Positions 1-64,000 of a stretch of 64,000 nt of DNA are shown here, in pieces. The notes beneath the pieces were generated by a model. The model was not told where the DNA came from. It saw only the letters and a list, made by a program, of their open reading frames with translations, and did not search any database. Both the position numbers and the translations under genes were made by a program. This DNA comes from Thiohalobacter thiocyanaticus. Its GTDB lineage: Bacteria > Pseudomonadota > Gammaproteobacteria > Thiohalobacterales > Thiohalobacteraceae. Where the stretch lies: contig NZ_AP018052.1 of NCBI RefSeq assembly GCF_002356355.1, positions 1,984,001 to 2,048,000 of the forward strand. Reading direction: 5' to 3'. The first letter of the stretch is position 1; each line of letters opens with the position of its first letter.

Positions 1-1
1 T

Positions 2-601
2 GCAACAACGCTGCATTTCTCCCGTCTGCAGGGAAAGGGCCTGCCGCCGTCCATGCTGGCGGCAGGCATCCTGATTGCTTCGGCGACCATGTTTCCACGG
101 ATGCTGCTGGAGATCGTCATTCTCAATCCATCCCTGGCCGTTCCCATGCTGGCGCCGCTGCTGGCCATGCTGGCCGTGGCCCTGGTCGGCGTGTTCTGGC
201 TGTGGCGGCTGGCGGCGAGGAAGCGGGACAATCCGATCGAGGCCCCGCTGAGCAATCCCTTCCAACTCCTTCCGGCATTGAAGTTCGCCCTGCTGCTGGC
301 ACTGGTCATGCTGGCCACCGAGGCCCTGCATGCCTGGCTGGGTCAGCGCGGGTTGTACATCGCCGCCGGTATCAGCGGAGTGGCCGATGTGGACGCCATC
401 ACCCTGACCATTGCCCGCATGCCCGGCATAGAGGCCAATTCACAGGCGGCGGTAGGCGCCATGACGCTGGCTGCAATCGTCAACACCCTGTTCAAGGGCA
501 TCCTGGCTGCGGTGATCGGCGGTGCCGTACTGGCGAAGTATGTGCTGCCGCCGATGCTGGCGGTCGGGCTGGCGGGGGGGATGACTATCCTGCTGCTGTG
601 A
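2..601 (+). CDS. DUF4010 / MgtC-SapB-type membrane protein (C-terminal part)
   Basis: The reading frame is open from base 2, so the gene begins before the window and only about 199 residues are visible. The visible part is almost entirely hydrophobic, with at least five membrane segments separated by short basic loops. The pattern of a small-residue helix after SGVADVDA, followed by MTLAAIVNTLFKG, matches the C-terminal DUF4010 half of MgtC/SapB-family inner-membrane proteins. Function in this family is poorly defined; transport or magnesium-linked roles have been suggested. An inner ATG at 53 is not a credible start because the homologous sequence continues upstream of it. It converges with lpdA across a palindromic element. 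Confidence 0.7.
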   Translation, partial: ATTLHFSRLQGKGLPPSMLAAGILIASATMFPRMLLEIVILNPSLAVPMLAPLLAMLAVALVGVFWLWRLAARKRDNPIEAPLSNPFQLLPALKFALLLALVMLATEALHAWLGQRGLYIAAGISGVADVDAITLTIARMPGIEANSQAAVGAMTLAAIVNTLFKGILAAVIGGAVLAKYVLPPMLAVGLAGGMTILLL

Positions 602-610
602 TACCAGCGA

Positions 611-691
611 GTAGGATGGGTGGAGCGCAGCGCAACCCATCGTTTCCCACCTGCAGATGGGTTGCGGCGCAAGCGCCTCCACCCATCCTAC
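611..691. repeat. palindromic intergenic repeat, possible bidirectional terminator
   Basis: An 81-bp imperfect palindrome begins GTAGGATGGGTGGAGCGC and ends with its reverse complement. It lies between two convergent genes. This GTAGGATGGG...CCCATCCTAC type is a common dispersed intergenic element in gammaproteobacteria. It can fold into a long hairpin in either direction and may terminate or stabilise both transcripts. There is no T-tract, so a classical intrinsic terminator is not shown. Confidence 0.7.
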
Positions 692-697
692 ACGCTG

Positions 698-2161
<1,464 letters not shown>

Positions 2162-2173
2162 TCAGGTATCCCG

Positions 2174-3430
2174 TCAGACATCCAGCAGCAGGCGTGCCGG
2201 ATCCTCGATCATATCCTTGATGGTGACCAGAAACTGCACCGCCTCGCGGCCGTCGATCAGGCGATGATCGTAGCTCAGTGCCAGGTACATCATCGGGCGG
2301 ATGACCACTTCGCCGTTCTCGGCCATCGGCCGCTCCTGGATCCTGTGCATGCCGAGAATGCCGCTCTGGGGCGGATTGATGATGGGGGTGGACAGCATGG
2401 AGCCGAACACGCCGCCGTTGGTGATGGTGAAGGTGCCGCCCGTGATCTCATCCAGTTCCAGCCGCCCTTGCTGCGCCCGTTGGGCAAAGTCCAGGATGCG
2501 GCCTTCGATCTCGGCCAGGCCGAGCGCGTCGGCATCGCGCAGGATTGGCACCACCAGGCCGCGTGGCGAACTGACCGCGATGCCGATGTCGAAATAACCG
2601 TGGTAGACAACATCATTGCCGTCGATGGAGGCATTGACCTCCGGGAACCGACGCAGCGCCTCCACGGCCGCTTTGACGAAAAAGGACATGAACCCGAGTT
2701 TCACGCCGTGACGCGTCTCGAAGGCCTCGCGATAGCGCTGGCGCAGCTGCATGACCGGCTGCATGTCGACCTCGTTGAACGTCGTCAGGATGGCGGCATT
2801 GTGCTGCGCCTCAAGCAGGCGCTCCGCCACCCGTGCGCGCAGGCGGGTCATGGGCACGCGCTTCTCCTCGCGTCCTCCGGCCCCGGCAGCGGCGGCTGCC
2901 GCCGGTTCCGGCGGCGGCGGTGCGGGGGCCTTCTGCGGACGGGTCTGCGCAGCCTCCTGCCGGGCCTGATCGGCCGTCGTCACCTCACTGCCGTGTTCGA
3001 GGTGCTGTTCCACATCCTCCTTGAGGATGCGTCCGTCCTTACCCGTGCCGGTCACCTGCGAGGCTTCAATGCCGTGTTGTTCCAGCAGCCGTCGCGCCGA
3101 GGGTGAGACCGGCGGATTCGCGCCGCGGTTCTCGCTGTCCGCCTCCGTTCCGCCGGCTGCTGGTGAAGCGGCGGCGGTGGCCTCCGCCGTTCCACCCTCG
3201 CGCAGGCGGCCGATGACCTGGCCGGAGGTCACCACTTCACCCTCGCCCTGCTCGATACCCTCGAGCACGCCGGCGGCCGGCGCGGGAACCTCGAAGACAA
3301 CCTTGTCGGTCTCGATCTCCACCAGGGTCTCGTCACGCGCGACCGCTTCGCCGGGCCGCTTGTTCCAGCGCAGCACAGTGCCGTCGGCGACCGATTCGGG
3401 GAAGCTGGGAACCTTGATTTCGACTGACAT
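2174..3430 (-). CDS. sucB: 2-oxoglutarate dehydrogenase E2, dihydrolipoyl succinyltransferase
   Basis: A 418-residue E2 core that transfers succinyl groups from E1 to CoA. Domains in order: one lipoyl domain (lipoylated lysine in ETDKVVFE, Lys43), a Pro/Ala-rich linker, a peripheral-subunit-binding domain around residues 105-145 ([13 protein letters not shown]), a second Ala/Pro-rich linker, and the acyltransferase core ending with [12 protein letters not shown], which carries the catalytic His and Asp. A single lipoyl domain fits SucB rather than AceF. It lies 24 bp downstream of sucA in the same operon. Confidence 0.96.
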
Positions 3431-3454
3431 GGGCGTGTTCCTGTTATTGACTGT

Positions 3455-6307
3455 TCACTGGCCTGTACCTGTACTCTCCAGCCCCAGCGCCTCGGCCACC
3501 AGCCGGTGCTGCTGCTGCACATGCAGCCAGTTGTAGCCGACCGCAGGGGCAGCGGAAAAAGGCCGGCCGGCATATTCCAGCGGCGCGTCACAGGGCAGGG
3601 AGGCATACAGATGATGCTGGGTGGAATACCAGGCGCCCTGGTTCTTGGGCTCCTCCTGGCACCAGATGTAGGTTTCCACGTTGGGATACTGCTCCAGGGT
3701 CCGGCGCAGAATGCCTTCCGGGAAGGGATAGAGCCGCTCCAGGCGGATGATGGCGACATCGTTCAGTTCCACCTCGCGGCGCTTCTCCAGCAGGTCGTAG
3801 TAAACCTTGCCGCTGCACAGGATCACCCGGTTGACCGCTGCGGGGTCGAGCTCGTCGACCTCCGGAATGACGGCGTGGAATCCGCCCTCGGTCATATCCT
3901 CCAGCCGGCTGACCGCAAGGCGGTGACGCAGCAGGCTCTTCGGCGTCATGACCACCAGCGGCTTGCGGCAGGTGTTGAGCATCTGCTGGCGCAGAAGGTG
4001 AAAGATCTGCGCCGGCGTGGTCGGCACGCAGACCTGGATGTTCTGCTCCGCGCACAGTTGCAGGTAGCGCTCCAGGCGGGCCGAGGAATGCTCCGGGCCC
4101 TGCCCTTCGTAGCCGTGCGGCAGGAGCATCACCAGCCCGCACAGCCGGTTCCATTTCTGCTCGCCGGCACTGATGAACTGATCGATCACCACCTGCGCGT
4201 TGTTGGCGAAATCGCCGAACTGGGCCTCCCAGATCACCAGGGTGCCGGGATCAGTGGTGGCATAGCCGTATTCAAACGCCAGCACGGCCTCCTCCGAGAG
4301 CAGCGAGTTGATGACCAGGAAATTGGCCTGGTCCGCGCTGATATTGCGCAACGGCACATAGGGCGTGCCGTCGACCTGGTTGCTGATCACGGCATGCCGA
4401 TGGAAGAAGGTGCCGCGTCCGCTGTCCTGCCCCGACAGACGCACCGGATAACCCTCGGTCAGCAGCGAGGCGTAGGCCATGGTCTCGGCATAGCCCCAGT
4501 CGATGGACAGGGCGCCGGCGGTCATCTTGCGCCGGTTCTCCATGATCTTGCCCACGTTGGAATGGATCTCGAATCCCTCGGGCAGACGCGACAGACCCTG
4601 CCAGAGCTGCTTCAGGCGGGCAGCGTCGATGGCCGTGTTCACTTCTGTGGTACAGGACTGACCGATGTAGGGCTTCCAGTCGACCGCATGCGGATACGGC
4701 GACTGCTCGGCGGGAATGAGCTCCTTCACCACACTGCGCCCGGCATCGAGCGCGTCCCGATACGCCTGCAGCATCTGTTCGGGAGCATCCGGCTCGATCA
4801 GGCCTGCGTCGATCAGGGTCTGGGCATACAGGCTGCGTGCCGAGGGCTTGTGCTTGATCGACTGGTACATCAGGGGCTGGGTGGCGGTGGGTTCGTCGGC
4901 CTCGCTGTGGCCGTGGCGGCGGTAGCAGACCAGGTCGATGACCACATCCTTGTGGTAGGTCATGCGATAGTCCAGCGCGATCCGGGTCACGAACAGCACT
5001 GCCTCGGGATCGTCGCCGTTGACGTGAAGGATGGGCGCATTGACCATTTTGGCAATGTCGGTGCAGTACTGGGTCGAGCGGGCATCGCGCTGGTATGAGG
5101 TGGTGAAGCCGATCTGGTTGTTGACCACCAGGTGCACCGTGCCCTTGGTGGAATAGCCGCGCGACTGCGACATGTTGAAGGTTTCCATCACCACGCCCTG
5201 CCCGGCAAAGGCGGCGTCGCCGTGGATCAGTACCGGCACCACGCTGGTGCCCTCCGTATCCCGACGCCGGTCCTGGCGTGCCCGCACCGAGCCCTCGACC
5301 ACCGGATCGACGATCTCCAGATGCGAGGGATTGAAGGCCAGGTTGATATGCACCGGCCCGCCCCGGGTCTGGATGTCCGAGGAAAAGCCGAGGTGGTACT
5401 TCACGTCGCCCGACCCACTGCCCTCGTGCCCGGCCCTGCCCTCGAATTCCTGGAACAGTTCGGCCGGGGTCTTGCCCATGATGTTGACCAGCACGTTGAG
5501 CCGGCCGCGGTGCGCCATGCCGATGACGAGTTCCTTCACCCCGTGGACGCCGCCGCGCTGGATCAATTCGTCCAGGATGGGGATCAGGCTGTCGCCGCCC
5601 TCCAGCGAGAAGCGCTTCTGGCCCACATAACGATTGTGCAGGTAGCGCTCCAGCCCCTCGGCGGCAGTCAGCCGGTCGAGGATGCGCTGGCGGGTCTCGT
5701 CGGAGAAGCGCGGCGGCCCGGCGCAGGATTCCAGCCGCTGCTGCAGCCAGCGCTTCTCGCCGGTCTCGGTGATATGCATGTACTCGGCGCCGATATGACC
5801 GGCATAGGTACACTCGAGCAACTCCAGTATCTCGCGCAGGCTGGCCCGCTCCACCCCGGCCAGAGAGCCGGTATCGAAGATCCGGTCCAGGTCGGCCTCG
5901 GTCAGTCCGTGATGGGCGGGTTCGAGCTCGGGGATGTGCGGCCGTTCGCGCAGGCCCAGCGGGTCGATGTCAGCGATCTGATGGGCGCGGAAGCGATGGG
6001 CATTGATCAGCTGCAGCACCCGGATCTGTTTTTCCTCGTGGGAAGCCGCGGCAGCCGGCGCGCCGCGGCTGGAAGGCCGGCGTGCGAGTGAACGGAACTG
6101 TTCCCGCACCGGGGTGTGCGAGGCCTCGCGCTGGCGGGCATCGACGGCAGGCAGGGTATCGAAGAAGGTACGCCAGTGCTCCTCGACCTGGGCCGGATCC
6201 TCCAGGTAACGGTCATAGAGCGCATCCAGATAGGCGCCGTTGTGGCCGCTCAACTGGGAGTCCGCCCACAGCCGCTGCATACTCTTGAGTTTGACTCTGT
6301 CTTCCAT
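3455..6307 (-). CDS. sucA: 2-oxoglutarate dehydrogenase E1
   Basis: Thiamine-diphosphate-dependent E1 of the TCA-cycle 2-oxoglutarate dehydrogenase, about 950 residues from the start chosen. The N-terminus MQRLWADSQLSGHNGAYLD aligns with the start region of SucA proteins, so I place the start at the ATG at 6307. An in-frame TTG at 6358 would add 17 residues without known homology. Recognisable parts are ELVIGMAHRGRLNVL (phosphate/TPP half), HGDAAFAGQGVV, NNQIGFTT, the transketolase-like half with GYATTDPGTLVIWEAQFGDF, and the C-terminal domain. A complete oxidative TCA step suggests a metabolically flexible rather than strictly autotrophic organism (inference). Confidence 0.95.
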   Translation of the reverse strand: MEDRVKLKSMQRLWADSQLSGHNGAYLDALYDRYLEDPAQVEEHWRTFFDTLPAVDARQREASHTPVREQFRSLARRPSSRGAPAAAASHEEKQIRVLQLINAHRFRAHQIADIDPLGLRERPHIPELEPAHHGLTEADLDRIFDTGSLAGVERASLREILELLECTYAGHIGAEYMHITETGEKRWLQQRLESCAGPPRFSDETRQRILDRLTAAEGLERYLHNRYVGQKRFSLEGGDSLIPILDELIQRGGVHGVKELVIGMAHRGRLNVLVNIMGKTPAELFQEFEGRAGHEGSGSGDVKYHLGFSSDIQTRGGPVHINLAFNPSHLEIVDPVVEGSVRARQDRRRDTEGTSVVPVLIHGDAAFAGQGVVMETFNMSQSRGYSTKGTVHLVVNNQIGFTTSYQRDARSTQYCTDIAKMVNAPILHVNGDDPEAVLFVTRIALDYRMTYHKDVVIDLVCYRRHGHSEADEPTATQPLMYQSIKHKPSARSLYAQTLIDAGLIEPDAPEQMLQAYRDALDAGRSVVKELIPAEQSPYPHAVDWKPYIGQSCTTEVNTAIDAARLKQLWQGLSRLPEGFEIHSNVGKIMENRRKMTAGALSIDWGYAETMAYASLLTEGYPVRLSGQDSGRGTFFHRHAVISNQVDGTPYVPLRNISADQANFLVINSLLSEEAVLAFEYGYATTDPGTLVIWEAQFGDFANNAQVVIDQFISAGEQKWNRLCGLVMLLPHGYEGQGPEHSSARLERYLQLCAEQNIQVCVPTTPAQIFHLLRQQMLNTCRKPLVVMTPKSLLRHRLAVSRLEDMTEGGFHAVIPEVDELDPAAVNRVILCSGKVYYDLLEKRREVELNDVAIIRLERLYPFPEGILRRTLEQYPNVETYIWCQEEPKNQGAWYSTQHHLYASLPCDAPLEYAGRPFSAAPAVGYNWLHVQQQHRLVAEALGLESTGTGQ

Positions 6308-6585
6308 GGAATGGATCTGGCCGTGTTTTACGAAAAAAGAAGGCAATTCCTGCGCCAATCCGCTTCAGACTCAAGTTTGAGACATCAATCGAGCGGAATC
6401 CACTCCCCGCAGCCGCGATCAGGATCCACGCGCACGTGGAACAAGTACGGTTTCATGCCATGGTGACTTGTTTTTGACGGAAATCGTCATAAACCCGCGG
6501 CCGCTTCCCGCCCACCGGGTTGTCCCCTCATACGTCATTCCCTACTCTTGATCAGGATTCCCGGATACAGACAAAGGCGTGACTG
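6308..6585. other. divergent intergenic region between sucA and mscS
   Basis: Contains the upstream regions of the minus-strand suc operon and the plus-strand MscS gene. It is AT-richer than its surroundings (TACGAAAAAAGAAGG, TTGTTTTTGACGG). I could not fix a convincing -35/-10 pair for either direction and see no gene here. Confidence 0.5.
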
Positions 6586-7500
6586 ATGGATCTGATCAAC
6601 CTGCTGCTGGAGGAATTCGACTGGGAAGTCCTGATCCTCACCAGTCTGCGAATCCTCCTCATCCTGGTCCTGATGTGGGGGCTGATGCTGCTGGCCCGAC
6701 TCGGCCTGCGCCGGCTGGAACAGCGGCTGGTCCGGCGTGGCCAGGGTGCCGATGAGAGCCTGACCGAGGCAAGCAAGCGGGCCGAGACCCTGATCCGGCT
6801 GCTGCGCCAGGGCATCCGCATCGTGATCTGGGTCGTTGCCCTGCTGATCATCCTGCGCGAGCTCGGCGTGGACATCGCCCCTATTCTCGCCAGTGCCGGC
6901 ATCGTCGGCCTGGCCGTGGGCTTCGGCGCCCAGAACCTGGTGCGCGACGTCATCGCCGGCTTTTTCATCATCCTGGAGAATCAGGTGCGGCTGGGTGACG
7001 TGGCCATCATCAACGGCACCGGCGGCCTGGTCGAGGCCATCAATTTCCGCACCCTGGTGCTGCGCGATCTCTCCGGTACCGTGCACGTCTTTCCCAACGG
7101 CACCATCACCACACTGTCCAATATGACCCGCGAGTGGTCCGGCTATGTGTTCGACATCGGCGTGGCCTACAAGGAGGACGTGGATACCGTCATCGGGATC
7201 ATCCGGGAGGTCGGCGAGGAATTGGCCGCGGACGAGCACTTCGGCGCCCTCATTGTCGAACCCATCGAGGTGTTCGGACTGGACAACTTTGCCGACTCGG
7301 CAGTGGTCATCAAGGGCCGGCTCAAGACCCGGCCCATCCAGCAGTGGGCAGTGGGCCGGGAGTTCCGCCGCCGGCTGAAATACGCCTTTGATGCCCGCGG
7401 CATCGAGATCCCCTTCCCGCACCGCACCCTGTACGTGAACGACACCGACCGGGAGATCCTGCAGGCCCTGGCGCAGGCAGGCCGGACACAGGACCGGTGA
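6586..7500 (+). CDS. MscS-family mechanosensitive channel
   Basis: A 304-residue small-conductance mechanosensitive channel of the inner membrane, expected to release solutes on hypo-osmotic shock. Three hydrophobic segments lie at about residues 13-45, 72-95 and 98-125. The third is the pore helix, with the Gly/Ala-rich signature GIVGLAVGFGAQNLVRD. The following beta domain contains VRLGDVAIINGTGGLVEAI and the FPNGTITTLSN motif typical of MscS. Length is near E. coli MscS (286). It is monocistronic, with a GC-rich hairpin just after the stop. Confidence 0.93.
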   Translation: MDLINLLLEEFDWEVLILTSLRILLILVLMWGLMLLARLGLRRLEQRLVRRGQGADESLTEASKRAETLIRLLRQGIRIVIWVVALLIILRELGVDIAPILASAGIVGLAVGFGAQNLVRDVIAGFFIILENQVRLGDVAIINGTGGLVEAINFRTLVLRDLSGTVHVFPNGTITTLSNMTREWSGYVFDIGVAYKEDVDTVIGIIREVGEELAADEHFGALIVEPIEVFGLDNFADSAVVIKGRLKTRPIQQWAVGREFRRRLKYAFDARGIEIPFPHRTLYVNDTDREILQALAQAGRTQDR

Positions 7501-7514
7501 ACACGCCTCACCTT

Positions 7515-7536
7515 CCTCCCCCCTTGATGGGGGAGG
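7515..7536 (+). terminator. GC-rich hairpin after mscS
   Basis: CCTCCCCC and GGGGGAGG form an 8-bp stem around a short loop (CCTTGAT region), 14 bp after the mscS stop. No T-tract follows, so termination is only suggested. It lies between convergent genes. Confidence 0.4.
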
Positions 7537-7560
7537 ATTGAGCAGCGGTGCTGAATCGCA

Positions 7561-7995
7561 TCAACCATACCAGGGCATGCACTCGCTCTCGCCCGGCACT
7601 CGGGAAACCCGCTGCCGGGCGCTCTCCCAGCCCTGCTCCAGGCCCTGCCGCCAGTCGCGCACGAATTCCTCGATGGATGCGGCGAAATCCGGGTCCGGCT
7701 CGGCCCGGTTGATGCTGCAATGCACGGTAATGCGTCCTTCGCTGCCGGCGTTCTCCACCGTCAGCGTCCATTGCAGGGCATTGGGACACCCCGGCAGGGA
7801 GAAGCGGATGCCGTCCCGTATCACCTCCCGATGCACCCGGAACCGTCCCCACAGGCAGCTGATCTCGCCACGCTCGCCACTGTGCTCGAGCACCTCGGCG
7901 ATGCCCGCGCACCATTGCGGCAGGGTTTCGATGCGGACGAACCGCTGCAGTTCCGGCGCACTCAACCGTGCCCGGGCATAGGCAAAGGCTTCCAC
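7561..7995 (-). CDS. conserved-looking hypothetical protein, about 144 aa
   Basis: I do not recognise the family. The protein is cytoplasmic (no signal peptide or membrane helix), mildly acidic, and alternates beta-like segments (GEISCLWGRFRVHREVI, LQWTLTVENAG, GRITVHCSIN) with a C-terminal amphipathic helix rich in Trp/Arg (FVRDWRQGLEQGWESARQR). That pattern could suit a small alpha/beta sandwich binding protein, but this is only a shape argument. A GGGAGG ribosome-binding site sits 6 bp before a GTG at 7995, so I prefer that start to the TTG at 8001. It converges on mscS and is divergent from the DUF3579 gene. Confidence 0.6.
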   Translation of the reverse strand: MEAFAYARARLSAPELQRFVRIETLPQWCAGIAEVLEHSGERGEISCLWGRFRVHREVIRDGIRFSLPGCPNALQWTLTVENAGSEGRITVHCSINRAEPDPDFAASIEEFVRDWRQGLEQGWESARQRVSRVPGESECMPWYG

Positions 7996-8055
7996 TGACA
8001 ACCTCCCGACCTGGTCATGGCGCCCATAAGACTGCCTGATGCACCAATAAGATTA

Positions 8056-8084
8056 TTGCGGTTAATAGATAAGTACATTATAAT
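8056..8084 (+). promoter_or_regulatory. sigma-70-type promoter for the DUF3579 gene
   Basis: TTGCGG (8056-8061), a 17-bp spacer, then a perfect TATAAT (8079-8084), about 70 bp upstream of the coding start, inside a sharply AT-rich stretch (8040-8156) in an otherwise GC-rich region. Confidence 0.6.
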
Positions 8085-8156
8085 ATTTGTCAGTTATTCA
8101 TTACGGATGCTTATCATTTATCCGAAAGAATAAATTGTTAATTCATAACTTTAAGG

Positions 8157-8471
8157 ATGAAACTTAAATTAATGTCACAAGAGGATCTGTATCTCTTTAT
8201 CATTGGACAGACCGACAATAACACACCCCTGCGGCCGCATAACTGGGCCGAGCGCTTCGCCGGCAACCTGGCCAGTTTCGGCCGCGACCGGCGGCTGCGC
8301 TATTCGGATGCCCTGGCACCGGTAATGCGCGACGGCATCAAGTGCCTGCGGGTGGCCAAGGCACTGGCCGACTCGCAGCCGGGGCTGGTCGATGACATCC
8401 TGCGCTTTGCCGACCTCCACGGCCTGACGGTCCGCAACCGGAGCGAACCGGAACTGGCACTGGCAAGCTGA
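8157..8471 (+). CDS. DUF3579 family protein
   Basis: A 104-residue cytoplasmic protein. The arrangement RPHNWAERFAGNLASFGRDRRLRYS, then IKCLRVAKALADSQPGLVDDILRFAD, matches the DUF3579 pattern known mainly from beta- and gammaproteobacteria; no biochemical role is known. The first ATG is at 8157; a second ATG at 8172 (MSQED) is equally possible because the only Shine-Dalgarno-like AAGG abuts the first. The first codons are AT-rich compared with the rest. It appears monocistronic. Confidence 0.75.
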   Translation: MKLKLMSQEDLYLFIIGQTDNNTPLRPHNWAERFAGNLASFGRDRRLRYSDALAPVMRDGIKCLRVAKALADSQPGLVDDILRFADLHGLTVRNRSEPELALAS

Positions 8472-8677
8472 ACCGGCCCGCAACGCCACCACCGCCGGCG
8501 CGGGGACAGCAATGTCCCTGCCTGCTGAAACTCCCCCAAGGGGATAGCGACGGCATACCCCATGAGGCCAACTTCTGACCATTCGGAGCCGGTGCTACTA
8601 TTGCGGGAGCGCAGGTAGCATCGGGGATGCCCGATGCCGCGCTGCGGACGTCTTCCTGCGAGTTGGAGCAAGTCACC

Positions 8678-9742
8678 ATGGGCAGTGCCAACGACATTCC
8701 GGTAGAACTGGTCGAGGAGATCCGCGGCAAGGCCCTGCATGCACCGCGCCCGCGGGATCTCACTCCTGAGCAGCGTGACGCCCTTATCGATCGTATCAGG
8801 GGCCTGCTCGAGGCCAACAACGCCGTGCTCATCACCCATTACTATGTCGATGAGCAGTTGCAGATACTGACCGATGCCACCGGCGGCTATGTCGGCGACT
8901 CGCTGGGCATGGCCGATTACGGCAACAAGCATGCCGCCACCACCCTGGTGGTGATCGGTGTGCGCTTCATGGGCGAGACCGCCAAGATCCTCAATCCCGA
9001 GAAACGGGTGCTGATGCCCGACCTGGGCGCGGAATGCTCGCTCGACCTGAGTTGTCCCATCGACGCCTTCAGCGCCTTCTGCGACCAGCACCCGGACCGC
9101 ACCGTGGTGGTCTATACCAACACCAGCGCCGAGGTGAAGGCCCGCGCCGACTGGGTGGTGACCTCCTCCAACGCGGTCGATATCGTCGCCCACCTGCACG
9201 CCAGGGGCGAGAAGATCATCTTTGCGCCCGACCGTCATCTGGGCCGCTACGTGCAGCAGAAGACCGGCGCCGACATCCTCAACTGGCAGGGCTTCTGCGT
9301 GGTGCATGACGAATTCAAGGCCAGCGAGCTCAAGCGCCTGATGGCTGAGCATCCCGAGGCCGAACTGATCGCCCATCCCGAATCCCCGGCCGAGGTGCTG
9401 GACATGGCCGATGCCATCGGCTCGACCACCCAGCTGATCAAGGCGGCGCAGGCATCCACGGCGAAGACGCTGATCGTGGCCACCGACATGGGTATCTTTC
9501 ACAAGATGCACGAGGCCGCCCCGGACAAGCAGCTGATCGCTGTCCCCACCGGCGGCGAAAGCGCCACCTGCGTCAGCTGCGCCCACTGTCCCTGGATGGC
9601 CATGAACAGCCTGGAAAACCTCGCCGCAGTGCTGGAAAACGGCAGCGGCCACGAAATCCACATCGACGAGACAGTGCGCCGCAGGGCCCTCGTCCCCATC
9701 GAGCGCATGCTCGAATTCTCCCGCGCCCAGGGCAAGGTCTGA
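8678..9742 (+). CDS. nadA: quinolinate synthase A
   Basis: A 354-residue [4Fe-4S] enzyme that condenses iminoaspartate with dihydroxyacetone phosphate to quinolinate in NAD biosynthesis. Seen: [11 protein letters not shown] near the N-terminus, cysteine-bearing AECSLDLSC and [11 protein letters not shown] (cluster ligands), [20 protein letters not shown], and [13 protein letters not shown] chose the ATG at 8678 because GGAG lies 8-9 bp upstream and the product then has the normal length; an in-frame ATG at 8627 lacks such a site. nadB and nadC are not in the window. Confidence 0.96.
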
Positions 9743-9971
9743 GCCTCAGCCCCGGCTTCCTGCGGTCCCGGCGTGCCACCTGGCCTCCGGCGTCGAAGCC
9801 TCACTTCCGAGCCATGCGCCGGCGCATCCCGTTCTGCGTCACGTATGACGGCGGCCGGCTTGGCTGCGCCGAGGCCGGTTTGCGCTGAACCCGGCGGCTG
9901 AAGTCGGAACAGATACCCCGGTCTGGCCCGACAGACCGCCGTCGGGCGTCCGTTGCCGGGACATCGGCCTC

Positions 9972-10442
9972 ATGCAGCACCTATGTGCTGGCCGCGGCGC
10001 TGACACTGGGCTGGTGATATGGCTGTGGCAGCCGCTGGACAGGATGATCTGGACGGTCGCCGATCCACTGGCACGCGCCGCCATGTGGGGGCTGTTCGCC
10101 TTCGGCTGGCTGTACCTGGTGGCTGCGACCTACGTTACCGATCACTATGACCTGTTCGGCCTGCGCCAGGCCTGGCTGCATCTGCGCGGCAGGCAGTACA
10201 GGCCGGTGCCGTTCGTGCGCAAGTGGATGTACCGCTACAGTCGTCATCCCATGATGCTGGGCATCCTGATCGGAATCTGGGCCACGCCGGAGATGAGCGC
10301 GGGCCACCTGGCGCTGGCCCTGGGGCTGACCGGCTATATCGCCCTGGGTGTAATGCTCGAGGAGCGCGAGCTCGCCGGACACTTCGGCGAGCCCTATCGA
10401 CGCTACCGGCGCGAGGTGGGTGCGCTGCTGCCCTGGGTCTAA
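9972..10442 (+). pseudogene. frameshifted remnant of an MddA/NnrU-like membrane methyltransferase
   Basis: The readable part (about 150 residues) has the isoprenylcysteine-methyltransferase-like core: three hydrophobic helices, then YRYSRHPMMLGILIG, YIALGVMLEERELAGHFGE and YRRYRREV, as in methanethiol S-methyltransferase (MddA). The N-terminal third is missing. Just upstream, the conserved STYVLAAALTLG appears in a different frame (9976-10013) and runs into a TGA, while the next conserved block (LVIWLWQPLD) continues in this frame. A one-base indel near 10005-10015 therefore splits the gene. Further upstream only fragments are recognisable. The ATG at 9972 is probably not a true start. It overlaps the slipin gene stop by 4 bp. 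Confidence 0.6.
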
Positions 10443-11203
10443 CTCTGCTGCGACTTGCCGCCGATGGCATCCAGCATCGGCTTGATCAGGTCCATCGGCA
10501 CCGGGAAGACGATGGTCGAGTTCTGCTCGCCGGCGATGTCGGTCAGGGTCTGCAGATAGCGCAGCTGGATCGAACCGGGTTGACTGGCCAGTACCTTGTA
10601 GGCCTCGGCCAGCTTTTCCGAGGCCTGCATCTCGCCCTCGGCGTGGATCACCTTGGCCCGGCGCACCCGCTCGGCCTCGGCCTGCTTGGCAATGGAGCGG
10701 ATCATGCTCTCGTCCAGGTCCACGTGCTTGATCTCCACGTTCGAGACCTTGATGCCCCAGGCATCGGTCTGGGAATCCAGCAGTTCCTGGATATCGTTGT
10801 TGAGCTTGTCGCGCTCCGACAGCATCTCGTCCAGGTCGTGCTTGCCCAGCACCGAGCGCAGCGTGGTCTGGGCCAGCTGGCTGGTGGCGGAATAGTAGTC
10901 CTCGACCTGGATGATGGCACGTTCAGAGTCGATCACCCGGAAGTAGAGCACCGCATTGACCTTCACCGAGACGTTGTCCTGGGAGATGACGTCCTGGCTG
11001 GGCACATCCATCACCACGATGCGCAAATCCACCCGCACCATCTGCTGGATGAAGGGAATGACGATGATCAGACCCGGCCCTTTCACTTTCCAGAACCGGC
11101 CGAGCATGAAGATCACGCCGCGCTCGTATTCGCGCAGAATGCGGAACATGGAAAACACCAGTGCCAGGACCAGTGCGGCGATGGTGACGATCGTAATCGG
11201 CAT
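10439..11203 (-). CDS. slipin / stomatin-like SPFH protein
   Basis: A 254-residue membrane-anchored SPFH-domain protein. One N-terminal hydrophobic segment (residues 3-20) is followed by [18 protein letters not shown], the long SPFH beta region ([20 protein letters not shown]) and a coiled, charged helix ([20 protein letters not shown]) typical of slipins and prohibitin relatives. Such proteins form oligomeric rings in membrane microdomains. It follows the NfeD gene by 58 bp on the same strand; SPFH-NfeD pairing is a well-known conserved arrangement, and the two products probably work together. Confidence 0.93.
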
Positions 11204-11261
11204 ACCAGGACTCCTTCAGCGTGACAACGCCAGATTGAGAGTTGCAGTACCGACCATGGCC

Positions 11262-12617
11262 TCACTCCTCCTCGATCGGTTCGATTTCCAGCAGCAGTTC
11301 ATCCATGCCGGTGACACGTATCCGCTGGCCCTGCCGCACCGGCCGAACGGCCCGGGCGCGCCAGTTCTCACCATGCACATGCACCCAGCCGCGGTCGCTG
11401 AAATCCTCGCGCGCCGTGCCCAGGGCACCGATCATCTGCTCCTGACCGCTGACGACAGGCCGCTCCCGCGCCTTGACCACCATGCCCAGCACGAAAATGA
11501 AGAAGGCGGCGCTGGTCACGCTCACCGTGGCGATCAGCGCCGGCGAGATGCCGTAGCCGGGCGCGTCGGTGTCGATCAGCATGATGGAACCGATGACGAA
11601 GGCGATCAGCCCGCCGATGCCCAGCGCCCCGAAACTGGGCACGAAGGCCTCGGCCGACATGAAGATGATGCCGAGGATGATCAGGCCCAGCCCGGCATAG
11701 TTCACCGGCAGTACCTGCAGCGCGAACAGGGCCAGGATCAGCGAGATGGCGCCGACCACGCCGGGGACGATGAAGCCCGGGTTGTAGAATTCCAGCAACA
11801 GCCCGTAGAAGCCGAGCAGGATGAGGATATAGGCAATGTTGGGGTCGGCGATCACCGCCAGCAGGCGGGTGCGCCAGTCGGGTTCGATGGTCTCGATCTG
11901 CATGTCCCGGGTGGCCAGGGTGCGCGTCTCGCCCTGGATCTCGAACTCGTAGCCATCGAGCGCCTGCATCAGTTCGGTCAGATTGGCTGCCACCAGATCG
12001 ATCACCTCCCGCTCCAGCGCCTCCTCTGCCGCCAGGCTGGCCGCCTCACGCACCGCCTGCTCGGCCCAGTCGGCATTGCGCCCGCGCAGCTGCGCCAGCG
12101 AGCGGATATAGGCCACGGCGTCGTTGACCGCCTTGCGCTGCTTGGCATCGCCCGGCTCCGCCGCTGCCTGCTCGCCTTCCTGGGCAGCGTCCTGATCGGG
12201 CTGGCCCGGCGGTTTCGGCATGCCGCCGCCATCGTCGATCAGGTTCACCGGCGTGGCCGCGCCCAGGTTGGTCCCCGGCGCCATGGCGGCGATATGGCTG
12301 GCATACAGGATATAGGTGCCGGCGCTGGCCGCCCGCGCCCCGCGCGGGGCCACGAAGCTCGCCACCGGCACCGGCGAATTGAGGATGGCCTTGATGATGG
12401 AACGCATGGAGGTATCCAGTCCGCCCGGGGTGTCCAGGCGCAGGATCACCAGTTCGGCGCCTTCGGCTTCGGCGCTGGCCAGACCCCGTTCGATGAAATC
12501 CGCCGTGACCGGCCCGATGCCGCCCTCGATGTCCAGCAGCACGGCCGCCCCCTGGGCCTGCACTGCCGACGTCAGCGCCAGCAGAGCCGCCGCCAGCCAC
12601 AACCGTATCGATGTCAT
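11262..12617 (-). CDS. NfeD family membrane protease
   Basis: About 451 residues. A signal peptide (MTSIRLWLAAALLALTSAVQA) leads into a ClpP-like periplasmic domain with LVILRLDTPGGLDTSMR and the Ser-containing ARAASAGTYILYASHIAAM. Four or so membrane helices (about residues 260-370) and a C-terminal OB-fold domain complete the NfeD1b architecture. Members are thought to cleave the C-terminus of partner SPFH proteins. AGGACACAGGA before the ATG at 12617 supports this start over the upstream in-frame one. Same operon as the downstream slipin gene. Confidence 0.92.
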   Translation of the reverse strand: MTSIRLWLAAALLALTSAVQAQGAAVLLDIEGGIGPVTADFIERGLASAEAEGAELVILRLDTPGGLDTSMRSIIKAILNSPVPVASFVAPRGARAASAGTYILYASHIAAMAPGTNLGAATPVNLIDDGGGMPKPPGQPDQDAAQEGEQAAAEPGDAKQRKAVNDAVAYIRSLAQLRGRNADWAEQAVREAASLAAEEALEREVIDLVAANLTELMQALDGYEFEIQGETRTLATRDMQIETIEPDWRTRLLAVIADPNIAYILILLGFYGLLLEFYNPGFIVPGVVGAISLILALFALQVLPVNYAGLGLIILGIIFMSAEAFVPSFGALGIGGLIAFVIGSIMLIDTDAPGYGISPALIATVSVTSAAFFIFVLGMVVKARERPVVSGQEQMIGALGTAREDFSDRGWVHVHGENWRARAVRPVRQGQRIRVTGMDELLLEIEPIEEE

Positions 12618-12645
12618 TCCTGTGTCCTGTCGAAGTCCGCCGGGG

Positions 12646-13311
12646 TCATTGCTCGAACACGACCGCATCCGGATCGGCGCCGAGTTCGCTCAGGGCCTGA
12701 TTGACTGAGTCGGTGAAGCCCGGCGGACCGCAGACATAGAAGTTCTGCCCGAAGTCGCTGATCCGTGTCTGCAGCAGCGCCTTGTCGATGCGTTGGTCGG
12801 CATAGCCCGGCGCGCTTTCCTGGGTGCAGGTGAACCACCCATGCGTGCCGAAATAGTGCCGCAGTTCGCGCTCGCAGATCACATCCGCCGGCGTCTTGTT
12901 GGAGAACAGCAGCTGACTCTGACCGAGCTCACCGCGTGCGGCCAGATCGCGCAGAATCGCGAGAAAAGGCGTGATGCCGGCACCGGCGGCGATGAACACC
13001 CCCGGGCCCTTGTAGCGGATGGTACCGAAGGATTCACTCATCAGCAGCCGGCTGCCGGGTTTGATGTCGCGCAGGTGCTGGGTCATGCCCTGATGGTCGG
13101 GATAACTCTTGATGGTGAATTCGAGCACCCGGTCACCCTTGATGGCGGTCGGGGTGAAGGGGCGCCCCTCCTCCCGCCAGTCGGGTTCATCGATCGCCAA
13201 CTCCACCCCCTGACCCGGCGCGTAGTCGAGCCCCTCGGGCCATTCCACGATGTAGCGTTTCACATCATGCGTAACGAACCCGGTCATGAGCAGTGTGGCG
13301 GAGTAATCCAT
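12646..13311 (-). CDS. FAD-binding oxidoreductase (flavodoxin/ferredoxin reductase-like)
   Basis: A 221-residue soluble reductase of the ferredoxin-NADP reductase superfamily. The FAD-binding barrel includes EWPEGLDYAPGQGVELAI and RPFTPTAI; the nucleotide domain has GVFIAAGAGITPFLAIL and NFYVCGPPGFTDSV. It has no 2Fe-2S domain, so it resembles stand-alone flavodoxin reductases. The start at 13311 is set by AGGAG 8 bp upstream. It lies 28 bp before nfeD, so it may be cotranscribed with the nfeD-slipin pair; a functional link is not known. Confidence 0.88.
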   Translation of the reverse strand: MDYSATLLMTGFVTHDVKRYIVEWPEGLDYAPGQGVELAIDEPDWREEGRPFTPTAIKGDRVLEFTIKSYPDHQGMTQHLRDIKPGSRLLMSESFGTIRYKGPGVFIAAGAGITPFLAILRDLAARGELGQSQLLFSNKTPADVICERELRHYFGTHGWFTCTQESAPGYADQRIDKALLQTRISDFGQNFYVCGPPGFTDSVNQALSELGADPDAVVFEQ

Positions 13312-13617
13312 CGCTGCGGCTCCTGTAGCTGTCGCTGGCCTTACCCATACTAGGAACTCTAGCCCGGATTGGACAAGCCGCAAGTTTTCAACTTCCGGTA
13401 TAAATTGGGAAAACAGCAGGTTATGGCGGGAAATTGCCAAGCCGTTTCCTGCCTTCTCCTCAGGGTTGTGGTGCGGCCGGGCCGATTGCCTGAGTTTATG
13501 AGATTCCCGGCAAGGTCATAAACAGATATTTTTTGTCCTGCTCCGGCACGCCAACTATGGTTCAAGGATTGAATCACGCAGTCGAGACCACACTGCATCA
13601 GCCAAGGAGGTGTTTCG
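13312..13617. other. divergent intergenic region upstream of the aldolase gene
   Basis: Holds control regions for the minus-strand reductase operon and the plus-strand aldolase. Several AT-rich hexamers (TATAAA near 13390, ATATTTTTTG near 13526) could be -10 elements, but no well-spaced pair stands out. A strong AGGAGG precedes the aldolase ATG. I see no gene. Confidence 0.45.
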
Positions 13618-14652
13618 ATGAACACTCCCTCTCTACGCGAAACCGCCCGCGCCATGGTTGCACCCGGCAAGGGGATCCTGGCCATGGACGAGAGCACCCC
13701 TACCTGCGGCAAACGGCTGGAGGCCGTGGGGGTCGAGAACACGGAGGAGAACCGCATCGCCTACCGCAGCCTGTTGCTGGGCACACCGGGACTCGGCGAC
13801 TACATCAGCGGCGCCATCCTCTATGACGAGACCCTGCGCCAGCAGAGCGCCGAGGGCGTGAGCTTCCCGCAACTGCTGCAGCAGCAGGGCATCATGCCCG
13901 GTATCAAGGTCGACACCGGGGCGAAGGAACTGGCCCTGCATGCCGGTGAGAAGGTCACCGAGGGGCTGGACGGCCTGCGCGAACGGCTGGAGGAATACCG
14001 GGGCTTCGGCGCGCGCTTCTGCAAATGGCGCGCGGTGATCACCATCGGCGAGTTCAAGCCCAGCATCGCCTGCCTGCAGGCCAACGCCCATGCCCTGGCC
14101 CGCTACGCCGCCCTGTGCCAGGAGGCCGGGCTGGTACCGATCGTCGAGCCCGAGGTGCTGATCAACGGCGCGCATACCCTCGAGACCAGCTATGATGTCA
14201 CGGTCGAGACCCAGCGTCGGGTGTTCGATCAGCTGTATCGCCAGGACGTGGACTTCGCCGGCATGGTGCTCAAGCCCAGCATGGTGATCTCCGGCACCGA
14301 CTGCCCGCAGCGCGCCCCGATGGAGGAAGTCGCCGAACAGACCCTGCGCTGTCTGCAGCAGACCGTGCCCGCGGCTGTGCCCGGCATCGCCTTTCTGTCC
14401 GGCGGCCAGGGCGACGAAGAGGCCACCCGCCATCTCAATGCCATGAACCTGCTGGCACGCGAACGTGCCCTGCCCTGGCGACTGACGTTTTCCTTTGCAC
14501 GCGCCCTGCAGAATCCGGCATTGAAGATCTGGCAGGGCGAGCCGGCCAATCTCGACCCGGCGCGCAAGGCACTGCTGGCCCGGGCCAGGCTGAATGCGCT
14601 GGCAAGCAGCGGCGAGTACAACGAGGCACTGGAGCAGCAGGTGGCGGCCTGA
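13618..14652 (+). CDS. class I fructose-bisphosphate aldolase
   Basis: A 344-residue Schiff-base aldolase that splits fructose 1,6-bisphosphate in glycolysis or forms it in gluconeogenesis and the Calvin cycle. The N-terminus APGKGILAMDESTPTCGKRL is the classic class I signature. ARFCKWRAVI, EPEVLING and MVLKPSMVISG (Schiff-base lysine region) follow, with FLSGGQGDEEAT near the phosphate site. It has no metal-site motif of class II enzymes. AGGAGG lies 7 bp before the ATG. It appears monocistronic and ends at a hairpin terminator. Confidence 0.96.
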   Translation: MNTPSLRETARAMVAPGKGILAMDESTPTCGKRLEAVGVENTEENRIAYRSLLLGTPGLGDYISGAILYDETLRQQSAEGVSFPQLLQQQGIMPGIKVDTGAKELALHAGEKVTEGLDGLRERLEEYRGFGARFCKWRAVITIGEFKPSIACLQANAHALARYAALCQEAGLVPIVEPEVLINGAHTLETSYDVTVETQRRVFDQLYRQDVDFAGMVLKPSMVISGTDCPQRAPMEEVAEQTLRCLQQTVPAAVPGIAFLSGGQGDEEATRHLNAMNLLARERALPWRLTFSFARALQNPALKIWQGEPANLDPARKALLARARLNALASSGEYNEALEQQVAA

Positions 14653-14685
14653 TCAATCAGCCACAAACCGCTCCTTTGCGAAAAA

Positions 14686-14706
14686 AACCCGCCTCACCGG
14701 CGGGTT
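14686..14706 (-). terminator. intrinsic terminator shared by convergent genes
   Basis: AACCCGCC / GGCGGGTT stem with a 5-nt loop. On the minus strand it is followed by a run of seven T (complement of 14681-14687), so it chiefly ends the minus-strand DsrE-like transcript; it also sits just after the aldolase stop. Confidence 0.85.
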
Positions 14707-14731
14707 CGTTCATCGGATCATCGATGGCAGA

Positions 14732-15247
14732 TCAATCGTATACCGGGATCAGTGCATAGCCGTTGTTCTGGTAGCCCATCAGGCTGATGAAGCCGCTGCG
14801 TACCGGCTCAATGCCCGGCAGCAGGGTGTCGTTGTCCACGTTGAAGGCGGCAGTCGCACCATTGCAGGCCTCCATACGCACCCCCATCTCCTGCAGTCTG
14901 GTGATGCGCTTGGCGATGCTCTCCAACGCCGGGCCATAGTCCGCCTGCGTCTCCAATGTCGGCTCGGTGTTGATGAACTTCACCGAATGGGAGATGAAAA
15001 CCATCACCAGGTCCGACTCCACACCTTCCTTGTCGAGATTGTCGATGTTGGTGATGATGGCCCCGAGATAGAAATCCAGCGCGTTCGCACTCGATTTCCG
15101 CACATCGTAGACAGCCCTGACCTGCTCGAGATCGCCGATTGCCGTGCGGTTGTCCAGTTCTGCCCCGGCCATGGAGACGACCGGAAGCAGGCCACCGATG
15201 AACAGGAGAATGGTCATGAACAGGCCGTCGCGCATCGGTTGGATCAT
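14732..15247 (-). CDS. secreted DsrE/DsrF-like protein
   Basis: A 171-residue protein with an N-terminal hydrophobic signal (residues 8-28, ending SMAGA) and then a DsrE-like alpha/beta fold: SDLVMVFISHSVKFINTEP, SIAKRITRLQEMGVRMEACNGATAAF and LPGIEPVRSGFISLMGYQNNG. A single cysteine lies in EACNGAT, at the position that carries the sulfane sulfur in many DsrE relatives. AAGGAG 8-9 bp upstream fixes the ATG at 15247. Export suggests periplasmic sulfur-compound binding or transfer, unlike cytoplasmic DsrEFH. It is downstream of the tRNA cluster on the same strand. Confidence 0.78.
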   Translation of the reverse strand: MIQPMRDGLFMTILLFIGGLLPVVSMAGAELDNRTAIGDLEQVRAVYDVRKSSANALDFYLGAIITNIDNLDKEGVESDLVMVFISHSVKFINTEPTLETQADYGPALESIAKRITRLQEMGVRMEACNGATAAFNVDNDTLLPGIEPVRSGFISLMGYQNNGYALIPVYD

Positions 15248-15294
15248 TGCCTGGCTCCTTGTTGACTGTGGACGATAGGCGAGTGATTTTGAAC

Positions 15295-15381
15295 TGGTGC
15301 CCGGGGCCGGACTTGAACCGGCACGGGGTTGCCCCCGAGGGATTTTAAGTCCCTTGCGTCTACCAATTTCGCCACCCGGGC
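15295..15381 (-). tRNA. tRNA-Leu (UAA)
   Basis: Reverse-strand cloverleaf: acceptor GCCCGGG/CCCGGGC, long variable arm of a type II tRNA, anticodon stem AGGGA/TCCCT with loop CTTAAAA (anticodon TAA), GGTTCAAGTCC T-arm, and encoded CCA at 15295-15297. Last of the Gly-Cys-Leu group, as leuZ in E. coli. Confidence 0.96.
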
Positions 15382-15437
15382 CGGGCATGACGTCTGGCAT
15401 TGTACAGATAATCAGATGATGCAGAAGGGAAGGAAAA

Positions 15438-15511
15438 TGGAGGCTGGGCCCGGAGTCGAACCGAGGTACACGGATTTGCAGTCCGCTGCATAGCCACTCT
15501 GCCACCCAGCC
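15438..15511 (-). tRNA. tRNA-Cys (GCA)
   Basis: Reverse-strand cloverleaf with acceptor GGCTGGG/CCCAGCC, anticodon loop containing GCA (GGACTGCAAATCC), T-arm GGTTCGACTCC, and encoded CCA at 15438-15440. Middle gene of the cluster. Confidence 0.96.
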
Positions 15512-15540
15512 AGGGTGTGGTGTGGTGCCTTGAAGCGAAA

Positions 15541-15573
15541 AAACCCCGGTCGCCTGGACCACGACCGGGGTTT
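15541..15573 (-). terminator. intrinsic terminator between tRNA-Gly and tRNA-Cys
   Basis: A 12-bp perfect stem AAACCCCGGTCG / CGACCGGGGTTT with a 9-nt loop. Read on the minus strand it is followed by a T-run, so it would end transcripts leaving tRNA-Gly before they reach tRNA-Cys. Confidence 0.8.
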
Positions 15574-15586
15574 CCCCGATGGAATT

Positions 15587-15662
15587 TGGAGCGGGAAACG
15601 AGATTCGAACTCGCGACCCCAACCTTGGCAAGGTTGTGCTCTACCAACTGAGCTATTCCCGC
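15587..15662 (-). tRNA. tRNA-Gly (GCC)
   Basis: Reverse-strand cloverleaf: acceptor GCGGGAA/TTCCCGC, D-arm AGCTCAGTTGGTAGAGC, anticodon loop TTGCCAA (GCC), T-arm GAGTTCGAATCTC, and encoded CCA at 15587-15589. First gene of the Gly-Cys-Leu cluster behind pgsA. Confidence 0.97.
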
Positions 15663-15734
15663 CCGAGAAGGTGCGTATTCTATCCTATCGCGCCCGGCTG
15701 TCAAGCCGCTAAGGAGTTGAATTCAGGACTAAGT

Positions 15735-16313
15735 CTACAGGTCGGATTTTACCAGCAGCGGCCAGGCCGCACGCAGGTAGAGAATCATCGACCACAGGGT
15801 CAGGATAGCGGCGATATAGAGGCAGATCATGCCGACGATGGCCGTGGGAAAACCGGCGATCGGCTCGCGATAGAGCAGCAGCAGCAGGGCGATCATCTGG
15901 GCCGTGGTCTTGATCTTGCCGATCACCGAGACGGCCACCCGGGCCCGCTCGCCGATCTCGGCCATCCATTCGCGCAGCGCGGAGATGGTGATCTCGCGGC
16001 CGATGATCACGGCGGCGGGGATGGCCATCAGCACCCCCGGCATGCCGGCCACCGGCACCCGCTCGATCAGCAGTACCAGGGCCGTGGCCACCATCAACTT
16101 GTCCGCCACCGGATCCAGAAAGGCGCCGAAGGCCGAGGTCTCCTCCCAGCGCCGGGCCAGGTAGCCGTCCAGCCAGTCGGTCAGGGCGGCGATGCCGAAG
16201 ATGGCAGTGACCGCCACATGCGCCCAGCCGAACGGGAGATAGAACACCAGCACGAAGACCGGGATCAGGGCCAGGCGCAGCAGGGTAAGGAGATTGGGGA
16301 GATTATAATTCAT
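15735..16313 (-). CDS. pgsA: CDP-diacylglycerol-glycerol-3-phosphate 3-phosphatidyltransferase
   Basis: A 192-residue inner-membrane enzyme that makes phosphatidylglycerol phosphate, the committed step to phosphatidylglycerol and cardiolipin. The CDP-alcohol phosphotransferase signature DG-x2-AR-x8-G-x3-D-x3-D is fully present in DWLDGYLARRWEE through FGAFLDPVADK. Four to five membrane helices surround it. The start NYNLPNLLTLLRLALIP is typical. It lies between uvrC and the tRNA cluster as in E. coli. The region just upstream is unusually AT-rich and lacks an obvious Shine-Dalgarno. Confidence 0.96.
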   Translation of the reverse strand: MNYNLPNLLTLLRLALIPVFVLVFYLPFGWAHVAVTAIFGIAALTDWLDGYLARRWEETSAFGAFLDPVADKLMVATALVLLIERVPVAGMPGVLMAIPAAVIIGREITISALREWMAEIGERARVAVSVIGKIKTTAQMIALLLLLYREPIAGFPTAIVGMICLYIAAILTLWSMILYLRAAWPLLVKSDL

Positions 16314-16455
16314 AATATCAATAAGATAAAAACACTCATTAAAGTAGATTGATGATATAATTACCTGCTATCTTCTGCCCCCTTTTCAGTGAAAGTGGGA
16401 CGAACAGGTATCCATAACCCGAATGGTGGCTGCATATGCCGGATTTCAGCCAATC

Positions 16456-16533
16456 CGTCATCCTCGCGAAGGCGGGGATCCATTCTCTCTCCTTGCTGCC
16501 AGGCACTGGATTCCCGCCTTCGCGGGAATGACG
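16456..16533. repeat. inverted repeat of the CGTCAT-CCCGCGAAGGCGGGAATCC type
   Basis: Arms 16456-16482 and 16507-16533 are near-perfect inverted copies (CGTCATCCTCGCGAAGGCGG against its complement) around a 24-bp centre. This resembles a very widespread dispersed proteobacterial palindrome, probably a small non-autonomous mobile or structural repeat. It occupies the pgsA-uvrC gap and could separate their transcripts. Confidence 0.75.
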
Positions 16534-16589
16534 TGGCTGAAGTGGATGCCAGTCGTATCTAACCCGATTTTCCATCCTCTGTCGAAGAC

Positions 16590-18425
16590 TCAATCCTCGC
16601 CGCCGTGAAAGGCGGCGTAGATCTGCCGGGCCAGTTCGCGGCTGATCCCCTTGACCCGGGCCAGGTCCTCGACCCCGGCACGCTCCACCTCGCGCAGCCC
16701 GCCGAACTGGCGCAGCAGCTGCTGCCGGCGCTTGGGTCCCACACCGGGAATCCCCTCCAGCGGCGAGCTGGTGCGAGCCTTGCCCCGGCGGTGGCGGTGG
16801 CCGGTGATGGCGAAGCGATGAGCCTCGTCGCGCACCTGCTGGATCAGGTGAAAGGCGCGCGAGTCCGCCGGCGGGTGCAACTCGCCCCGGCCCGGGACGA
16901 TCAGGGTCTCATGTCCCGGCCGGCGTTCCGGCCCCTTGGCCACGCCGACGATCAGCACGCCCTGCACCTGCAACTCCTCCAGCACCTTCACCGCCATGCC
17001 GACCTGGCCCTTGCCGCCGTCGATGAGCAGGATGTCGGGCAATTTGCCCTCCCCCTCCTGCAGCCGCAGATAGCGTCGCTGCAGGGCCTGGGCCATGGCG
17101 GCGTAGTCGTCGCCGGGCTCGATGCCCTCGATATTGAAGCGCCGGTAGTCGGATTTGAGCGGCCCCTCGGCGTTGAACACCACGCAGGAGGCCACGGTGG
17201 CCTCGCCACGGGTATGGCTGATATCGAAGCATTCGATGCGTTCCGGCGGCTCCTCCAGGTTGAGCAGCTGCTGCAGATCCTCCATGCGCTGCTGCATGCC
17301 GCTGCGGCTGGCCAGCCGCGCCTGCAGGGCGTGCTCGGCATTGCGCTCGGCCATGGCCAGCCAGCGGGCGCGCTCGCCGCGCACCCGGTGGCGCAGCTCG
17401 ACCCGGTGGCCGGCGCGCTCGGCCAGCACGGTCTCGATGAGTTCACGATCTTCCGGTTCGGCGTTGAGCAGAATGGTCTGCGGGACCTCGTGTTCGAGGT
17501 AGTACTGCACCAGGAAGGCGTGCAGCACCTCGTCCAGGCCGGCCTGGTCGGGCGCGCGCGGGAAGAACACCTTGTTGCCCAGGTTGCGCCCGGCGCGGAT
17601 GTAGAACACCTGCACGCACACCAGCCCGCCCTGTTGCACCGCGGCGACGATGTCCAGATCGCCGCGCTCGCCGCTGACGTACTGGCGCTCCTGCACCCGG
17701 CGCAGGCTGGCGATCTGGTCGCGATAGCGCGCCGCCTGCTCGTATTCCAGCGCCTCTGCCGCCGCCTCCATGCGCTGGGCCAGTTCGTCGATGAGTTCGG
17801 TGTTCTTCCCCTCCAGGAAACGGATGGTCAGATCAACGTCCTCGGCATAGTCCCCAGGGCTGATATAGCCCACGCAGGGGGCGGTGCAACGCTTGATCTG
17901 GTACTGCAGGCAGGGCCGGGTACGGTTGGCGAAGAAGCTGTCCTCGCACTGGCGCACCCGGAACACCTTCTGCAGCAGATGCAGGCTCTCGCGCACCGCC
18001 GAGGCATTCGGATAGGGGCCGAAGTAGCGGCCTTTGCCGCGCTTTGCGCCGCGATGCACCGTGATGCGCGGATAGTCCTGATCGGTGGAGATGTAGATAT
18101 AGGGATAGCTCTTGTCGTCGCGCAGCAGCACGTTGTAGCGCGGCTGGTGCGCCTTGATCAGGGTGTGTTCGAGGATCAGGGCCTCGCTTTCGGTATGAGT
18201 GACGGTGACCTCGATATCCGCCATCTGTGCCATCAGGGCCTGGGTCTTGATCGGCAGGCCCGACTTGCGGAAATAACTCGCCAGGCGGCGCTTGAGGTTG
18301 CGCGCCTTGCCGACATACAGCACCTCGCCGTTCGCATCCAGCATGCGGTACACACCCGGTCGCGGGGTGAGGGTGCGCAGAAATCCCTGCGCATCAAATG
18401 GACGGCTGGCGCGGGTTTCGTTCAT
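16590..18425 (-). CDS. uvrC: excinuclease ABC subunit C
   Basis: About 611 residues. UvrC makes both incisions in nucleotide excision repair with UvrB. Domains in order: GIY-YIG endonuclease (PGVYRMLDANGEVLYVGKAR), cysteine-containing linker (RQCEDSFFANRTRPCLQYQIKRC, shown here only by its key Cys pairs), UVR/UvrB-binding helix about residues 205-240, RNase H-like endonuclease (ECFDISHTRGEATVASCVVF, LLIDGGKGQ) and a C-terminal tandem helix-hairpin-helix (LEGIPGVGPKRRQQLL). I use the ATG at 18425; a TTG two codons earlier is possible. It starts just after the stop of the glycosylase gene, so they are likely cotranscribed. Confidence 0.97.
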   Translation of the reverse strand: MNETRASRPFDAQGFLRTLTPRPGVYRMLDANGEVLYVGKARNLKRRLASYFRKSGLPIKTQALMAQMADIEVTVTHTESEALILEHTLIKAHQPRYNVLLRDDKSYPYIYISTDQDYPRITVHRGAKRGKGRYFGPYPNASAVRESLHLLQKVFRVRQCEDSFFANRTRPCLQYQIKRCTAPCVGYISPGDYAEDVDLTIRFLEGKNTELIDELAQRMEAAAEALEYEQAARYRDQIASLRRVQERQYVSGERGDLDIVAAVQQGGLVCVQVFYIRAGRNLGNKVFFPRAPDQAGLDEVLHAFLVQYYLEHEVPQTILLNAEPEDRELIETVLAERAGHRVELRHRVRGERARWLAMAERNAEHALQARLASRSGMQQRMEDLQQLLNLEEPPERIECFDISHTRGEATVASCVVFNAEGPLKSDYRRFNIEGIEPGDDYAAMAQALQRRYLRLQEGEGKLPDILLIDGGKGQVGMAVKVLEELQVQGVLIVGVAKGPERRPGHETLIVPGRGELHPPADSRAFHLIQQVRDEAHRFAITGHRHRRGKARTSSPLEGIPGVGPKRRQQLLRQFGGLREVERAGVEDLARVKGISRELARQIYAAFHGGED

Positions 18426-18431
18426 CCGCAA

Positions 18432-19073
18432 TCAGGCGGGCAACAGGCCACGGGCGCGGGCGACCACGGCCTGGAACATGGCTTCGGTCAGGCGCCGGGT
18501 CTGGGTGTTGTAACGACTGCAGTGGTAGGAGTCCAGCAGCCAGCGGCCGTCATCCAGTCGGTGTTCCGCGGCATGGGCGAAACGGTAGGCACTGAGCTTG
18601 CAGCCGAGCGCACGCAGTACCGCGTCGTGGGCGATCCTGCCCAGCGCCAGTACCACAGCCCCGGCCGGCAGATCCTTGAGTTCGGCCGCAAGATAGCCGT
18701 TGCAGGCGCGGATCTCCGTGGTCTGGGGTTTGTTCTGCGGCGGCAGGCACTTGACCGCGTTGGTGATGCGACAGTCACGCAGTTGCAGACCGTCGCCGCG
18801 GGCACGCGACTCCGGCGCGCTGGCAAACCCCTGTTCGTAGAGGGTCCGGTACAGCAGAATGCCGGCGTAGTCACCGGTGAAGGGGCGCCCGGTGGCATTG
18901 GCGCCGTGCATGCCCGGCGCCAGGCCGACGATCAACAGCCGTGCGGCCGCGTCGCCGAAGGGGGCAACCGGGGCGGCGTGATAATCGGGATGCTCGGCCT
19001 TCACGCCGTCGAGAAACTCAGCCAGCCGCGGGCAGGCCCGGCAGCCGCTGTCGAAATGGGTCTGGATCGTCAT
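18432..19073 (-). CDS. uracil-DNA glycosylase, family 5 (UDGb)
   Basis: A 213-residue DNA repair enzyme that excises uracil (and in this family other deaminated bases). The motif GLAPGMHGANATGRPFTGDY is the family-5 version of motif A, lacking the usual catalytic Asp/Asn. The second motif is YHCSRYNTQTRRLT, with CRACPRL near the N-terminus as part of the 4Fe-4S cysteine set. Four cysteines at family positions suggest an intact cluster. Its stop is adjacent to the uvrC start, giving a two-gene repair unit. Confidence 0.88.
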   Translation of the reverse strand: MTIQTHFDSGCRACPRLAEFLDGVKAEHPDYHAAPVAPFGDAAARLLIVGLAPGMHGANATGRPFTGDYAGILLYRTLYEQGFASAPESRARGDGLQLRDCRITNAVKCLPPQNKPQTTEIRACNGYLAAELKDLPAGAVVLALGRIAHDAVLRALGCKLSAYRFAHAAEHRLDDGRWLLDSYHCSRYNTQTRRLTEAMFQAVVARARGLLPA

Positions 19074-19152
19074 GGAAATCGGGTAATCGGCGCAAGCTGG
19101 AAACAGCCGGATTATCCCAGAAAACGGGCCGGACGTCAGACCGCGCGCCGAC

Positions 19153-19815
19153 TCAGGCCCCGGGCCGGGCGCCGGCCGACTCGATCTCGATCACCCCGTG
19201 GCTGACCGCCAGGCGCATCAGTTCGATGTCGTTGTCCACGCCGAGCTTCTCGTAGAGCCGGTAGCGATAGGTATTGACCGTCTTCGGACTCAGGCACAGG
19301 CGATCGGAGATCTCCTGGATGCCGCGCCCCTGGGTGACCATCATCATCACCTGGATCTCGCGCTGGGACAGCTTCTCGAATGGCGAGCGCCCGCCGTTAT
19401 TGAGCTTGGACAGCGCGATCTGCTGGGCCACCTCGGCGCACAGATAGCGCTCACCCTGCATCACGCTCAGGATGGCCTGGGTGATCTCCTCGACCGCGCA
19501 TGACTTGGTGAGATAGCCCAGCGCGCCGGCCTCGAGCATGCGCGAGGGGAAGGGCTCGTCGGTATGCACCGTGACCACGATCACGCGGATCTCCGGGTGG
19601 ATCTGGATCAGCTTGCGCAGGGTTTCCAGCCCGCCGATACCGGGCATGTTCACATCCAGGATGACCATATCGGGACGCGCATCGCGAACCACCTCGATCG
19701 CCTCCTCCCCGGTACTCGCCTCGCCGATCACCCGCACATTGGGGTCATCCTCGAGGATACGGCGTATCCCTGCCCGCACCAGGTCATGATCATCCACCAG
19801 CAACAACGAAATCAT
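19153..19815 (-). CDS. uvrY: response regulator of the UvrY/GacA type
   Basis: A 220-residue two-component regulator. The receiver domain starts ISLLLVDDHDLVRAGIRRIL, with phospho-acceptor Asp54 in VILDVNMPGIGG and a conserved Thr/Lys region (TVHTDEP, YLTKSCA). The C-terminal LuxR-type helix-turn-helix is LSQREIQVMMMVTQGR with LSPKTVNTYRYRLYEKLGV. Sequence and location upstream of uvrC match UvrY/GacA, which drives small RNAs that antagonise CsrA. GGGAGGAGG lies 3-4 bp before the ATG at 19815, a strong but tightly spaced site. The cognate BarA/GacS kinase is not in the window. Confidence 0.93.
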   Translation of the reverse strand: MISLLLVDDHDLVRAGIRRILEDDPNVRVIGEASTGEEAIEVVRDARPDMVILDVNMPGIGGLETLRKLIQIHPEIRVIVVTVHTDEPFPSRMLEAGALGYLTKSCAVEEITQAILSVMQGERYLCAEVAQQIALSKLNNGGRSPFEKLSQREIQVMMMVTQGRGIQEISDRLCLSPKTVNTYRYRLYEKLGVDNDIELMRLAVSHGVIEIESAGARPGA

Positions 19816-20120
19816 ATCCTCCTCCCTGTGATTGATTGTTGTTCTGCCAGGTTCGTCATTCATGAATGTACAATACTGATTATGCGTATTTAATACCAGG
19901 ATGCAATGTCGGTTGGACAACTGTTGTTGCAACTGCTTGACACCCTGCAGCCACAGGCCGATCCGCTTGCCGATCAAACACCTGCGGTCAACGGCAGGTG
20001 CATCACGGCAGGCACTGTTGCAAGGTCATTACACCTCCAGCTCGTCGCCGCTTCTCACCTCACCTCGCAGCCCTCTCCCAACACCAGAAAAAACAGTCAG
20101 TTGCATGGATTCAGCCGCCA
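19816..20120. other. divergent control region between the uvrY-type gene and the glycine-rich locus
   Basis: No gene. It holds the uvrY-type promoter region and the upstream activating region of the sigma-54 promoter at 20121. A TGTC-N5-GACA dyad at 19907-19919 and repeated GTTG/CAAC palindromes around 19917-19935 could bind a regulator, but no site is proven. Confidence 0.5.
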
Positions 20121-20136
20121 TGGCACAGGCCTTGCT
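20121..20136 (+). promoter_or_regulatory. sigma-54 promoter of the glycine-rich operon
   Basis: TGGCAC-AGGCC-TTGCT matches the sigma-54 consensus TGGCAC-N5-TTGCW at every defined position. The GC of the -12 element is 42 bp before the first ATG, so the leader would be about 30 nt and include the AAAGGAG ribosome-binding site. A sigma-54-dependent activator is encoded at the other end of the same locus. Confidence 0.88.
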
Positions 20137-20177
20137 CTTGCGTCTGTGTACAACCCTCAACAGCAAAGGAGCAGGAC

Positions 20178-21302
20178 ATGAAAAACCTATTCAGACCGGC
20201 ACTGGTGACGGCCTCTGCCGCAGCCCTGGTGTTGAGCTACGCAGCCGGGGTGCAGGCGAACCCCAAGAACAAGTTCGGCAACGACAACGACGCCCATGTG
20301 ACGTCGACCGCGACCGCCACTGCCAACGGCGGCGACGGCGGCTACGTCTATGGCGGTGACGGCGGTGAAGGCGGAGATGCCACTGCCGATTCCGCCACCG
20401 GCGGCGCAGGCGGTGCCGGCGGCGCGGCCGATACGGCCGGCGCCGGCGGGATGGGCGGTACTGCCACGGCCAACAGCGAATCCTTCAATTCCGACATCGA
20501 GGTGATCTCCTATCAGACCATGACCTCCACTGTCACCGGCGCTCCGGTCCGGATTCTGGGCGGCACCGGCGGCCAGGGCGGCGACGGCAGCGACGGCGCA
20601 CTGGGTGTCGGCGCCTCGGTCGGCCTGGCCGGCGGCGGCGGCGACGGTGACGACGGCGGTGACGGCGGCCTCGGCGTCGGCGCCTCGGTCGGTCTTGCCG
20701 GAAGTGCGGCTGACGGCGGCGACGGTGACGATGGCGGCGACGGCGGCTACGGCGGCAGCGGTCATGCCGACTCCACGGCCAGCACCGGTTCCAGCTATGC
20801 CGGCAGCAACAGCGCCGACGGCGGCGATGCCAGCAGTGGCGAGGGCGGCGAAGGCACTGCCACCAACACCGCCGGCAATGGCGGCACCTCCGGCGGCAAC
20901 AGTGCCAGCGGCGGCACTGCCACGGCCGGTAATGCCAGCGGCGCCGGCGGTGGCGGCGGGGCCGGCGGGGCCGGCGGCAGCGGCGGTGACGGCGGCACCG
21001 GCGGCAGCGCCACGGCCGGCGCGGCCACAGGCAGCGGCGGCGCAGGCGGCGCCGGTGGCAGCGGCGGTGACGGCGGCATGGCCACAGCCGGCGCGGCCAC
21101 GGGTACCGGCGGCGCAGGCGGGGCCGGCGGCAACGGCGGCGAAGGCAGCGGCGGTGCGCTGACCACCGGTTCAGTGGCAGTGAACACCGGCGCGGGCACC
21201 TTCGGCGGCATTGCCAACATCAATGTCTCCTCCGGCCTGTACAACTCCACCCTGGGCGGCGTCTCGGTGGCGGCTCACTCCGATGTGAGCATCGGTAACT
21301 GA
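20178..21302 (+). CDS. secreted glycine-rich repeat protein 1 (putative fibre subunit)
   Basis: 374 residues. A Sec signal peptide (cleavage likely after GVQA, residue 27) precedes a mature protein dominated by Gly, Ala, Ser, Thr, Asp and Asn in loose GGxGG / NGGDGG / GGAGGAGG repeats. It has no cysteine in the mature part. Two less repetitive blocks stand out: residues 95-125 (NSDIEVISYQTMTSTVTGAP) and the C-terminus (TGSVAVNTGAGTFGGIANIN, then VSSGLYNSTLGG). The second block is nearly identical in the next gene. Composition and neighbours (C39 peptidase, FapF-like barrel) suggest an exported, self-assembling surface protein such as a Fap-like amyloid. Adhesin or biofilm matrix protein is an alternative. 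AAGGAG sits 8 bp upstream of the ATG. Confidence 0.7.
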   Translation: MKNLFRPALVTASAAALVLSYAAGVQANPKNKFGNDNDAHVTSTATATANGGDGGYVYGGDGGEGGDATADSATGGAGGAGGAADTAGAGGMGGTATANSESFNSDIEVISYQTMTSTVTGAPVRILGGTGGQGGDGSDGALGVGASVGLAGGGGDGDDGGDGGLGVGASVGLAGSAADGGDGDDGGDGGYGGSGHADSTASTGSSYAGSNSADGGDASSGEGGEGTATNTAGNGGTSGGNSASGGTATAGNASGAGGGGGAGGAGGSGGDGGTGGSATAGAATGSGGAGGAGGSGGDGGMATAGAATGTGGAGGAGGNGGEGSGGALTTGSVAVNTGAGTFGGIANINVSSGLYNSTLGGVSVAAHSDVSIGN

Positions 21303-21321
21303 TTCCACAAGGAGAATGATC

Positions 21322-22452
<1,131 letters not shown>

Positions 22453-22474
22453 GGCATAAGGTCCGCTTCGGGTC

Positions 22475-22504
22475 TGCGCGGGGACGGCAGATCGTCCCCG
22501 CGCA
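22475..22504 (+). other. strong stem-loop between fibre-type genes and processing genes
   Basis: TGCGCGGGGACG / CGTCCCCGCGCA, a perfect 12-bp stem with a 6-nt loop and no T-tract, 22 bp after the second glycine-rich gene. Probably an mRNA 3'-end stabiliser or partial terminator that keeps the upstream messages abundant relative to downstream genes (inference). Confidence 0.65.
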
Positions 22505-22542
22505 CCTGCACGTCAACCGCACGGGATGAGAGGGACACGCCC

Positions 22543-22935
22543 ATGTGCCACCCCAGTCGAGAATTCAAACTCAGCAGCGCACTGGTCATGCTGTCGGTCT
22601 GGACCATCCTCGTCTTCGCCAGCCAGTCTGTCCACGCCGATGATGCGGCCACACCGGGACCCGACCAGTTCGCACAGCTTGCCCCGCTGGACAGCGCGGG
22701 GCTGGATGCACTGCGCGGACGCGACGGCGACAGTCATATCTCGCTCACCAGCAACCAGGACCTCAAGGCCACCGTCAACGGCAGCCTGATCGAGGCCGGC
22801 ACCATGACCAGCGGCTCGGTTACCATCGCCGAGCGGGCCCTGGACAACTTCGGCGGCATCGGCCTGTTCAATATCGTCACCGGCAGCAACAATGCCGTGG
22901 ATGCTGCCATCGGCGTGAACTTCAACCTGCAGTGA
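22543..22935 (+). CDS. small secreted protein sharing the FGGI-N-G-N motif
   Basis: 130 residues with a signal peptide (hydrophobic residues 12-31, cleavage near SVHA). The mature part contains LDSAGLDALRGRDGD (residues 49-62), a weak LxALRG leader-like motif, and a C-terminal block GSVTIAERALDNFGGIGLFN followed by IVTGSNNAVDAAIGVNF. That spacing matches the C-terminal block of the two glycine-rich proteins (GSV, FGGI, N, G, N). It may be a minor subunit or nucleator (FapB/FapE-like) or a small amyloid-type protein. Length and position before the peptidase gene are consistent with this, but no family is recognised with certainty. Confidence 0.6.
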   Translation: MCHPSREFKLSSALVMLSVWTILVFASQSVHADDAATPGPDQFAQLAPLDSAGLDALRGRDGDSHISLTSNQDLKATVNGSLIEAGTMTSGSVTIAERALDNFGGIGLFNIVTGSNNAVDAAIGVNFNLQ

Positions 22936-22940
22936 CAGGC

Positions 22941-23642
22941 ATGCGTCTCCATCCCTGCCCTGCTCTGCTGCTGGCACTGTCCGCCGCCCTGGTCGCGCCC
23001 GGCAGCGCCGCGGGCCAGCTGCGCCTGCATGCCTTTCCCGGCGCCTTTTCCCTGCCGGTGGAAAGCCAGATCGAAGCACGCTGGCAGACGGTGGTCAGGC
23101 AACAATACGATTTCAGCTGCGGCTCGGCCGCCGTGGCCACCCTGCTCACGTATCACTACACCTCGCCGGCAGGTGAGGATCAGGTGTTCCAGGAGATGTA
23201 TGCGGCCGGCGACCAGGCCAAGATCCGCGCCGAGGGCTTCTCCATGCTGGACATGAAACGCTACCTGGACCGTCGCGGCCTGCAGACCGATGGCTTTCGC
23301 ATGGACCTGGACAAACTGGCTGCACTGGGCGTGCCGGGGATCGTACTGGTCAATACCCGCGGCTATCGCCACTTCGTGGTGGTACGGGGGGTGCAGTCCG
23401 GCCGGGTACTGCTGGCCGACCCGGCCGCGGGCAACGTCGCCATTTCGCGTGCTGAATTCGAGCGGATCTGGAACGGGGTGGTGCTGGCCGCCCGCGGCCG
23501 ACTGGAGACCGCCCGGACCCATTTCAACCTGGAACGCGACTGGCGCGACTGGCCGCGGGCCCCCATCCATGCCCCGACACGCCAGGCGGGCATGAGCCCG
23601 TTGCTGCTCAACCTGCCCGGCCGGCTCGAACTGGGCCGCTGA
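22941..23642 (+). CDS. C39 family cysteine peptidase (FapD-like)
   Basis: 233 residues. A signal peptide (residues 1-24) is followed by a C39 peptidase domain like that of bacteriocin-processing transporters but without any ABC transporter. The catalytic set is visible: QQYDFSCGSAAVATLLTYHY (Gln, Cys59), GYRHFVVV (His143) and LLADPAAG (Asp159). The stand-alone secreted C39 form, surrounded by repeat proteins and a coiled-coil barrel, is the arrangement of FapD in Pseudomonas. It probably processes a partner protein in the periplasm. It starts 5 bp after the preceding stop. Confidence 0.88.
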   Translation: MRLHPCPALLLALSAALVAPGSAAGQLRLHAFPGAFSLPVESQIEARWQTVVRQQYDFSCGSAAVATLLTYHYTSPAGEDQVFQEMYAAGDQAKIRAEGFSMLDMKRYLDRRGLQTDGFRMDLDKLAALGVPGIVLVNTRGYRHFVVVRGVQSGRVLLADPAAGNVAISRAEFERIWNGVVLAARGRLETARTHFNLERDWRDWPRAPIHAPTRQAGMSPLLLNLPGRLELGR

Positions 23643-23656
23643 CAGGCGCGATCGAC

Positions 23657-24259
23657 ATGTTCAATCCCACCCCGGCCACATACCGCAGTCTGCACAGCAC
23701 CGCCCTCCTGCTGGCCCTCACGCTTGCCGCAGGTACGAGTCATGCGCATGACCCCTTCCCCGACCAGGTTCTCGCGGCTGCCGACCTGGCTGCGCTGCGC
23801 GGCGGTTTCTCCCTGCGCGGCCTGGAGATGGAATTCGGCGCCTCCCTGCGCAGTTTCCAGGACGGACGCCTGCTCATGGAAACCCTGGTCAATGTCACGG
23901 ACCGCGGCACGCGCACCACCACGACCATTCCGCGGGCACTCGACACCCTGTCCCCCGGGCCGGACACGGCAGCGCGGACCGGCAGCCGTCCAGCGGCGGC
24001 CAACCGCGGCATCGAACTCAACGGCCTGGGCAACGCCGGGCGGGTTGTGGTGAACGATGCCCGCGGCGTGACCGCCTCCATCCATGAGGTGACCCGCCAG
24101 CGCATCCTCGGCGTCCTGGTCGGCCGTGCCACCGATACGGCCCTGCGCCAGGAGGCGCAGGTGGACGTCACCATCCGCAACTTCAGCCAGTTCCAGCAGA
24201 CGGTTCGTCAGGCCATCCTCAATAACCACCTGGGACGCAGTTCCGCGCCCCTGCAATAA
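23657..24259 (+). CDS. secreted protein with LAALRGG motif, C39-associated
   Basis: 200 residues with a signal peptide (residues 1-30, ending SHA). Soon after comes ADLAALRGGFSLRG (residues 42-55), which looks like a double-glycine leader of the type cut by C39 peptidases. The remainder is not glycine-rich; it has beta-strand-like stretches (LEMEFGASLRSFQDGRLLME, IELNGLGNAGRVVVNDARG) and a C-terminal helix with Gln/Asn (FSQFQQTVRQAILNNHLG). It could be a FapE- or FapA-like accessory protein or a peptidase substrate. It is the last plus-strand gene of the locus and converges with the barrel gene 22 bp away. Confidence 0.6.
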   Translation: MFNPTPATYRSLHSTALLLALTLAAGTSHAHDPFPDQVLAAADLAALRGGFSLRGLEMEFGASLRSFQDGRLLMETLVNVTDRGTRTTTTIPRALDTLSPGPDTAARTGSRPAAANRGIELNGLGNAGRVVVNDARGVTASIHEVTRQRILGVLVGRATDTALRQEAQVDVTIRNFSQFQQTVRQAILNNHLGRSSAPLQ

Positions 24260-24281
24260 GGACTGTTCAGCCCGTTTGGGG

Positions 24282-25541
24282 TCAGAAGGTATAGGGCAGG
24301 CGCAGGGTCATGACCACATCCGGGGCATCGGCGGTCACACCCAGTTCCAGGTTGAGGTTCACCGCGGCGCGTTCGGTCAGCTGGAAACCGTAGCCGAGGA
24401 GCATGGCGCCGACGTCCAGACTGGAGGTCGACAGCTTCACGCCGTTGATCTCAGTGTCGGTCTCCTGGATGAAGTCATGCTTGTAGCCGAGGGTGAAAGA
24501 GGCCCGCGGATTGATGGCATAGCCCATGCCGAAGCTCAGGCGTACCGCATCGCCGGGGTCGACCTTGCCGATGGTCTGCTGGCCGAAGGTCTTGTTCACA
24601 TCGTCCTCGATATGCCAGAGATAACCCAGGTTGGCGAAGAACACGGCGGGATCGGAGGGATACAGCAGGGTCAGACTCGGTTCCAGGGCATGAAAACCCG
24701 AGCCTGTTGCCAGTTCGGTCTCTATGCCGTCGCCGTTGCGGTTGACATCGAACGGCCCCCGGCCGGTCACGGACTTGTAGCGCAGGTTGCCGACATAGTA
24801 CATATTGCCCGGCCAGCGCCAGTCTAACTGGTAGTGCAGCGCAAGCTCCAGATCACCGATACTGTCACCGTCCAGGGTGCGGCTGAAGGCCTCGCCCTCC
24901 ACATCCGGGATGGTCGCCACCCGCCGGTCCTTGCGATAGACATAGGGCAGCTTCGCCTCCAGTTCCAGCCGGTCGGTCAGACCATAACGGCCGGTCAGGG
25001 AAACGGCCAGGTAATCCCGGTCCACGTCCACCGCTTCCAGCAGCCCGATCTGGAAGGCCTCCAGGATTTCCACCCCGATGAAGGTCAGACGATTGATCTG
25101 GGAATTGGAGAACTGCAGCCCCGGCTCCAGGATCAGCTGACCCCGGGGCGTGAGGACACCGCCCAGTTCGGGAATGGCGCGCACCTCGGGCGGCTCCGAC
25201 ACGCTCGCCGGCGGTGCCGTCCCGACCGGTTGCGCAGGCGGCGCAGAGGCTGCCTGCACCGCCGGGGCCGCCGCGGCGGGTCCGGCGCCACGCCGGTCCT
25301 CGAGTGCGGTCGCGGGCAGGGCCTGCCGGTTCAGGCTGTCGAGTGCCCGGCGCTGCTGCTGCAGACGCCGCTCCTGGGCAGCGATGGTGGCTGCCTGGCG
25401 CTCCAACTGGCGTTGCTGCTGGTCCAGCAGCCGTTCCATGCGTTCCAGCCGCTGCGCCAGGGAGTCCGCCTCGTCAGCGAACCCGGGCATGACCAGGACC
25501 AGGGTCAGCGTCAGGAGACTCAACCGCGCCCCGTACTGCAT
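24282..25541 (-). CDS. FapF-like outer-membrane beta-barrel with N-terminal coiled coil
   Basis: 419 residues. A signal peptide (1-22) precedes a coiled coil (about 24-72; Leu/Gln/Arg heptads such as [20 protein letters not shown]), a Pro/Ala-rich linker (75-125), then a beta-barrel starting near [20 protein letters not shown] and ending in the canonical C-terminal phenylalanine (LPYTF). The string from LTPRG through [36 protein letters not shown] follows the FapF pattern known from Pseudomonas, a trimeric channel that exports amyloid subunits. The ATG at 25541 has GGGAGG upstream and overlaps the regulator gene end by 22 bp, indicating translational coupling. Confidence 0.82.
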
Positions 25542-26974
25542 GACCAGCCTCCCGGTTCGAGTGACGCCTCGCCATTGATGCGCAGTTCCCTGATCCCCTC
25601 TGCGGGCGGCGGCTCCCGAGTCTGCCCGATCGGGATCCGGTGCTTGTCCAGCAACCGGTACAGGGTGACGCGGGAAATCCCCAGGGAGCGTGCCGCCTCG
25701 GAGAGATTGTTGCGTGCCAGACGCAGACTGGTGCGGATCGCCCGGCTCTCGGCTTCGGCCCGCACCTGCTGCAGGGAAGGCACCATCCGGCGGCCGTTGC
25801 GCCGATCCAGCCCCAGGTCGGCGGGTGTGATCAACCTGCCCTCGGCCATCACGATCGCCCGCCGCACCCGGTTGATCAGTTCCCGCACATTGCCGGGCCA
25901 GTCGTGGCGCAGCAGGCACTGCAGGGCCTGCTCGCTGAACCCCTTGACCTGCACTCCGCGTTCCCGGCCGAAGCGCTCGAACTGCTGCCAGGCCAGGGCC
26001 TCGATATCCTCGGTCCGCTCCCGCAGCGGCGGTACCTGCAACCGCAGCACATTCAGCCGGTAGTACAGGTCTTCGCGAAACCGCCCCTGATCCACGGCCA
26101 GTTCCAGGTCCTGGTGGGTGGCGGCAATGACGCGCGCATCGATGCGCACCGGCTGGGTGCCGCCAACCCGGTCCACCGTGCCTTCCTGCAGGAAGCGCAG
26201 CAGACTGGTCTGCTGCTCCAGCGGCAGGTCGCCGATTTCGTCCAGGAACAGGGTCCCGCCGGCTGCCGACTCGATGCGGCCGATCTTGCGCCGGACGGCC
26301 CCGGTAAAGGCCCCCTTCTCATGCCCGAACAGTTCCGACTGCACCAGGCTGGCCGGCAGCGCTGCACAATTGACCGCCACCAGCGGTCCGCTGGCGCGCA
26401 GGGAGCGACGATGAATCGCAAGCGCCGTGAGTTCCTTGCCGGAACCGGATTCGCCGGTGATCAGGACCGGTGCCTCGACCTGCCCGATCTTGTCGAGTTG
26501 CCGGAACAGCTGCCGCATGCACGCGCTGTTGCCGACCATGCCGCCTGCGGTGACCGCATCGCCTGCGGCCGTCGCATGGGCACTGGCACGGATGGCAGCC
26601 ACGCCGGCGGCGTGCCCCAGGCTGTCCAGCAGGCGCCTGGAATCGACCGGGAAGGTATGAAAATCGAAGACGCCATCGGCCAGCAGCCGGGACAGGGCAT
26701 CGGAGCGGACATCCTCCGGTTGAACCAGCGCCAGCCACTGGGTCTGTGTCTGGCTGTCGAGCAGCAACTGCTCGAAGTCCCGACAAGCGCGGGATGCGCT
26801 GGCATTGAGCCACGCCAGGCCCACCGGGCAGTGGCGGCTGGCGAGGCGCTGACGGGCTTCGTCCAGACTGCCGGCCAGCGAGATCCGCCAGCCGGCCTGT
26901 CCGAGTTGAAGGGCCAGATCCGTCCCGACGCGAACCGGATCCCAGAACAGCAGATTACGGGGTTCACTGGCCAC
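25520..26974 (-). CDS. sigma-54-dependent activator of the VpsR type
   Basis: 484 residues. The N-terminal receiver-like domain (about 1-125) lacks the acidic pocket and phospho-acceptor of true receivers, as in VpsR-type proteins. The AAA+ domain has Walker [12 protein letters not shown], the sigma-54 loop GAFTGAV (in [14 protein letters not shown]), Walker [14 protein letters not shown] and [11 protein letters not shown]. The Fis-type helix-turn-helix is [20 protein letters not shown]. It probably activates the sigma-54 promoter at 20121. The gene leads the minus-strand unit that also carries the barrel gene, so secretion pore and regulator are coupled. Confidence 0.9.
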
Positions 26975-27363
26975 GCGTCACCTCCTTGATGACAGGACCC
27001 TCGAAGCACACGTACGCCGTGAGACTGTCTGCAGGATTGACAGACGCCACCCCCTGCATGACTGGCCGCCATGCACGCTGGCCCGCTGAACTGCGGGCAT
27101 GGGGTATCTTCTGCTGTCCGGGGCTGGGATCGTCCCGGGCCAGGGCACGGCGGCTATACCTCCCTGCCGTCTGACGGAGAATCAGCTCCTGGCTGATACG
27201 CCTTGGGAAGCATAGACAGGACTGTTGAACTGTCAAGCGGCAGCGCGTTTCAACAGCCGCCGCCGGGCATGTACGCCAAAGCCTACAAACGGTCCAGGTC
27301 AACCGTGACGCTGGGATGCCTTTCCTAACATGATTTGCAAAATGAGCGGCCGAACCGGAAGGT
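26975..27363. other. control region upstream of the sigma-54 activator
   Basis: About 390 bp with no gene. It contains two spaced dyads, GTCTG-N9-CAGAC (27027-27045) and GACAG-N10-CTGTC (27215-27234), and two small hairpins (GCCCGC/GCGGGC at 27081-27098 and ATCAGC/GCTGAT at 27181-27197). I found no sigma-54 promoter pointing at the activator gene. Some dyads may be autoregulatory sites (inference). Confidence 0.45.
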
Positions 27364-27750
27364 TCACTGCGCTCCGGAAGGATCGAAGAACTCGATTTTC
27401 ATTTCATTCATGAAGGGACGATCAAAGACCAGATCCAGGTGCATGCCGGTAGGCTTGTGCTCTGCCATGATCTGCTGCAATTCCGGGATCCGTTCGGCCA
27501 GATAGGCGCAGGTGGCAGCGGCCATGGGTTCGTTGCCGTCCTCGACCGCCTGGATCAGTTGCAGCGCCACGAACTGGGCCCGCTGCAGTGAGTTCGGTGA
27601 ATCCTGGCGGCCGGCAGGAAGCTGGATGCCCTGATCCATCTTCAGATCCATGCGATCCAGCGCCAGCTGTTGCTTGTGCGGCAGGGGTTTGGTGCGGTCA
27701 TATTCGAGTTGTGACAGACCGTCGATCACCACGACCATTTTTTCAGTCAT
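27364..27750 (-). CDS. hypothetical protein, 128 aa
   Basis: Not recognised. A soluble, Met/Gln-rich protein, without signal peptide or membrane helix, with a predicted strand at the N-terminus (MVVVIDGLSQLEYDR), a central helix pair (NSLQRAQFVALQLIQAVEDG, AAATCAYLAERIPELQQIMA) and a C-terminal strand pair (HLDLVFDRPF, KIEFFDPS). An ATG at 27738 (MVVVIDG) is a second possible start. Codon use is like the host genes. It is the last chromosomal gene before the element boundary at 27780. Confidence 0.6.
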   Translation of the reverse strand: MTEKMVVVIDGLSQLEYDRTKPLPHKQQLALDRMDLKMDQGIQLPAGRQDSPNSLQRAQFVALQLIQAVEDGNEPMAAATCAYLAERIPELQQIMAEHKPTGMHLDLVFDRPFMNEMKIEFFDPSGAQ

Positions 27751-27779
27751 AGGAAGACCAGGAAACGATGGATGCTGAA

Positions 27780-27795
27780 ATTGGCGGAGGGGGTG
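27780..27795. repeat. attachment site, integrase end
   Basis: ATTGGCGGAGGGGGTG, identical to 36905-36920. It reproduces the tRNA-Ser 3' end (acceptor strand plus CCA, minus strand). It marks the element boundary next to the integrase gene. Confidence 0.85.
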
Positions 27796-28058
27796 TCGGC
27801 CTCTCCGGTGTCTCAGTGTGTCGCAATATATCGCATTCTTCCCTATATTTACAGCGTTTCGTGAAATTCGCTTGTCTAGGGCTGTCTCATGCTGTAGCCT
27901 TAAATTGCAATTTTTTTGAGGGGTACCACGTGGGGAGTCTGAAAGCCCTTGTTGATGGCGGAGACACAGAACAAAAGCTTGATGGGTAGGTTGGCGTTCC
28001 GATGTGTACCTGATTCATATCGCTAGGGTTTCAAATCCCGAGTTCGACGGAGAAAACC
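27796..28058. other. region between att site and integrase
   Basis: No gene. AT-rich patches (CGCAATATATCGCATTC, CCCTATATTTACAG, AAATTGCAATTTTTTTGAG) are suitable for integrase arm sites, excisionase sites and the int promoter. GGAG precedes the int ATG. No individual site can be fixed. Confidence 0.45.
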
Positions 28059-29294
28059 ATGCCGAAGAGAGCCAAGGAGCTGGGCGCAGCCGAAGTGCGC
28101 CGACTGAACAAGCCCGGTTTGAACCCCGTGGGCGGGGTGGCCGGACTGTATCTCCAAGTTGCCGAATCCGGCGCACGGAGCTGGATACTGCGCGTCACAG
28201 TCGGCAGCAAGCGCCGTGACATCGGCCTGGGGGGCTATCCTGATGTGCCCTTGGCACAGGCCCGCGAGAAGGCCCGAGAGATGCGAGAGCAGATCCGGGA
28301 GGGCGTTGACCCGGTATTGCAGCGCAAGGCTGCCAGGGATGCCCTGATAGCCGCACAGGCCAAGGTCATCACCTTCGATGAAGCCGCCCGGCGATTCATC
28401 AAGGCCAAGGCCCAGGAGTTCCGCAACCCCAAGCATACCGCCCAATGGGAGACCACCCTGCAAGCCTACGCCAGCCCCGTGATAGGCCGCCTCCCCGTCG
28501 ATGCCGTCACCCTGCCCCATATCGTGCAGATACTTGAGCCGATATGGACGGAGAAAACCGAGACCGCCACCCGGCTGCGAGGGCGCATTGAGTCGGTCCT
28601 GTCATGGGCGACCGTCTCCGGGTTCCGGTCGGGAGACAACCCCGCCCGCTGGCGCGGCAATCTGGATGCCGTCCTGCCCAAGCCGGGCAAGCTGCGACAG
28701 GTCCAGCACTTCCGCGCCCTGCCCTGGGCCGAGGCCCCGGCCTTCATGGCCGCTCTGCGGGAGCGTGAGGGTGTCGGCTCGCGAGCGCTGGAGTTCCTGA
28801 TACTCACCGCCGGCCGCTCTGGAGAGGTCCGCGGGGCGACCTGGGAGGAAATCGACCTGGAGGCCCGGACGTGGACCGTGCCGGCCGAACGGATGAAGGC
28901 GCAGCGGGAACATGTTGTGCCGCTCTGCCCCGATGCCGTGAAGCTGCTGAAGGCTCTGCCGCGCTTCGAGGATTGCCCCTATGTGTTCCCCTCCCCCCGT
29001 GGCAAGCAGCTCAGTGACGCCACCCTGTCCAAGGTCATGAAGCTGATGGGCGTGGAAGGCACGCCGCACGGGTTCCGCTCCACCTTCCGCGACTGGTGCG
29101 CCGAGCATACGAATTACCCGCGAGAGGTCGCCGAGAAGGCGCTGGCCCACACCATCCCCAACGCAGTAGAGCGGGCCTACCGACGCGGCGATCTGCTGAC
29201 CAAGCGCACGCGGCTGATGCAGGAATGGGCACGGTATCTCAAGAGCCCGGCCAAGGCTGGCGAAGTTGTGTCGATTCAGAATAAGAGCGCCTGA
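28059..29294 (+). CDS. tyrosine recombinase, DUF4102 (P4-type) integrase
   Basis: 411 residues. The N-terminal DUF4102 domain (about 1-90; PGLNPVGGVAGLYLQV, RRDIGLGGYPDVPLAQAREK) is followed by a core-binding SAM-like domain and the catalytic domain. Conserved catalytic residues are seen in LTAGRSGEVRGATW (first Arg), HGFRSTFRDW (His and Arg) and ERAYRRGD (nucleophilic Tyr). This family integrates islands and prophages into tRNA 3' ends, which agrees with the tRNA-Ser repeats. GGAG lies upstream of the ATG. It is located at the end of the element away from the intact tRNA. Confidence 0.95.
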   Translation: MPKRAKELGAAEVRRLNKPGLNPVGGVAGLYLQVAESGARSWILRVTVGSKRRDIGLGGYPDVPLAQAREKAREMREQIREGVDPVLQRKAARDALIAAQAKVITFDEAARRFIKAKAQEFRNPKHTAQWETTLQAYASPVIGRLPVDAVTLPHIVQILEPIWTEKTETATRLRGRIESVLSWATVSGFRSGDNPARWRGNLDAVLPKPGKLRQVQHFRALPWAEAPAFMAALREREGVGSRALEFLILTAGRSGEVRGATWEEIDLEARTWTVPAERMKAQREHVVPLCPDAVKLLKALPRFEDCPYVFPSPRGKQLSDATLSKVMKLMGVEGTPHGFRSTFRDWCAEHTNYPREVAEKALAHTIPNAVERAYRRGDLLTKRTRLMQEWARYLKSPAKAGEVVSIQNKSA

Positions 29295-29295
29295 C

Positions 29296-29910
29296 ATGGC
29301 CGGCAAAGTCACTTATAAAAAAACCGATTTGCATGCGGGCGGCTGGTATGGAACCCGCCCCTTAAGCGTTTCACAGCGTATGCAACTGAGTTGTTTAATA
29401 GGCCGCCGCCTATCATATAGAGAGGCAAGACGGATAGAAAAGTTTGCCAACGAGATCCGCGCAAATCTGCGGGTTATCAGCGATCCGAGCGTTAGTAATC
29501 AAGACATCAAGAGAACCCTTGCCGCCATTTCAAAACTTTCACCCGCAGAGGCAGAGGCAGCATATACAAAGGCTGATGATGACACCCGTTGCCTGATTGT
29601 TGATGCCTTGCTCGATTTGAACGCATGGGGGCCACGACCCAAAGGCGCAGACATTTGCCGAGCAGCCGCTACCGCCGTACCCCGTAAGAGATCCGGACGG
29701 CCCCAAAAAGGTGAGATAGTAGATCAGATGATTGCTGGTTCGCTCAAACTCTGGCGTGACTTAGGCGGCGATCCCGATGCAAAGGCATGGCACCGAGACG
29801 GTCAATCTAGCCCACTGGTCCGTTTTGTCCATATCATTGCCACAGAGGCCGAATACCCCACCGGCCTGGATCACATAGCCAAGGCAATTCGCCCCTATCT
29901 GAGCGGGTAA
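29296..29910 (+). CDS. unknown accessory protein of the element, 204 aa
   Basis: Not recognised. It begins with the sequence MAGKVTYKKTDLHAGGWYGT one base after the integrase stop and is probably translated from the same message. It appears soluble and mostly helical, with a basic N-terminal half (LIGRRLSYREARRIEKFANE) and a C-terminal helix pair (HIIATEAEYPTGLDHIAKAI). Its base composition is visibly lower in GC than its neighbours (TTATAAAAAAACC, TTGTTTAATAGG), suggesting separate origin. Genes in this slot of satellites are often cargo, including defence or regulation, but nothing in the sequence proves that here. Confidence 0.65.
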   Translation: MAGKVTYKKTDLHAGGWYGTRPLSVSQRMQLSCLIGRRLSYREARRIEKFANEIRANLRVISDPSVSNQDIKRTLAAISKLSPAEAEAAYTKADDDTRCLIVDALLDLNAWGPRPKGADICRAAATAVPRKRSGRPQKGEIVDQMIAGSLKLWRDLGGDPDAKAWHRDGQSSPLVRFVHIIATEAEYPTGLDHIAKAIRPYLSG

Positions 29911-29988
29911 GGTTTTTCCCTGTGCTATAGATCACCGCATGCGGCTAGTTTGTACTCGTGTCCATGATTTAACACGAGGTAAGCCGCA

Positions 29989-30195
29989 ATGGTTCCATTT
30001 CCCCAGCCGATCAAGCTAAACGGCTCAACTCGCTTTCCCCCGACCGCAATCCATGAGTGGGAGGCATCCCACGGCCTGGATCTGCCGCCGCTGACCGGGA
30101 TGGTGAACGTCAAGCAACTCGCTGCGCGCTATGGCGTATCCGTTGCCACGATCTGGCGATGGGCGCAGAAGGCCCGCAAGGACGCCGCAGCATGA
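29989..30195 (+). CDS. AlpA-like regulator with its two halves in reversed order
   Basis: 68 residues. The first half (FPQPIKLNGSTRFPPTAIHE, about residues 4-23) resembles the C-terminal half of AlpA-type excisionases (FPxPVKLG...WxExxIxxW). The second half (MVNVKQLAARYGVSVATIWR, about 38-57) resembles the N-terminal helix-turn-helix half. A TAA lies in frame 9 bp before the ATG, so the usual N-terminal half is not simply missing from my reading. It is likely a DNA-binding excision or transcription regulator. The next gene starts inside its stop codon (ATGA overlap). Confidence 0.7.
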   Translation: MVPFPQPIKLNGSTRFPPTAIHEWEASHGLDLPPLTGMVNVKQLAARYGVSVATIWRWAQKARKDAAA

Positions 30196-30347
30196 ACAGC
30201 CCGACCCCTGACCAGATCCGCCGCGCCGCGCTGAATACCGTCCAGGCACCGCGCAACCGCACCGACGAAGCCCGACGCGCACTGCGCCAGCGGGCAAGGC
30301 CGCCCGAGCGGGAGGCCCTGGAGCGCAAGCTGCGCGGCACACCTTAA
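30192..30347 (+). CDS. small basic protein of the element, 51 aa
   Basis: Starts by ATGA overlap with the AlpA-like gene, which supports its being real despite its length. Very rich in Arg and Ala (NTVQAPRNRTDEARRALRQR) with one predicted amphipathic helix. No recognised family; possibly a nucleic-acid-binding or regulatory peptide. It ends 28 bp before the primase gene. Confidence 0.5.
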   Translation: MNSPTPDQIRRAALNTVQAPRNRTDEARRALRQRARPPEREALERKLRGTP

Positions 30348-30375
30348 CCATCGTCGTGAGGACGAAGGAGGCGAA

Positions 30376-32595
30376 ATGCAGGAATTAAAAAACCCGGAGG
30401 CGGAGGCAACCGCGCACCGGGCACAAGCAATGGATACACAGCCGAATGATAGCGCCCTTGCGTTTGCGCTGCAATTGGCTGAATCCGGCCTGCCGGTGTT
30501 TCCCTGCCGAGAGGACAAATCGCCCCGGACCGCCCGAGGCTTCCATGACGCGAGCACTGACCCGACCACAATCAGGGGATGGTGGAGCCGTTGGCCCGGT
30601 GCCCTGATCGGCGTGCCGACCGGCCCTGTGACTGATCTGCTAGTGATTGACATTGATCCAGGCGGAGCGGACTGGCATAGCGAGCACGCCGCCGATCTGG
30701 CCTGTGGTCGCGTCCATCGGACCCAGCGCGGGCACCACCTGCTGTATCGGCACGTCAATGGCGTGAAATGCAGCGCGGGCAAGATTGCGCCCGGAGTCGA
30801 TGTGCGGACCGATGGCGGATACGTCATATGGTGGCCTGCGCATGGACTGGAGGCAGTCGGCGACCTGGATGACATAGGCGAGGCCCCGGCGTGGCTGCTG
30901 GAGAAGCTGCGCGATCAAAAGCAGCACCAGTCGGCCATACAAGCCACAGGCGACACGATCCCGGAGCAGACCCGCAACACCACACTGACCAGCCTTGCGG
31001 GCAGTATGCGCCGCCGTGGGCTAAGTGCGGAGGAAATCGCGCCCGCACTGCACGCAATCAATGAGGCAAGGTGCCGCCCGCCCCTGGACCGTGCCGACGT
31101 TGACCGGATTGCGGCCAGTGTTGGGCAATATCCTCCAGCGAGTGAACAGGCACCGGCCTACACCGACGCAGGCAATGCGCAACGGCTTGTCGCGGCGCAT
31201 GGCGAGGATCTGCGCTATGTCCCAGAGTTGGGATGGATGGCATGGGATGGCACCCAATGGGCGCGGGATGAATTGCTAGCGCGGCGCAAGGCAATCGAAA
31301 CCGCCCGCGCCATATACAACGAAGCCGCCGCGCTGGAATCCACCGACGACCAGAAAGCAGCGGCGGCATGGGCAAAACAATCTCAGCAGGCCGGCAGGGT
31401 TCAGGCTGCCTTGTGGCTGGCACAACCGGACCTTGCCGCGCCTGTTGATGCGTTCGACCGCGATCCGTGGATATTCCCCGCGATCAATGGCGTGATCGAC
31501 CTGCGGACCGGCGACTTGCACCCGCACCGCCGCGAGTACATGAACACCCGCGCCACTGCGGTTTACTTCGACGCCACAGCACTGTGCCCGACATGGGAGA
31601 CCTTTCTGGCCCGTGTCCTGCCTGATGCGGAAGTCCGAACCCTGGTGCAACGGCTGGCCGGCTACTCGCTGACCGGCGCGACCAGTGAGCAAGTCCTGGC
31701 ATTCCTGTACGGCACAGGGCGCAACGGGAAATCCGTATTCCTGGAGACCCTGGCCGCCTTGGCAGGCGATTACCACACCCCGACCCGAATCGAGACCTTG
31801 AGCGCAGGACGCGGCGCGGGCATCCCCAACGATGTTGCCGCCCTGGCCGGTGCGCGCCTTGTCACTGTTTCGGAGACCCCCGAGGGCGCCCGCCTGAATG
31901 AGTCCCTGGTGAAAGACCTGACCGGCGGCGACACGATTACAGCGCGGTTCCTGCGGCGTGAGTACTTCCAGTTTCAGCCGCAGTTCAAGCTATGGATTCG
32001 CGGCAACCACAAGCCCCAGATTCGCGGCACCGACGATGGTATCTGGCGGCGGCTGCTGCTGATCCCCTTCACGGTTCAGATTCCCGAGCGGGACGTAGAC
32101 CCGAAGCTACCCGAGCGGCTGCGCGATGAACTGCCCGGCATCCTGGCATGGGCGGTGCGTGGCTGTCTGGATTGGCAGACCAATGGACTACAGCCGCCCG
32201 AGGCGGTCAAGGCCGCAGTGAGCACCTACCGCACTGAGATGGATATGTTGGGCGAGTTTATCGAGTCCTGCTGTGTGACCGACCCTGCCGAGGAGGCCCC
32301 CGCCGCCGCACTGTATGGACGCTACAGGGAATGGGCCACTTCAAACGGGCATCAGCCCGTATCAAGTATGCGTTTCGGCCTGGCCCTGGGGGAGCGTGGA
32401 TTCAGCAAGATAAAAAGCGGGACTGTCCGCTGGCGTGGGATTGCCCTATCTGGACACTTGGACACTTTGGACACTTCTCCTAGTTCGTCAGATTCGCGCG
32501 CGCGCGATCCCGTTAATGCCGGAATAGTGTCCGAACTGTCCAACTGTCCGCAATGCGATGGCGAGGGCTGCCCGTGGTGTGGGGGTGGGGCATGA
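30376..32595 (+). CDS. bifunctional primase-helicase (prim-pol plus D5/P4-type helicase)
   Basis: 739 residues. The N-terminal prim-pol domain has LPVFPCREDKSPRTARGFHD, LIGVPTGPVTDLLVIDIDP (catalytic acidic pair) and RGHHLLYRH. After a linker (about residues 190-330) comes a D5_N/P4-like domain and a superfamily 3 helicase with Walker A LYGTGRNGKSVFLETLAAL and a second motif KLWIRGNHKPQI. It would start and unwind replication of the excised element. AAGGAGG precedes the ATG. It is followed by two overlapping small genes in one operon. Confidence 0.93.
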   Translation: MQELKNPEAEATAHRAQAMDTQPNDSALAFALQLAESGLPVFPCREDKSPRTARGFHDASTDPTTIRGWWSRWPGALIGVPTGPVTDLLVIDIDPGGADWHSEHAADLACGRVHRTQRGHHLLYRHVNGVKCSAGKIAPGVDVRTDGGYVIWWPAHGLEAVGDLDDIGEAPAWLLEKLRDQKQHQSAIQATGDTIPEQTRNTTLTSLAGSMRRRGLSAEEIAPALHAINEARCRPPLDRADVDRIAASVGQYPPASEQAPAYTDAGNAQRLVAAHGEDLRYVPELGWMAWDGTQWARDELLARRKAIETARAIYNEAAALESTDDQKAAAAWAKQSQQAGRVQAALWLAQPDLAAPVDAFDRDPWIFPAINGVIDLRTGDLHPHRREYMNTRATAVYFDATALCPTWETFLARVLPDAEVRTLVQRLAGYSLTGATSEQVLAFLYGTGRNGKSVFLETLAALAGDYHTPTRIETLSAGRGAGIPNDVAALAGARLVTVSETPEGARLNESLVKDLTGGDTITARFLRREYFQFQPQFKLWIRGNHKPQIRGTDDGIWRRLLLIPFTVQIPERDVDPKLPERLRDELPGILAWAVRGCLDWQTNGLQPPEAVKAAVSTYRTEMDMLGEFIESCCVTDPAEEAPAAALYGRYREWATSNGHQPVSSMRFGLALGERGFSKIKSGTVRWRGIALSGHLDTLDTSPSSSDSRARDPVNAGIVSELSNCPQCDGEGCPWCGGGA

Positions 32596-32936
32596 GGTGC
32601 GGAGATTGTGTCCGCCGCGTCCGAGGCCGTTGCACTGTCCATCGGGCCAAGGTCGGCATGAAACAGGACGCTACCCAGTGCCGCCAGTTCACCCACCGCT
32701 TGCGTCTGGAGGATCTGCCGCCCCGTTACCGCCGGCACGTCCGCCGGCTGGAGCAGCGAGAGGATGGCAGCCGGGCAATCCAGTTGCGAGCCACCGCCCG
32801 GCATGATCCAGAGTTGCGCGAATTCCTGTACCTGATGGTCGGGATCAAACTGGTGCCGGTGCAGCCGGTTGCACTGTCTGAGCCTGAGCCGCGACAGGAG
32901 GCCCCGAGACGGCAGGCGGGAGGTAATGCGGCATGA
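32592..32936 (+). CDS. small Cys-containing protein of the element, 114 aa
   Basis: ATGA overlap with the primase stop. The N-terminus MRCGDCVRRVRGRCTVH carries a CxxC-x7-C-x2-H cluster, which could bind zinc. It is rich in Arg and probably binds nucleic acid. It is not a member of a family I can name. Same operon as the primase, so a replication accessory role is plausible. Confidence 0.6.
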   Translation: MRCGDCVRRVRGRCTVHRAKVGMKQDATQCRQFTHRLRLEDLPPRYRRHVRRLEQREDGSRAIQLRATARHDPELREFLYLMVGIKLVPVQPVALSEPEPRQEAPRRQAGGNAA

Positions 32937-33118
32937 CTGACAGATCTCCCGAGGGAGAGCCGGAGAGCTTGCAGCAGGGGCTTTTGGCTTATACCCGAGG
33001 CTGCCCTTGCGATGGCTGTGATCTGTGGAATTACTGCGCAGAGACTCAGCAGGAATGCAAGACATTCCGCCGGTGGGTACAGACTGGCAAGGCACCTGGC
33101 GATGTGGAGGCCCCATAG
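32933..33118 (+). CDS. small zinc-ribbon-like protein, 61 aa
   Basis: ATGA overlap with the previous gene. It contains the cysteine array CPCDGCDLWNYCAE...C, five cysteines in about 25 residues, suggesting a metal-binding knuckle. It is the last gene of the replication operon, before a long non-coding stretch. Function unknown. Confidence 0.6.
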   Translation: MTDRSPEGEPESLQQGLLAYTRGCPCDGCDLWNYCAETQQECKTFRRWVQTGKAPGDVEAP

Positions 33119-33204
33119 GGTGCATGAAGTTCCGCCCAGCATCCCCGGAAATCAACGCGCGAGTAAAAAAATCGCGCTGTCACATTATTTTTTTGGAAAG
33201 GTCG

Positions 33205-33241
33205 ATGGAGAGAGACCCATAGCCCCAATAATCTTGAAAAC
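33205..33241 (+). repeat. direct repeat copy 1 (ATGGAGAGA type)
   Basis: ATGGAGAGAGACCCATAGCC at its core. It matches 33317-33354 at roughly 30 of 38 positions by eye. Confidence 0.6.
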
Positions 33242-33316
33242 AAGCGATTCCCGAAACCAACGCCGAAATTTTCTTTCGCTAATCCCGCCTAAAAACGGGA
33301 AAAACAGACCGGAAAA

Positions 33317-33354
33317 ATGGAGAGACCACCATAGCCCCCTAAATCTTCAGAACC
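33317..33354 (+). repeat. direct repeat copy 2 (ATGGAGAGA type)
   Basis: ATGGAGAGACCACCATAGCC at its core, the second copy of the repeat at 33205-33241, same orientation, about 112 bp apart. Confidence 0.6.
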
Positions 33355-33461
33355 CTATGTGCGTTGACCAACGCGCCCCCTTTCTGTGCAGCAGCGGGAG
33401 TTTCAACAAGGGGGTATTAGAGGCCATACGAGACACTATGAAACAACAGGAGACACAGAGC

Positions 33462-33704
33462 ATGACAAATCGAGATGAAGCAGTCCAACAATTCGCGGAT
33501 GCACTGTCCGAGCTGGTATCGACCGGCATTGAGTCCCTGGACCCCGGCGCGAGCGATGTAGTGAGGCAGGCCGTGGCGCAAGGTCGGGCACGGATCACGG
33601 TTCACGCTGAAACTGGCCCGCTGACCATATCGTGCCGCCTGCGCGTCGATGACGAAGATGTGCCGCTGTTCGATATTGGGATGGAACAGGCGACAATGAA
33701 CTGA
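33462..33704 (+). CDS. small acidic protein of the element, 80 aa
   Basis: The start is chosen at 33462 because CAGGAG lies 9-10 bp upstream; the ATG at 33438 has no such site. Acidic and soluble: an N-terminal helix (DEAVQQFADALSELVSTGIE), then strands (ARITVHAETGPLTISCRLRV). Not recognised. It stands between the repeat region and the capsid gene and could be a regulator or head-associated protein. Confidence 0.55.
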   Translation: MTNRDEAVQQFADALSELVSTGIESLDPGASDVVRQAVAQGRARITVHAETGPLTISCRLRVDDEDVPLFDIGMEQATMN

Positions 33705-33893
33705 ATAGGGTTGCTGGATAAAACCACAGTGGTATACTCGGATGCGTGAACAAGCTATTCACAACCCAGAACAGCACGCTCCTGCGCGGAGGCGATGGTG
33801 GTGCTGTCGACAATTCCAAATTCATTTGGTGTCGGCAGGCGCAACCCCCTCCTACTGTGGAGACGCGAACCTACCGGCACGATGGAGGTTCGT

Positions 33894-35204
33894 ATGAACA
33901 CAGTAGCGCAGTTCAAAGAGCGGCTTAACGAAGCCCGCAACGATGTCCGCGACCTGATCGAGCTGAAAGGCGAGATCCGTGCGGCAGCATCTTCCCTCAA
34001 TACCACTGCCAAAGCCGAGAAGCGCAACCTTAACGAGGTTGAGCAGCGCGAGTTCGATGCGCTGATGGACCTGGTGGAGGACGTCAACAAGGCGCACGAG
34101 GATGCCCTGGTTGAGCGTGAGCAGCAGCGCAGCGCGGCGGCGGCCCACCTTCGCGGCCAGCGTACCCACGAGCCGACCGATAGCGGCTGGATCACCCGCG
34201 ACGGCAAGCCGGTCAACGTCCTGACCAAGGAACAGCGGGCCGCGCCGATCCTGTCCGATCCCAGCAGCGAGGTCCGTCTGGGCTCCCTCATCCGCGCAAT
34301 GGCTCTCGGTCCGAAGAACGAGGCCGAACGCCGCGCCTTGTCTGAGGGTTCTGACTCAGCAGGCGGCTACACCGTCCCCAGCACTCTTATGGGCGATCTG
34401 GTGGACACCTTGCGGGCAAAGGCCCGCGTGATCGAGGCCGGGGCGCGCACCGTCCTGTTGCCGAGCAATGCCGTCATGATTGCCCGGCAGATCACGGACC
34501 CGAGCGCCACCTGGCACGCGGAGAACGCCGCCGACTTCAACGACTCTACCCCGACCTTTGCCGGTATCCGGTTCCAGGCGAAAACCCTGATCGGGCTGGT
34601 GAAGCTGTCGCGGGAACTGTTGGAGGATTCCATGAACATCGAGTCGGCCATCCTCAACAGCTTCGGCAAGTCCCTGGCCCTGGAGGTCGACCGCGTGGCC
34701 CTGGTGGGCTCTGGAGCCGGTAACGAGCCGCTGGGCATCGTCAACACCAGCGGCATCGGTCTGGTTTCTCAGCCGACGCCCGACGGTTTCCCGCTCTACG
34801 CGTGGGATTCGTTCTTTGATGCCATGTACGAGCTTCAGCAGGACAATGCCGGACCGCCTACGGCAGCCATCATGCACCCGCGCACCTGGCGGGACATTTA
34901 CAGCATGAAGGACGGCGAAGGCCAGCCGCTGCGGCGTCCTGATCCCCTCGTTGACCTGCCGTTCCTGACCACGACTCAGATCCCGATTGATGACAGCTAC
35001 GGCAGCGCCACCGATGCGACGAAGATGATTATGGGCGATTTCAATTCGCTGATGATCGGGGTTCGCACCGGCCTGCAAATTGATGTCCTACGGGAGCGGT
35101 ATGCCGAGAACTACCAGTATGGGTTCCTGGCATCCATGCGCGTCGACGTCGCCCTTGAAACCCCTGAGTCCTTCGCCGTGGTCGAAGGCATCACCCCGGC
35201 ATAA
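33894..35204 (+). CDS. HK97-type phage major capsid protein
   Basis: 436 residues. An N-terminal delta/scaffold region (about 1-110) is highly charged and helical (EARNDVRDLIELKGEIRAA). The HK97 fold follows: EGSDSAGGYTVPSTLMGDLV, a P-domain with LVKLSRELLEDSMNIESAIL, GAGNEPLGIVNT, and near the C-terminus ADTMKMIMGDF-like DATKMIMGDFNSLMIG. GGAGG 5-6 bp before the ATG at 33894 sets the start; an in-frame upstream ATG is less likely. The delta domain implies that scaffold removal needs a protease, which is not encoded in the element. Confidence 0.93.
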   Translation: MNTVAQFKERLNEARNDVRDLIELKGEIRAAASSLNTTAKAEKRNLNEVEQREFDALMDLVEDVNKAHEDALVEREQQRSAAAAHLRGQRTHEPTDSGWITRDGKPVNVLTKEQRAAPILSDPSSEVRLGSLIRAMALGPKNEAERRALSEGSDSAGGYTVPSTLMGDLVDTLRAKARVIEAGARTVLLPSNAVMIARQITDPSATWHAENAADFNDSTPTFAGIRFQAKTLIGLVKLSRELLEDSMNIESAILNSFGKSLALEVDRVALVGSGAGNEPLGIVNTSGIGLVSQPTPDGFPLYAWDSFFDAMYELQQDNAGPPTAAIMHPRTWRDIYSMKDGEGQPLRRPDPLVDLPFLTTTQIPIDDSYGSATDATKMIMGDFNSLMIGVRTGLQIDVLRERYAENYQYGFLASMRVDVALETPESFAVVEGITPA

Positions 35205-35216
35205 GGAGGCATCAAA

Positions 35217-35651
35217 ATGTCACTGCTGAATCAGAACGTGAAAATCACCCCGGCCCTGGCCTACGCCAGCGGCACGGCTGACCGAAACGGCGCTGTCCTG
35301 GATATGCAGGGCTTTGAAGGTGTGATGATCGTTACCCACTTCGCCACCCTGGCAACAGGCGCGGTCACGTCCATCAAGGCGCAGTCCGGCACGGCTACCG
35401 GCATGGGCGATGCCGCCGATCTGGAGGACACCGGCCAGAGCGTGGCGGCAGACGATGACGATGAGATCTTTGTCATTGATCTGTTCCGGCCCCGCGAGCG
35501 GTATGTCCGCCTCGTGGTGGATAAGGACGGCAGCAACGCCACGGCGGAGAGCGCGACATACATTCAGTATGGGGCGAAGTACCCGCCGGTCAGCAACGCC
35601 ACCGGCGTAACGCTGGAGGAACATCAGTCCCCCGCTGAGGGTACAGCTTGA
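35217..35651 (+). CDS. capsid-associated protein, 144 aa (possible decoration protein)
   Basis: Starts 12 bp after the capsid gene with AAGGAGG upstream. A beta-rich, acidic protein (MQGFEGVMIVTHFATLATGA, RYVRLVVDKDGSNATAESAT) with no cysteine. Similar-sized beta proteins follow capsid genes in many phages and act as head decoration or stabilisation proteins. I infer this from position and composition; the family was not identified. A strong terminator follows 124 bp later. Confidence 0.65.
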   Translation: MSLLNQNVKITPALAYASGTADRNGAVLDMQGFEGVMIVTHFATLATGAVTSIKAQSGTATGMGDAADLEDTGQSVAADDDDEIFVIDLFRPRERYVRLVVDKDGSNATAESATYIQYGAKYPPVSNATGVTLEEHQSPAEGTA

Positions 35652-35774
35652 TGGAGTAGCGCACCTACGCGCCGGGATCAGTCGGAGAGTGCCCGTTCCT
35701 CATGCGAAAACCCCGACAGCCTGCGGCATCATCTCCGTGAGCAGTCATCTGCCAGGATGCGCGGCAGGCATACC

Positions 35775-35800
35775 CCCCGCCCTTTGTGGCGGGGTTTTTT
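35775..35800 (+). terminator. intrinsic terminator of the capsid operon
   Basis: CCCCGCC / GGCGGGG stem, 6-nt loop, followed by TTTTTT. Classical rho-independent terminator, plus strand. Confidence 0.9.
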
Positions 35801-35816
35801 ATGCCCAGACACCGAC

Positions 35817-36032
35817 CTACTCGCCCGTGCCGAGGCCCGCCTGCGCCCGGCTGGAGAGCTTCTTGTCGATGCCGGCTTCGGCGAGGGTGGGAACCTTGGC
35901 TTCTGGCGGTTCCGACTGAGTACCGCCAGAAGCGTCACGGCCCTTGAGCTGTCCCCGTGTTCCAGTATTCAGCCCCACCGTCTCCTTCTGCGCCCGTATA
36001 AGCTCGCCCGTCCATGGTGACGGACCCCCCAG
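35817..36032 (-). pseudogene. remnant of a small ParB/methyltransferase-associated phage protein
   Basis: On the minus strand an open frame reads ETVGLNTGTRGQLKGRDASG then EPPEAKVPTLAEAGIDKKLS and stops soon after. The RGQLxGRD...PPE...PTLAExGIDKxxSSRAQ string is a motif of small phage and plasmid proteins usually followed by a longer C-terminal helix region, absent here. No credible start or ribosome-binding site is visible. I treat it as a truncated leftover of an earlier gene (rough boundaries). Confidence 0.4.
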
Positions 36033-36059
36033 ACAAAACAACGCCGCCCGGAGGCGGCG
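36033..36059 (-). terminator. minus-strand hairpin with T-rich tail
   Basis: CGCCGCC / GGCGGCG stem with a 4-nt loop (36042-36059). On the minus strand it is followed by TTGTTTTGTC. It would interrupt minus-strand transcription in the 35.8-36.3 kb interval. Confidence 0.55.
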
Positions 36060-36248
36060 CTGTGGCCCTGGCGCTGCTTGCTGGTGGCCCTGGCCTGGGC
36101 ATCGGCGGGTTGACACCATTGGTTGCCACGTGAGACCCTTAAATCGTTCCCGCTCTGCCGTAGGCATCGGGCATTCGAGACTGCGCAAAGGTCCGCCCAG
36201 CGTAGCCGACTCAGGCCCGGCGATGACAAGCCGGCCTGAGCCGCGTTC

Positions 36249-36270
36249 AAGCCCCCGCTCTGGGGGCTTT
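36249..36270. terminator. hairpin downstream of the toxin gene
   Basis: AAGCCCCC / GGGGGCTT stem, 5-nt loop. It lies 15 bp after the toxin stop on the minus strand and has TTTGTCATTT on the plus-strand side, so it may act in both directions. Confidence 0.65.
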
Positions 36271-36284
36271 GTCATTTCTGGGGC

Positions 36285-36722
36285 TCAGATGTGCGGCACC
36301 AGATGCCCGAGATTCAGGCCGTGCAGCACGCATCCGTATATTTGCCGCATGTGCTCCCTTCCCAGTCTCTGCGTGAAGTACAGGCGCTTCCCAGTCCGTG
36401 GGTCACGCTTGCCAACCCTGACCAGCTCCAGCCGGTGAAATCCCACCGTGTAGACCATATCGCCTTTGACCCATGAGGGGCGCTCCTGAAAGCGGCTCAG
36501 TTGCGGCAGTGCGGCACGTGGCAACTCCAGGTGATAGGGCATCACGGGGTCCGGCGGCTCAGTGCTCAAGGCGACCACCGTTACCAGATTGGGGCGTCCC
36601 TTCATGGTGGGCGAAAGCACCACCACGGGCCGCCCGGATTTGACCATTTCCGGTACCTTGAACCCCGAGGAGAAGTCACATAGCAGGATCTGGCCGACCT
36701 TCGGGTGAATTGTTATTGGCAT
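36285..36722 (-). CDS. PemK/MazF-like toxin
   Basis: 145 residues. KVGQILLCDFSSGFKVPEMV then KSGRPVVVLSP matches the N-terminal strands of PemK/MazF endoribonucleases. NLVTVVALST and PSWVKGDMVYTVGFHRLELV follow as in the SH3-like barrel. The start at 36722 is chosen because the upstream in-frame extension has no homology. No antitoxin gene lies directly upstream in the 180 bp to the tRNA, so it is an orphan toxin-like protein, or its antitoxin is elsewhere. Last gene of the element, next to the att site. Confidence 0.78.
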   Translation of the reverse strand: MPITIHPKVGQILLCDFSSGFKVPEMVKSGRPVVVLSPTMKGRPNLVTVVALSTEPPDPVMPYHLELPRAALPQLSRFQERPSWVKGDMVYTVGFHRLELVRVGKRDPRTGKRLYFTQRLGREHMRQIYGCVLHGLNLGHLVPHI

Positions 36723-36904
36723 AGGGGTGCAAGATACCGAATGCGGTCGGCAGGTACCACGTTTTGCAGTGGTGGCGGTCTGCATAGGGCAATGCTTGCC
36801 AGCGGTTGACTCGAATCCTAACCGCAGGGGTGCATTTTGAAAATGTTGGGCTGGAAGTTGGGTAAATCTGATATATCTATATAACTAATTGATTTATATG
36901 AATG

Positions 36905-36920
36905 ATTGGCGGAGGGGGTG
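36905..36920. repeat. attachment site, tRNA end
   Basis: ATTGGCGGAGGGGGTG, identical to 27780-27795. It overlaps the 3' end (CCA and acceptor strand) of tRNA-Ser. Confidence 0.85.
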
Positions 36921-36996
36921 GGATTCGAACCCACGGAGGTCGTTAAACCTCGCCGGTTTTCAAGACCGGTGCTTTCAACCGCTCAGCCACCCCTCC
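36907..36996 (-). tRNA. tRNA-Ser (UGA)
   Basis: Reverse-strand type II tRNA: acceptor GGAGGGG/CCCCTCC, D-arm GGCTGAGCGGTTGAAAGC, anticodon stem-loop GGTCTTGAAAACC (TGA), long variable arm, T-arm GGGTTCGAATCCC, and encoded CCA at 36907-36909. A TACAAT -10-like element lies 12 bp upstream of its 5' end (37008-37013, minus). It is the integration target of the element. Confidence 0.96.
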
Positions 36997-37063
36997 GGTT
37001 GAACCTGATTGTACACTGCTGCTCTTGTCACACTGCCAGGGAACCCCGGCGCAACACTCCGGC
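36925..37063. repeat. 139-bp direct repeat, copy A (tRNA-Ser body plus promoter)
   Basis: Matches 37183-37321 at an offset of 258 bp with a single mismatch. It includes most of tRNA-Ser and about 65 bp upstream of it. Confidence 0.9.
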
Positions 37064-37083
37064 ATCGAGCCGGAGCGTCCCGC

Positions 37084-37254
37084 GAGGGGGTGGGATTATT
37101 CGGGCGCGCTGGCGCGCCCTCACCCCTTGCGGGGCCGCCACCGCTGCGCGGCGGCGTTGTCTCGTGCCTGACGGCACTCGGCTCGAACCCACGGAGGTCG
37201 TTAAACCTCGCCGGTTTTCAAGACCGGTGCTTTCAACCGCTCAGCCACCCCTCC
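37084..37254 (-). pseudogene. tRNA-Ser(UGA) pseudogene split by an 85-bp hairpin-rich insert
   Basis: 37183-37254 repeats the tRNA-Ser 5' end through the start of the T-arm. 37084-37097 repeats the next 14 bp of its 3' part (GAGGGGGTGGGATT). Between them, 37098-37182 holds four consecutive hairpins: GGGCGCGC/GCGCGCCC, CCCC/GGGG, GCCGCC/GGCGGC and GTGCC/GGCAC. The T-arm is therefore broken and the acceptor cannot form, so this copy should not give a functional tRNA, though its promoter is intact. Confidence 0.75.
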
Positions 37255-37321
37255 GGTTGAACCTGATTGTACACTGCTGCTCTTGTCACACTGCCAGGGA
37301 ACCCCGGCGCGACACTCCGGC
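37183..37321. repeat. 139-bp direct repeat, copy B
   Basis: Second copy of 36925-37063 (one mismatch, CAA against CGA near the distal end). The flanks differ on both sides. Confidence 0.9.
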
Positions 37322-37532
37322 TCGGCCGGGTTGCCGCCCGGAAGACAGCGACCGGACTGCAGGCGCCGCATTATGCCCCCCATGACAGCCGAAGCCAAGG
37401 TTTTTTCTATGGAAATCGCCCCATGCAATCGACTGCAGGCGCTTGTCCCGCCACCGCCATATCGGTATGCTGAACTTTAGATTGAGTCAAGCTGTCATAG
37501 TGGTAGCCAATCCACAGGAGGACGAACCGACA
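37322..37532. other. intergenic region upstream of the YccA-like gene
   Basis: No gene. It joins the duplicated tRNA promoter region to the next operon. AGGAGG at 37516-37521 precedes the ATG of the YccA-like gene by 11 bp. No clear promoter pair. Confidence 0.4.
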
Positions 37533-38204
37533 ATGAATACCCCTGAACAGATGATGGCCCGCTCGCAGACGGCGATGCTGGCCACCAACAAGCTGCTGCG
37601 CAACACCTTCACCATGCTGTCCATGACCCTGATCTTCAGTGCCGTCATGGCCAGTGTCTCGATCGTGATGTCGGCCGGCTTCGGCCTCTCTCTGGTCGCC
37701 ATGCTGGTGGCCTTCGGCCTGCTCTGGTTCGCGCTGCCGCGCACCGAGAACTCCGCTGCCGGCATCGGCGTGGTATTCGCCTTCACCGGCCTGATGGGCT
37801 TCAGCCTGGGGCCGATACTGAGCCACTATCTGGCGCTGCCCAACGGCGGCCAGCTCATCGCCACCGCCCTGGGCGGCACCGGGGTGATCTTCATGGGCCT
37901 GTCCGGCTACGCCATGACCACCAAACGCGATTTCAGCTTCATGGCGGGCTTCCTGTTCGTGGGCCTGATCGTGGTCATGATCGCCGCCATCGCCAACATC
38001 TTCCTGGCGATCCCGGCCATGTCGCTGGCCATCTCCGCCGCGGTGGTGCTGCTGATGAGCGGACTGATCCTGTTCGACGTCAGCCGCATCGTCAACGGCG
38101 GCGAGACCAATTACCTGCGCGCGACCGTGGCGCTGTATCTGGACATACACAACCTGTTCATACACCTGCTGCACCTGCTGGCCGCCTTCAGCGGGCGCGA
38201 ATAG
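37533..38204 (+). CDS. Bax inhibitor-1 / YccA family membrane protein
   Basis: 223 residues with seven hydrophobic segments and a short N-terminal cytosolic tail (MNTPEQMMARSQTAMLATNK). The family resemblance is to YccA, an FtsH modulator of the inner membrane, via TNKLLRNTFTMLSMTLIFSA and the C-terminal LYLDIHNLFIHLLHLLAAFS. The C-terminal LxLLxxFSGR is typical of these proteins. The start at 37533 fits AGGAGG upstream. Ends at a strong terminator. Confidence 0.93.
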   Translation: MNTPEQMMARSQTAMLATNKLLRNTFTMLSMTLIFSAVMASVSIVMSAGFGLSLVAMLVAFGLLWFALPRTENSAAGIGVVFAFTGLMGFSLGPILSHYLALPNGGQLIATALGGTGVIFMGLSGYAMTTKRDFSFMAGFLFVGLIVVMIAAIANIFLAIPAMSLAISAAVVLLMSGLILFDVSRIVNGGETNYLRATVALYLDIHNLFIHLLHLLAAFSGRE

Positions 38205-38235
38205 TCCGGCCGCCGGCATCGGCTGAAGCACGTCC

Positions 38236-38267
38236 AGGCCACGGTCTCCACCGTGGCCTGTTTTTTT
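38236..38267 (+). terminator. intrinsic terminator of the YccA-like gene
   Basis: AGGCCACGG / CCGTGGCCT stem, 6-nt loop, then GTTTTTTT. Confidence 0.95.
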
Positions 38268-38281
38268 GGAGAGAGAACCGC

Positions 38282-38470
38282 ATGGAAATGTGGATGAAGA
38301 TCGCGGTGGCGGCCCTGCTCGGGGTGATGGTCTGGAGGCTGTGGCCGGCGGCCAATCACTGGCTCAAACACGGCCCGCGCGGCAGCAGTCAGGACTGGCA
38401 GGCGGCACTGCTGCCGATCCTGGCAGTGGTGGCCTTTATCGTGCTGCTGATCCTGATGGTGCGGGGTTAG
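38282..38470 (+). CDS. small inner-membrane protein, 62 aa
   Basis: Two membrane helices (residues 5-22 and 43-60) with a short hydrophilic loop (HWLKHGPRGSSQDWQ). GAGAG precedes the ATG. It overlaps the end of the convergent gene by 4 bp. No recognised family. The small size and paired helices suggest a membrane accessory subunit, but partners are unknown. Confidence 0.55.
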   Translation: MEMWMKIAVAALLGVMVWRLWPAANHWLKHGPRGSSQDWQAALLPILAVVAFIVLLILMVRG

Positions 38471-39003
38471 ACCGCCGTGGCACTGGTGACCTCGAAATCC
38501 TCGAAGCTGTTCTTCAGCCAGCGGTAGGCCGTGTGCCGCGCCCAGCGGGTCAAGGCCTCATCGTTGTCGCGTTTCTGGAACACCCCCACCACCAGACCGA
38601 TTTTGACGGTGTCCGGCGTATAGTGTTCGACCAGTTCGTTGTAGGCATTGAGCTGGGTCGGGCGCACCCCGGGCATGGTGAAGGCCACGGTCTGCACCGA
38701 CAGGAAATTAAGGCTGGCGAAGATGGGCCGCAGCTTGCGGTGGATCTCCTCGCGCACCAGATTGGCGACGAACCAGCTGGTGTGCGAGACGGCCTCGAGC
38801 AGTTCCGGATCCAGACCGCCGTTGTTCTCGAAGAAATCCAGTGCCGGGTAATAGCCCAGTTCGTGTTCGCGCGCATAGGCCACCACCTGATCGGCCAGTT
38901 CGGTACCGATCACGTAGGGCGAGGACGGCAGGTGACGCTCGAACACATGTTCCGGCAACCGGACCCTTATGTTGAGCGCGATCTTGTTGAGTTGGATGGA
39001 CAC
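38467..39003 (-). CDS. hypothetical protein cotranscribed with dsrS, 178 aa
   Basis: Starts with GTG at 39003, 5 bp after the dsrS stop, so it is almost certainly translated from the dsrS message. Soluble, mixed alpha/beta, with notable segments LNKIALNIRVRLPEHVFERH, YPALDFFENNGGLDPELLEA and LTRWARHTAYRWLKNSFEDF. I do not recognise it. The context suggests a role in, or coregulation with, sulfur oxidation (inference). Confidence 0.65.
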   Translation of the reverse strand: MSIQLNKIALNIRVRLPEHVFERHLPSSPYVIGTELADQVVAYAREHELGYYPALDFFENNGGLDPELLEAVSHTSWFVANLVREEIHRKLRPIFASLNFLSVQTVAFTMPGVRPTQLNAYNELVEHYTPDTVKIGLVVGVFQKRDNDEALTRWARHTAYRWLKNSFEDFEVTSATAV

Positions 39004-39008
39004 GGCGC

Positions 39009-40139
39009 TCAGCGCTTGCCCCGCAGCACCTGGAGATGGTCGAACAGGGGCGTGGTGACGGGTTCGATCTTGCGCCGCATCACGCTGCCGATGGCATCGG
39101 TGCGGGCGAAGATGGGCGCGACCAGCCGTTCGCCGACCCCGGCGAACACGCACAATGCCTGGACGGCATCGGCATGCTCAGGCACAGCTTCCAGCAGTTC
39201 GGCCAGCGGCGCATCCCCGCTGGCGGCCGGGTCCCGTCTGCGGGTTTCGGCCTGCATCAGCACGGCATCGATCTCGCACAGACGTTCGCCCGGCGCGGCC
39301 ACCGGGCTGAAATAGTCCTTCAGCGCCTCGAACAACTCCACCACCACGTCCTGATTGTTGGGCTTGCGCAGCACGGTCTCGACCGTGCGCAGATAGGCCT
39401 GTCCGGCCGGGCTGTAGATCCGGTCCAGCAGCCGCGCGGCCGGGTTGCCCTGCTCCAGCAGCAAGGCCAGCGCGGGCCGCAGCGCCTCCAGGGCCGGATG
39501 CGGGGGCTGCTCCGCAGGCAGCGCATCCGGAACAGTCTGCAGAAAACCGACATAGTAGGTGTTCTTGTGGCGGGCACGCTCCCAGATCCGACTGCGGGCT
39601 TCGTCATCGATCAGCCCCGGCTGCAGGATCAGGCGCACGCTCTCGATCATGTCCTGGGGATTCTCCTCGAACGGCAGGAACTCGATCAGGAACGCGGCCA
39701 GTTCCCGCCCCAGATCGCTGGCGGCCACGCAGTCGCGGGCCAGCATCTTGCGGGCATTGTCGGCGCTGGGCATGGCCCACCAGGCCCGTCGGGCCAGGTC
39801 CTCGGTCAGGCCCCGGGCGTGGACCACGGCCACCACGGCCTCCGGCTCCCCCAGCATCAGCAGCTTGTCGAGGTTGTTGTCACGGGTCTGGCCCATGCGG
39901 GTCCAGCGTTTGAGATAGACCGGATAGCCGCCCGGCGAGCCCAGCACCTGGGTCGACAGCAACTCCTTGACCTGCTTGACGTACGATTCATCCCGACAGT
40001 TCGGATTGAGTCTGACCGCCGTCTCCCCCTGGGGCGAGAGGCCGTAGACAGTCATGGAGGATTCGTCGATGCGGACCGCCTCCAACTCGTTGGCCAGCAT
40101 GACATTGAGGCGCAGGGCGTCTACCGAAGAAAGTTCCAT
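39009..40139 (-). CDS. dsrS: DsrS, sulfur-oxidation accessory protein
   Basis: 376 residues, soluble, no metal-binding motifs. The N-terminal part (MELSSVDALRLNVMLANELE, RIDESSMTVYGLSPQGE, LNPNCRDESYVKQVKELLS, VLGSPGGYPVYLKRWTRMGQ) matches DsrS as I recall it from Allochromatium vinosum and other dsr-bearing sulfur oxidisers. There it is a cytoplasmic protein affecting expression of dsr genes. In A. vinosum it closes the dsr cluster; here it is 13.5 kb upstream of dsrA on the opposite strand. Assignment is by sequence memory, not a search. Confidence 0.75.
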   Translation of the reverse strand: MELSSVDALRLNVMLANELEAVRIDESSMTVYGLSPQGETAVRLNPNCRDESYVKQVKELLSTQVLGSPGGYPVYLKRWTRMGQTRDNNLDKLLMLGEPEAVVAVVHARGLTEDLARRAWWAMPSADNARKMLARDCVAASDLGRELAAFLIEFLPFEENPQDMIESVRLILQPGLIDDEARSRIWERARHKNTYYVGFLQTVPDALPAEQPPHPALEALRPALALLLEQGNPAARLLDRIYSPAGQAYLRTVETVLRKPNNQDVVVELFEALKDYFSPVAAPGERLCEIDAVLMQAETRRRDPAASGDAPLAELLEAVPEHADAVQALCVFAGVGERLVAPIFARTDAIGSVMRRKIEPVTTPLFDHLQVLRGKR

Positions 40140-40198
40140 TTTATATACAGCTGATTATAAGCATATCTTAATGTTGAACAGCAGGATTTTGGCCGCGC

Positions 40199-40636
40199 TC
40201 AGACGGCGTCGTCAAACCCGGCCAGTTTATAGAGCCGCCGGGCCTCTTCAAGATCCTGCTCCACCCCGTTGCCCTGCTCGTACATCATGGCCAGGGTCGT
40301 CAGCGAGCCCGCCATGCCCTGATCAGCGGCCATCTGGAACCATCTGGCCGCTTCCTCACCGTTTTTCTCGACACATTCGCCTTCGAGGTACATGAACCCC
40401 AGGCCGTGTTGCGCCAGGGCGTGGCCCTGCTCGGCGGCGGCGCGCATCCATTTATAGGCCAGTTCGTCATTGCGGGTCATGCCCAGGCCATTCTGATAAA
40501 TGATCGCCAGCCGGTGCTGGGCCTCGGCGTTGCCCTGCTGGGCGAAAGGGCTCAGCATCTGTGCGGCGCGGGCAAAGTGCTTGGCCTCGAACGCCGCCAT
40601 GGCGCTGCTGAAATCGACGTCGTCTTCGAATGACAT
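40199..40636 (-). CDS. Sel1-like (SLR/TPR) repeat protein
   Basis: 145 residues built of three to four Sel1-like repeats: FAQQGNAEAQHRLAIIYQNG, AAEQGHALAQHGLGFMYLEG, AADQGMAGSLTTLAMMYEQG, then LEEARRLYKLAGF. Such proteins are protein-interaction scaffolds. No signal peptide, so cytoplasmic. GGAGG lies 6 bp before the ATG at 40636. It is 59 bp upstream of dsrS on the same strand and may share its transcript. Confidence 0.88.
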   Translation of the reverse strand: MSFEDDVDFSSAMAAFEAKHFARAAQMLSPFAQQGNAEAQHRLAIIYQNGLGMTRNDELAYKWMRAAAEQGHALAQHGLGFMYLEGECVEKNGEEAARWFQMAADQGMAGSLTTLAMMYEQGNGVEQDLEEARRLYKLAGFDDAV

Positions 40637-41065
40637 GGTGCCTCCAGAGGGTGCTCTCATTCAGTGCAAACGAATAGTTTACCAAAATAATAAGGATTTA
40701 GAAAAGATGCGCCGCCTCTGCCTGAGGCTTGATTTTCCGGTAAATTCGCTCCTGCCGGCCCCGGCCGAGGCATCCCTCTATGGGGATATACGTCGCGCCC
40801 TGACTTGTCTGTATACTCCCCCACCCTGAAGTACTAGGGCCTGCTCTATGCTGGCGCGCCGATCCTGAATCCTCTGCAACCGCACGATTCCCTGGCGTCG
40901 GCTGCGGATGCGGTCCGGCAGACGCTCGCTTCGGGCACTGCGCCGACGCATTTTGACGCGGCAATCCGTTACCCCATCAGGGATGACGACTGTCGCAAAA
41001 TAGTGGAAAATACACGGCTAACCGAGATCGAGATCAGTTCGAAGATCAGAGAAGGAGAAGCAAGC
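40637..41065. other. intergenic region, no gene recognised
   Basis: About 430 bp. It contains possible -10 elements (TATACT near 40811, AATAATAAGG near 40686) and a TTGACG near 40952, but no well-spaced pair. Coding-looking stretches on either strand lack start signals and homology. It divides the dsrS unit from the next gene. Confidence 0.4.
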
Positions 41066-41269
41066 ATGAACCCGCATCAGGCATACTATGACGCAGTGAC
41101 CAAGATGGAAGAGGCTGGCGTCGACAGCGAATTCATCCAGGGCTGGCAGAGTGGCTACTGGCTGAACCCGGAGCGCGAAGAGCAGCGCATCACCGACGCC
41201 TACAAGGCCGGCTATGAGAAGGGCAAGGAAAAGGATCCGACCGGCTTCGAGGCGTGGGTCAAGAAGTAA
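41066..41269 (+). CDS. small hypothetical protein, 67 aa
   Basis: The AAGGAG at 41052-41057 precedes this ATG by 8 bp, choosing it over an upstream in-frame ATG. Acidic, soluble and helical, with aromatic-rich GWQSGYWLNPEREEQR and AYKAGYEKGKEK. Not recognised. Its strong ribosome-binding site and 15-bp terminator stem suggest a well-expressed monocistronic gene. Confidence 0.65.
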   Translation: MNPHQAYYDAVTKMEEAGVDSEFIQGWQSGYWLNPEREEQRITDAYKAGYEKGKEKDPTGFEAWVKK

Positions 41270-41293
41270 GCCCCGCTCCAGCCCGACCCGAGA

Positions 41294-41337
41294 CCCGCGA
41301 TCACTGCCTCCACCCGGCAGTGATCGTGGGTTTTTTT
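41294..41337 (+). terminator. intrinsic terminator
   Basis: A 15-bp stem (CCCGCGATCACTGCC / GGCAGTGATCGTGGG, one G-T pair), 7-nt loop, then TTTTTTT. Confidence 0.95.
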
Positions 41338-41523
41338 ATGGTTCGAAGTCCTGCACTGAAGAATGATTATTCGGATTAATTACATTGACTTGAATATCAT
41401 TTTGAATGTCACGCCTCATTCAGGACCCAGCCGTCCGCTGTTGACCCGCCCGTTGCGGATAAGGTGTAGTTGATTACAAACAGAGCAGTTTCATTACAAC
41501 AATAAAATCCTGGAGGGGAACTC

Positions 41524-43278
41524 ATGTCAGATTCAGCAGCGCGTCTGATGCGGACGCTGATGTTGCTGTGTGCGTTCGGATCACCGGCCACCTTTGCCGC
41601 CGCCCCTCCCGCTCCCCCGGCCTCTCCTGATAGCCGGGGCTACGTTGTTCGGTTTCAGCCGGATGTCCTGCCCGACCGGGCGGCACGGCAACTCGAACAG
41701 GTCATCGGGGCCAGGCCGAGATACCTCTACCACCACGCCCTCCAGGGCATGGGCATCGACCTGCCCGCCGCCGCTGCTGAACGCCTGCGGCACCATCCCC
41801 TGGTTGCCGATGTGGAACAGGCGCGCAGCTTCGAGCTGCATGCCCAGCAGCTGCCCACGGGGATCGACCGCATCAACGCCGAACTTCATCCCGGCGCGGG
41901 CATCGACGGCAGCGAGTCCCTGGTGGATGTCGACATCGCCATTATCGACACCGGCGTGGAACTGAATCACCCCGACCTCAATGTCTACCAGTATGCCTAC
42001 TGCTATCAGAAGACCCCGCGCTCGGGCACCTGCAATACGGGCGACAGCCGCGCCAATGATGTGCAGGGCCACGGCACCCATGTCGCCGGCATCGCCGCGG
42101 CCCGCGACAATGGTATCGGCGTGGTCGGGGTCGCGCCGGGCGCGCGCATCTGGGCCCTGAATGTCTTCGGCACCGATCCCGGTGCAGGCACGGGGCTGCT
42201 GGAAATCATCGCCGCCCTGGACTACGTGATTGCCAACGCCGCCCAGATCGAGGTTGTGAACATGAGCCTCGGCTTCACCCATGACGGCACCGGCAGCCGC
42301 AACTTCAATGAGGCCATCGACAACACCCTCGCTGCCGGCATAACCGTGGTGACCTCTGCCGGCAACGATGCCATCGATGTCATGTACACCAGCCCCGCCG
42401 ATCATCCGGGCGTCATCACGGTGTCCGCCCTGGCCGATGGCGACGGACGGATCGGCGCCCGGGGAAGCCTGGGCTTCACCTACGCGACCGCCGATGGCAA
42501 ATGCACTGAAAAGCAGGACGATTCCTTCGCCTGCTTCAGTAATTACGGCACCGGCGTGGACATCATGGCCCCCGGGGTGGAAATCCATTCCACCTATCTC
42601 GATGACGACTATGAGTATCTGCATGGCACCAGCATGGCCAGCCCGCATGTGGCCGGCGCCGCGGCCCTGTACCTCGCAGCCAATCCCGGCGCCGGCCCGG
42701 CCGACGTCAAGGCGGCCCTGATCGCCATGGGCGATCCCGCACCCTGCGGGGCTTCCCTGTCGCTGTGCGGGGATGATCCCGACGGGATTCAGGAACCGCT
42801 GGTCCTGCTCGCCCCGCATCCCGACACGGATGCCGACACGGTGCTGGATGACCTGGACAACTGTCCGGACGTCCATAATCCGGACCAGGCGGACAGGGAT
42901 GGCGACGGCATCGGTGATGTCTGTGACAGCGACGGCGACGGCATCGACAACGGAAGCGACAATTGCCCGGACACGGCCAATGCCGACCAACGGGACCAGG
43001 ATGGAGATGGGATCGGTGATGCCTGCGACAACTGCATCCTGCACGCCAATGCACCACAGCGGGATACGGACGGGGACGGCTACGGCAATCGCTGCGATGC
43101 GGATTTCAACAACGATGGCGCAGTGAACTTCTCGGATCTGGCCTATCTGAAATCAGCGTTCTTCAGCACCGACCCGCACGCGGACCTCAACGGTGACGGG
43201 GCCGTGAATTTCGCTGATCTGGCAATTCTGAAATCATTCTTCTTCAGCACCCCCGGTCCCAGCGCACTCGATCCATGA
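41524..43278 (+). CDS. secreted subtilisin-like protease with TSP3 repeats and a dockerin-like tail
   Basis: 584 residues. A signal peptide (about 1-24), an inhibitor-like propeptide (GYVVRFQPDVLPDRAARQLE), then an S8 catalytic domain with Asp in DIAIIDTGVELNHPD, His in GHGTHVAGIAAA and Ser in GTSMASPHVAGAAALY. Residues about 430-530 hold calcium-binding thrombospondin type-3 repeats (DADTVLDDLDNCPDVHNPDQ and similar). The C-terminal 45 residues carry two dockerin-I-type loops, DFNNDGAVNFSDLAYLKSAF and DLNGDGAVNFADLAILKSFF. The tail implies binding to a cohesin, and the next gene encodes a cohesin-like protein. GGAGGGG precedes the ATG. Confidence 0.9.
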   Translation: MSDSAARLMRTLMLLCAFGSPATFAAAPPAPPASPDSRGYVVRFQPDVLPDRAARQLEQVIGARPRYLYHHALQGMGIDLPAAAAERLRHHPLVADVEQARSFELHAQQLPTGIDRINAELHPGAGIDGSESLVDVDIAIIDTGVELNHPDLNVYQYAYCYQKTPRSGTCNTGDSRANDVQGHGTHVAGIAAARDNGIGVVGVAPGARIWALNVFGTDPGAGTGLLEIIAALDYVIANAAQIEVVNMSLGFTHDGTGSRNFNEAIDNTLAAGITVVTSAGNDAIDVMYTSPADHPGVITVSALADGDGRIGARGSLGFTYATADGKCTEKQDDSFACFSNYGTGVDIMAPGVEIHSTYLDDDYEYLHGTSMASPHVAGAAALYLAANPGAGPADVKAALIAMGDPAPCGASLSLCGDDPDGIQEPLVLLAPHPDTDADTVLDDLDNCPDVHNPDQADRDGDGIGDVCDSDGDGIDNGSDNCPDTANADQRDQDGDGIGDACDNCILHANAPQRDTDGDGYGNRCDADFNNDGAVNFSDLAYLKSAFFSTDPHADLNGDGAVNFADLAILKSFFFSTPGPSALDP

Positions 43279-43542
43279 GCGTTCGGAATTATTTACACTT
43301 TCTCCACTGCCCCTTGCTCACCCATAGCACGTGGCCTGATTTTATCTTATGGATTTTCAGCGTATTAGGGGATTCTCGGGCTGAACACAACTGAACAAAC
43401 CGCGCATGAGACGTCGAGATTCTTTTCATTCAGAGTAACCAAACTCAGTTTGATATTGCAGCCTCATGATAATAAAGCATCTTTTTTATCTGGCGTGATG
43501 CTTGCTATAGAACTTGCCAGAATAAAACTGAAGGGTAATCCA
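43279..43542. other. intergenic region between dockerin protease and cohesin-like gene
   Basis: AT-richer stretch (TTTATCTTATGGATTTTC, GATATTGCAG, GATAATAAAGC) likely carrying the promoter of the next gene. No gene seen and no clear promoter pair. Confidence 0.4.
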
Positions 43543-44121
43543 ATGAAACTTTCTGCCAAAACATCCATTCGGTTTCTGTCCATGCTGGCAGCCCTGTTCA
43601 CTGCAACGGCCAATGCCGCGTCCATCAGCCTGTCTCCCCAGACCACGCAGGCCGCGCCCGGTGACAGCCTGTCGTTTGATCTGCTCATCGATTTCTCGGG
43701 CGATCCGACGTTTGGCGGCGCAATTGATTTCTTCTTTGACAACAGCCTGCTGAGTTTCCAGGGATTCACAACCGCCACCACAACCCTCGTACTTGACCCT
43801 GCCTATGACCGCTCGCCGGACCCGGTCAGCAGCGGACTGGAAGGACTGGCTTTCGGGAGCGATTCGGGTCTGGAAGCGGGGATTGTAGGAACCCTGACCT
43901 TCCAGGCACTTGCGGCAGGCGATACAGCATTGACGATGGCGGTCACGACCGATCCGTTAAAGGGCGGTGATTTCTATTCAGCCGTCACGTACCAACAACA
44001 AGCCGTGACTTTCCTCGGTTCCCAGGTCGAGGTTTCCGCCGTCCCCGTCCCCGCCGCCGTCTGGCTGTTCGGCAGTGGTCTGATCGGCCTGGCGGGCATT
44101 GCCCGCCGCCGCAGCGCCTGA
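43543..44121 (+). CDS. cohesin-like domain protein with VPxPA-CTERM sorting signal
   Basis: 193 residues. A signal peptide (about 1-26, ending ANA), then a cohesin-like beta-sandwich (ISLSPQTTQAAPGDSLSFDL, GGAIDFFFDNSLLSFQGF, GIVGTLTFQALAAGDTALTM). The C-terminal sorting element is VPVPAAVWLFGSGLIGLAGI followed by ARRRSA: motif, membrane helix and basic tail of the PEP-CTERM/exosortase class. It would be anchored or processed at the outer face of the cell. Adjacent to the dockerin-tailed protease. The start at 43543 has GAAGGG upstream. No exosortase gene is in the window. Confidence 0.82.
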   Translation: MKLSAKTSIRFLSMLAALFTATANAASISLSPQTTQAAPGDSLSFDLLIDFSGDPTFGGAIDFFFDNSLLSFQGFTTATTTLVLDPAYDRSPDPVSSGLEGLAFGSDSGLEAGIVGTLTFQALAAGDTALTMAVTTDPLKGGDFYSAVTYQQQAVTFLGSQVEVSAVPVPAAVWLFGSGLIGLAGIARRRSA

Positions 44122-44131
44122 GGCATCAGCC

Positions 44132-44701
44132 TCAGGCCGTTTCCTCTCTGGGCAATTCCGGCAGCAGACTGGTGATGGCCCGTTTCATCGTCTTCATGAA
44201 AAACGGCACCTCGATGTCGATGACCTGAGTGGTCACCCACTTGCGCTGATGCTCACCCAGCACCCGCGTCACCGCGTCGCCGAAATAGCGTGACATCTGG
44301 AAACTCGGTTCGAAGTCGAAGAACCCGAACTCGGCATAGCCGTCCATGCGGTCATTGAGCAGTTCGATGAAGGGGGCGCGATAGTCGCCCGCGCCGCCGA
44401 GGTCGCGGCCGTTGTCCTGCACATAGTCGGCCAGTTTCTTCGCCAGGGCATTGATGAAGATCGCCCGCTCTTCCTCGTCCATCTTGTTGTAGACGATCCG
44501 GTCCACCGCATGCAGCAGGAAGGCCAGGTATTCCTCGATCACCGTCAGGCGCTGCATCTGGGTGTCGGTCTGGAAACCCTCGTTCTCCAGATTCAGCAGC
44601 GACTGCATGCACATCCGCCACAGGGTAAAGCTCAGCGCACTGGCCGTTTCCTCGATGGTGCGCTGCTTGTCCTGGTTGTTCCAACGGGTCTTGATACGCA
44701 C
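44132..44701 (-). CDS. hypothetical protein, 189 aa
   Basis: GTG start with AGGGGAA upstream. An all-helical soluble protein (ETASALSFTLWRMCMQSLLN, EEYLAFLLHAVDRIVYNKMD, ERAIFINALAKKLADYVQDN), with a conserved-looking FGFFDFEPSFQMSRYFGDAV near the C-terminus. No family recognised. It is divergent from the 347-aa gene and converges on the cohesin-like gene, 10 bp away. Confidence 0.65.
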   Translation of the reverse strand: MRIKTRWNNQDKQRTIEETASALSFTLWRMCMQSLLNLENEGFQTDTQMQRLTVIEEYLAFLLHAVDRIVYNKMDEEERAIFINALAKKLADYVQDNGRDLGGAGDYRAPFIELLNDRMDGYAEFGFFDFEPSFQMSRYFGDAVTRVLGEHQRKWVTTQVIDIEVPFFMKTMKRAITSLLPELPREETA

Positions 44702-44903
44702 GGAATAATTCCCCTGATTTACTGATTTATTTCAATAGGGTGAGCCATCTTATTGAAGCGAATTCCAGCCTGGATTGGCTTTGCATCCGCCCCGGCCCAT
44801 GCTAGGATGCCAATAGTATACCATTTTACTCGGGATTTCACGGCAATCCGCCTCTGAGTGCCCTACTCTTGTTGGCGGAGGTCCCGTTGCAGAGGATGTT
44901 GAA

Positions 44904-45947
44904 ATGCAGGACGAGTGGCGCAGCCTGAGAGACTCGGTACAGCACAACTGTCACATTTCCGATGCCGCGCACGCCGGAGACTACACCCTGTGCGTCTACC
45001 TGATGAAGATGCGTGAATTCTACCGCTGGGAGATGGGCTATGCCTACGCCGATTCCCTGCCCCATGAAGAGGTCGGCGACTGGCTGCGGGCGCGGGAACA
45101 GTTGTGGGAAGATCTCGAGGAGAGTGATTTCGTCCACCTTCCGGTCGGGGATCAGGCCATCGACCCGCTGGAGGCCGAGACGGTCAACACCCGACTGCTC
45201 CCCGAAGGACTGGTCTATTCGGCCGGTTACGGCCAGCGGGCCAAACCGCATTTTTTCCTCGGCCGGCTGGACCGGCACGAAGACACGGAAGAATACCGGC
45301 TGATCGTCGCCGGCGAGGAATTCGCCCGCGATCTCACTTCGCCCCCGGCCATGTCCCTGAACGGCACCATCTTCATCCGCCGCCAGGCCCTGCGCCAGAT
45401 GATCTGGGAGAAGATGGAGGAATGGCGCTGGAACCGGCTGGACAATCCCATGGGCCGGGCCATCCGCTGCTACGACTTCGACACCGACCCCGACGGCGCC
45501 CTGGACGCCATGGCTGAGGGTCAGATCGATACCCTCATCCTGCACGAGATCGGCGAGGTCCAGTGCGGCCGCGAACTGGGCCCGGAGTGGGAGGAGATGC
45601 TGGCCAGCTTCCCGCGCTCCAAGGCCGAGATCCAGGCGCGCGCTGTGCGCGACAACCTGGCAGATGCCCTGTCCACCCTGCCCCGGCTGCTGGACAAGGC
45701 GGATTCGGCCAGCCTGCATTTCTACTTCGCCACCCTGACCAACATGCGCAAGAGCCTCATGCCCAGCCTGGTCGAGGCCTATCAGACCTGGCACCGGGAG
45801 GGCAACGATTCGGTGTTGAAACAGATCATCCAGCGCAGTCAGTCACACTGGCAGCGGGTGGCCGAGACCGTATTGGATGACTTCCGCCGCCACGGCCGCG
45901 ATTCCATGCAGCGCATTCCCGACTTGATCGAGACCAACGCGCTGTAA
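44904..45947 (+). CDS. conserved hypothetical protein, 347 aa (Sfum_1244-like)
   Basis: Soluble and rich in acidic and aromatic residues. The N-terminus (QHNCHISDAAHAGDYTLCVY, LMKMREFYRWEMGYAY) resembles proteins called Sfum_1244 family, seen in sulfur-metabolising bacteria; I assign this from memory and with caution. Two cysteines lie in the first 35 residues. The C-terminal half is helical (SLHFYFATLTNMRKSLMPSL). GAGG lies 8 bp before the ATG. It probably forms an operon with the three genes that follow. Confidence 0.65.
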   Translation: MQDEWRSLRDSVQHNCHISDAAHAGDYTLCVYLMKMREFYRWEMGYAYADSLPHEEVGDWLRAREQLWEDLEESDFVHLPVGDQAIDPLEAETVNTRLLPEGLVYSAGYGQRAKPHFFLGRLDRHEDTEEYRLIVAGEEFARDLTSPPAMSLNGTIFIRRQALRQMIWEKMEEWRWNRLDNPMGRAIRCYDFDTDPDGALDAMAEGQIDTLILHEIGEVQCGRELGPEWEEMLASFPRSKAEIQARAVRDNLADALSTLPRLLDKADSASLHFYFATLTNMRKSLMPSLVEAYQTWHREGNDSVLKQIIQRSQSHWQRVAETVLDDFRRHGRDSMQRIPDLIETNAL

Positions 45948-45981
45948 GAGAATTGCCTCCTTTCCATTCCCGGTCGATTCA

Positions 45982-46593
45982 ATGATGTCCCATGACAGCC
46001 CGCAGCGTGCGCCGCTGCGCACCCTCACCGAAATCCAGCCCAATTCCTTCATCTTCGAGCAGCCCAATGCCCTGCCCGACTTCATCTGCCAGGACATCAT
46101 CCAGCGCTTCGAAGCGCATCAGGAGGAGCAGTACAGGGGCCGCATCGGCCAGACGGCGAACGAGGACGCCGGGGTGAAGAAGACCACCGACCTGGTGGTC
46201 AGCGGCAAGCCGCACTGGAAGGACGTGGACAACAATCTGTTCCGATCGCTGGGCATTGCCCTGCGCGAGTTCCGCGAGGCCTTTCCCTACTTCAAAGGCC
46301 CGTTCAAGGACATGGGCTACGGCATCCAGCGCTATGTGCCGGGCGAGTACTATCACTGGCACATCGACGGCGGCAGTCACGAGTTCAGTCAGCGCCAGCT
46401 GGTCGCCCTGTGGTATCTCAACGACGTGCCCGGACCCGGCGGCGAGACCGAGTTCCTGTTCCAGCAGGTCAAGGTGCGCCCCGAACAGGGCAAGCTGATC
46501 CTGTTCCCCCCTTTCTGGACCCACGAACACCGCGCCGTGGAACTGCATGAAGGCGTCAAATACATCGCCACCACCTGGGTGGTATTCGCCTGA
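45982..46593 (+). CDS. 2-oxoglutarate/Fe(II)-dependent oxygenase (prolyl-4-hydroxylase type)
   Basis: 203 residues. The double-stranded beta-helix has the iron triad visible as HWHIDGG (His and Asp) and FPPFWTHEHRAVE (distal His), with the 2-oxoglutarate-binding segment after it. RQLVALWYLNDVPGPGGETE is the typical P4Hc strand region. Substrate unknown. The next gene starts with GTG immediately after its stop. Confidence 0.88.
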   Translation: MMSHDSPQRAPLRTLTEIQPNSFIFEQPNALPDFICQDIIQRFEAHQEEQYRGRIGQTANEDAGVKKTTDLVVSGKPHWKDVDNNLFRSLGIALREFREAFPYFKGPFKDMGYGIQRYVPGEYYHWHIDGGSHEFSQRQLVALWYLNDVPGPGGETEFLFQQVKVRPEQGKLILFPPFWTHEHRAVELHEGVKYIATTWVVFA

Positions 46594-47040
46594 GTGTCCC
46601 CCGACTTTCGTGTGAGCCGTCCCGTCAGCGACGCCGACTTCGAGCGCTATTTCGCCCTGCGCTGGCAGCTGCTGCGTGCACCCTGGGAGCAGCCGCGCGG
46701 CAGCGAGCGGGATGAGTTCGAAGACGTCGCCTTCCATCTGCAGGTGCAGGACCGCAGCGGCCGTCTGATCGGTATCGGGCGCCTGCACTGTATCGATGAC
46801 ACGCGGGGTCAGATCCGTTACATGGCCGTGGTCGATGCCTGGCGCGGCCGCGGCGTCGGCACGGCCCTGCTGCAGGCGCTCGAACAGCAGGCGCGGGACT
46901 GGGATCTGGGCGAAATCCGGCTGCATGCACGGCAGGCCGCGGTCGACTTCTATACCCATCACGGCTATGCAGTGGTCGCGCCCTCGCACACCCTGTTCGG
47001 CAGCATCCCGCACTTTCTCATGCGCAAACCGCTGCCATGA
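46594..47040 (+). CDS. GNAT family N-acetyltransferase
   Basis: 148 residues, GTG start directly after the oxygenase stop. The GNAT acetyl-CoA-binding motif is in IRYMAVVDAWRGRGVGTALL, followed by LEQQARDWDLGEIRLHARQA and FYTHHGYAVVA. The layout fits ElaA-like or related small acetyltransferases. Its ATGA end overlaps the following exporter gene, showing one transcript. Confidence 0.88.
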   Translation: MSPDFRVSRPVSDADFERYFALRWQLLRAPWEQPRGSERDEFEDVAFHLQVQDRSGRLIGIGRLHCIDDTRGQIRYMAVVDAWRGRGVGTALLQALEQQARDWDLGEIRLHARQAAVDFYTHHGYAVVAPSHTLFGSIPHFLMRKPLP

Positions 47041-47783
47041 CCCCGTTCGAACTGACCCTGCTCGTTCTGCTCGCCTTTGCCGGCAGCTTCATCCAGGCCC
47101 TGACCGGCTTTGCCCTGGGCCTGATCGTCATGGGCCTGGCCAGTCTGCTGGGACTGGCCTCCATTCCCTTTCTGGCCGCGGTGGTGAGCATGATCTCGAT
47201 GGCCAACGGTGCCTGGGTCCTGGGCCGGCATCCCCGTGCCATCGACTGGCCGCAGCTGGGCTGGATGACCCTGGGGCTGGCACCCATGATCGCGCTGGGC
47301 ATGGCCCTGCTGGCCTGGATGAACACGGCCACGCCGGTGCTGCTGCAGCAATTGCTGGGGGCGGTGATCCTGGCCGCGGCGCTGGTGCTGTTCTTCCGCC
47401 CGCATCCCCTGCCCCGCCCCTCGGGGGCGGCGGCCGGGCTGATCAGCGGCGCCGCCGGCGGGCTGCTGGGCGGTCTGTTCAGCACGGCGGGACCGCCGAT
47501 CGTGTTCCACATCTACCGCCAGCCCTGGGACATGGCGCGCATCCGCTCGACCCTGCTGGCGATCTTCTTCCTCAGTACGCTGCTGCGCCTCATCGTGCAG
47601 ATCCTGCGCGGCGAATTCGAGCCGGCCATGCTGGAGGCCGCGGCCTGGTGCCTGTTTCCGGTGCTGCTGGCCGCCCAGTTCGGTGCCCGTCTGACCCGGC
47701 ATGTCCCCATTGTCCAGATGCGCCGGCTGGCGTTTGCCCTGCTGGCGATCTCCGGGCTCGGGCTGCTGCTGGTACGCGGCTGA
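47037..47783 (+). CDS. TauE/SafE (TSUP) family anion exporter
   Basis: 248 residues with about eight hydrophobic helices in the two-repeat TSUP arrangement. GFALGLIVMGLASLLGLASI in the first half and GLISGAAGGLLGGLFSTAGP in the second are the characteristic Gly-rich segments. Members move sulfite, sulfonates or related anions across the inner membrane. In this sulfur oxidiser it could export sulfite made by the dsr pathway, but the family is broad. Overlaps the acetyltransferase gene. Confidence 0.88.
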   Translation: MTPFELTLLVLLAFAGSFIQALTGFALGLIVMGLASLLGLASIPFLAAVVSMISMANGAWVLGRHPRAIDWPQLGWMTLGLAPMIALGMALLAWMNTATPVLLQQLLGAVILAAALVLFFRPHPLPRPSGAAAGLISGAAGGLLGGLFSTAGPPIVFHIYRQPWDMARIRSTLLAIFFLSTLLRLIVQILRGEFEPAMLEAAAWCLFPVLLAAQFGARLTRHVPIVQMRRLAFALLAISGLGLLLVRG

Positions 47784-47795
47784 GGCGCGCCCGTT

Positions 47796-48755
47796 TCACT
47801 CACTGATACGGTCACGCCCCGCGTGCTTGGCGCGGTAAAGCGCGGCATCCACGGCATTGAGCAGTTGGTCCCGGCCCTGCCCCGGCGCCAGGGCGGTCAG
47901 GCCGATGGACACAGTCACCCCGGGCAACGAACGGCCCTGGAAGTCCAGCACCGGATACTCGCGCACCGCCTGGCGCAACTGCTCGGCAATCCCGTGGGCA
48001 GCGGCGATATCGACCCCCGGGAACAGCGCGACGAACTCCTCGCCGCCGAAGCGGGCCGTGGTGTCGGCCACCCGCAGCCCACTCCGGATCGCCTGGGCCA
48101 CGGCTTGCAGCGCACAGTCGCCCGCCAGGTGGCCGTGGGTATCGTTGTAGTGCTTGAAGTGATCCACATCGAGCATCAGGATTGACAACGCCTCGCCGCT
48201 GATACTGCAGCGCTGGATCTGCCGATCCAGCATCTCGCACAGCCAGCGCCGGTTGTGCATGCCGGTAAGCGGGTCCACCCGGGCATCGTGCTCGAAGGCA
48301 CGCTGCATGCGCAGGCTCTCCAGGATCACCTCGTTGTCGTAGCGCAGCCGGCTGGACAGGGTGCGCATGAGGTTGCGCGCCACTACCGGAGCCATGCCGA
48401 TCAGTTCCCACAGGGTAGCGGATTCGATCACCAGCAATTTGCAGTCGCTATCCGCCACCACCCGGGCCGAGGGCTGACCGCCATCGATCACGGACATCTC
48501 CCCGACGCACTGGCCTTCCATCAGGTAGGCCAGCGCCTGGTCTTCCTGGCCGGGATTGCGGACCTGGGCAAAACCGGAAATGATGATATAGACCGCATCG
48601 TTGCGGCGGGCCGGATCGAGCAGGGTCTGGCCGGCGAAGACCCGGACGATCTCGCAGCGTTCATTGACCCAGTGCAGCACATTGAGCGGCACCCCCTCGA
48701 ACAGGGGCATGGTCGCAATCAGGTTGATATTCTTCGTGGTATTTTCTGCCTGCAT
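47796..48755 (-). CDS. diguanylate cyclase with cyclic-nucleotide-binding sensor domain
   Basis: About 319 residues. The N-terminal Crp-like domain (about 15-130; PLFEGVPLNVLHWVNERCEI, YIIISGFAQV, YLMEGQCVGEMSVIDGGQPS) is followed by a helix and a GGDEF domain (DPLTGMHNRRWLCEM, with active site RFGGEEF). It would make cyclic di-GMP in response to a small ligand. The ATG at 48755 is chosen because the upstream extension has no homology; GGATACCGGAT precedes it. Converges on the exporter gene. Confidence 0.9.
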   Translation of the reverse strand: MQAENTTKNINLIATMPLFEGVPLNVLHWVNERCEIVRVFAGQTLLDPARRNDAVYIIISGFAQVRNPGQEDQALAYLMEGQCVGEMSVIDGGQPSARVVADSDCKLLVIESATLWELIGMAPVVARNLMRTLSSRLRYDNEVILESLRMQRAFEHDARVDPLTGMHNRRWLCEMLDRQIQRCSISGEALSILMLDVDHFKHYNDTHGHLAGDCALQAVAQAIRSGLRVADTTARFGGEEFVALFPGVDIAAAHGIAEQLRQAVREYPVLDFQGRSLPGVTVSIGLTALAPGQGRDQLLNAVDAALYRAKHAGRDRISE

Positions 48756-48893
48756 ATCCGGTATCCAGCATGTATCTGATGCTAGTTTGTCAGATTGCAC
48801 GCAGTATTCTGTGGACCAGGGCACAAATCCCCGGCCGCGAAATGACCGCAAAAGGCAGGCGGGACCGAGGCGGGCGGCGGCCGGGATTTCGGA

Positions 48894-49253
48894 TCAGTCC
48901 GGGCAGATGGCGCCCTGCTCGCGGGCCAGGGCATGGATGGCTGCAGCGGCCGGATAACCCGGCGCACCGTTCTGGAGAAAGGCCTGCCATTCGGCGTACA
49001 GACCCGCCATTTCGGGGTCGCTGCCCTGGCAGCCCAGTACCGTGATCACCGCCCCGCCGAGCCGCCAGGGGCCTTCGCCACGGATGCCGCCGCGAGCCAG
49101 ATGAATGGCCCGCGCGGCCGGACGATGCAGATGCCAGAAGGGCTCGAAATACAGGAGGCCCTCGGGATGGGCAAAGCGTTCCACCATGATATGGCGGATG
49201 CCGTCGGGGTGACGGATCAGCAGCGGCGCGGTGACCTGCAGCAGTTCGGCCAT
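48894..49253 (-). CDS. hypothetical protein, 119 aa
   Basis: Not recognised. Soluble, aromatic-rich beta region (LLYFEPFWHLHRPAARAIHL) and a C-terminal helix containing AGLYAEWQAFLQNGA; two cysteines, one at the extreme C-terminus (AICPD). It lies 3 bp after the 107-aa gene upstream, so they are cotranscribed. Confidence 0.6.
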   Translation of the reverse strand: MAELLQVTAPLLIRHPDGIRHIMVERFAHPEGLLYFEPFWHLHRPAARAIHLARGGIRGEGPWRLGGAVITVLGCQGSDPEMAGLYAEWQAFLQNGAPGYPAAAAIHALAREQGAICPD

Positions 49254-49256
49254 GGC

Positions 49257-49580
49257 TCAGGCCAGATCGAAATCATGCTCGGTCATGTCACCTTCGAGAT
49301 TGAGATGCACGGTTCTGATGCCGGGCATGCGCTTGAGCAGGTAGGCGGACATCATTACGCCAAGACTCTCATTGTGGCTTTCCAGTGCCGTGAGCAGCTT
49401 GTCGGCGACGATCTGGCAGCGCATGTAGACATCGGGATTGTCCACCCAGGTGCGGCTCATCTGATAGCCGCGGCTCATGTCCTCGTCCATGCGGCTGAAG
49501 AATTCTTCAGCCTCATCGAGCAGATGCTCGGGCACATCGATGGAATAGGTTTGTTCCCCTGCGTGAACATTCAGTATCAT
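49257..49580 (-). CDS. hypothetical protein, 107 aa
   Basis: Not recognised. Acidic, starting MILNVHAGEQTYSIDVPEHL, with a central helix-rich part (DEAEEFFSRMDEDMSRGYQM) and a C-terminal strand TVHLNLEGDMTEHDF. It has a Met/Asp/Glu-rich composition, which may bind metal (speculative). AAGAGG upstream of the ATG at 49580. Divergent from the PiuC-like gene, 31 bp away, so they may share a control region. Confidence 0.6.
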   Translation of the reverse strand: MILNVHAGEQTYSIDVPEHLLDEAEEFFSRMDEDMSRGYQMSRTWVDNPDVYMRCQIVADKLLTALESHNESLGVMMSAYLLKRMPGIRTVHLNLEGDMTEHDFDLA

Positions 49581-49611
49581 GGTCGACCTCTTGTGACTGG
49601 AGTCCCTGAAC

Positions 49612-50286
49612 ATGTTGTTGACGCTCTCCGGCGTGCTCGCCACCGAACAGCTGCAGCAGATCCGCACCCTGATGGCCGGTGCCCGGTTCCAGGATGGCCG
49701 GCTGTCCGCCGGGCGGGAAGCGAACCGGGTGAAACACAACGAAGAGATGGTTCAGGAGCAGGAACTATACACCAGGCTGAATAACATTGTGATGGGCTCC
49801 CTCGTGCAGCATGCGGTTTATCAACAGGCCGTACTGCCGCACCGCGTGGCCGCGCCCTTCTATGCGCGCTATGTCCCGGGCATGGATTACGGCGATCACG
49901 TCGACGACCCGGTCATGGGACCCATGGGGCAGCGCTACCGCTCGGATGTCTCCACCACTGTCTTTCTGAGCTCACCCGAAGACTATGAAGGCGGCGAACT
50001 GGTGATCCGCTCCAGCTTCGGCGAACAGCGGATCAAACTCGCGGCCGGCGATGCGGTCGTCTACCCCTCCTCCAGCACCCATCATGTGGCCCCGGTCAGC
50101 GCCGGGGAACGGCTGGTGGCGGTGACCTGGGCCCAGAGCCTGGTCCGGGACCCGGGTCGCCGCGAACTGCTCTACTCTCTGGCCCGGGCGCGCGACCTGC
50201 TGCTGGAGAAATCGCCCGACGAGCAGGAGACCACCCTGGTCAGCAACAGTTACACCAATCTGGTACGGATGTGGGCAGAGGTCTGA
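49612..50286 (+). CDS. PiuC/YbiX-type Fe(II) 2-oxoglutarate dioxygenase
   Basis: 224 residues, normal for the PKHD-type hydroxylase family. Motifs: QDGRLSAGREANRVKHN, the iron site MDYGDHVDDPVMG (His and Asp), GGELVIRSSFGEQRIKLAAG and STHHVAPV (His). The N-terminus is complete. PiuC relatives are often linked to iron uptake; here no siderophore genes are nearby. Confidence 0.9.
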   Translation: MLLTLSGVLATEQLQQIRTLMAGARFQDGRLSAGREANRVKHNEEMVQEQELYTRLNNIVMGSLVQHAVYQQAVLPHRVAAPFYARYVPGMDYGDHVDDPVMGPMGQRYRSDVSTTVFLSSPEDYEGGELVIRSSFGEQRIKLAAGDAVVYPSSSTHHVAPVSAGERLVAVTWAQSLVRDPGRRELLYSLARARDLLLEKSPDEQETTLVSNSYTNLVRMWAEV

Positions 50287-50316
50287 ACCCCGCGGAGCCG
50301 GGCAATCCCCGGACAT

Positions 50317-50346
50317 AAAAAAAGCCCCACCAGGTGAGGCTTTTTT
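50317..50346. terminator. bidirectional intrinsic terminator
   Basis: AAAAAAGCC-C-CACC-A-GGTG-A-GGCTTTTTT: stem with one mismatch, A-run left and T-run right. It serves the convergent PiuC-like and 67-aa genes. Confidence 0.92.
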
Positions 50347-50361
50347 CTGCAGTGCCGGGAG

Positions 50362-50565
50362 TCAGGCCTTGGAGCCGACTTCCTTGTGCGCCTGATCGAC
50401 CACGGACATCGCCAGGTCGCGGTATTCCTTGCGGAAGCCGTCCAGGTCATGGCCGGACTCGGGTGCGTAGTAGTCCTTGGGATCGAGCCCGTTCTGGTGC
50501 TCGTATGCCATGAATTTCTTCTGCATTTCAATCATTTTCTTGATCGCTTCAGCCTTGTCGCTCAT
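50362..50565 (-). CDS. small hypothetical protein next to the DsrC paralogue, 67 aa
   Basis: Not recognised. Soluble, charged, helical (SDKAEAIKKMIEMQKKFMAY), with a central motif DPKDYYAPESGHDLDGFRKE. No cysteine. Ends at a terminator and follows the cysteine-free DsrC paralogue by about 113 bp on the same strand, which hints at joint expression. Confidence 0.6.
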   Translation of the reverse strand: MSDKAEAIKKMIEMQKKFMAYEHQNGLDPKDYYAPESGHDLDGFRKEYRDLAMSVVDQAHKEVGSKA

Positions 50566-50678
50566 CGTACTCGCCTCCGGCTAGTGGGCCATAATCGTCG
50601 ATTTTCAGGTGCTGGGCGGGACTATACCGTCACGGTCGGCCCGCAACTATATCCCAAATGGGCAAGGGGCTCCAGCGC

Positions 50679-51023
50679 TCAGTATCCGCCCTTGCGGCGG
50701 CTCTCCGGCAGCCCGGCGACCTTGCCGCCCTGCTTGGAGGGCATTTTCGGGAACAGCGCGTACATGTCCTTGCTGGTGGGCTTGGTGCCCCACTTGCTGG
50801 CCATCTCCTTGAGGATGGTGCGGTCGTTGGGCTGGTTCTGATTGTTGTTGAAGTATTCGTCACGCAGGTAGTGGATGATATCCCAGTGCTGATCGCTCAG
50901 CTGACCGATGCCGCCCTCGGCGTCGGCGATCACCTGCGCCAGATCCTCGGTCCACTCGTTGGGATCGTTGAGATAGCCGTTTTCGTTGGTTTCAATGGTC
51001 TTGCCGTTGAGTTCGTAAGCCAT
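50679..51023 (-). CDS. cysteine-free DsrC/TusE-family protein (RspA type)
   Basis: 114 residues with the DsrC fold signature (MAYELNGKTIETNENGYLND, SDQHWDIIHYLRDEYF, ILKEMASKWGTKPTSKDMYA). The C-terminal arm GLPESRRKGGY has lost both redox cysteines, and there is no cysteine anywhere in the protein. The functional DsrC of this genome (57380-57712) has them at positions 98 and 109. Such paralogues have been proposed as regulatory sulfur-related proteins (RspA). It cannot carry persulfide or trisulfide. It could bind DNA or DSR partners instead (inference). Confidence 0.88.
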   Translation of the reverse strand: MAYELNGKTIETNENGYLNDPNEWTEDLAQVIADAEGGIGQLSDQHWDIIHYLRDEYFNNNQNQPNDRTILKEMASKWGTKPTSKDMYALFPKMPSKQGGKVAGLPESRRKGGY

Positions 51024-51158
51024 GACTCTTCCTCTGGTTCAAAGCCAATCACGGATCGGAAAATCACAAAGTCGCGGAATATACCCTGAAACGGGCAGTT
51101 TTGTAAATTAGCAAGTACTGATTGAAAGCGCCGCGGCCGTTGCCGCGGCGTACAGGCG

Positions 51159-51848
51159 TCAGTTGGTATCCTTCACCGCCTTGATGCCCTTGTGCGGAAT
51201 GAACAGGCCGCAGCCGATCTTGCGGCCCTCGCCGATACCCTTCTGCTGCAGCATCACGGCCGACTCCGGCTCCAGATCGGCGATCATCAGGCTGCGCGTG
51301 TGCAGGATGCCGTCGGGGGTCTGAAAGGCATGGCTCTTGCCGGCCATCAGCTTGCGCACGGGGATGCCGAGCGACTTGATCCGGGCCGCCGCCCATTCCA
51401 GGAACTCCGCCTCCGACAGTCCGGGATCGGTCTTGACGTGACGGGAAAACAGCGTGGGCAGGGGGCTGAGCATCCTGAGGCTGGACTCGCCGACTTCCAG
51501 GGAATAGCCGTCGATGTCGAGAATCTGTCCCACCAGGGCCTCGGCATCCGCCTGGCGCGCCTTCGGGATACGCAGGCTCATGCGCGCGCGCCGCGACAGA
51601 TGCAGCAACTCGTTGCTCACGTCCTCGGGCCGGTACCAGCCGTTTCCGGACTCGGCGCCGTGAATGAGGTGGATACCGGCAGCCTCCTCCTCCTCCAGCC
51701 AGGGCAGCGCCTCGAGCAGGGCGCTGGACAGGGCATGGGCGTGATCCAGCGGCAGCGTACGGGCCGTGATCCGGTAATTGATATCGATAATATCGTCCGG
51801 GACCTGGTAGGGCTTGTCCTCGTCCCGCTCTTCCTGCCAGAACATCAT
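51159..51848 (-). CDS. Cas6/Cmx6-like CRISPR-associated protein without CRISPR locus
   Basis: 229 residues. VPDDIIDINYRITARTLPLD, AAGIHLIHGAESGNGWYRPE, LHLSRRARMSLRIPKARQ and the C-terminal glycine-rich GEGRKIGCGLFIPHKGIKAV fit the Cas6/Cmx6 (type I-MYXAN) protein pattern, a RAMP-fold RNA endonuclease. No repeat array, Cas1, Cas2, Cas3 or effector gene is in the window, so it is solitary here. It may be a relic, act in trans on a distant array, or have a different RNA role. It precedes the DsrC paralogue on the same strand. Confidence 0.75.
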   Translation of the reverse strand: MMFWQEERDEDKPYQVPDDIIDINYRITARTLPLDHAHALSSALLEALPWLEEEEAAGIHLIHGAESGNGWYRPEDVSNELLHLSRRARMSLRIPKARQADAEALVGQILDIDGYSLEVGESSLRMLSPLPTLFSRHVKTDPGLSEAEFLEWAAARIKSLGIPVRKLMAGKSHAFQTPDGILHTRSLMIADLEPESAVMLQQKGIGEGRKIGCGLFIPHKGIKAVKDTN

Positions 51849-51933
51849 CTTTTACCACCTGATTTGAGCATCATGAAATTTCCAATATACCGGTATAACA
51901 GCAGTATTCATGCTGCTAACCGGATTTAAGCCA

Positions 51934-52128
51934 TTATCTTCTGTTGGCCTGGGCAAAGGCTGCCTCGAGTCGATCCTCCCAGTCCACCGGCGTATCCTGG
52001 AACGGCGGCTTCACGTCCATGCGAAAGAACATCTCGCCCTGAGCAGCACGCTCCTGGATCTTCTCACACAGTTGATCGAAGGAATCCATCTCGTGTTCCT
52101 GCAGCAGGATCTCACTCAACCACAACAT
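51934..52128 (-). CDS. small hypothetical protein, 64 aa
   Basis: Not recognised. Acidic, helical (WLSEILLQEHEMDSFDQLCE), then FRMDVKPPFQDTPVDWEDRL. One cysteine. Follows the dioxygenase gene by 65 bp on the same strand. Function unknown. Confidence 0.55.
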   Translation of the reverse strand: MLWLSEILLQEHEMDSFDQLCEKIQERAAQGEMFFRMDVKPPFQDTPVDWEDRLEAAFAQANRR

Positions 52129-52193
52129 CAGTGCCTCCTCACGTGGCCGGCGACACGGTCGCCGCCGGCCGGATCTCGTCTATGGCCATGGGC

Positions 52194-53144
52194 TCAGGCC
52201 GGTGGGAACACCTCCTGCAAGGCGGTGCCCGCCACCCGGTCGTAATAGCGGGCCCGGTACAGCAGGCGCCCGCGGTCCGGATCGGGGTCGTCCCGAAATC
52301 CTGAGCGGTTATGTAGGGTATTATTGCAGATTATGCCCTGCCCCGACACCAGCCGATGGTGATAGACGTAGGGACAGTCCCCGCTCCAGAGCTCCTGCAG
52401 GAAGGCCGCCGCGGCCCGGGTATCGGGATCGTCCCGCCAGACGATGTTGCGGGTACGGGCGCTGTAGCGCATGTGCAGGGCGCCGGTTGCCGGATCGACG
52501 GAGAATACCGGCCCGCTGTGCGCCGGTCGGATGGTCCGGCCCTGCGACACGTTGGCCGGGATGGTCATGGCGGTCGGCGCCATCAGGGCCCGGATCCAGG
52601 CCGGATTGGCATCACGTATCAATATATATGCAAGTTCGTGATCCAGGAACGCACTCTCCCCGCCTGCGGCCGCCGGACGCACGCAGTGCATGACAATTCC
52701 CCGGATCTGCTGATCCGGGGAATTGTAATAGCCGTCGGTATGCCAACTCAGGCGCCGGTCGGTGTAGGGAATGTACTCGCCCTTGGCGCCGTCGCTGGAG
52801 ACCTGCAACGAGGTGATGCTGTCAGCATCGGCGCACAGATTGCCGTCCAGCCGCTCCAGACCGAACTGTCGGCCCAGGGCGCGGATCGCGTGCTTGTCGG
52901 TGATGGCCGGATCGAACTGGTACAGCACCAGATTGACCCGCTGCAGACGATCCAGCATGGCCGCGTGCTCGGCGGGCGTCAGCCGCCGGGGATCGGCCAG
53001 CGACACCACCAGTTCGGCCGACGCCGGCAGGCGTGCCAGCTTGAGCTCGCGCCAGACCGCGTAGGCCGCCGCAGCCTCGGGATCGAAGGGGTTGCCCGGC
53101 AGTGAGGTCGCGGCAGTCATCTCGGGGGAGGCGGATATACCCAT
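52194..53144 (-). CDS. TauD/TfdA family 2-oxoglutarate dioxygenase
   Basis: 316 residues. The Fe(II) facial triad is visible: LSWHTDGYYN (His and Asp) and CNNTLHNRSGF (distal His), with the 2-oxoglutarate-binding Arg region RGRLLYRARYYDR. The family includes taurine dioxygenase, which frees sulfite from sulfonates, but substrates vary widely. The ATG at 53144 is preferred to a TTG two codons upstream; GGAG is 13 bp before it. Divergent from the dsr operon, so a sulfonate or organosulfur substrate is an attractive but unproven idea. Confidence 0.85.
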   Translation of the reverse strand: MGISASPEMTAATSLPGNPFDPEAAAAYAVWRELKLARLPASAELVVSLADPRRLTPAEHAAMLDRLQRVNLVLYQFDPAITDKHAIRALGRQFGLERLDGNLCADADSITSLQVSSDGAKGEYIPYTDRRLSWHTDGYYNSPDQQIRGIVMHCVRPAAAGGESAFLDHELAYILIRDANPAWIRALMAPTAMTIPANVSQGRTIRPAHSGPVFSVDPATGALHMRYSARTRNIVWRDDPDTRAAAAFLQELWSGDCPYVYHHRLVSGQGIICNNTLHNRSGFRDDPDPDRGRLLYRARYYDRVAGTALQEVFPPA

Positions 53145-53627
53145 GGTCAAACGATTCTCCGGGGCATTCGGAACGCGGCTATTCTAGGGTGGGCAGGATG
53201 CTAAAAACCAGCCGTCTGTCCGGCTCGCGGCAGGCTCGGCGGCAGCTTGAGCGGGACGATTTTGTAAGTATATAATTAAACATTGATTATTTAAAATTCC
53301 CCGACAGAGAGCCTGCCAATATCCTGTCGTGGACCGGAATGGGGGACATTGCACACCTACTCCATTTGGGATAGTCTACTGCGGCCCAAACACCCCATGG
53401 GTAGGGTATTCACTTCGCGCTCAGGTACATAGACTTCCCAGCACGGAAAATCGGAGTGCTCAAGAAGGGTATCAGCACGCACGATTTGCACGCGGCCCGT
53501 GAGAAGCGGTCCGCGATCGACGTGGTACTCAAATAGAATTTAGATGTTGTAGTGGAACGGGTGCCGGCGGTGTTGTTCAAGGCGCCCGAAATGCACAACC
53601 AGCCATTCCAAACTCAAGGAGACCGAC
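53145..53627. other. leader and control region of the dsr operon
   Basis: About 480 bp between divergent genes. It contains an AT-rich promoter zone (53260-53300), an inverted pair TTTGGG/CCCAAA (about 53363-53389), and a start-less open frame of about 44 codons (53406-53537, reading ALRYIDFPARKIGVLKKGIS and beyond) that looks partly coding. AAGGAG lies 7 bp before the dsrA ATG. A structured leader or a decayed gene are both possible. Confidence 0.5.
53247..53276 (+). promoter_or_regulatory. candidate sigma-70 promoter of the dsr operon
   Basis: TTGAGC, 18-bp spacer, perfect TATAAT. It would give an untranslated leader of about 345 nt before dsrA. Other promoters closer to dsrA cannot be excluded. 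Confidence 0.5.
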
Positions 53628-54887
53628 ATGGCCGATAAGCACCATGAAACTCCGATGCTTGACGAACTGGAAAACGGCCCGTGGCCGAGCTTCATTTCCG
53701 GTATCAAGCGTCTGCGCGACACCCATGACAGCGACCGTATTCGCGGCATGGCCAACTCCCTGCTTGGTCAGCTCGAGCATTCTTATGAGACCCGCAAGGG
53801 CTACTGGAAAGGCGGTACGGTTTCCGTGTTCGGTTACGGCGGCGGCATCATCCCGCGTTTCTCCGAAGTCGGTCACGCCTTCCAGGAATCCAAGGAATTC
53901 CATACCCTGCGTGTGCAGCCGCCCGCAGGCAACATGTACACCACCGACATGCTGCGCCAGCTGGCCGACAGCTGGGAGAAGCACGGTTCCGGCCTGGTGA
54001 CCTTCCACGGCCAGACCGGCAACATCATGTTCATCGGCACCAACACCGATGGCACCCAGCACTTCTTCGACGAGATCAATGACTACGGCTGGGACCTGGG
54101 TGGTGCCGGTCCGTGCGTGCGTACCGGCATGTCCTGCGTCGGTGCCGCCCGCTGCGAGATGTCCTGCGCCAACGAGCAGGTCATCCACCGCAAACTGCTG
54201 AACAACTTCACCGACGACGTGCACCGTCCGGCCCTGCCGTACAAGTTCAAGTTCAAGGTCTCCGGCTGCCCGAACGACTGCCAGAACGCCATCGAGCGTT
54301 CCGACTTCGCCATCATCGGCACCTGGCGCGACGAGATGCAGATCGACCAGGACGAAGTCAAGAACTACGTCGAGGCCAAGGGTCGCCAGTACATCATCGA
54401 CAACGTCATCTCCCGTTGCCCGACCAACTGCATCAGCCTGAACGACGACGACACCATCACCGTCGACGATCACAACTGCGTACGCTGCATGCACTGCCTG
54501 AACGTCATGCCGAAGGCCCTGCACCCCGGCAACGACAAGGGCGTCACCATCCTGATCGGCGGCAAGCGCACCCTCAAGATCGGCGATCTGATGGGCACCG
54601 TCGTGGTTCCGTTCATGAAGCTGGAGAACGAGGAAGACTACGAGCGCATCACCGAGATGGGTGAGGAAATCATCGACTTCTGGGCCGAGAACGGTCTGGA
54701 GCACGAGCGCTGCGGCGAGATGATCGAGCGTATCGGCCTGGTCAACTTCCTCGAGGGCATCGGCATCGATCCCGACCCGAACATGGTTGCCTATCCGCGC
54801 CAGGTCTCCTACGTCCGCATGGACGGCTGGGACGAGGAAGCCGAGAAGTGGTTCCAGCGCAAGCAGGAACAGAAGGCTGCCAGCTGA
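53628..54887 (+). CDS. dsrA: reverse dissimilatory sulfite reductase alpha subunit
   Basis: 419 residues. With DsrB it forms the cytoplasmic alpha2beta2 siroheme enzyme that here oxidises DsrC-bound sulfane sulfur to sulfite. The siroheme-[4Fe-4S] cysteines are seen in GPCVRTGMSCVGAARCEMSC and KVSGCPNDCQNAIE. An inserted ferredoxin domain has RCPTNCISL and NCVRCMHCLNVMPKALHPG. Length and cysteine pattern are complete. The neighbouring dsrEFH and dsrL genes show that this is the oxidative type. AAGGAG is 6 bp before the ATG. Confidence 0.98.
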   Translation: MADKHHETPMLDELENGPWPSFISGIKRLRDTHDSDRIRGMANSLLGQLEHSYETRKGYWKGGTVSVFGYGGGIIPRFSEVGHAFQESKEFHTLRVQPPAGNMYTTDMLRQLADSWEKHGSGLVTFHGQTGNIMFIGTNTDGTQHFFDEINDYGWDLGGAGPCVRTGMSCVGAARCEMSCANEQVIHRKLLNNFTDDVHRPALPYKFKFKVSGCPNDCQNAIERSDFAIIGTWRDEMQIDQDEVKNYVEAKGRQYIIDNVISRCPTNCISLNDDDTITVDDHNCVRCMHCLNVMPKALHPGNDKGVTILIGGKRTLKIGDLMGTVVVPFMKLENEEDYERITEMGEEIIDFWAENGLEHERCGEMIERIGLVNFLEGIGIDPDPNMVAYPRQVSYVRMDGWDEEAEKWFQRKQEQKAAS

Positions 54888-54910
54888 GCAGGTCTCCAGT
54901 CTGCAATGGA

Positions 54911-54933
54911 CCGGGGGCGCATCCCGCCCCCGG
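54911..54933 (+). other. stem-loop between dsrA and dsrB
   Basis: CCGGGGGCG / CGCCCCCGG, 9-bp stem, 5-nt loop, no T-run. Likely affects mRNA stability or processing rather than termination. Confidence 0.7.
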
Positions 54934-54974
54934 ATCAAAACCGAGTTGTATTAATTTAAGTTCAGGAGAAGTCC

Positions 54975-56051
54975 ATGGCACTTGAAGACATGCGCCAGCC
55001 GATCGAATCCGGCTGCCCTGACGGCTTCCAGTACACCCACCCGGTCATGATGAAGAACTATGGCCAGTGGAAGTGGCACGATCACCCGCGTCCGGGCGTG
55101 CTGCGTCACGTCGCCTACAGCGGCGACACCATCTGGACCGTCAAGGCCGGCACCCAGCGTATCCTCGACGTTTTCACCCTGCGCAAGCTGTGCGACATCG
55201 GCGATCAGTACGCCGACGGCTATGTCCGTTTCACCCTGCGCTCCAACATCGAGTACATGGTCACCGACGAGGCCAAGGTCGAGCCGCTGATCAAGGCACT
55301 GGAAGACGCCGGTTTCATCGTCGGCGGCACCGCCAACTCCGTATCCATGATCTCGCACACCCAGGGCTGGCTGCACTGCGACATCCCCGGCACCGACGCC
55401 TCCGGCGTGGTCAAGGCGATGATGGACGAGCTCATCGACGAGTTCCGCAACTGCAACATGCCCAACCGTGTGCACCTGACCACTTCCTGCTGCCAGATCA
55501 ACTGCGGCGGTCAGGGCGACATCGCCATCAACGTCCAGCACACCAAGCCGCCGAAGATCAATCACGACCTGGTCTCCAACGTCTGCGAGCGTCCCTCCGT
55601 GGTTGCCCGCTGCCCGGTGGCAGCCATTCGTCCGGCCATGGTCAACGGCAAGCCCTCGCTGGAAGTTGACGAGAAGAAGTGCATCTGCTGCGGCGCCTGC
55701 TATCCGCCCTGCCCCCCGATGCAGATCAACGATGCCGAGCACACCAAGCTCGCCATCTGGGTGGGCGGCAATCACTCCAACGCCCGCGGCAAGCCGACCT
55801 TCCAGAAGCTGGTCGCTGCCGGCATCCCCAACAACCCGCCGCGCTGGCCCGAGGCAACCGCCATCGTCAAGCGCATCCTGAACGCCTACAAGGAAGGCGC
55901 CAAGGACTGGGAGCGCATCAACGACTGGATCGAGCGCATCGGCTGGCCCCGCTTCTTCGAGGTCACCGGCCTGCCGTTCACCAAGTACCACATCGACAAC
56001 TGGAGAGGTGCGCGCAACAGCCTGAACGCCTCCACCCACATCCGCTTCTGA
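54975..56051 (+). CDS. dsrB: reverse dissimilatory sulfite reductase beta subunit
   Basis: 358 residues, DsrA partner. Siroheme-cluster cysteines lie in LTTSCCQINCGGQGDIAIN and VCERPSVVARCPVAAIRPAM. The ferredoxin domain is KKCICCGACYPPCPPMQIND. CAGGAG precedes the ATG at a normal distance. Both subunits bind siroheme in this family, and the functional one is in DsrB. Confidence 0.98.
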   Translation: MALEDMRQPIESGCPDGFQYTHPVMMKNYGQWKWHDHPRPGVLRHVAYSGDTIWTVKAGTQRILDVFTLRKLCDIGDQYADGYVRFTLRSNIEYMVTDEAKVEPLIKALEDAGFIVGGTANSVSMISHTQGWLHCDIPGTDASGVVKAMMDELIDEFRNCNMPNRVHLTTSCCQINCGGQGDIAINVQHTKPPKINHDLVSNVCERPSVVARCPVAAIRPAMVNGKPSLEVDEKKCICCGACYPPCPPMQINDAEHTKLAIWVGGNHSNARGKPTFQKLVAAGIPNNPPRWPEATAIVKRILNAYKEGAKDWERINDWIERIGWPRFFEVTGLPFTKYHIDNWRGARNSLNASTHIRF

Positions 56052-56086
56052 GCGGTCGGGCAGACAGGCTGTGCCAGTCGGTCAGG

Positions 56087-56115
56087 GTGCGGTTAGTGCA
56101 CGGCGCTAACCGCAC
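56087..56115 (+). other. stem-loop between dsrB and dsrE
   Basis: GTGCGGTTAG / CTAACCGCAC, a perfect 10-bp stem with a 9-nt loop, followed only by CACTTTAATC. A partial terminator or processing site separating dsrAB from the rest. Confidence 0.7.
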
Positions 56116-56171
56116 CACTTTAATCAGCTGACCGAATTGGATGTGCAACGAGTAGCGAAGGACGGAAGTAG

Positions 56172-56564
56172 ATGAAACTCGCGGTAATGGTAAACGAAGG
56201 TCCCTATCAGCATCAGAGCGCGGACAGCGCCCTGCAGTTCACCAGGGCTGCGCTGGAAAAGGGCCATGAGGTGTTTCGTGTGTTCTTCTACCACGACGGT
56301 GTGAACAACGGCACACGGTTCGGCGTACCGCCCCAGGACGATCGCAACATCACCGTGCAGTGGTCCGAACTGGCCGAGAAACACAACATCGACCTGGTCG
56401 TATGTGTGGCCGCAGCCCAGCGCCGCGGCATCCTCGACGAGAACGAAGCCAAGCGTCACGGCAAGGACGGCGACAACATCGCCAACGGCTTCCGGATTTC
56501 GGGTCTGGGTCAGCTGATCGAGGCCGGCATCCAGTGCGACCGTCTGGTCGTGTTCGGTGATTGA
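56172..56564 (+). CDS. dsrE: sulfurtransferase subunit DsrE
   Basis: 130 residues. With DsrF and DsrH it forms the cytoplasmic hexamer that accepts sulfane sulfur from TusA/rhodanese and passes it to DsrC. The conserved sulfur-carrying Cys78 is present in IDLVVCVAAAQRRG. Its presence marks the oxidative DSR pathway. Preceded by GAAGGA at 56156-56161, a weak-to-moderate ribosome-binding site. Confidence 0.97.
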   Translation: MKLAVMVNEGPYQHQSADSALQFTRAALEKGHEVFRVFFYHDGVNNGTRFGVPPQDDRNITVQWSELAEKHNIDLVVCVAAAQRRGILDENEAKRHGKDGDNIANGFRISGLGQLIEAGIQCDRLVVFGD

Positions 56565-56592
56565 GAGTTACTGACTAGAAGGTTTCAGAACT

Positions 56593-57009
56593 ATGGAAAA
56601 CGAGGGCGGTATCAAGAAGTTCATGTATGTGAACCGTAAGGCACCTTACGGGACCATTTACGCACTCGAATCCCTGGAGGTGGTCCTGATCGGCGCCGCT
56701 TTCGATCAGGATGTCAGCCTGGCATTCCTGGACGACGGTGTCTATCAGCTGGCCAAGGGCCAGGACACCAAGGACATCGGCATGAAGAACTTCTCGCCGA
56801 TCTACAAGGTTCTCGGGGATTACGACATCAACAAGCTGTATGTCGAGAAGGAATCACTCGAAGCCCGCGGTCTCAGCCTCGACGACCTGCAGGAAATCAC
56901 GTACGAGGACGAGGATGATGACTGGGAAGAAAAGCCCTCCATCCGTGTGGTCAGCGCCGACGAGCTGCGCGACCTGATGGATGAGCAGGACGTCGTTCTC
57001 AGTTTCTAA
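56593..57009 (+). CDS. dsrF: sulfurtransferase subunit DsrF
   Basis: 138 residues of the DsrE/F fold (KKFMYVNRKAPYGTIYALES, GAAFDQDVSLAFLDDGVYQL). It has no cysteine, as expected for the non-catalytic F subunit. A C-terminal acidic stretch (YEDEDDDWEEKPSIRVV) precedes the last helix. 28 bp after dsrE. Confidence 0.97.
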   Translation: MENEGGIKKFMYVNRKAPYGTIYALESLEVVLIGAAFDQDVSLAFLDDGVYQLAKGQDTKDIGMKNFSPIYKVLGDYDINKLYVEKESLEARGLSLDDLQEITYEDEDDDWEEKPSIRVVSADELRDLMDEQDVVLSF

Positions 57010-57026
57010 TCAAGGGAGATTCAGTG

Positions 57027-57335
57027 ATGGCAATGCTGCATACAGTCAACAAATCACCTTTCGAGAATCGCTCCCTGGATTCCTGCCTCGGCCGCATCAA
57101 GGACGGCGCCGCCGTGCTGCTGTTCGAGGACGCGGTCTATGGCGCGATGAAAGGCACCGCCGTTGCGGGCAAGGTTCAGTCCGCAATGGAGAAGAGCAAA
57201 GTCTACGTGTTAGGTCCTGATCTCAGGGCACGTGGTATGAGTGAGGATCAGGTCCTGGACGGTATCAACGTCGTCGATTACGGCGGATTCGTTGACCTGG
57301 TCACTGAACATGACAATGTTCAGGCCTGGCTCTAA
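57027..57335 (+). CDS. dsrH: sulfurtransferase subunit DsrH
   Basis: 102 residues. The ATG at 57027 is chosen over a GTG one codon upstream: AGGGAG spacing fits it, and the conserved cysteine then falls at position 20 (RSLDSCLGRIKDG), as in Allochromatium DsrH. The rest (GAAVLLFEDAVYGAMKG, VYVLGPDLRARGM) matches the DsrH/TusB family. 17 bp after dsrF. Confidence 0.97.
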   Translation: MAMLHTVNKSPFENRSLDSCLGRIKDGAAVLLFEDAVYGAMKGTAVAGKVQSAMEKSKVYVLGPDLRARGMSEDQVLDGINVVDYGGFVDLVTEHDNVQAWL

Positions 57336-57379
57336 CGTCTTTTTTTCATTTTTGCTCCAACAGCACGAGGAGATCGATC

Positions 57380-57712
57380 ATGGCAATCGAAGTAAACGGC
57401 AAGACCTTTGAGACCGATGAAGAGGGTTACCTGGCCAACCTGAACGACTGGGAGCCCGAAGTGGCGACCGCCATGGCCAAGGAAGACGGCACCGACCTGA
57501 CCGAGAACCACTGGGAAGTGATCAACTTCCTGCGCGAGTACTATGAAGAGTACCAGATCGCTCCTGCAGTGCGCGTTCTGACCAAGGCCATCGGCAAGAA
57601 GCTGGGCAAGGAAAAGGGCAACAGCAAGTACCTCTACGAACTGTTCCCGTACGGCCCGGCCAAGCAGGCCTGCAAGTACGCTGGTCTGCCGAAGCCGACC
57701 GGCTGCGTCTGA
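57380..57712 (+). CDS. dsrC: sulfur-carrier protein DsrC
   Basis: 110 residues. Substrate protein of DSR: it receives sulfur on its C-terminal arm and delivers it to DsrAB. Both conserved cysteines are present, Cys98 in PAKQACKYAGLP and Cys109 in the penultimate position (TGCV). Fold signature MAIEVNGKTFETDEEGYLAN. GAGGAG precedes the ATG. A T-rich gap (57336-57357) precedes the gene, and a stem-loop follows it, consistent with separate high expression. Confidence 0.98.
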   Translation: MAIEVNGKTFETDEEGYLANLNDWEPEVATAMAKEDGTDLTENHWEVINFLREYYEEYQIAPAVRVLTKAIGKKLGKEKGNSKYLYELFPYGPAKQACKYAGLPKPTGCV

Positions 57713-57734
57713 TCACGACACATTCGTGATTGCC

Positions 57735-57755
57735 GGGGGAGGTATTCCCTCCCCC
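57735..57755 (+). other. stem-loop between dsrC and dsrM
   Basis: GGGGGAGG / CCTCCCCC, 8-bp stem, 5-nt loop, followed by ATCATTAC. A possible partial terminator or 3' stabiliser giving more dsrC than dsrM message. Confidence 0.7.
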
Positions 57756-57792
57756 ATCATTACTACAGAATTGCAACAGTGAGGAGACGACG

Positions 57793-58521
57793 GTGTCGTT
57801 TGTGAGTATCGCTTACACCGCGCTGTTTTATGCCGCAGCGATCGTTTTTCTGGTTGGGGTGGGCGCGCGGATTTACCGCTACGCCAAGACACCGGCACCG
57901 CTGAAGATCCCCACCACGCCGGCACCCACGACCACGGGCGGCGTTGTTCTGCGCATGTTCCGCGAAGTCGTTTTCTTCCAGAGCCTGTTCCGCTCCAACA
58001 AGTGGATCTGGCTGTTCGGCTGGATCTTTCACTTCTCACTGTTACTGGTGCTGCTGCGCCACATCCGTTATTTCCAGGATCAGGTCTGGCTCTGGGTCAC
58101 CCTGATCCAGCCCTTCGGTAAATACGCCGCCTTCGGCATGATCATCGGCCTGCTCGGCCTGTGGGCACGGCGCATCCTGGTTGACCGTGTGCGCTACATC
58201 AGCGCGCCGTCCGACCACCTGATGCTGGCCCTGCTGGTCGGCATCGGCCTCAGCGGCATGATGATGACCTTCGTCTCGCACACCGACATCGTGTCAGTCA
58301 AGGCGTTCTTCCTGGGTATGATGCGTTTCTCGCCGCAGGAACTGCCGACCGATCCGGCCCTGCTGATTCATCTGTTCCTGGTGGCAATGCTGCTGATCGT
58401 GTTCCCCATCAGCAAACTGCTGCACGCCCCCGGTGTATTCTTCAGCCCGACCCGAAATCAGGTCGACAACCCGCGCGAAAAGCGGCACCTGGCCCCCTGG
58501 GCCGCCGAGCTGGAAAAATAA
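57793..58521 (+). CDS. dsrM: DsrM, membrane cytochrome b of DsrMKJOP
   Basis: 242 residues from a GTG start at 57793 (GAGGAG 8 bp upstream; product begins SFVSIAYTALFYAAAIVFLV, as in known DsrM). Five to six membrane helices of the NarI type, with candidate heme ligands in FHFSLLLVLLRHIRYF and LIHLFLVAMLL. It passes electrons between quinone and the DsrK subunit. Confidence 0.95.
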   Translation: MSFVSIAYTALFYAAAIVFLVGVGARIYRYAKTPAPLKIPTTPAPTTTGGVVLRMFREVVFFQSLFRSNKWIWLFGWIFHFSLLLVLLRHIRYFQDQVWLWVTLIQPFGKYAAFGMIIGLLGLWARRILVDRVRYISAPSDHLMLALLVGIGLSGMMMTFVSHTDIVSVKAFFLGMMRFSPQELPTDPALLIHLFLVAMLLIVFPISKLLHAPGVFFSPTRNQVDNPREKRHLAPWAAELEK

Positions 58522-58568
58522 TCGCAGAGACTGTGACACCTTTGCGGCAGTAGACTTAGGAGCGAACC

Positions 58569-60092
58569 GTGGCTGATTTTGACGTACCCAAATTCAGAGA
58601 AATCCCCATCATCCCGAAGCTGCAGGAAGGGACGATGGAGCACAGCAAGCCGTATGTCGCCAAGGCCGACTTCCAGCAGCCGCTTGGCTATCCCGGCGAA
58701 CTGCTGGACAACTGGAAGGAGGTCGCCATCGACAAGATGGGCGAACTGCTCGGTAAATACCGTTCCTTCCAGGTGTTTCTGGACGCCTGCGTCAAGTGCG
58801 GCGCCTGCACCGACAAGTGCCACTACTACCTCGGCACGACCGACCCCAAGAACATGCCGGTCGGCCGTCAGGACCTGCTGCGCAAGGTCTACCGTCGCTA
58901 CTTCACCTTCGCGGGCAAGTACTTTCCCAAGCTGGTCGGCGCCCAGGACCTGACCGAGGAAGTGCTGGACGACTGGTACAGCTATTTCCATCAGTGCTCG
59001 CAGTGCCGGCGCTGCTCCGTGTTCTGCCCCTACGGCATCGACACCGCCGAGATCTCCATGGCCGCGCGCGAGATCATGGACGCGGTCGGCAAGGGCCAGA
59101 AGTACTGCAACGAGATCATCGGCAAGGTATTCAAGGTCGGCAACAACCTCGGCCTGCCGCAGCCCGCACTCGAGAATACGCTGGAGGGGATCGAAGAGGA
59201 TGTCGAGGATGACACCGGCGTCAAGGTGCGCTACCCGCTGGACGAGAAAGGCGCCGAGGTCCTGCTGGTCACGCCGTCAGCCGACTTCTTCGCCGAACCC
59301 CACGTCGACGGCCTGATCGGCTACGGCAAGGTCTTCCACGAGGCCGGCATCAGCTGGACCCTGAGCTCGCACGCCTCCGAGGCGGCCAACTTCGGCATGT
59401 TCATCGGCTCCTACGAGAACATGAAGCGCGTGTCCATGCGCATCCGCGAGGCCGCGCTGGATCTGGGCGTGAAGCGCATCATCTTCGGCGAGTGCGGCCA
59501 TGCCTGGCGCGTGGCCTACAGCTTCCTCAACACCCTGGCCGGGCCGTTCGACTTCCTTGATCCGAACTACCCGGTACCGCAGCATATCTGCGAGTTCACA
59601 CACGATCTGATCAAGCAGGGCAAGCTGAACCTGGACAAGTCGCGCAACGATGACATGATCCTGACCTACCACGACTCCTGCAATGTCTCCCGTGCCTCGC
59701 GCATGGGTGACATGCCCGGCGGTCAGTTCACCATTCCGCGCGACATCATCAGGGCCAGCTGCAACAACTACTACGATATGTCCGCTGACACCATCTATGA
59801 CAGCACCTACTGCTGCGGCGGCGGCGGCGGTCTGCTGACCGATGATTTGATGGAGTTGCGCGTCAAGGGCGCGCTGCCCCGCATGGAAGCGCTCAAGAAA
59901 GTTGTGGACGAACACGGCGTCACGCACATGGCCGCGATCTGCGCCATCTGCAAGAGCCAGTTCGCGAAGGTAATGCCGTACTACGGCTTCACCCTCGACC
60001 AGATCGTCAGTGTCCACCAGCTGGTCAGCAACGCGCTGATTCTGACCGGCCAGAAATCGGACGATGACGAGGACGAAGGTGACGAGGATTGA
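58569..60092 (+). CDS. dsrK: DsrK, iron-sulfur subunit (HdrD-like)
   Basis: 507 residues, GTG start with AGGAG 4-5 bp upstream. A cytoplasmic iron-sulfur protein, two [4Fe-4S] motifs CVKCGACTDKCHYYLG and CSQCRRCSVFCPYG, then CCG-type domains, with CCGGGGGLLTDDLMEL near the C-terminus for the special catalytic cluster. It interacts with DsrC and is thought to process its disulfide or trisulfide form. An acidic tail closes the protein. Confidence 0.97.
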   Translation: MADFDVPKFREIPIIPKLQEGTMEHSKPYVAKADFQQPLGYPGELLDNWKEVAIDKMGELLGKYRSFQVFLDACVKCGACTDKCHYYLGTTDPKNMPVGRQDLLRKVYRRYFTFAGKYFPKLVGAQDLTEEVLDDWYSYFHQCSQCRRCSVFCPYGIDTAEISMAAREIMDAVGKGQKYCNEIIGKVFKVGNNLGLPQPALENTLEGIEEDVEDDTGVKVRYPLDEKGAEVLLVTPSADFFAEPHVDGLIGYGKVFHEAGISWTLSSHASEAANFGMFIGSYENMKRVSMRIREAALDLGVKRIIFGECGHAWRVAYSFLNTLAGPFDFLDPNYPVPQHICEFTHDLIKQGKLNLDKSRNDDMILTYHDSCNVSRASRMGDMPGGQFTIPRDIIRASCNNYYDMSADTIYDSTYCCGGGGGLLTDDLMELRVKGALPRMEALKKVVDEHGVTHMAAICAICKSQFAKVMPYYGFTLDQIVSVHQLVSNALILTGQKSDDDEDEGDED

Positions 60093-60179
60093 TTTGCTTG
60101 CAGTAATTCGGACGTATAATTTTTAATCTCTAGATACGAATACCGGCATACCGGGTTCACCTAGATCAGGAGAACAGGC
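60093..60179 (+). promoter_or_regulatory. possible internal promoter before dsrL
   Basis: A perfect TATAAT (60115-60120) sits in an AT-rich 87-bp gap. The best -35 match at 16-bp spacing (TTTGCT) is poor, so a real promoter is uncertain. GGAG precedes the dsrL ATG. Confidence 0.35.
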
Positions 60180-62132
60180 ATGGCAACTTCCCAAGACGAT
60201 ATGAAACTCACTTTCCGCAAGTTCGAGGACGGCGAACACACCTGGAGCAGCATGCACGACAAGATTTTCGTCGCCGACGAATCTCACAAGTGCCCTGTTT
60301 ACGTCCACCGTACGCCGCCCTGCCAGGGAAGCTGTCCGTCGGGTGAAGACATCCGCGGCTGGCTGCAGATCGTGCGCGGCATCGAGAAGCCGCCCCAGGA
60401 CGTCAGCTGGCAGGAATATGCCTTCCGCCGCTCCACCGATGCCAACCCCTTCCCCGCCATGATGGGCCGCGTCTGCCCGGCGCCGTGCGAGGACGGCTGC
60501 AACCGCAACGAGGTCGAGGACTTCGTCGGCATCAACGCCGTCGAGCAGTTCATCGGCGACAGCGCCTACGAGGGCGGCTTCAAGTTCGAGTCTCCGGCAC
60601 TGCAGACCGACAAGAAGGTCGCCATCATCGGCGGCGGCCCGGCCGGCATGTCCGCGGCCTATCACCTGCGCCGCCGCGGCATCGGCAGCTGCATCTTCGA
60701 TGATCACGACAAGCTCGGCGGCATGATGGAGTACGGCATCCCGGGTTACCGTATCCCGCGTACCCACCTGACCCACGAGATCAACCGTATCGTCGAGATG
60801 GGCGACATCGAGGTCCGCACCAACACCCGCGTGGGCAAGGACGTGACCGTCGAGGAGCTGGAGAAGGAATTCGACGCCATCCTGTGGGCCATCGGCTGCA
60901 AGACCGGCCGCGGCCTGCCCGTCGAGGGCTGGGAAGGCACCCCGAACTGCGTCTCCGGTGTCGCCTTCCTGGAGGCCTACAACAAGGGCGATCTGCAGGT
61001 CACCGCCGACAAGGTGGTGTGCGTGGGTGGTGGTGACACCTCCATCGACGTGGTCTCCGTGGCCCGCCGCCTGGGCAAGATCTCCAACATCAACGAAAAG
61101 GACCGCCCGGAAGAGGTCGTTCACGGCTACACCGCGCACGACGCCGCCCTGACTGCTGCGCGCGAAGGCGCCGAGGTGACCCTGACCGCGCTGTTCCCGA
61201 AGGAAGAGATGACCGCCACCGAGCACGAGGTGCGTGATGCCCTGCACGAGGGTGTGACCATTCTCAATGAGGTCATGCCCGTCGCCCTGGTCAAGGACGA
61301 CAGCGGCCGCGCCACCGCACTGCGCATGGCGAAGTGCGAGATCAAGGATGGCCGTCCGACCCCGGTCGAAGGCACCGAGTTCGACATCGAGGCCGACCTG
61401 ATCGTGTCCGCCATCGGTCAGGGCGGTGACCTGATCGGACTTGAGGACTTCGACAATGGCCGCGGCCTGATGGATTCGGATCAGTTCTACCAGATCCCGA
61501 ACCGTCCGGGGCACTTCGTCGCCGGCGACATCATTCGCCCGCACCTGCTGACCACCGCCATCGGCCAGGCCTCCATCGCGGCCGAGAGCATCGAGCACTA
61601 TCTGAAGAACGAGTCGCAGGTCAAGCGCCCGAAGGTCGACAAGCACCACTTCAACCTGCTGTCCAAGCTGAACGAAGCGCACCTGTCGCCCATCGAGTTC
61701 CACGCAAACGAGGGTGATCTGCGCGGCACCTCCAGCGCCAAGTACGCGGTGCACAACTACGAGGACCGTGCCAGCTCCGAAATCATCCCGCACGACAAGC
61801 TGTTCCTGGGGCATTTCGGCTACGAGCCGCGTCTCAAGCGCAAGGAACACGGTCCGGGCGCCGAGGAAGTGCTGGGTCACTTTGAGGAACGCTACGACTG
61901 CTACACCGACGAAGAGGCCAAGGCCGAGGCCGACCGCTGCATGAGCTGCGGCATGTGCTTCGAGTGCGACAACTGCGTCATCTACTGCCCGCAGGACGCC
62001 GTCTATCGCGTCAAGAAGGATGAGGCGACCACCGGCCGCTACGTCGCTACCGACTACGATCGCTGCATCGGCTGCCACATCTGCTCGGATGTCTGCCCCA
62101 CCGGCTACATCGATATGGCGATGGGTGAGTAA
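60180..62132 (+). CDS. dsrL: DsrL, iron-sulfur flavoprotein NAD(P)H oxidoreductase
   Basis: 650 residues, related to the GltD small subunit of glutamate synthase. N-terminal cysteines (PCQGSCPSGEDIRGW, VCPAPCEDGCNRNEVEDF), an FAD site (IIGGGPAGMSAAYHLRRRG), an NAD(P)H site (VCVGGGDTSIDVVSVARRLG) and a C-terminal double ferredoxin (CMSCGMCFECDNCVIYCP, CIGCHICSDVCPTG). It is an essential partner of oxidative DsrAB and links sulfur oxidation to NAD(P)+ reduction. dsrL presence supports the oxidative pathway. Confidence 0.97.
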   Translation: MATSQDDMKLTFRKFEDGEHTWSSMHDKIFVADESHKCPVYVHRTPPCQGSCPSGEDIRGWLQIVRGIEKPPQDVSWQEYAFRRSTDANPFPAMMGRVCPAPCEDGCNRNEVEDFVGINAVEQFIGDSAYEGGFKFESPALQTDKKVAIIGGGPAGMSAAYHLRRRGIGSCIFDDHDKLGGMMEYGIPGYRIPRTHLTHEINRIVEMGDIEVRTNTRVGKDVTVEELEKEFDAILWAIGCKTGRGLPVEGWEGTPNCVSGVAFLEAYNKGDLQVTADKVVCVGGGDTSIDVVSVARRLGKISNINEKDRPEEVVHGYTAHDAALTAAREGAEVTLTALFPKEEMTATEHEVRDALHEGVTILNEVMPVALVKDDSGRATALRMAKCEIKDGRPTPVEGTEFDIEADLIVSAIGQGGDLIGLEDFDNGRGLMDSDQFYQIPNRPGHFVAGDIIRPHLLTTAIGQASIAAESIEHYLKNESQVKRPKVDKHHFNLLSKLNEAHLSPIEFHANEGDLRGTSSAKYAVHNYEDRASSEIIPHDKLFLGHFGYEPRLKRKEHGPGAEEVLGHFEERYDCYTDEEAKAEADRCMSCGMCFECDNCVIYCPQDAVYRVKKDEATTGRYVATDYDRCIGCHICSDVCPTGYIDMAMGE

Positions 62133-62165
62133 GTCGATCCCTACAGCAGCAGTTTAGGAGCGGAC

Positions 62166-62675
62166 ATGACGCGGTTGTTTCAATCCCTGCAGTCACTGGC
62201 TCTCGCAACCGGGATGGCCTTTCTGGCCATCCCGCTGCTTGCCAGCGCCGAGGTACCCCGGCCGGACATCCCCGAGGCCAATGCCCGCTACAGCGAGGCC
62301 CAGGGCTGTGTCGAGCCGACCGAGGAGATGCGCAAGAACCACATGGAGTACATCCTCCACCAGCGCGACGAGACCATGCGCCGGGGCGTACGCACCAAGC
62401 AGTACAGCCTGGAGGAATGCATCAACTGCCATGTCCCGAAACCTGAATCGGGCAAGGTTGTGCGCAGCGACAGCAAGGAGCATTTCTGCAGCAGCTGTCA
62501 CAGCTATGCCGCGGTGAAGATCGACTGCTTCTCCTGTCATCGGGATACACCGATGCCGGATGCCGATACCACCATGCATCGGCTGGGCAGCGGCAAGGCC
62601 CATCACTTCACCGGGACAGAAGCCGAACTGACCGCGGATGCTCTGCGGGCAGTAACGGAGGAAGGACTGCAATGA
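62166..62675 (+). CDS. dsrJ: DsrJ, periplasmic triheme cytochrome c
   Basis: 169 residues. A hydrophobic N-terminal segment (about 9-28, ending LLASAEV) targets it to the periplasm and may remain as an anchor. Three CxxCH heme motifs: CINCH, CSSCH and CFSCH. It is the periplasmic electron-carrying subunit of DsrMKJOP. Its stop overlaps the dsrO start (ATGA). Confidence 0.97.
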   Translation: MTRLFQSLQSLALATGMAFLAIPLLASAEVPRPDIPEANARYSEAQGCVEPTEEMRKNHMEYILHQRDETMRRGVRTKQYSLEECINCHVPKPESGKVVRSDSKEHFCSSCHSYAAVKIDCFSCHRDTPMPDADTTMHRLGSGKAHHFTGTEAELTADALRAVTEEGLQ

Positions 62676-63439
62676 GCGAGCATGTAGACACCTCACGCCG
62701 CCGCTTCCTCGGCGGGACTGCCGGTGCCGCCGCCGGCATCAGCATTGCCCCCGGCGTGTTTCTCAACCAGGTCGCGCAGGCCAAGCCCGCCGATCAGCCC
62801 GTCTCCAGTGACAATCGCTGGGGCATGCTGATCGATACCAACAAGTGCGGCGACGGTTGCGATGCGTGCGTGCGCGGCTGCATGGAGGAAAACGGCTGGG
62901 GCGATATCCACAACAGCGAGCCGCACTCCTCGCCCGAGCAGAAGGCGCAGTGGATCCGCATTGTCGAACTGCGCGATACCAGCACGGGCTACGCCCATCA
63001 GCTGCCGCTGATGTGCCAGCACTGCAAACATCCGCCCTGCGTGGACGTCTGCCCGACCGGTGCCTCCATGAAACGCGCCGACGGCATCGTGCTGGTCGAC
63101 AAGCATATCTGCATCGGCTGCCGTTACTGCATGATGGCCTGCCCCTATAAGGCGCGTTCCTTCATCCACGAGGATCTGCAGGATCAGCTGGTCGTCGCTC
63201 CGCGCGGCAAGGGCACGGTGGAAAGCTGCACCCTGTGCGTTCATCGTGTCGACAAGGACGGGGCCGATGCCGTACCCGCCTGTGCCGAGGCCTGTGCCGC
63301 CGAAGGTCACGACGCCTTCGTCTTCGGGGATATGAACGATCCGAACAGCGAGATATCGCGTCAACTGGCACTGCACGGCGGCACCCAGATCCGTGCCGAC
63401 CTGGGACTCGACCTGGGTGTACGCTATCGCGGCATCTGA
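62672..63439 (+). CDS. dsrO: DsrO, periplasmic iron-sulfur subunit
   Basis: 255 residues. A twin-arginine signal (SRRRFLGGTAGAAAGISIA) exports it folded. Four [4Fe-4S] sites can be traced in CGDGCDACVRGCMEENGW, CQHCKHPPCVDVCPTG, CIGCRYCMMACPY and CTLCVHRVDKDG...CAEAC. It passes electrons between DsrJ and DsrP. Translationally coupled to dsrJ. Confidence 0.97.
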   Translation: MSEHVDTSRRRFLGGTAGAAAGISIAPGVFLNQVAQAKPADQPVSSDNRWGMLIDTNKCGDGCDACVRGCMEENGWGDIHNSEPHSSPEQKAQWIRIVELRDTSTGYAHQLPLMCQHCKHPPCVDVCPTGASMKRADGIVLVDKHICIGCRYCMMACPYKARSFIHEDLQDQLVVAPRGKGTVESCTLCVHRVDKDGADAVPACAEACAAEGHDAFVFGDMNDPNSEISRQLALHGGTQIRADLGLDLGVRYRGI

Positions 63440-63478
63440 ACCCTCCTCCAAGACGCACAAGCATAAGAGCCAGGATCC

Positions 63479-64000
63479 ATGAAGAAGACAATCCATTTCA
63501 GAGAAGTAACGAACAATGGAACGGGCTACTGGGGCCTGATCGGCATCCTCGGCCTGATCGTGGCCATCGGCCTGGGTGCCGCCTATTACATGGAACACCA
63601 TGGCCATTATGTCACGGGGATGAACAACCAGATCGTGTGGGGCACCCCGCACGTCTTCGCTGTTTTCCTCATTGTTGCCGCCTCCGGGGCCCTGAATGTC
63701 GCCTCCATCGGTTCCGTATTCGGCAAGGCGCCGTACAAGCCGCTGGCCCCCCTCTCCGGCCTGCTTGCCATCGCCCTGCTTGTCGGTGGTCTGGCCATTC
63801 TGGTGCTCGATCTCGGCCGTCCGGACCGTCTGATCGTCGCCATGACCTATTACAACTTCAAATCGATCTTCGCCTGGAACATCATTCTGTACAACGGCTT
63901 CATCGCCATCGTCGCCGTGTATCTGTGGATGCTGATGGACCCGTCCAAGAAGCAGTACTCATCCACGGTCGGCCTGTTCGCCTTCCTGTGGCGCCTGATC
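63479..64000 (+). CDS. dsrP: DsrP, NrfD-like membrane subunit (5' part)
   Basis: The gene runs off the window after about 174 codons. The visible part has helices starting WGLIGILGLIVAIGLGAAYY, FAVFLIVAASGALNVASIGS, PLSGLLAIALLVGGLAILVL and IFAWNIILYNGFIAIVAVYL, the NrfD/PsrC quinone-interacting pattern. It would anchor DsrO and exchange electrons with quinone. The ATG at 63479 follows the dsrO stop by 39 bp. dsrN and dsrR would be expected further right. Confidence 0.95.
   Translation, partial: MKKTIHFREVTNNGTGYWGLIGILGLIVAIGLGAAYYMEHHGHYVTGMNNQIVWGTPHVFAVFLIVAASGALNVASIGSVFGKAPYKPLAPLSGLLAIALLVGGLAILVLDLGRPDRLIVAMTYYNFKSIFAWNIILYNGFIAIVAVYLWMLMDPSKKQYSSTVGLFAFLWRLI

Follow-up and report, generated by a model that had tools for sequence, protein, structure and literature searches.

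The region analyzed here, hereafter the window, is a stretch of 64,000 nucleotides of the Thiohalobacter thiocyanaticus genome. Between positions 19153 and 26974 it carries a cluster of genes for exported proteins, a peptidase, an outer-membrane channel and regulators, together with a short array of candidate control sites:

19153-19815, minus strand: divergent response regulator of the UvrY/GacA family (NCBIfam NF007018, 294 bits, cut-off 280)
19924-19943, plus strand: candidate distal enhancer dyad, TTGTTGCAACTGCTTGACAC, starting 197 bp upstream of the -24 element
20015-20034, plus strand: candidate proximal enhancer dyad, CTGTTGCAAGGTCATTACAC (TGT-N12-ACA), starting 106 bp upstream of the -24 element
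20121-20136, plus strand: sigma-54 promoter element, TGGCACAGGCCTTGCT, exact consensus, conserved in homologous loci
20147, plus strand: predicted transcription start, deduced from the GC of the -12 element at 20134-20135
20178-21302, plus strand: glycine-rich exported protein 1 (374 aa, 33% Gly), probable fibre subunit and first gene of the operon
21322-22452, plus strand: glycine-rich exported protein 2, probable fibre subunit, following a 19-bp gap and without an element of its own
22543-22935, plus strand: small exported protein with no family match, whose C-terminal motif resembles that of the subunits
22932-23642, plus strand: FapD-like C39 peptidase (PF03412, 82 bits; NCBIfam C39_FapD)
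23657-24259, plus strand: exported protein without a family, final gene of the plus-strand operon
24282-25541, minus strand: FapF-like outer-membrane channel with an N-terminal coiled-coil stretch (NCBIfam FapF; PDB FapF)
25520-26974, minus strand: BrfA-type sigma-54 activator (VpsR domain, AAA+ domain with GAFTGA, Fis-type HTH)

The gaps between successive genes of the plus-strand operon are 19, 90, -4 and 14 bp, and an orthologue of glycine-rich protein 1 is found at the same place in three homologous loci (L109, L110 and L112). In NCBIfam the best match of the C39 peptidase is FapD (147 bits, under the equivalog cut-off of 330) and that of the channel is FapF (137 bits, under the equivalog cut-off of 700). 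The channel protein is built of a coiled coil and a β-barrel, and its only meaningful solved relatives in the PDB are the FapF structures 5o65-5o68 (E ~1e-26), which were accompanied by one chance-level match. The FapB and FapC models do not match the glycine-rich proteins, whose only likeness, on visual inspection, is a short C-terminal motif. The system is therefore named Fap-like and not Fap. As in the Fap system, a C39 peptidase, a channel of coiled coil plus barrel and several small exported subunits are gathered in one cluster; unlike in the Fap system, HMM scores stay under the equivalog cut-offs, and the subunits and gene order are different. The arrangement also departs from that of Pseudomonas in that the fapF-like gene lies on the minus strand and overlaps the activator gene, and in that the subunits are glycine-rich. 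Since this overlap amounts to 22 bp, the two genes probably share one transcript. Judged from its sequence, the locus would encode a Fap-like functional-amyloid system with glycine-rich subunits. About 1.1 kb separate the start of the activator gene from a prophage-like region (28059-35651 and beyond) that carries tyrosine integrase, primase/helicase and capsid-like genes; the minus strand also encodes a tRNA at 36910-36996.

Within the window, GAFTGA occurs in no protein other than the activator (25520-26974). The initial annotation had relied on this fact, which holds within the window; as evidence it is weak, because the genome contains 19 strong PF00158 matches, and the sole-candidate argument was dropped. 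The N-terminus of the protein matches the VpsR domain PF20161 (53.5 bits, cut-off 23.7). In an alignment with the neighbouring UvrY-type receiver, the phospho-acceptor Asp is replaced by Trp and the conserved Lys is lost. The N-terminal domain is thus predicted to be a receiver-fold, VpsR-type sensor which is not phosphorylatable in the usual way, in agreement with the initial annotation. Resemblance to Vibrio cholerae VpsR extends from this domain to the AAA+ core (PDB 7v2b, E = 2e-65). VpsR acts with sigma-70, so that "VpsR-like", as the protein had been described, is true of the sensor domain and not of the mode of activation: unlike VpsR, the window protein has the GAFTGA loop and a sigma-54 promoter with a conserved element, and the sigma-70-dependent activation typical of VpsR does not apply to it.

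The best solved relatives of the activator are ZraR, NifA and FleQ. Like FleQ, PrsR (the PEP-CTERM response regulator) and NtrC, it is an AAA+ sigma-54 activator; unlike them, it scores below the NCBIfam curated cut-offs, as it does for all the named activator families shown there. The LFRS stretch that precedes the AAA+ core in FleQ was not seen in the window activator. The window activator is a GAFTGA-bearing AAA+ protein encoded beside the fapF-like gene, as expected of a BrfA-type activator. A genome search with the activator as query returned mostly unrelated activators, three Pseudomonas loci being useful. In a tree of 44 AAA+ cores, made up of 24 fap-linked activators, 7 sampled paralogues from the same genome and 13 other activators, all 24 fap-linked activators form one clade (support 100/97) apart from the paralogues and the others. 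This clade includes the brfA-position genes of two Pseudomonas loci (L019 and L020), PF07 BrfA itself being absent from the tree. The brfA-position gene of L019 is 1326 bp long, the same length as published for the brfA ORF of P. fluorescens PF07 (PMC9207406).

The 16-base -24/-12 element TGGCACAGGCCTTGCT fits TGGCACR-N4-TTGCW at every position, and the full consensus match first claimed for it is exact. Its GG occupies -25/-24 and its GC -13/-12; the GG-N10-GC arrangement is found here with consensus flanks and at the correct distance from the start codon. The position of the GC places the predicted transcription start at ~20147, which would leave a leader of 31 nt with an AAGGAG ribosome-binding site at 20166-20171 ahead of the ATG at 20178. 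No other site in the window matches TGGCACN5TTGC without mismatch. Matches with one mismatch number 9 in the window against 6.4 expected, which is the chance level. Over the complete 3.23-Mb genome, the exact pattern TGGCACN5TTGCW occurs at 9 sites, compared to 2 for a reversed control pattern. Among the genes downstream of the other exact sites are flgB (L014) and fliL (L015). As these are classic sigma-54 genes, the pattern is informative in this organism. The genome has a single copy of rpoN (524-aa frame, E = 1.5e-152).

Two further exact sites drew attention in their own right. At L018:1501-1725 (genome position 2620128 onward) the sequence after the site contains AACAACAA/AACAAGAA motifs as well as a strong terminator hairpin, making this segment a candidate CrcZ/CrcY-like RpoN-dependent small RNA; it had no Rfam match at the gathering threshold. 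The site at L012:1501-1516 (genome position 689684) lies upstream of a gene for an exported, PEP-CTERM-like protein and is possibly a PrsR-type target.

Conservation of the element upstream of orthologous genes had been proposed as a check. A search for FapD homologues covered 369 genomes of the class, and 40 regions were taken and examined for FapF, the activator and -24/-12 elements. Elements were scored with hand-set weights (maximum 18.8; threshold 15), and tblastn hits no more than ~9.5 kb from fapD were taken as activator homologues, which means that a more distant activator gene counts as absent. Sense-strand elements scoring at least 15 were present upstream of fapD in 16/27 loci with an activator homologue and in 0/12 without one (Fisher p = 4e-4; since related genomes are not independent, this and the other p-values somewhat overstate the evidence). 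On the opposite strand, none of the 27 activator-bearing loci had such an element upstream of fapD. Where the first gene could be called, the elements sit ~45-200 bp before a signal-peptide gene. In the Pseudomonas loci the same place is taken by a variant element, CGGCAC-N5-CTGCT, differing from that of the window. Both position and strand are thus kept in activator-bearing Fap loci. FapD/FapF-type loci without a nearby activator and without the sigma-54 module were also encountered (L115, L121, L124, L158, L160, L161 and others), and these must be regulated differently.

The chance frequency of one-mismatch matches in the window would suit a reading in which the element is an accident of the short intergenic sequence and a sigma-70 promoter serves the operon. 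This is very improbable. Not only the position and strand of the element but also the neighbouring dyads described below are conserved, which refutes an accident in practice, and the element of L109, a locus from the same genus, reaches the maximal score of 18.8/18.8. Moreover, no sigma-70-like site was found on the plus strand between 19700 and 27300. In all likelihood, the 16 bases constitute a genuine sigma-54 promoter of the Fap-like amyloid-fibre operon.

The dyads listed above are candidate enhancers. When palindromes with exact 5-6-base arms were sought, no family common to three or more loci was listed. The TGT-N12-ACA spacing was spotted by eye after this search and then tested. It belongs to a 20-bp dyad common to the regions 70-250 bp upstream of the elements, the best and clearest form of which is CTGTTTCA-N4-TGAAACAG. 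TGT-N12-ACA is present in 27 copies in 18/20 upstream regions, compared to 1.7 expected and to a maximum of 7 in any of 200 dinucleotide shuffles. Other TGT/ACA spacings were mostly near expectation, with spacings 1, 11 and 14 mildly raised. With a matrix trained without the window, 19924-19943 and 20015-20034 ranked first and second among the 64,000 positions of the window. Elsewhere in the genome, no sequence comes within one mismatch of the dyad form found in the window, and the eight remaining exact sigma-54 sites have no dyad (best score 3.2, compared to 14.9 and 14.3 here).

The proximal dyad lies at a like distance in other loci: 103 bp in L110 and 105 bp in L109, L116 and L119, for 106 bp in the window. 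Dyads are also found upstream of the element in the Pseudomonas fap loci, whose activators belong to the same clade; the proximal one is at ~82 bp there. The proximal distances fall at 71-72, 80-84, 95, 102-106 and 115-116 bp. Helical phasing of these distances is suggestive (jitter null p = 0.0004, from a list that includes L142 at 164 bp, really a distal dyad), and it is not used as proof since it was noticed post hoc, the sequences are related and the best period falls at a limit of the range tested. No dyad that could serve autoregulation of the activator gene was found in the window, and this idea was set aside. The UvrY/GacA-family gene shares the intergenic region 19816-20177 with the dyads. 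The distal dyad begins 109 bp ahead of this gene's start codon, so that cross-talk is conceivable; the regulator is probably outside the circuit.

Using leave-one-out matrices, a dyad together with an element was found in 20/28 activator-bearing loci and in 0/15 others. At the thresholds used, 8/28 activator-bearing loci had no dyad plus element, one of them being L108, where the contig ends before the promoter. L112, L114 and L131 have a good element and no good dyad. Three loci of other genomes (L113, L163 and L153) each contain a second dyad plus -24/-12 copy; the one in L113 stands before a near-duplicate subunit gene, as would result from a joint duplication of promoter and subunit.

The association was examined again in an independent set of 40 loci outside matrix building, mostly from a phylum-wide draw. 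Dyad plus element were present in 16/22 loci with an activator and in 1/18 without (p = 1.8e-5). The remaining 6/22 activator-bearing loci did not show the pair at these thresholds; L159, L172 and L177 are further examples of loci that bear the activator and lack the full module. Eight of the 22 are Pseudomonas-type loci, with activators 70-84% identical to a query, and resemble the training loci L019 and L020. The module is present in 7/8 of these and in 9/14 of the other activator-bearing loci; two of the nine (L171 and L174) resemble the training locus L138. The prediction of the initial annotation that the activator switches on the fibre genes is supported by these comparisons, in which the elements are present with the activator and gone without it, again in a separate set of loci.

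The same comparisons bear on a working sigma-54 promoter driven by another activator of the genome, FleQ-, NtrC- or PrsR-like. Candidates are not lacking, given the number of strong PF00158 matches, and several of the exact sites are those of flagellar or other genes. However, the presence of element and dyad tracks the locus-encoded activator across loci, the dyad is missing at the other exact sigma-54 sites of the genome and has a form unique to this place, and in P. fluorescens it is the adjacent BrfA that does the job (PMC9207406). Control by an activator encoded elsewhere is thus improbable.

In P. fluorescens PF07, the -24/-12 promoter of fapA-E was mapped by 5′-RACE, the fap genes are down in rpoN mutants and in brfA mutants, and brfA follows fapF as its immediate neighbour in reverse orientation (PMC9207406). 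A second study also found fap down in an rpoN mutant (PMC8202526). The window resembles the RpoN/BrfA-fapA-E system of PF07 in having a -24/-12 promoter before the first gene and a GAFTGA activator beside fapF in reverse orientation. Since RpoN/BrfA control of fap has been published for P. fluorescens, the mechanism is known. The present analysis adds a candidate operator sequence and predicts that the mechanism also governs a glycine-rich Fap-like system and operates in many gammaproteobacteria besides Pseudomonas.

We hold with high confidence that a functional sigma-54 promoter at 20121-20136, run by the locus-encoded activator via the dyads, drives 20178-24259. This operon would supply the two glycine-rich subunits, the small exported protein, the FapD-like peptidase and the last exported protein, and we infer that the glycine-rich proteins form the fibres. 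The activator would bind the two dyads (19924-19943 and 20015-20034) in dimeric form and assemble into an AAA+ ring, whose GAFTGA loop would remodel the closed complex of RNA polymerase and sigma-54, with transcription beginning at ~20147. The activator and the FapF-like channel would be expressed from a separate minus-strand transcript.

By homology to P. fluorescens BrfA, the activator most likely responds to c-di-GMP, in which case fibre production would accompany a commitment of the cell to life on surfaces or in biofilms. PMC13101488 describes BrfA as an enhancer-binding protein sensing c-di-GMP, citing Guo et al. 2024; binding of c-di-GMP and of the fapA promoter by BrfA is known from P. 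fluorescens alone. VpsR binds c-di-GMP as well (PMC12564702). By this analogy, c-di-GMP is the probable signal, with a confidence clearly lower than that given to the promoter; the FleQ-type LFRS stretch not being seen in the window protein counts against it. The circuit as proposed may instead answer to another signal, for example a partner protein or, in relatives that keep the Asp, phosphorylation. Five fap-linked activators (L127, L132, L138, L139 and L142), unlike the window protein, have an Asp in the receiver at the phospho-acceptor site or close to it and possibly represent a phosphorylation-competent branch. The Trp found at this position in the window protein speaks against phosphorylation here, and the sensing of c-di-GMP by BrfA and its binding by VpsR against another signal generally, which we regard as possible and the less likely case.

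Activator, dyad and -24/-12 element occur together, and what started as a guess about one site has become a predictive rule. This rule takes BrfA control beyond Pseudomonas to many other gammaproteobacteria, and TGT-N12-ACA is a concrete candidate binding sequence for BrfA-type proteins. The glycine-rich proteins of the window are flagged as probable amyloid subunits under biofilm control. Activator, dyads set in steps of about one helical turn, and element may constitute the conserved core of gammaproteobacterial Fap-type loci, in which the subunits are replaced by unrelated repetitive proteins; we judge the chances of this generalization to be evenly balanced. If it is true, the module can be used to find new amyloid subunits that are invisible to sequence search.
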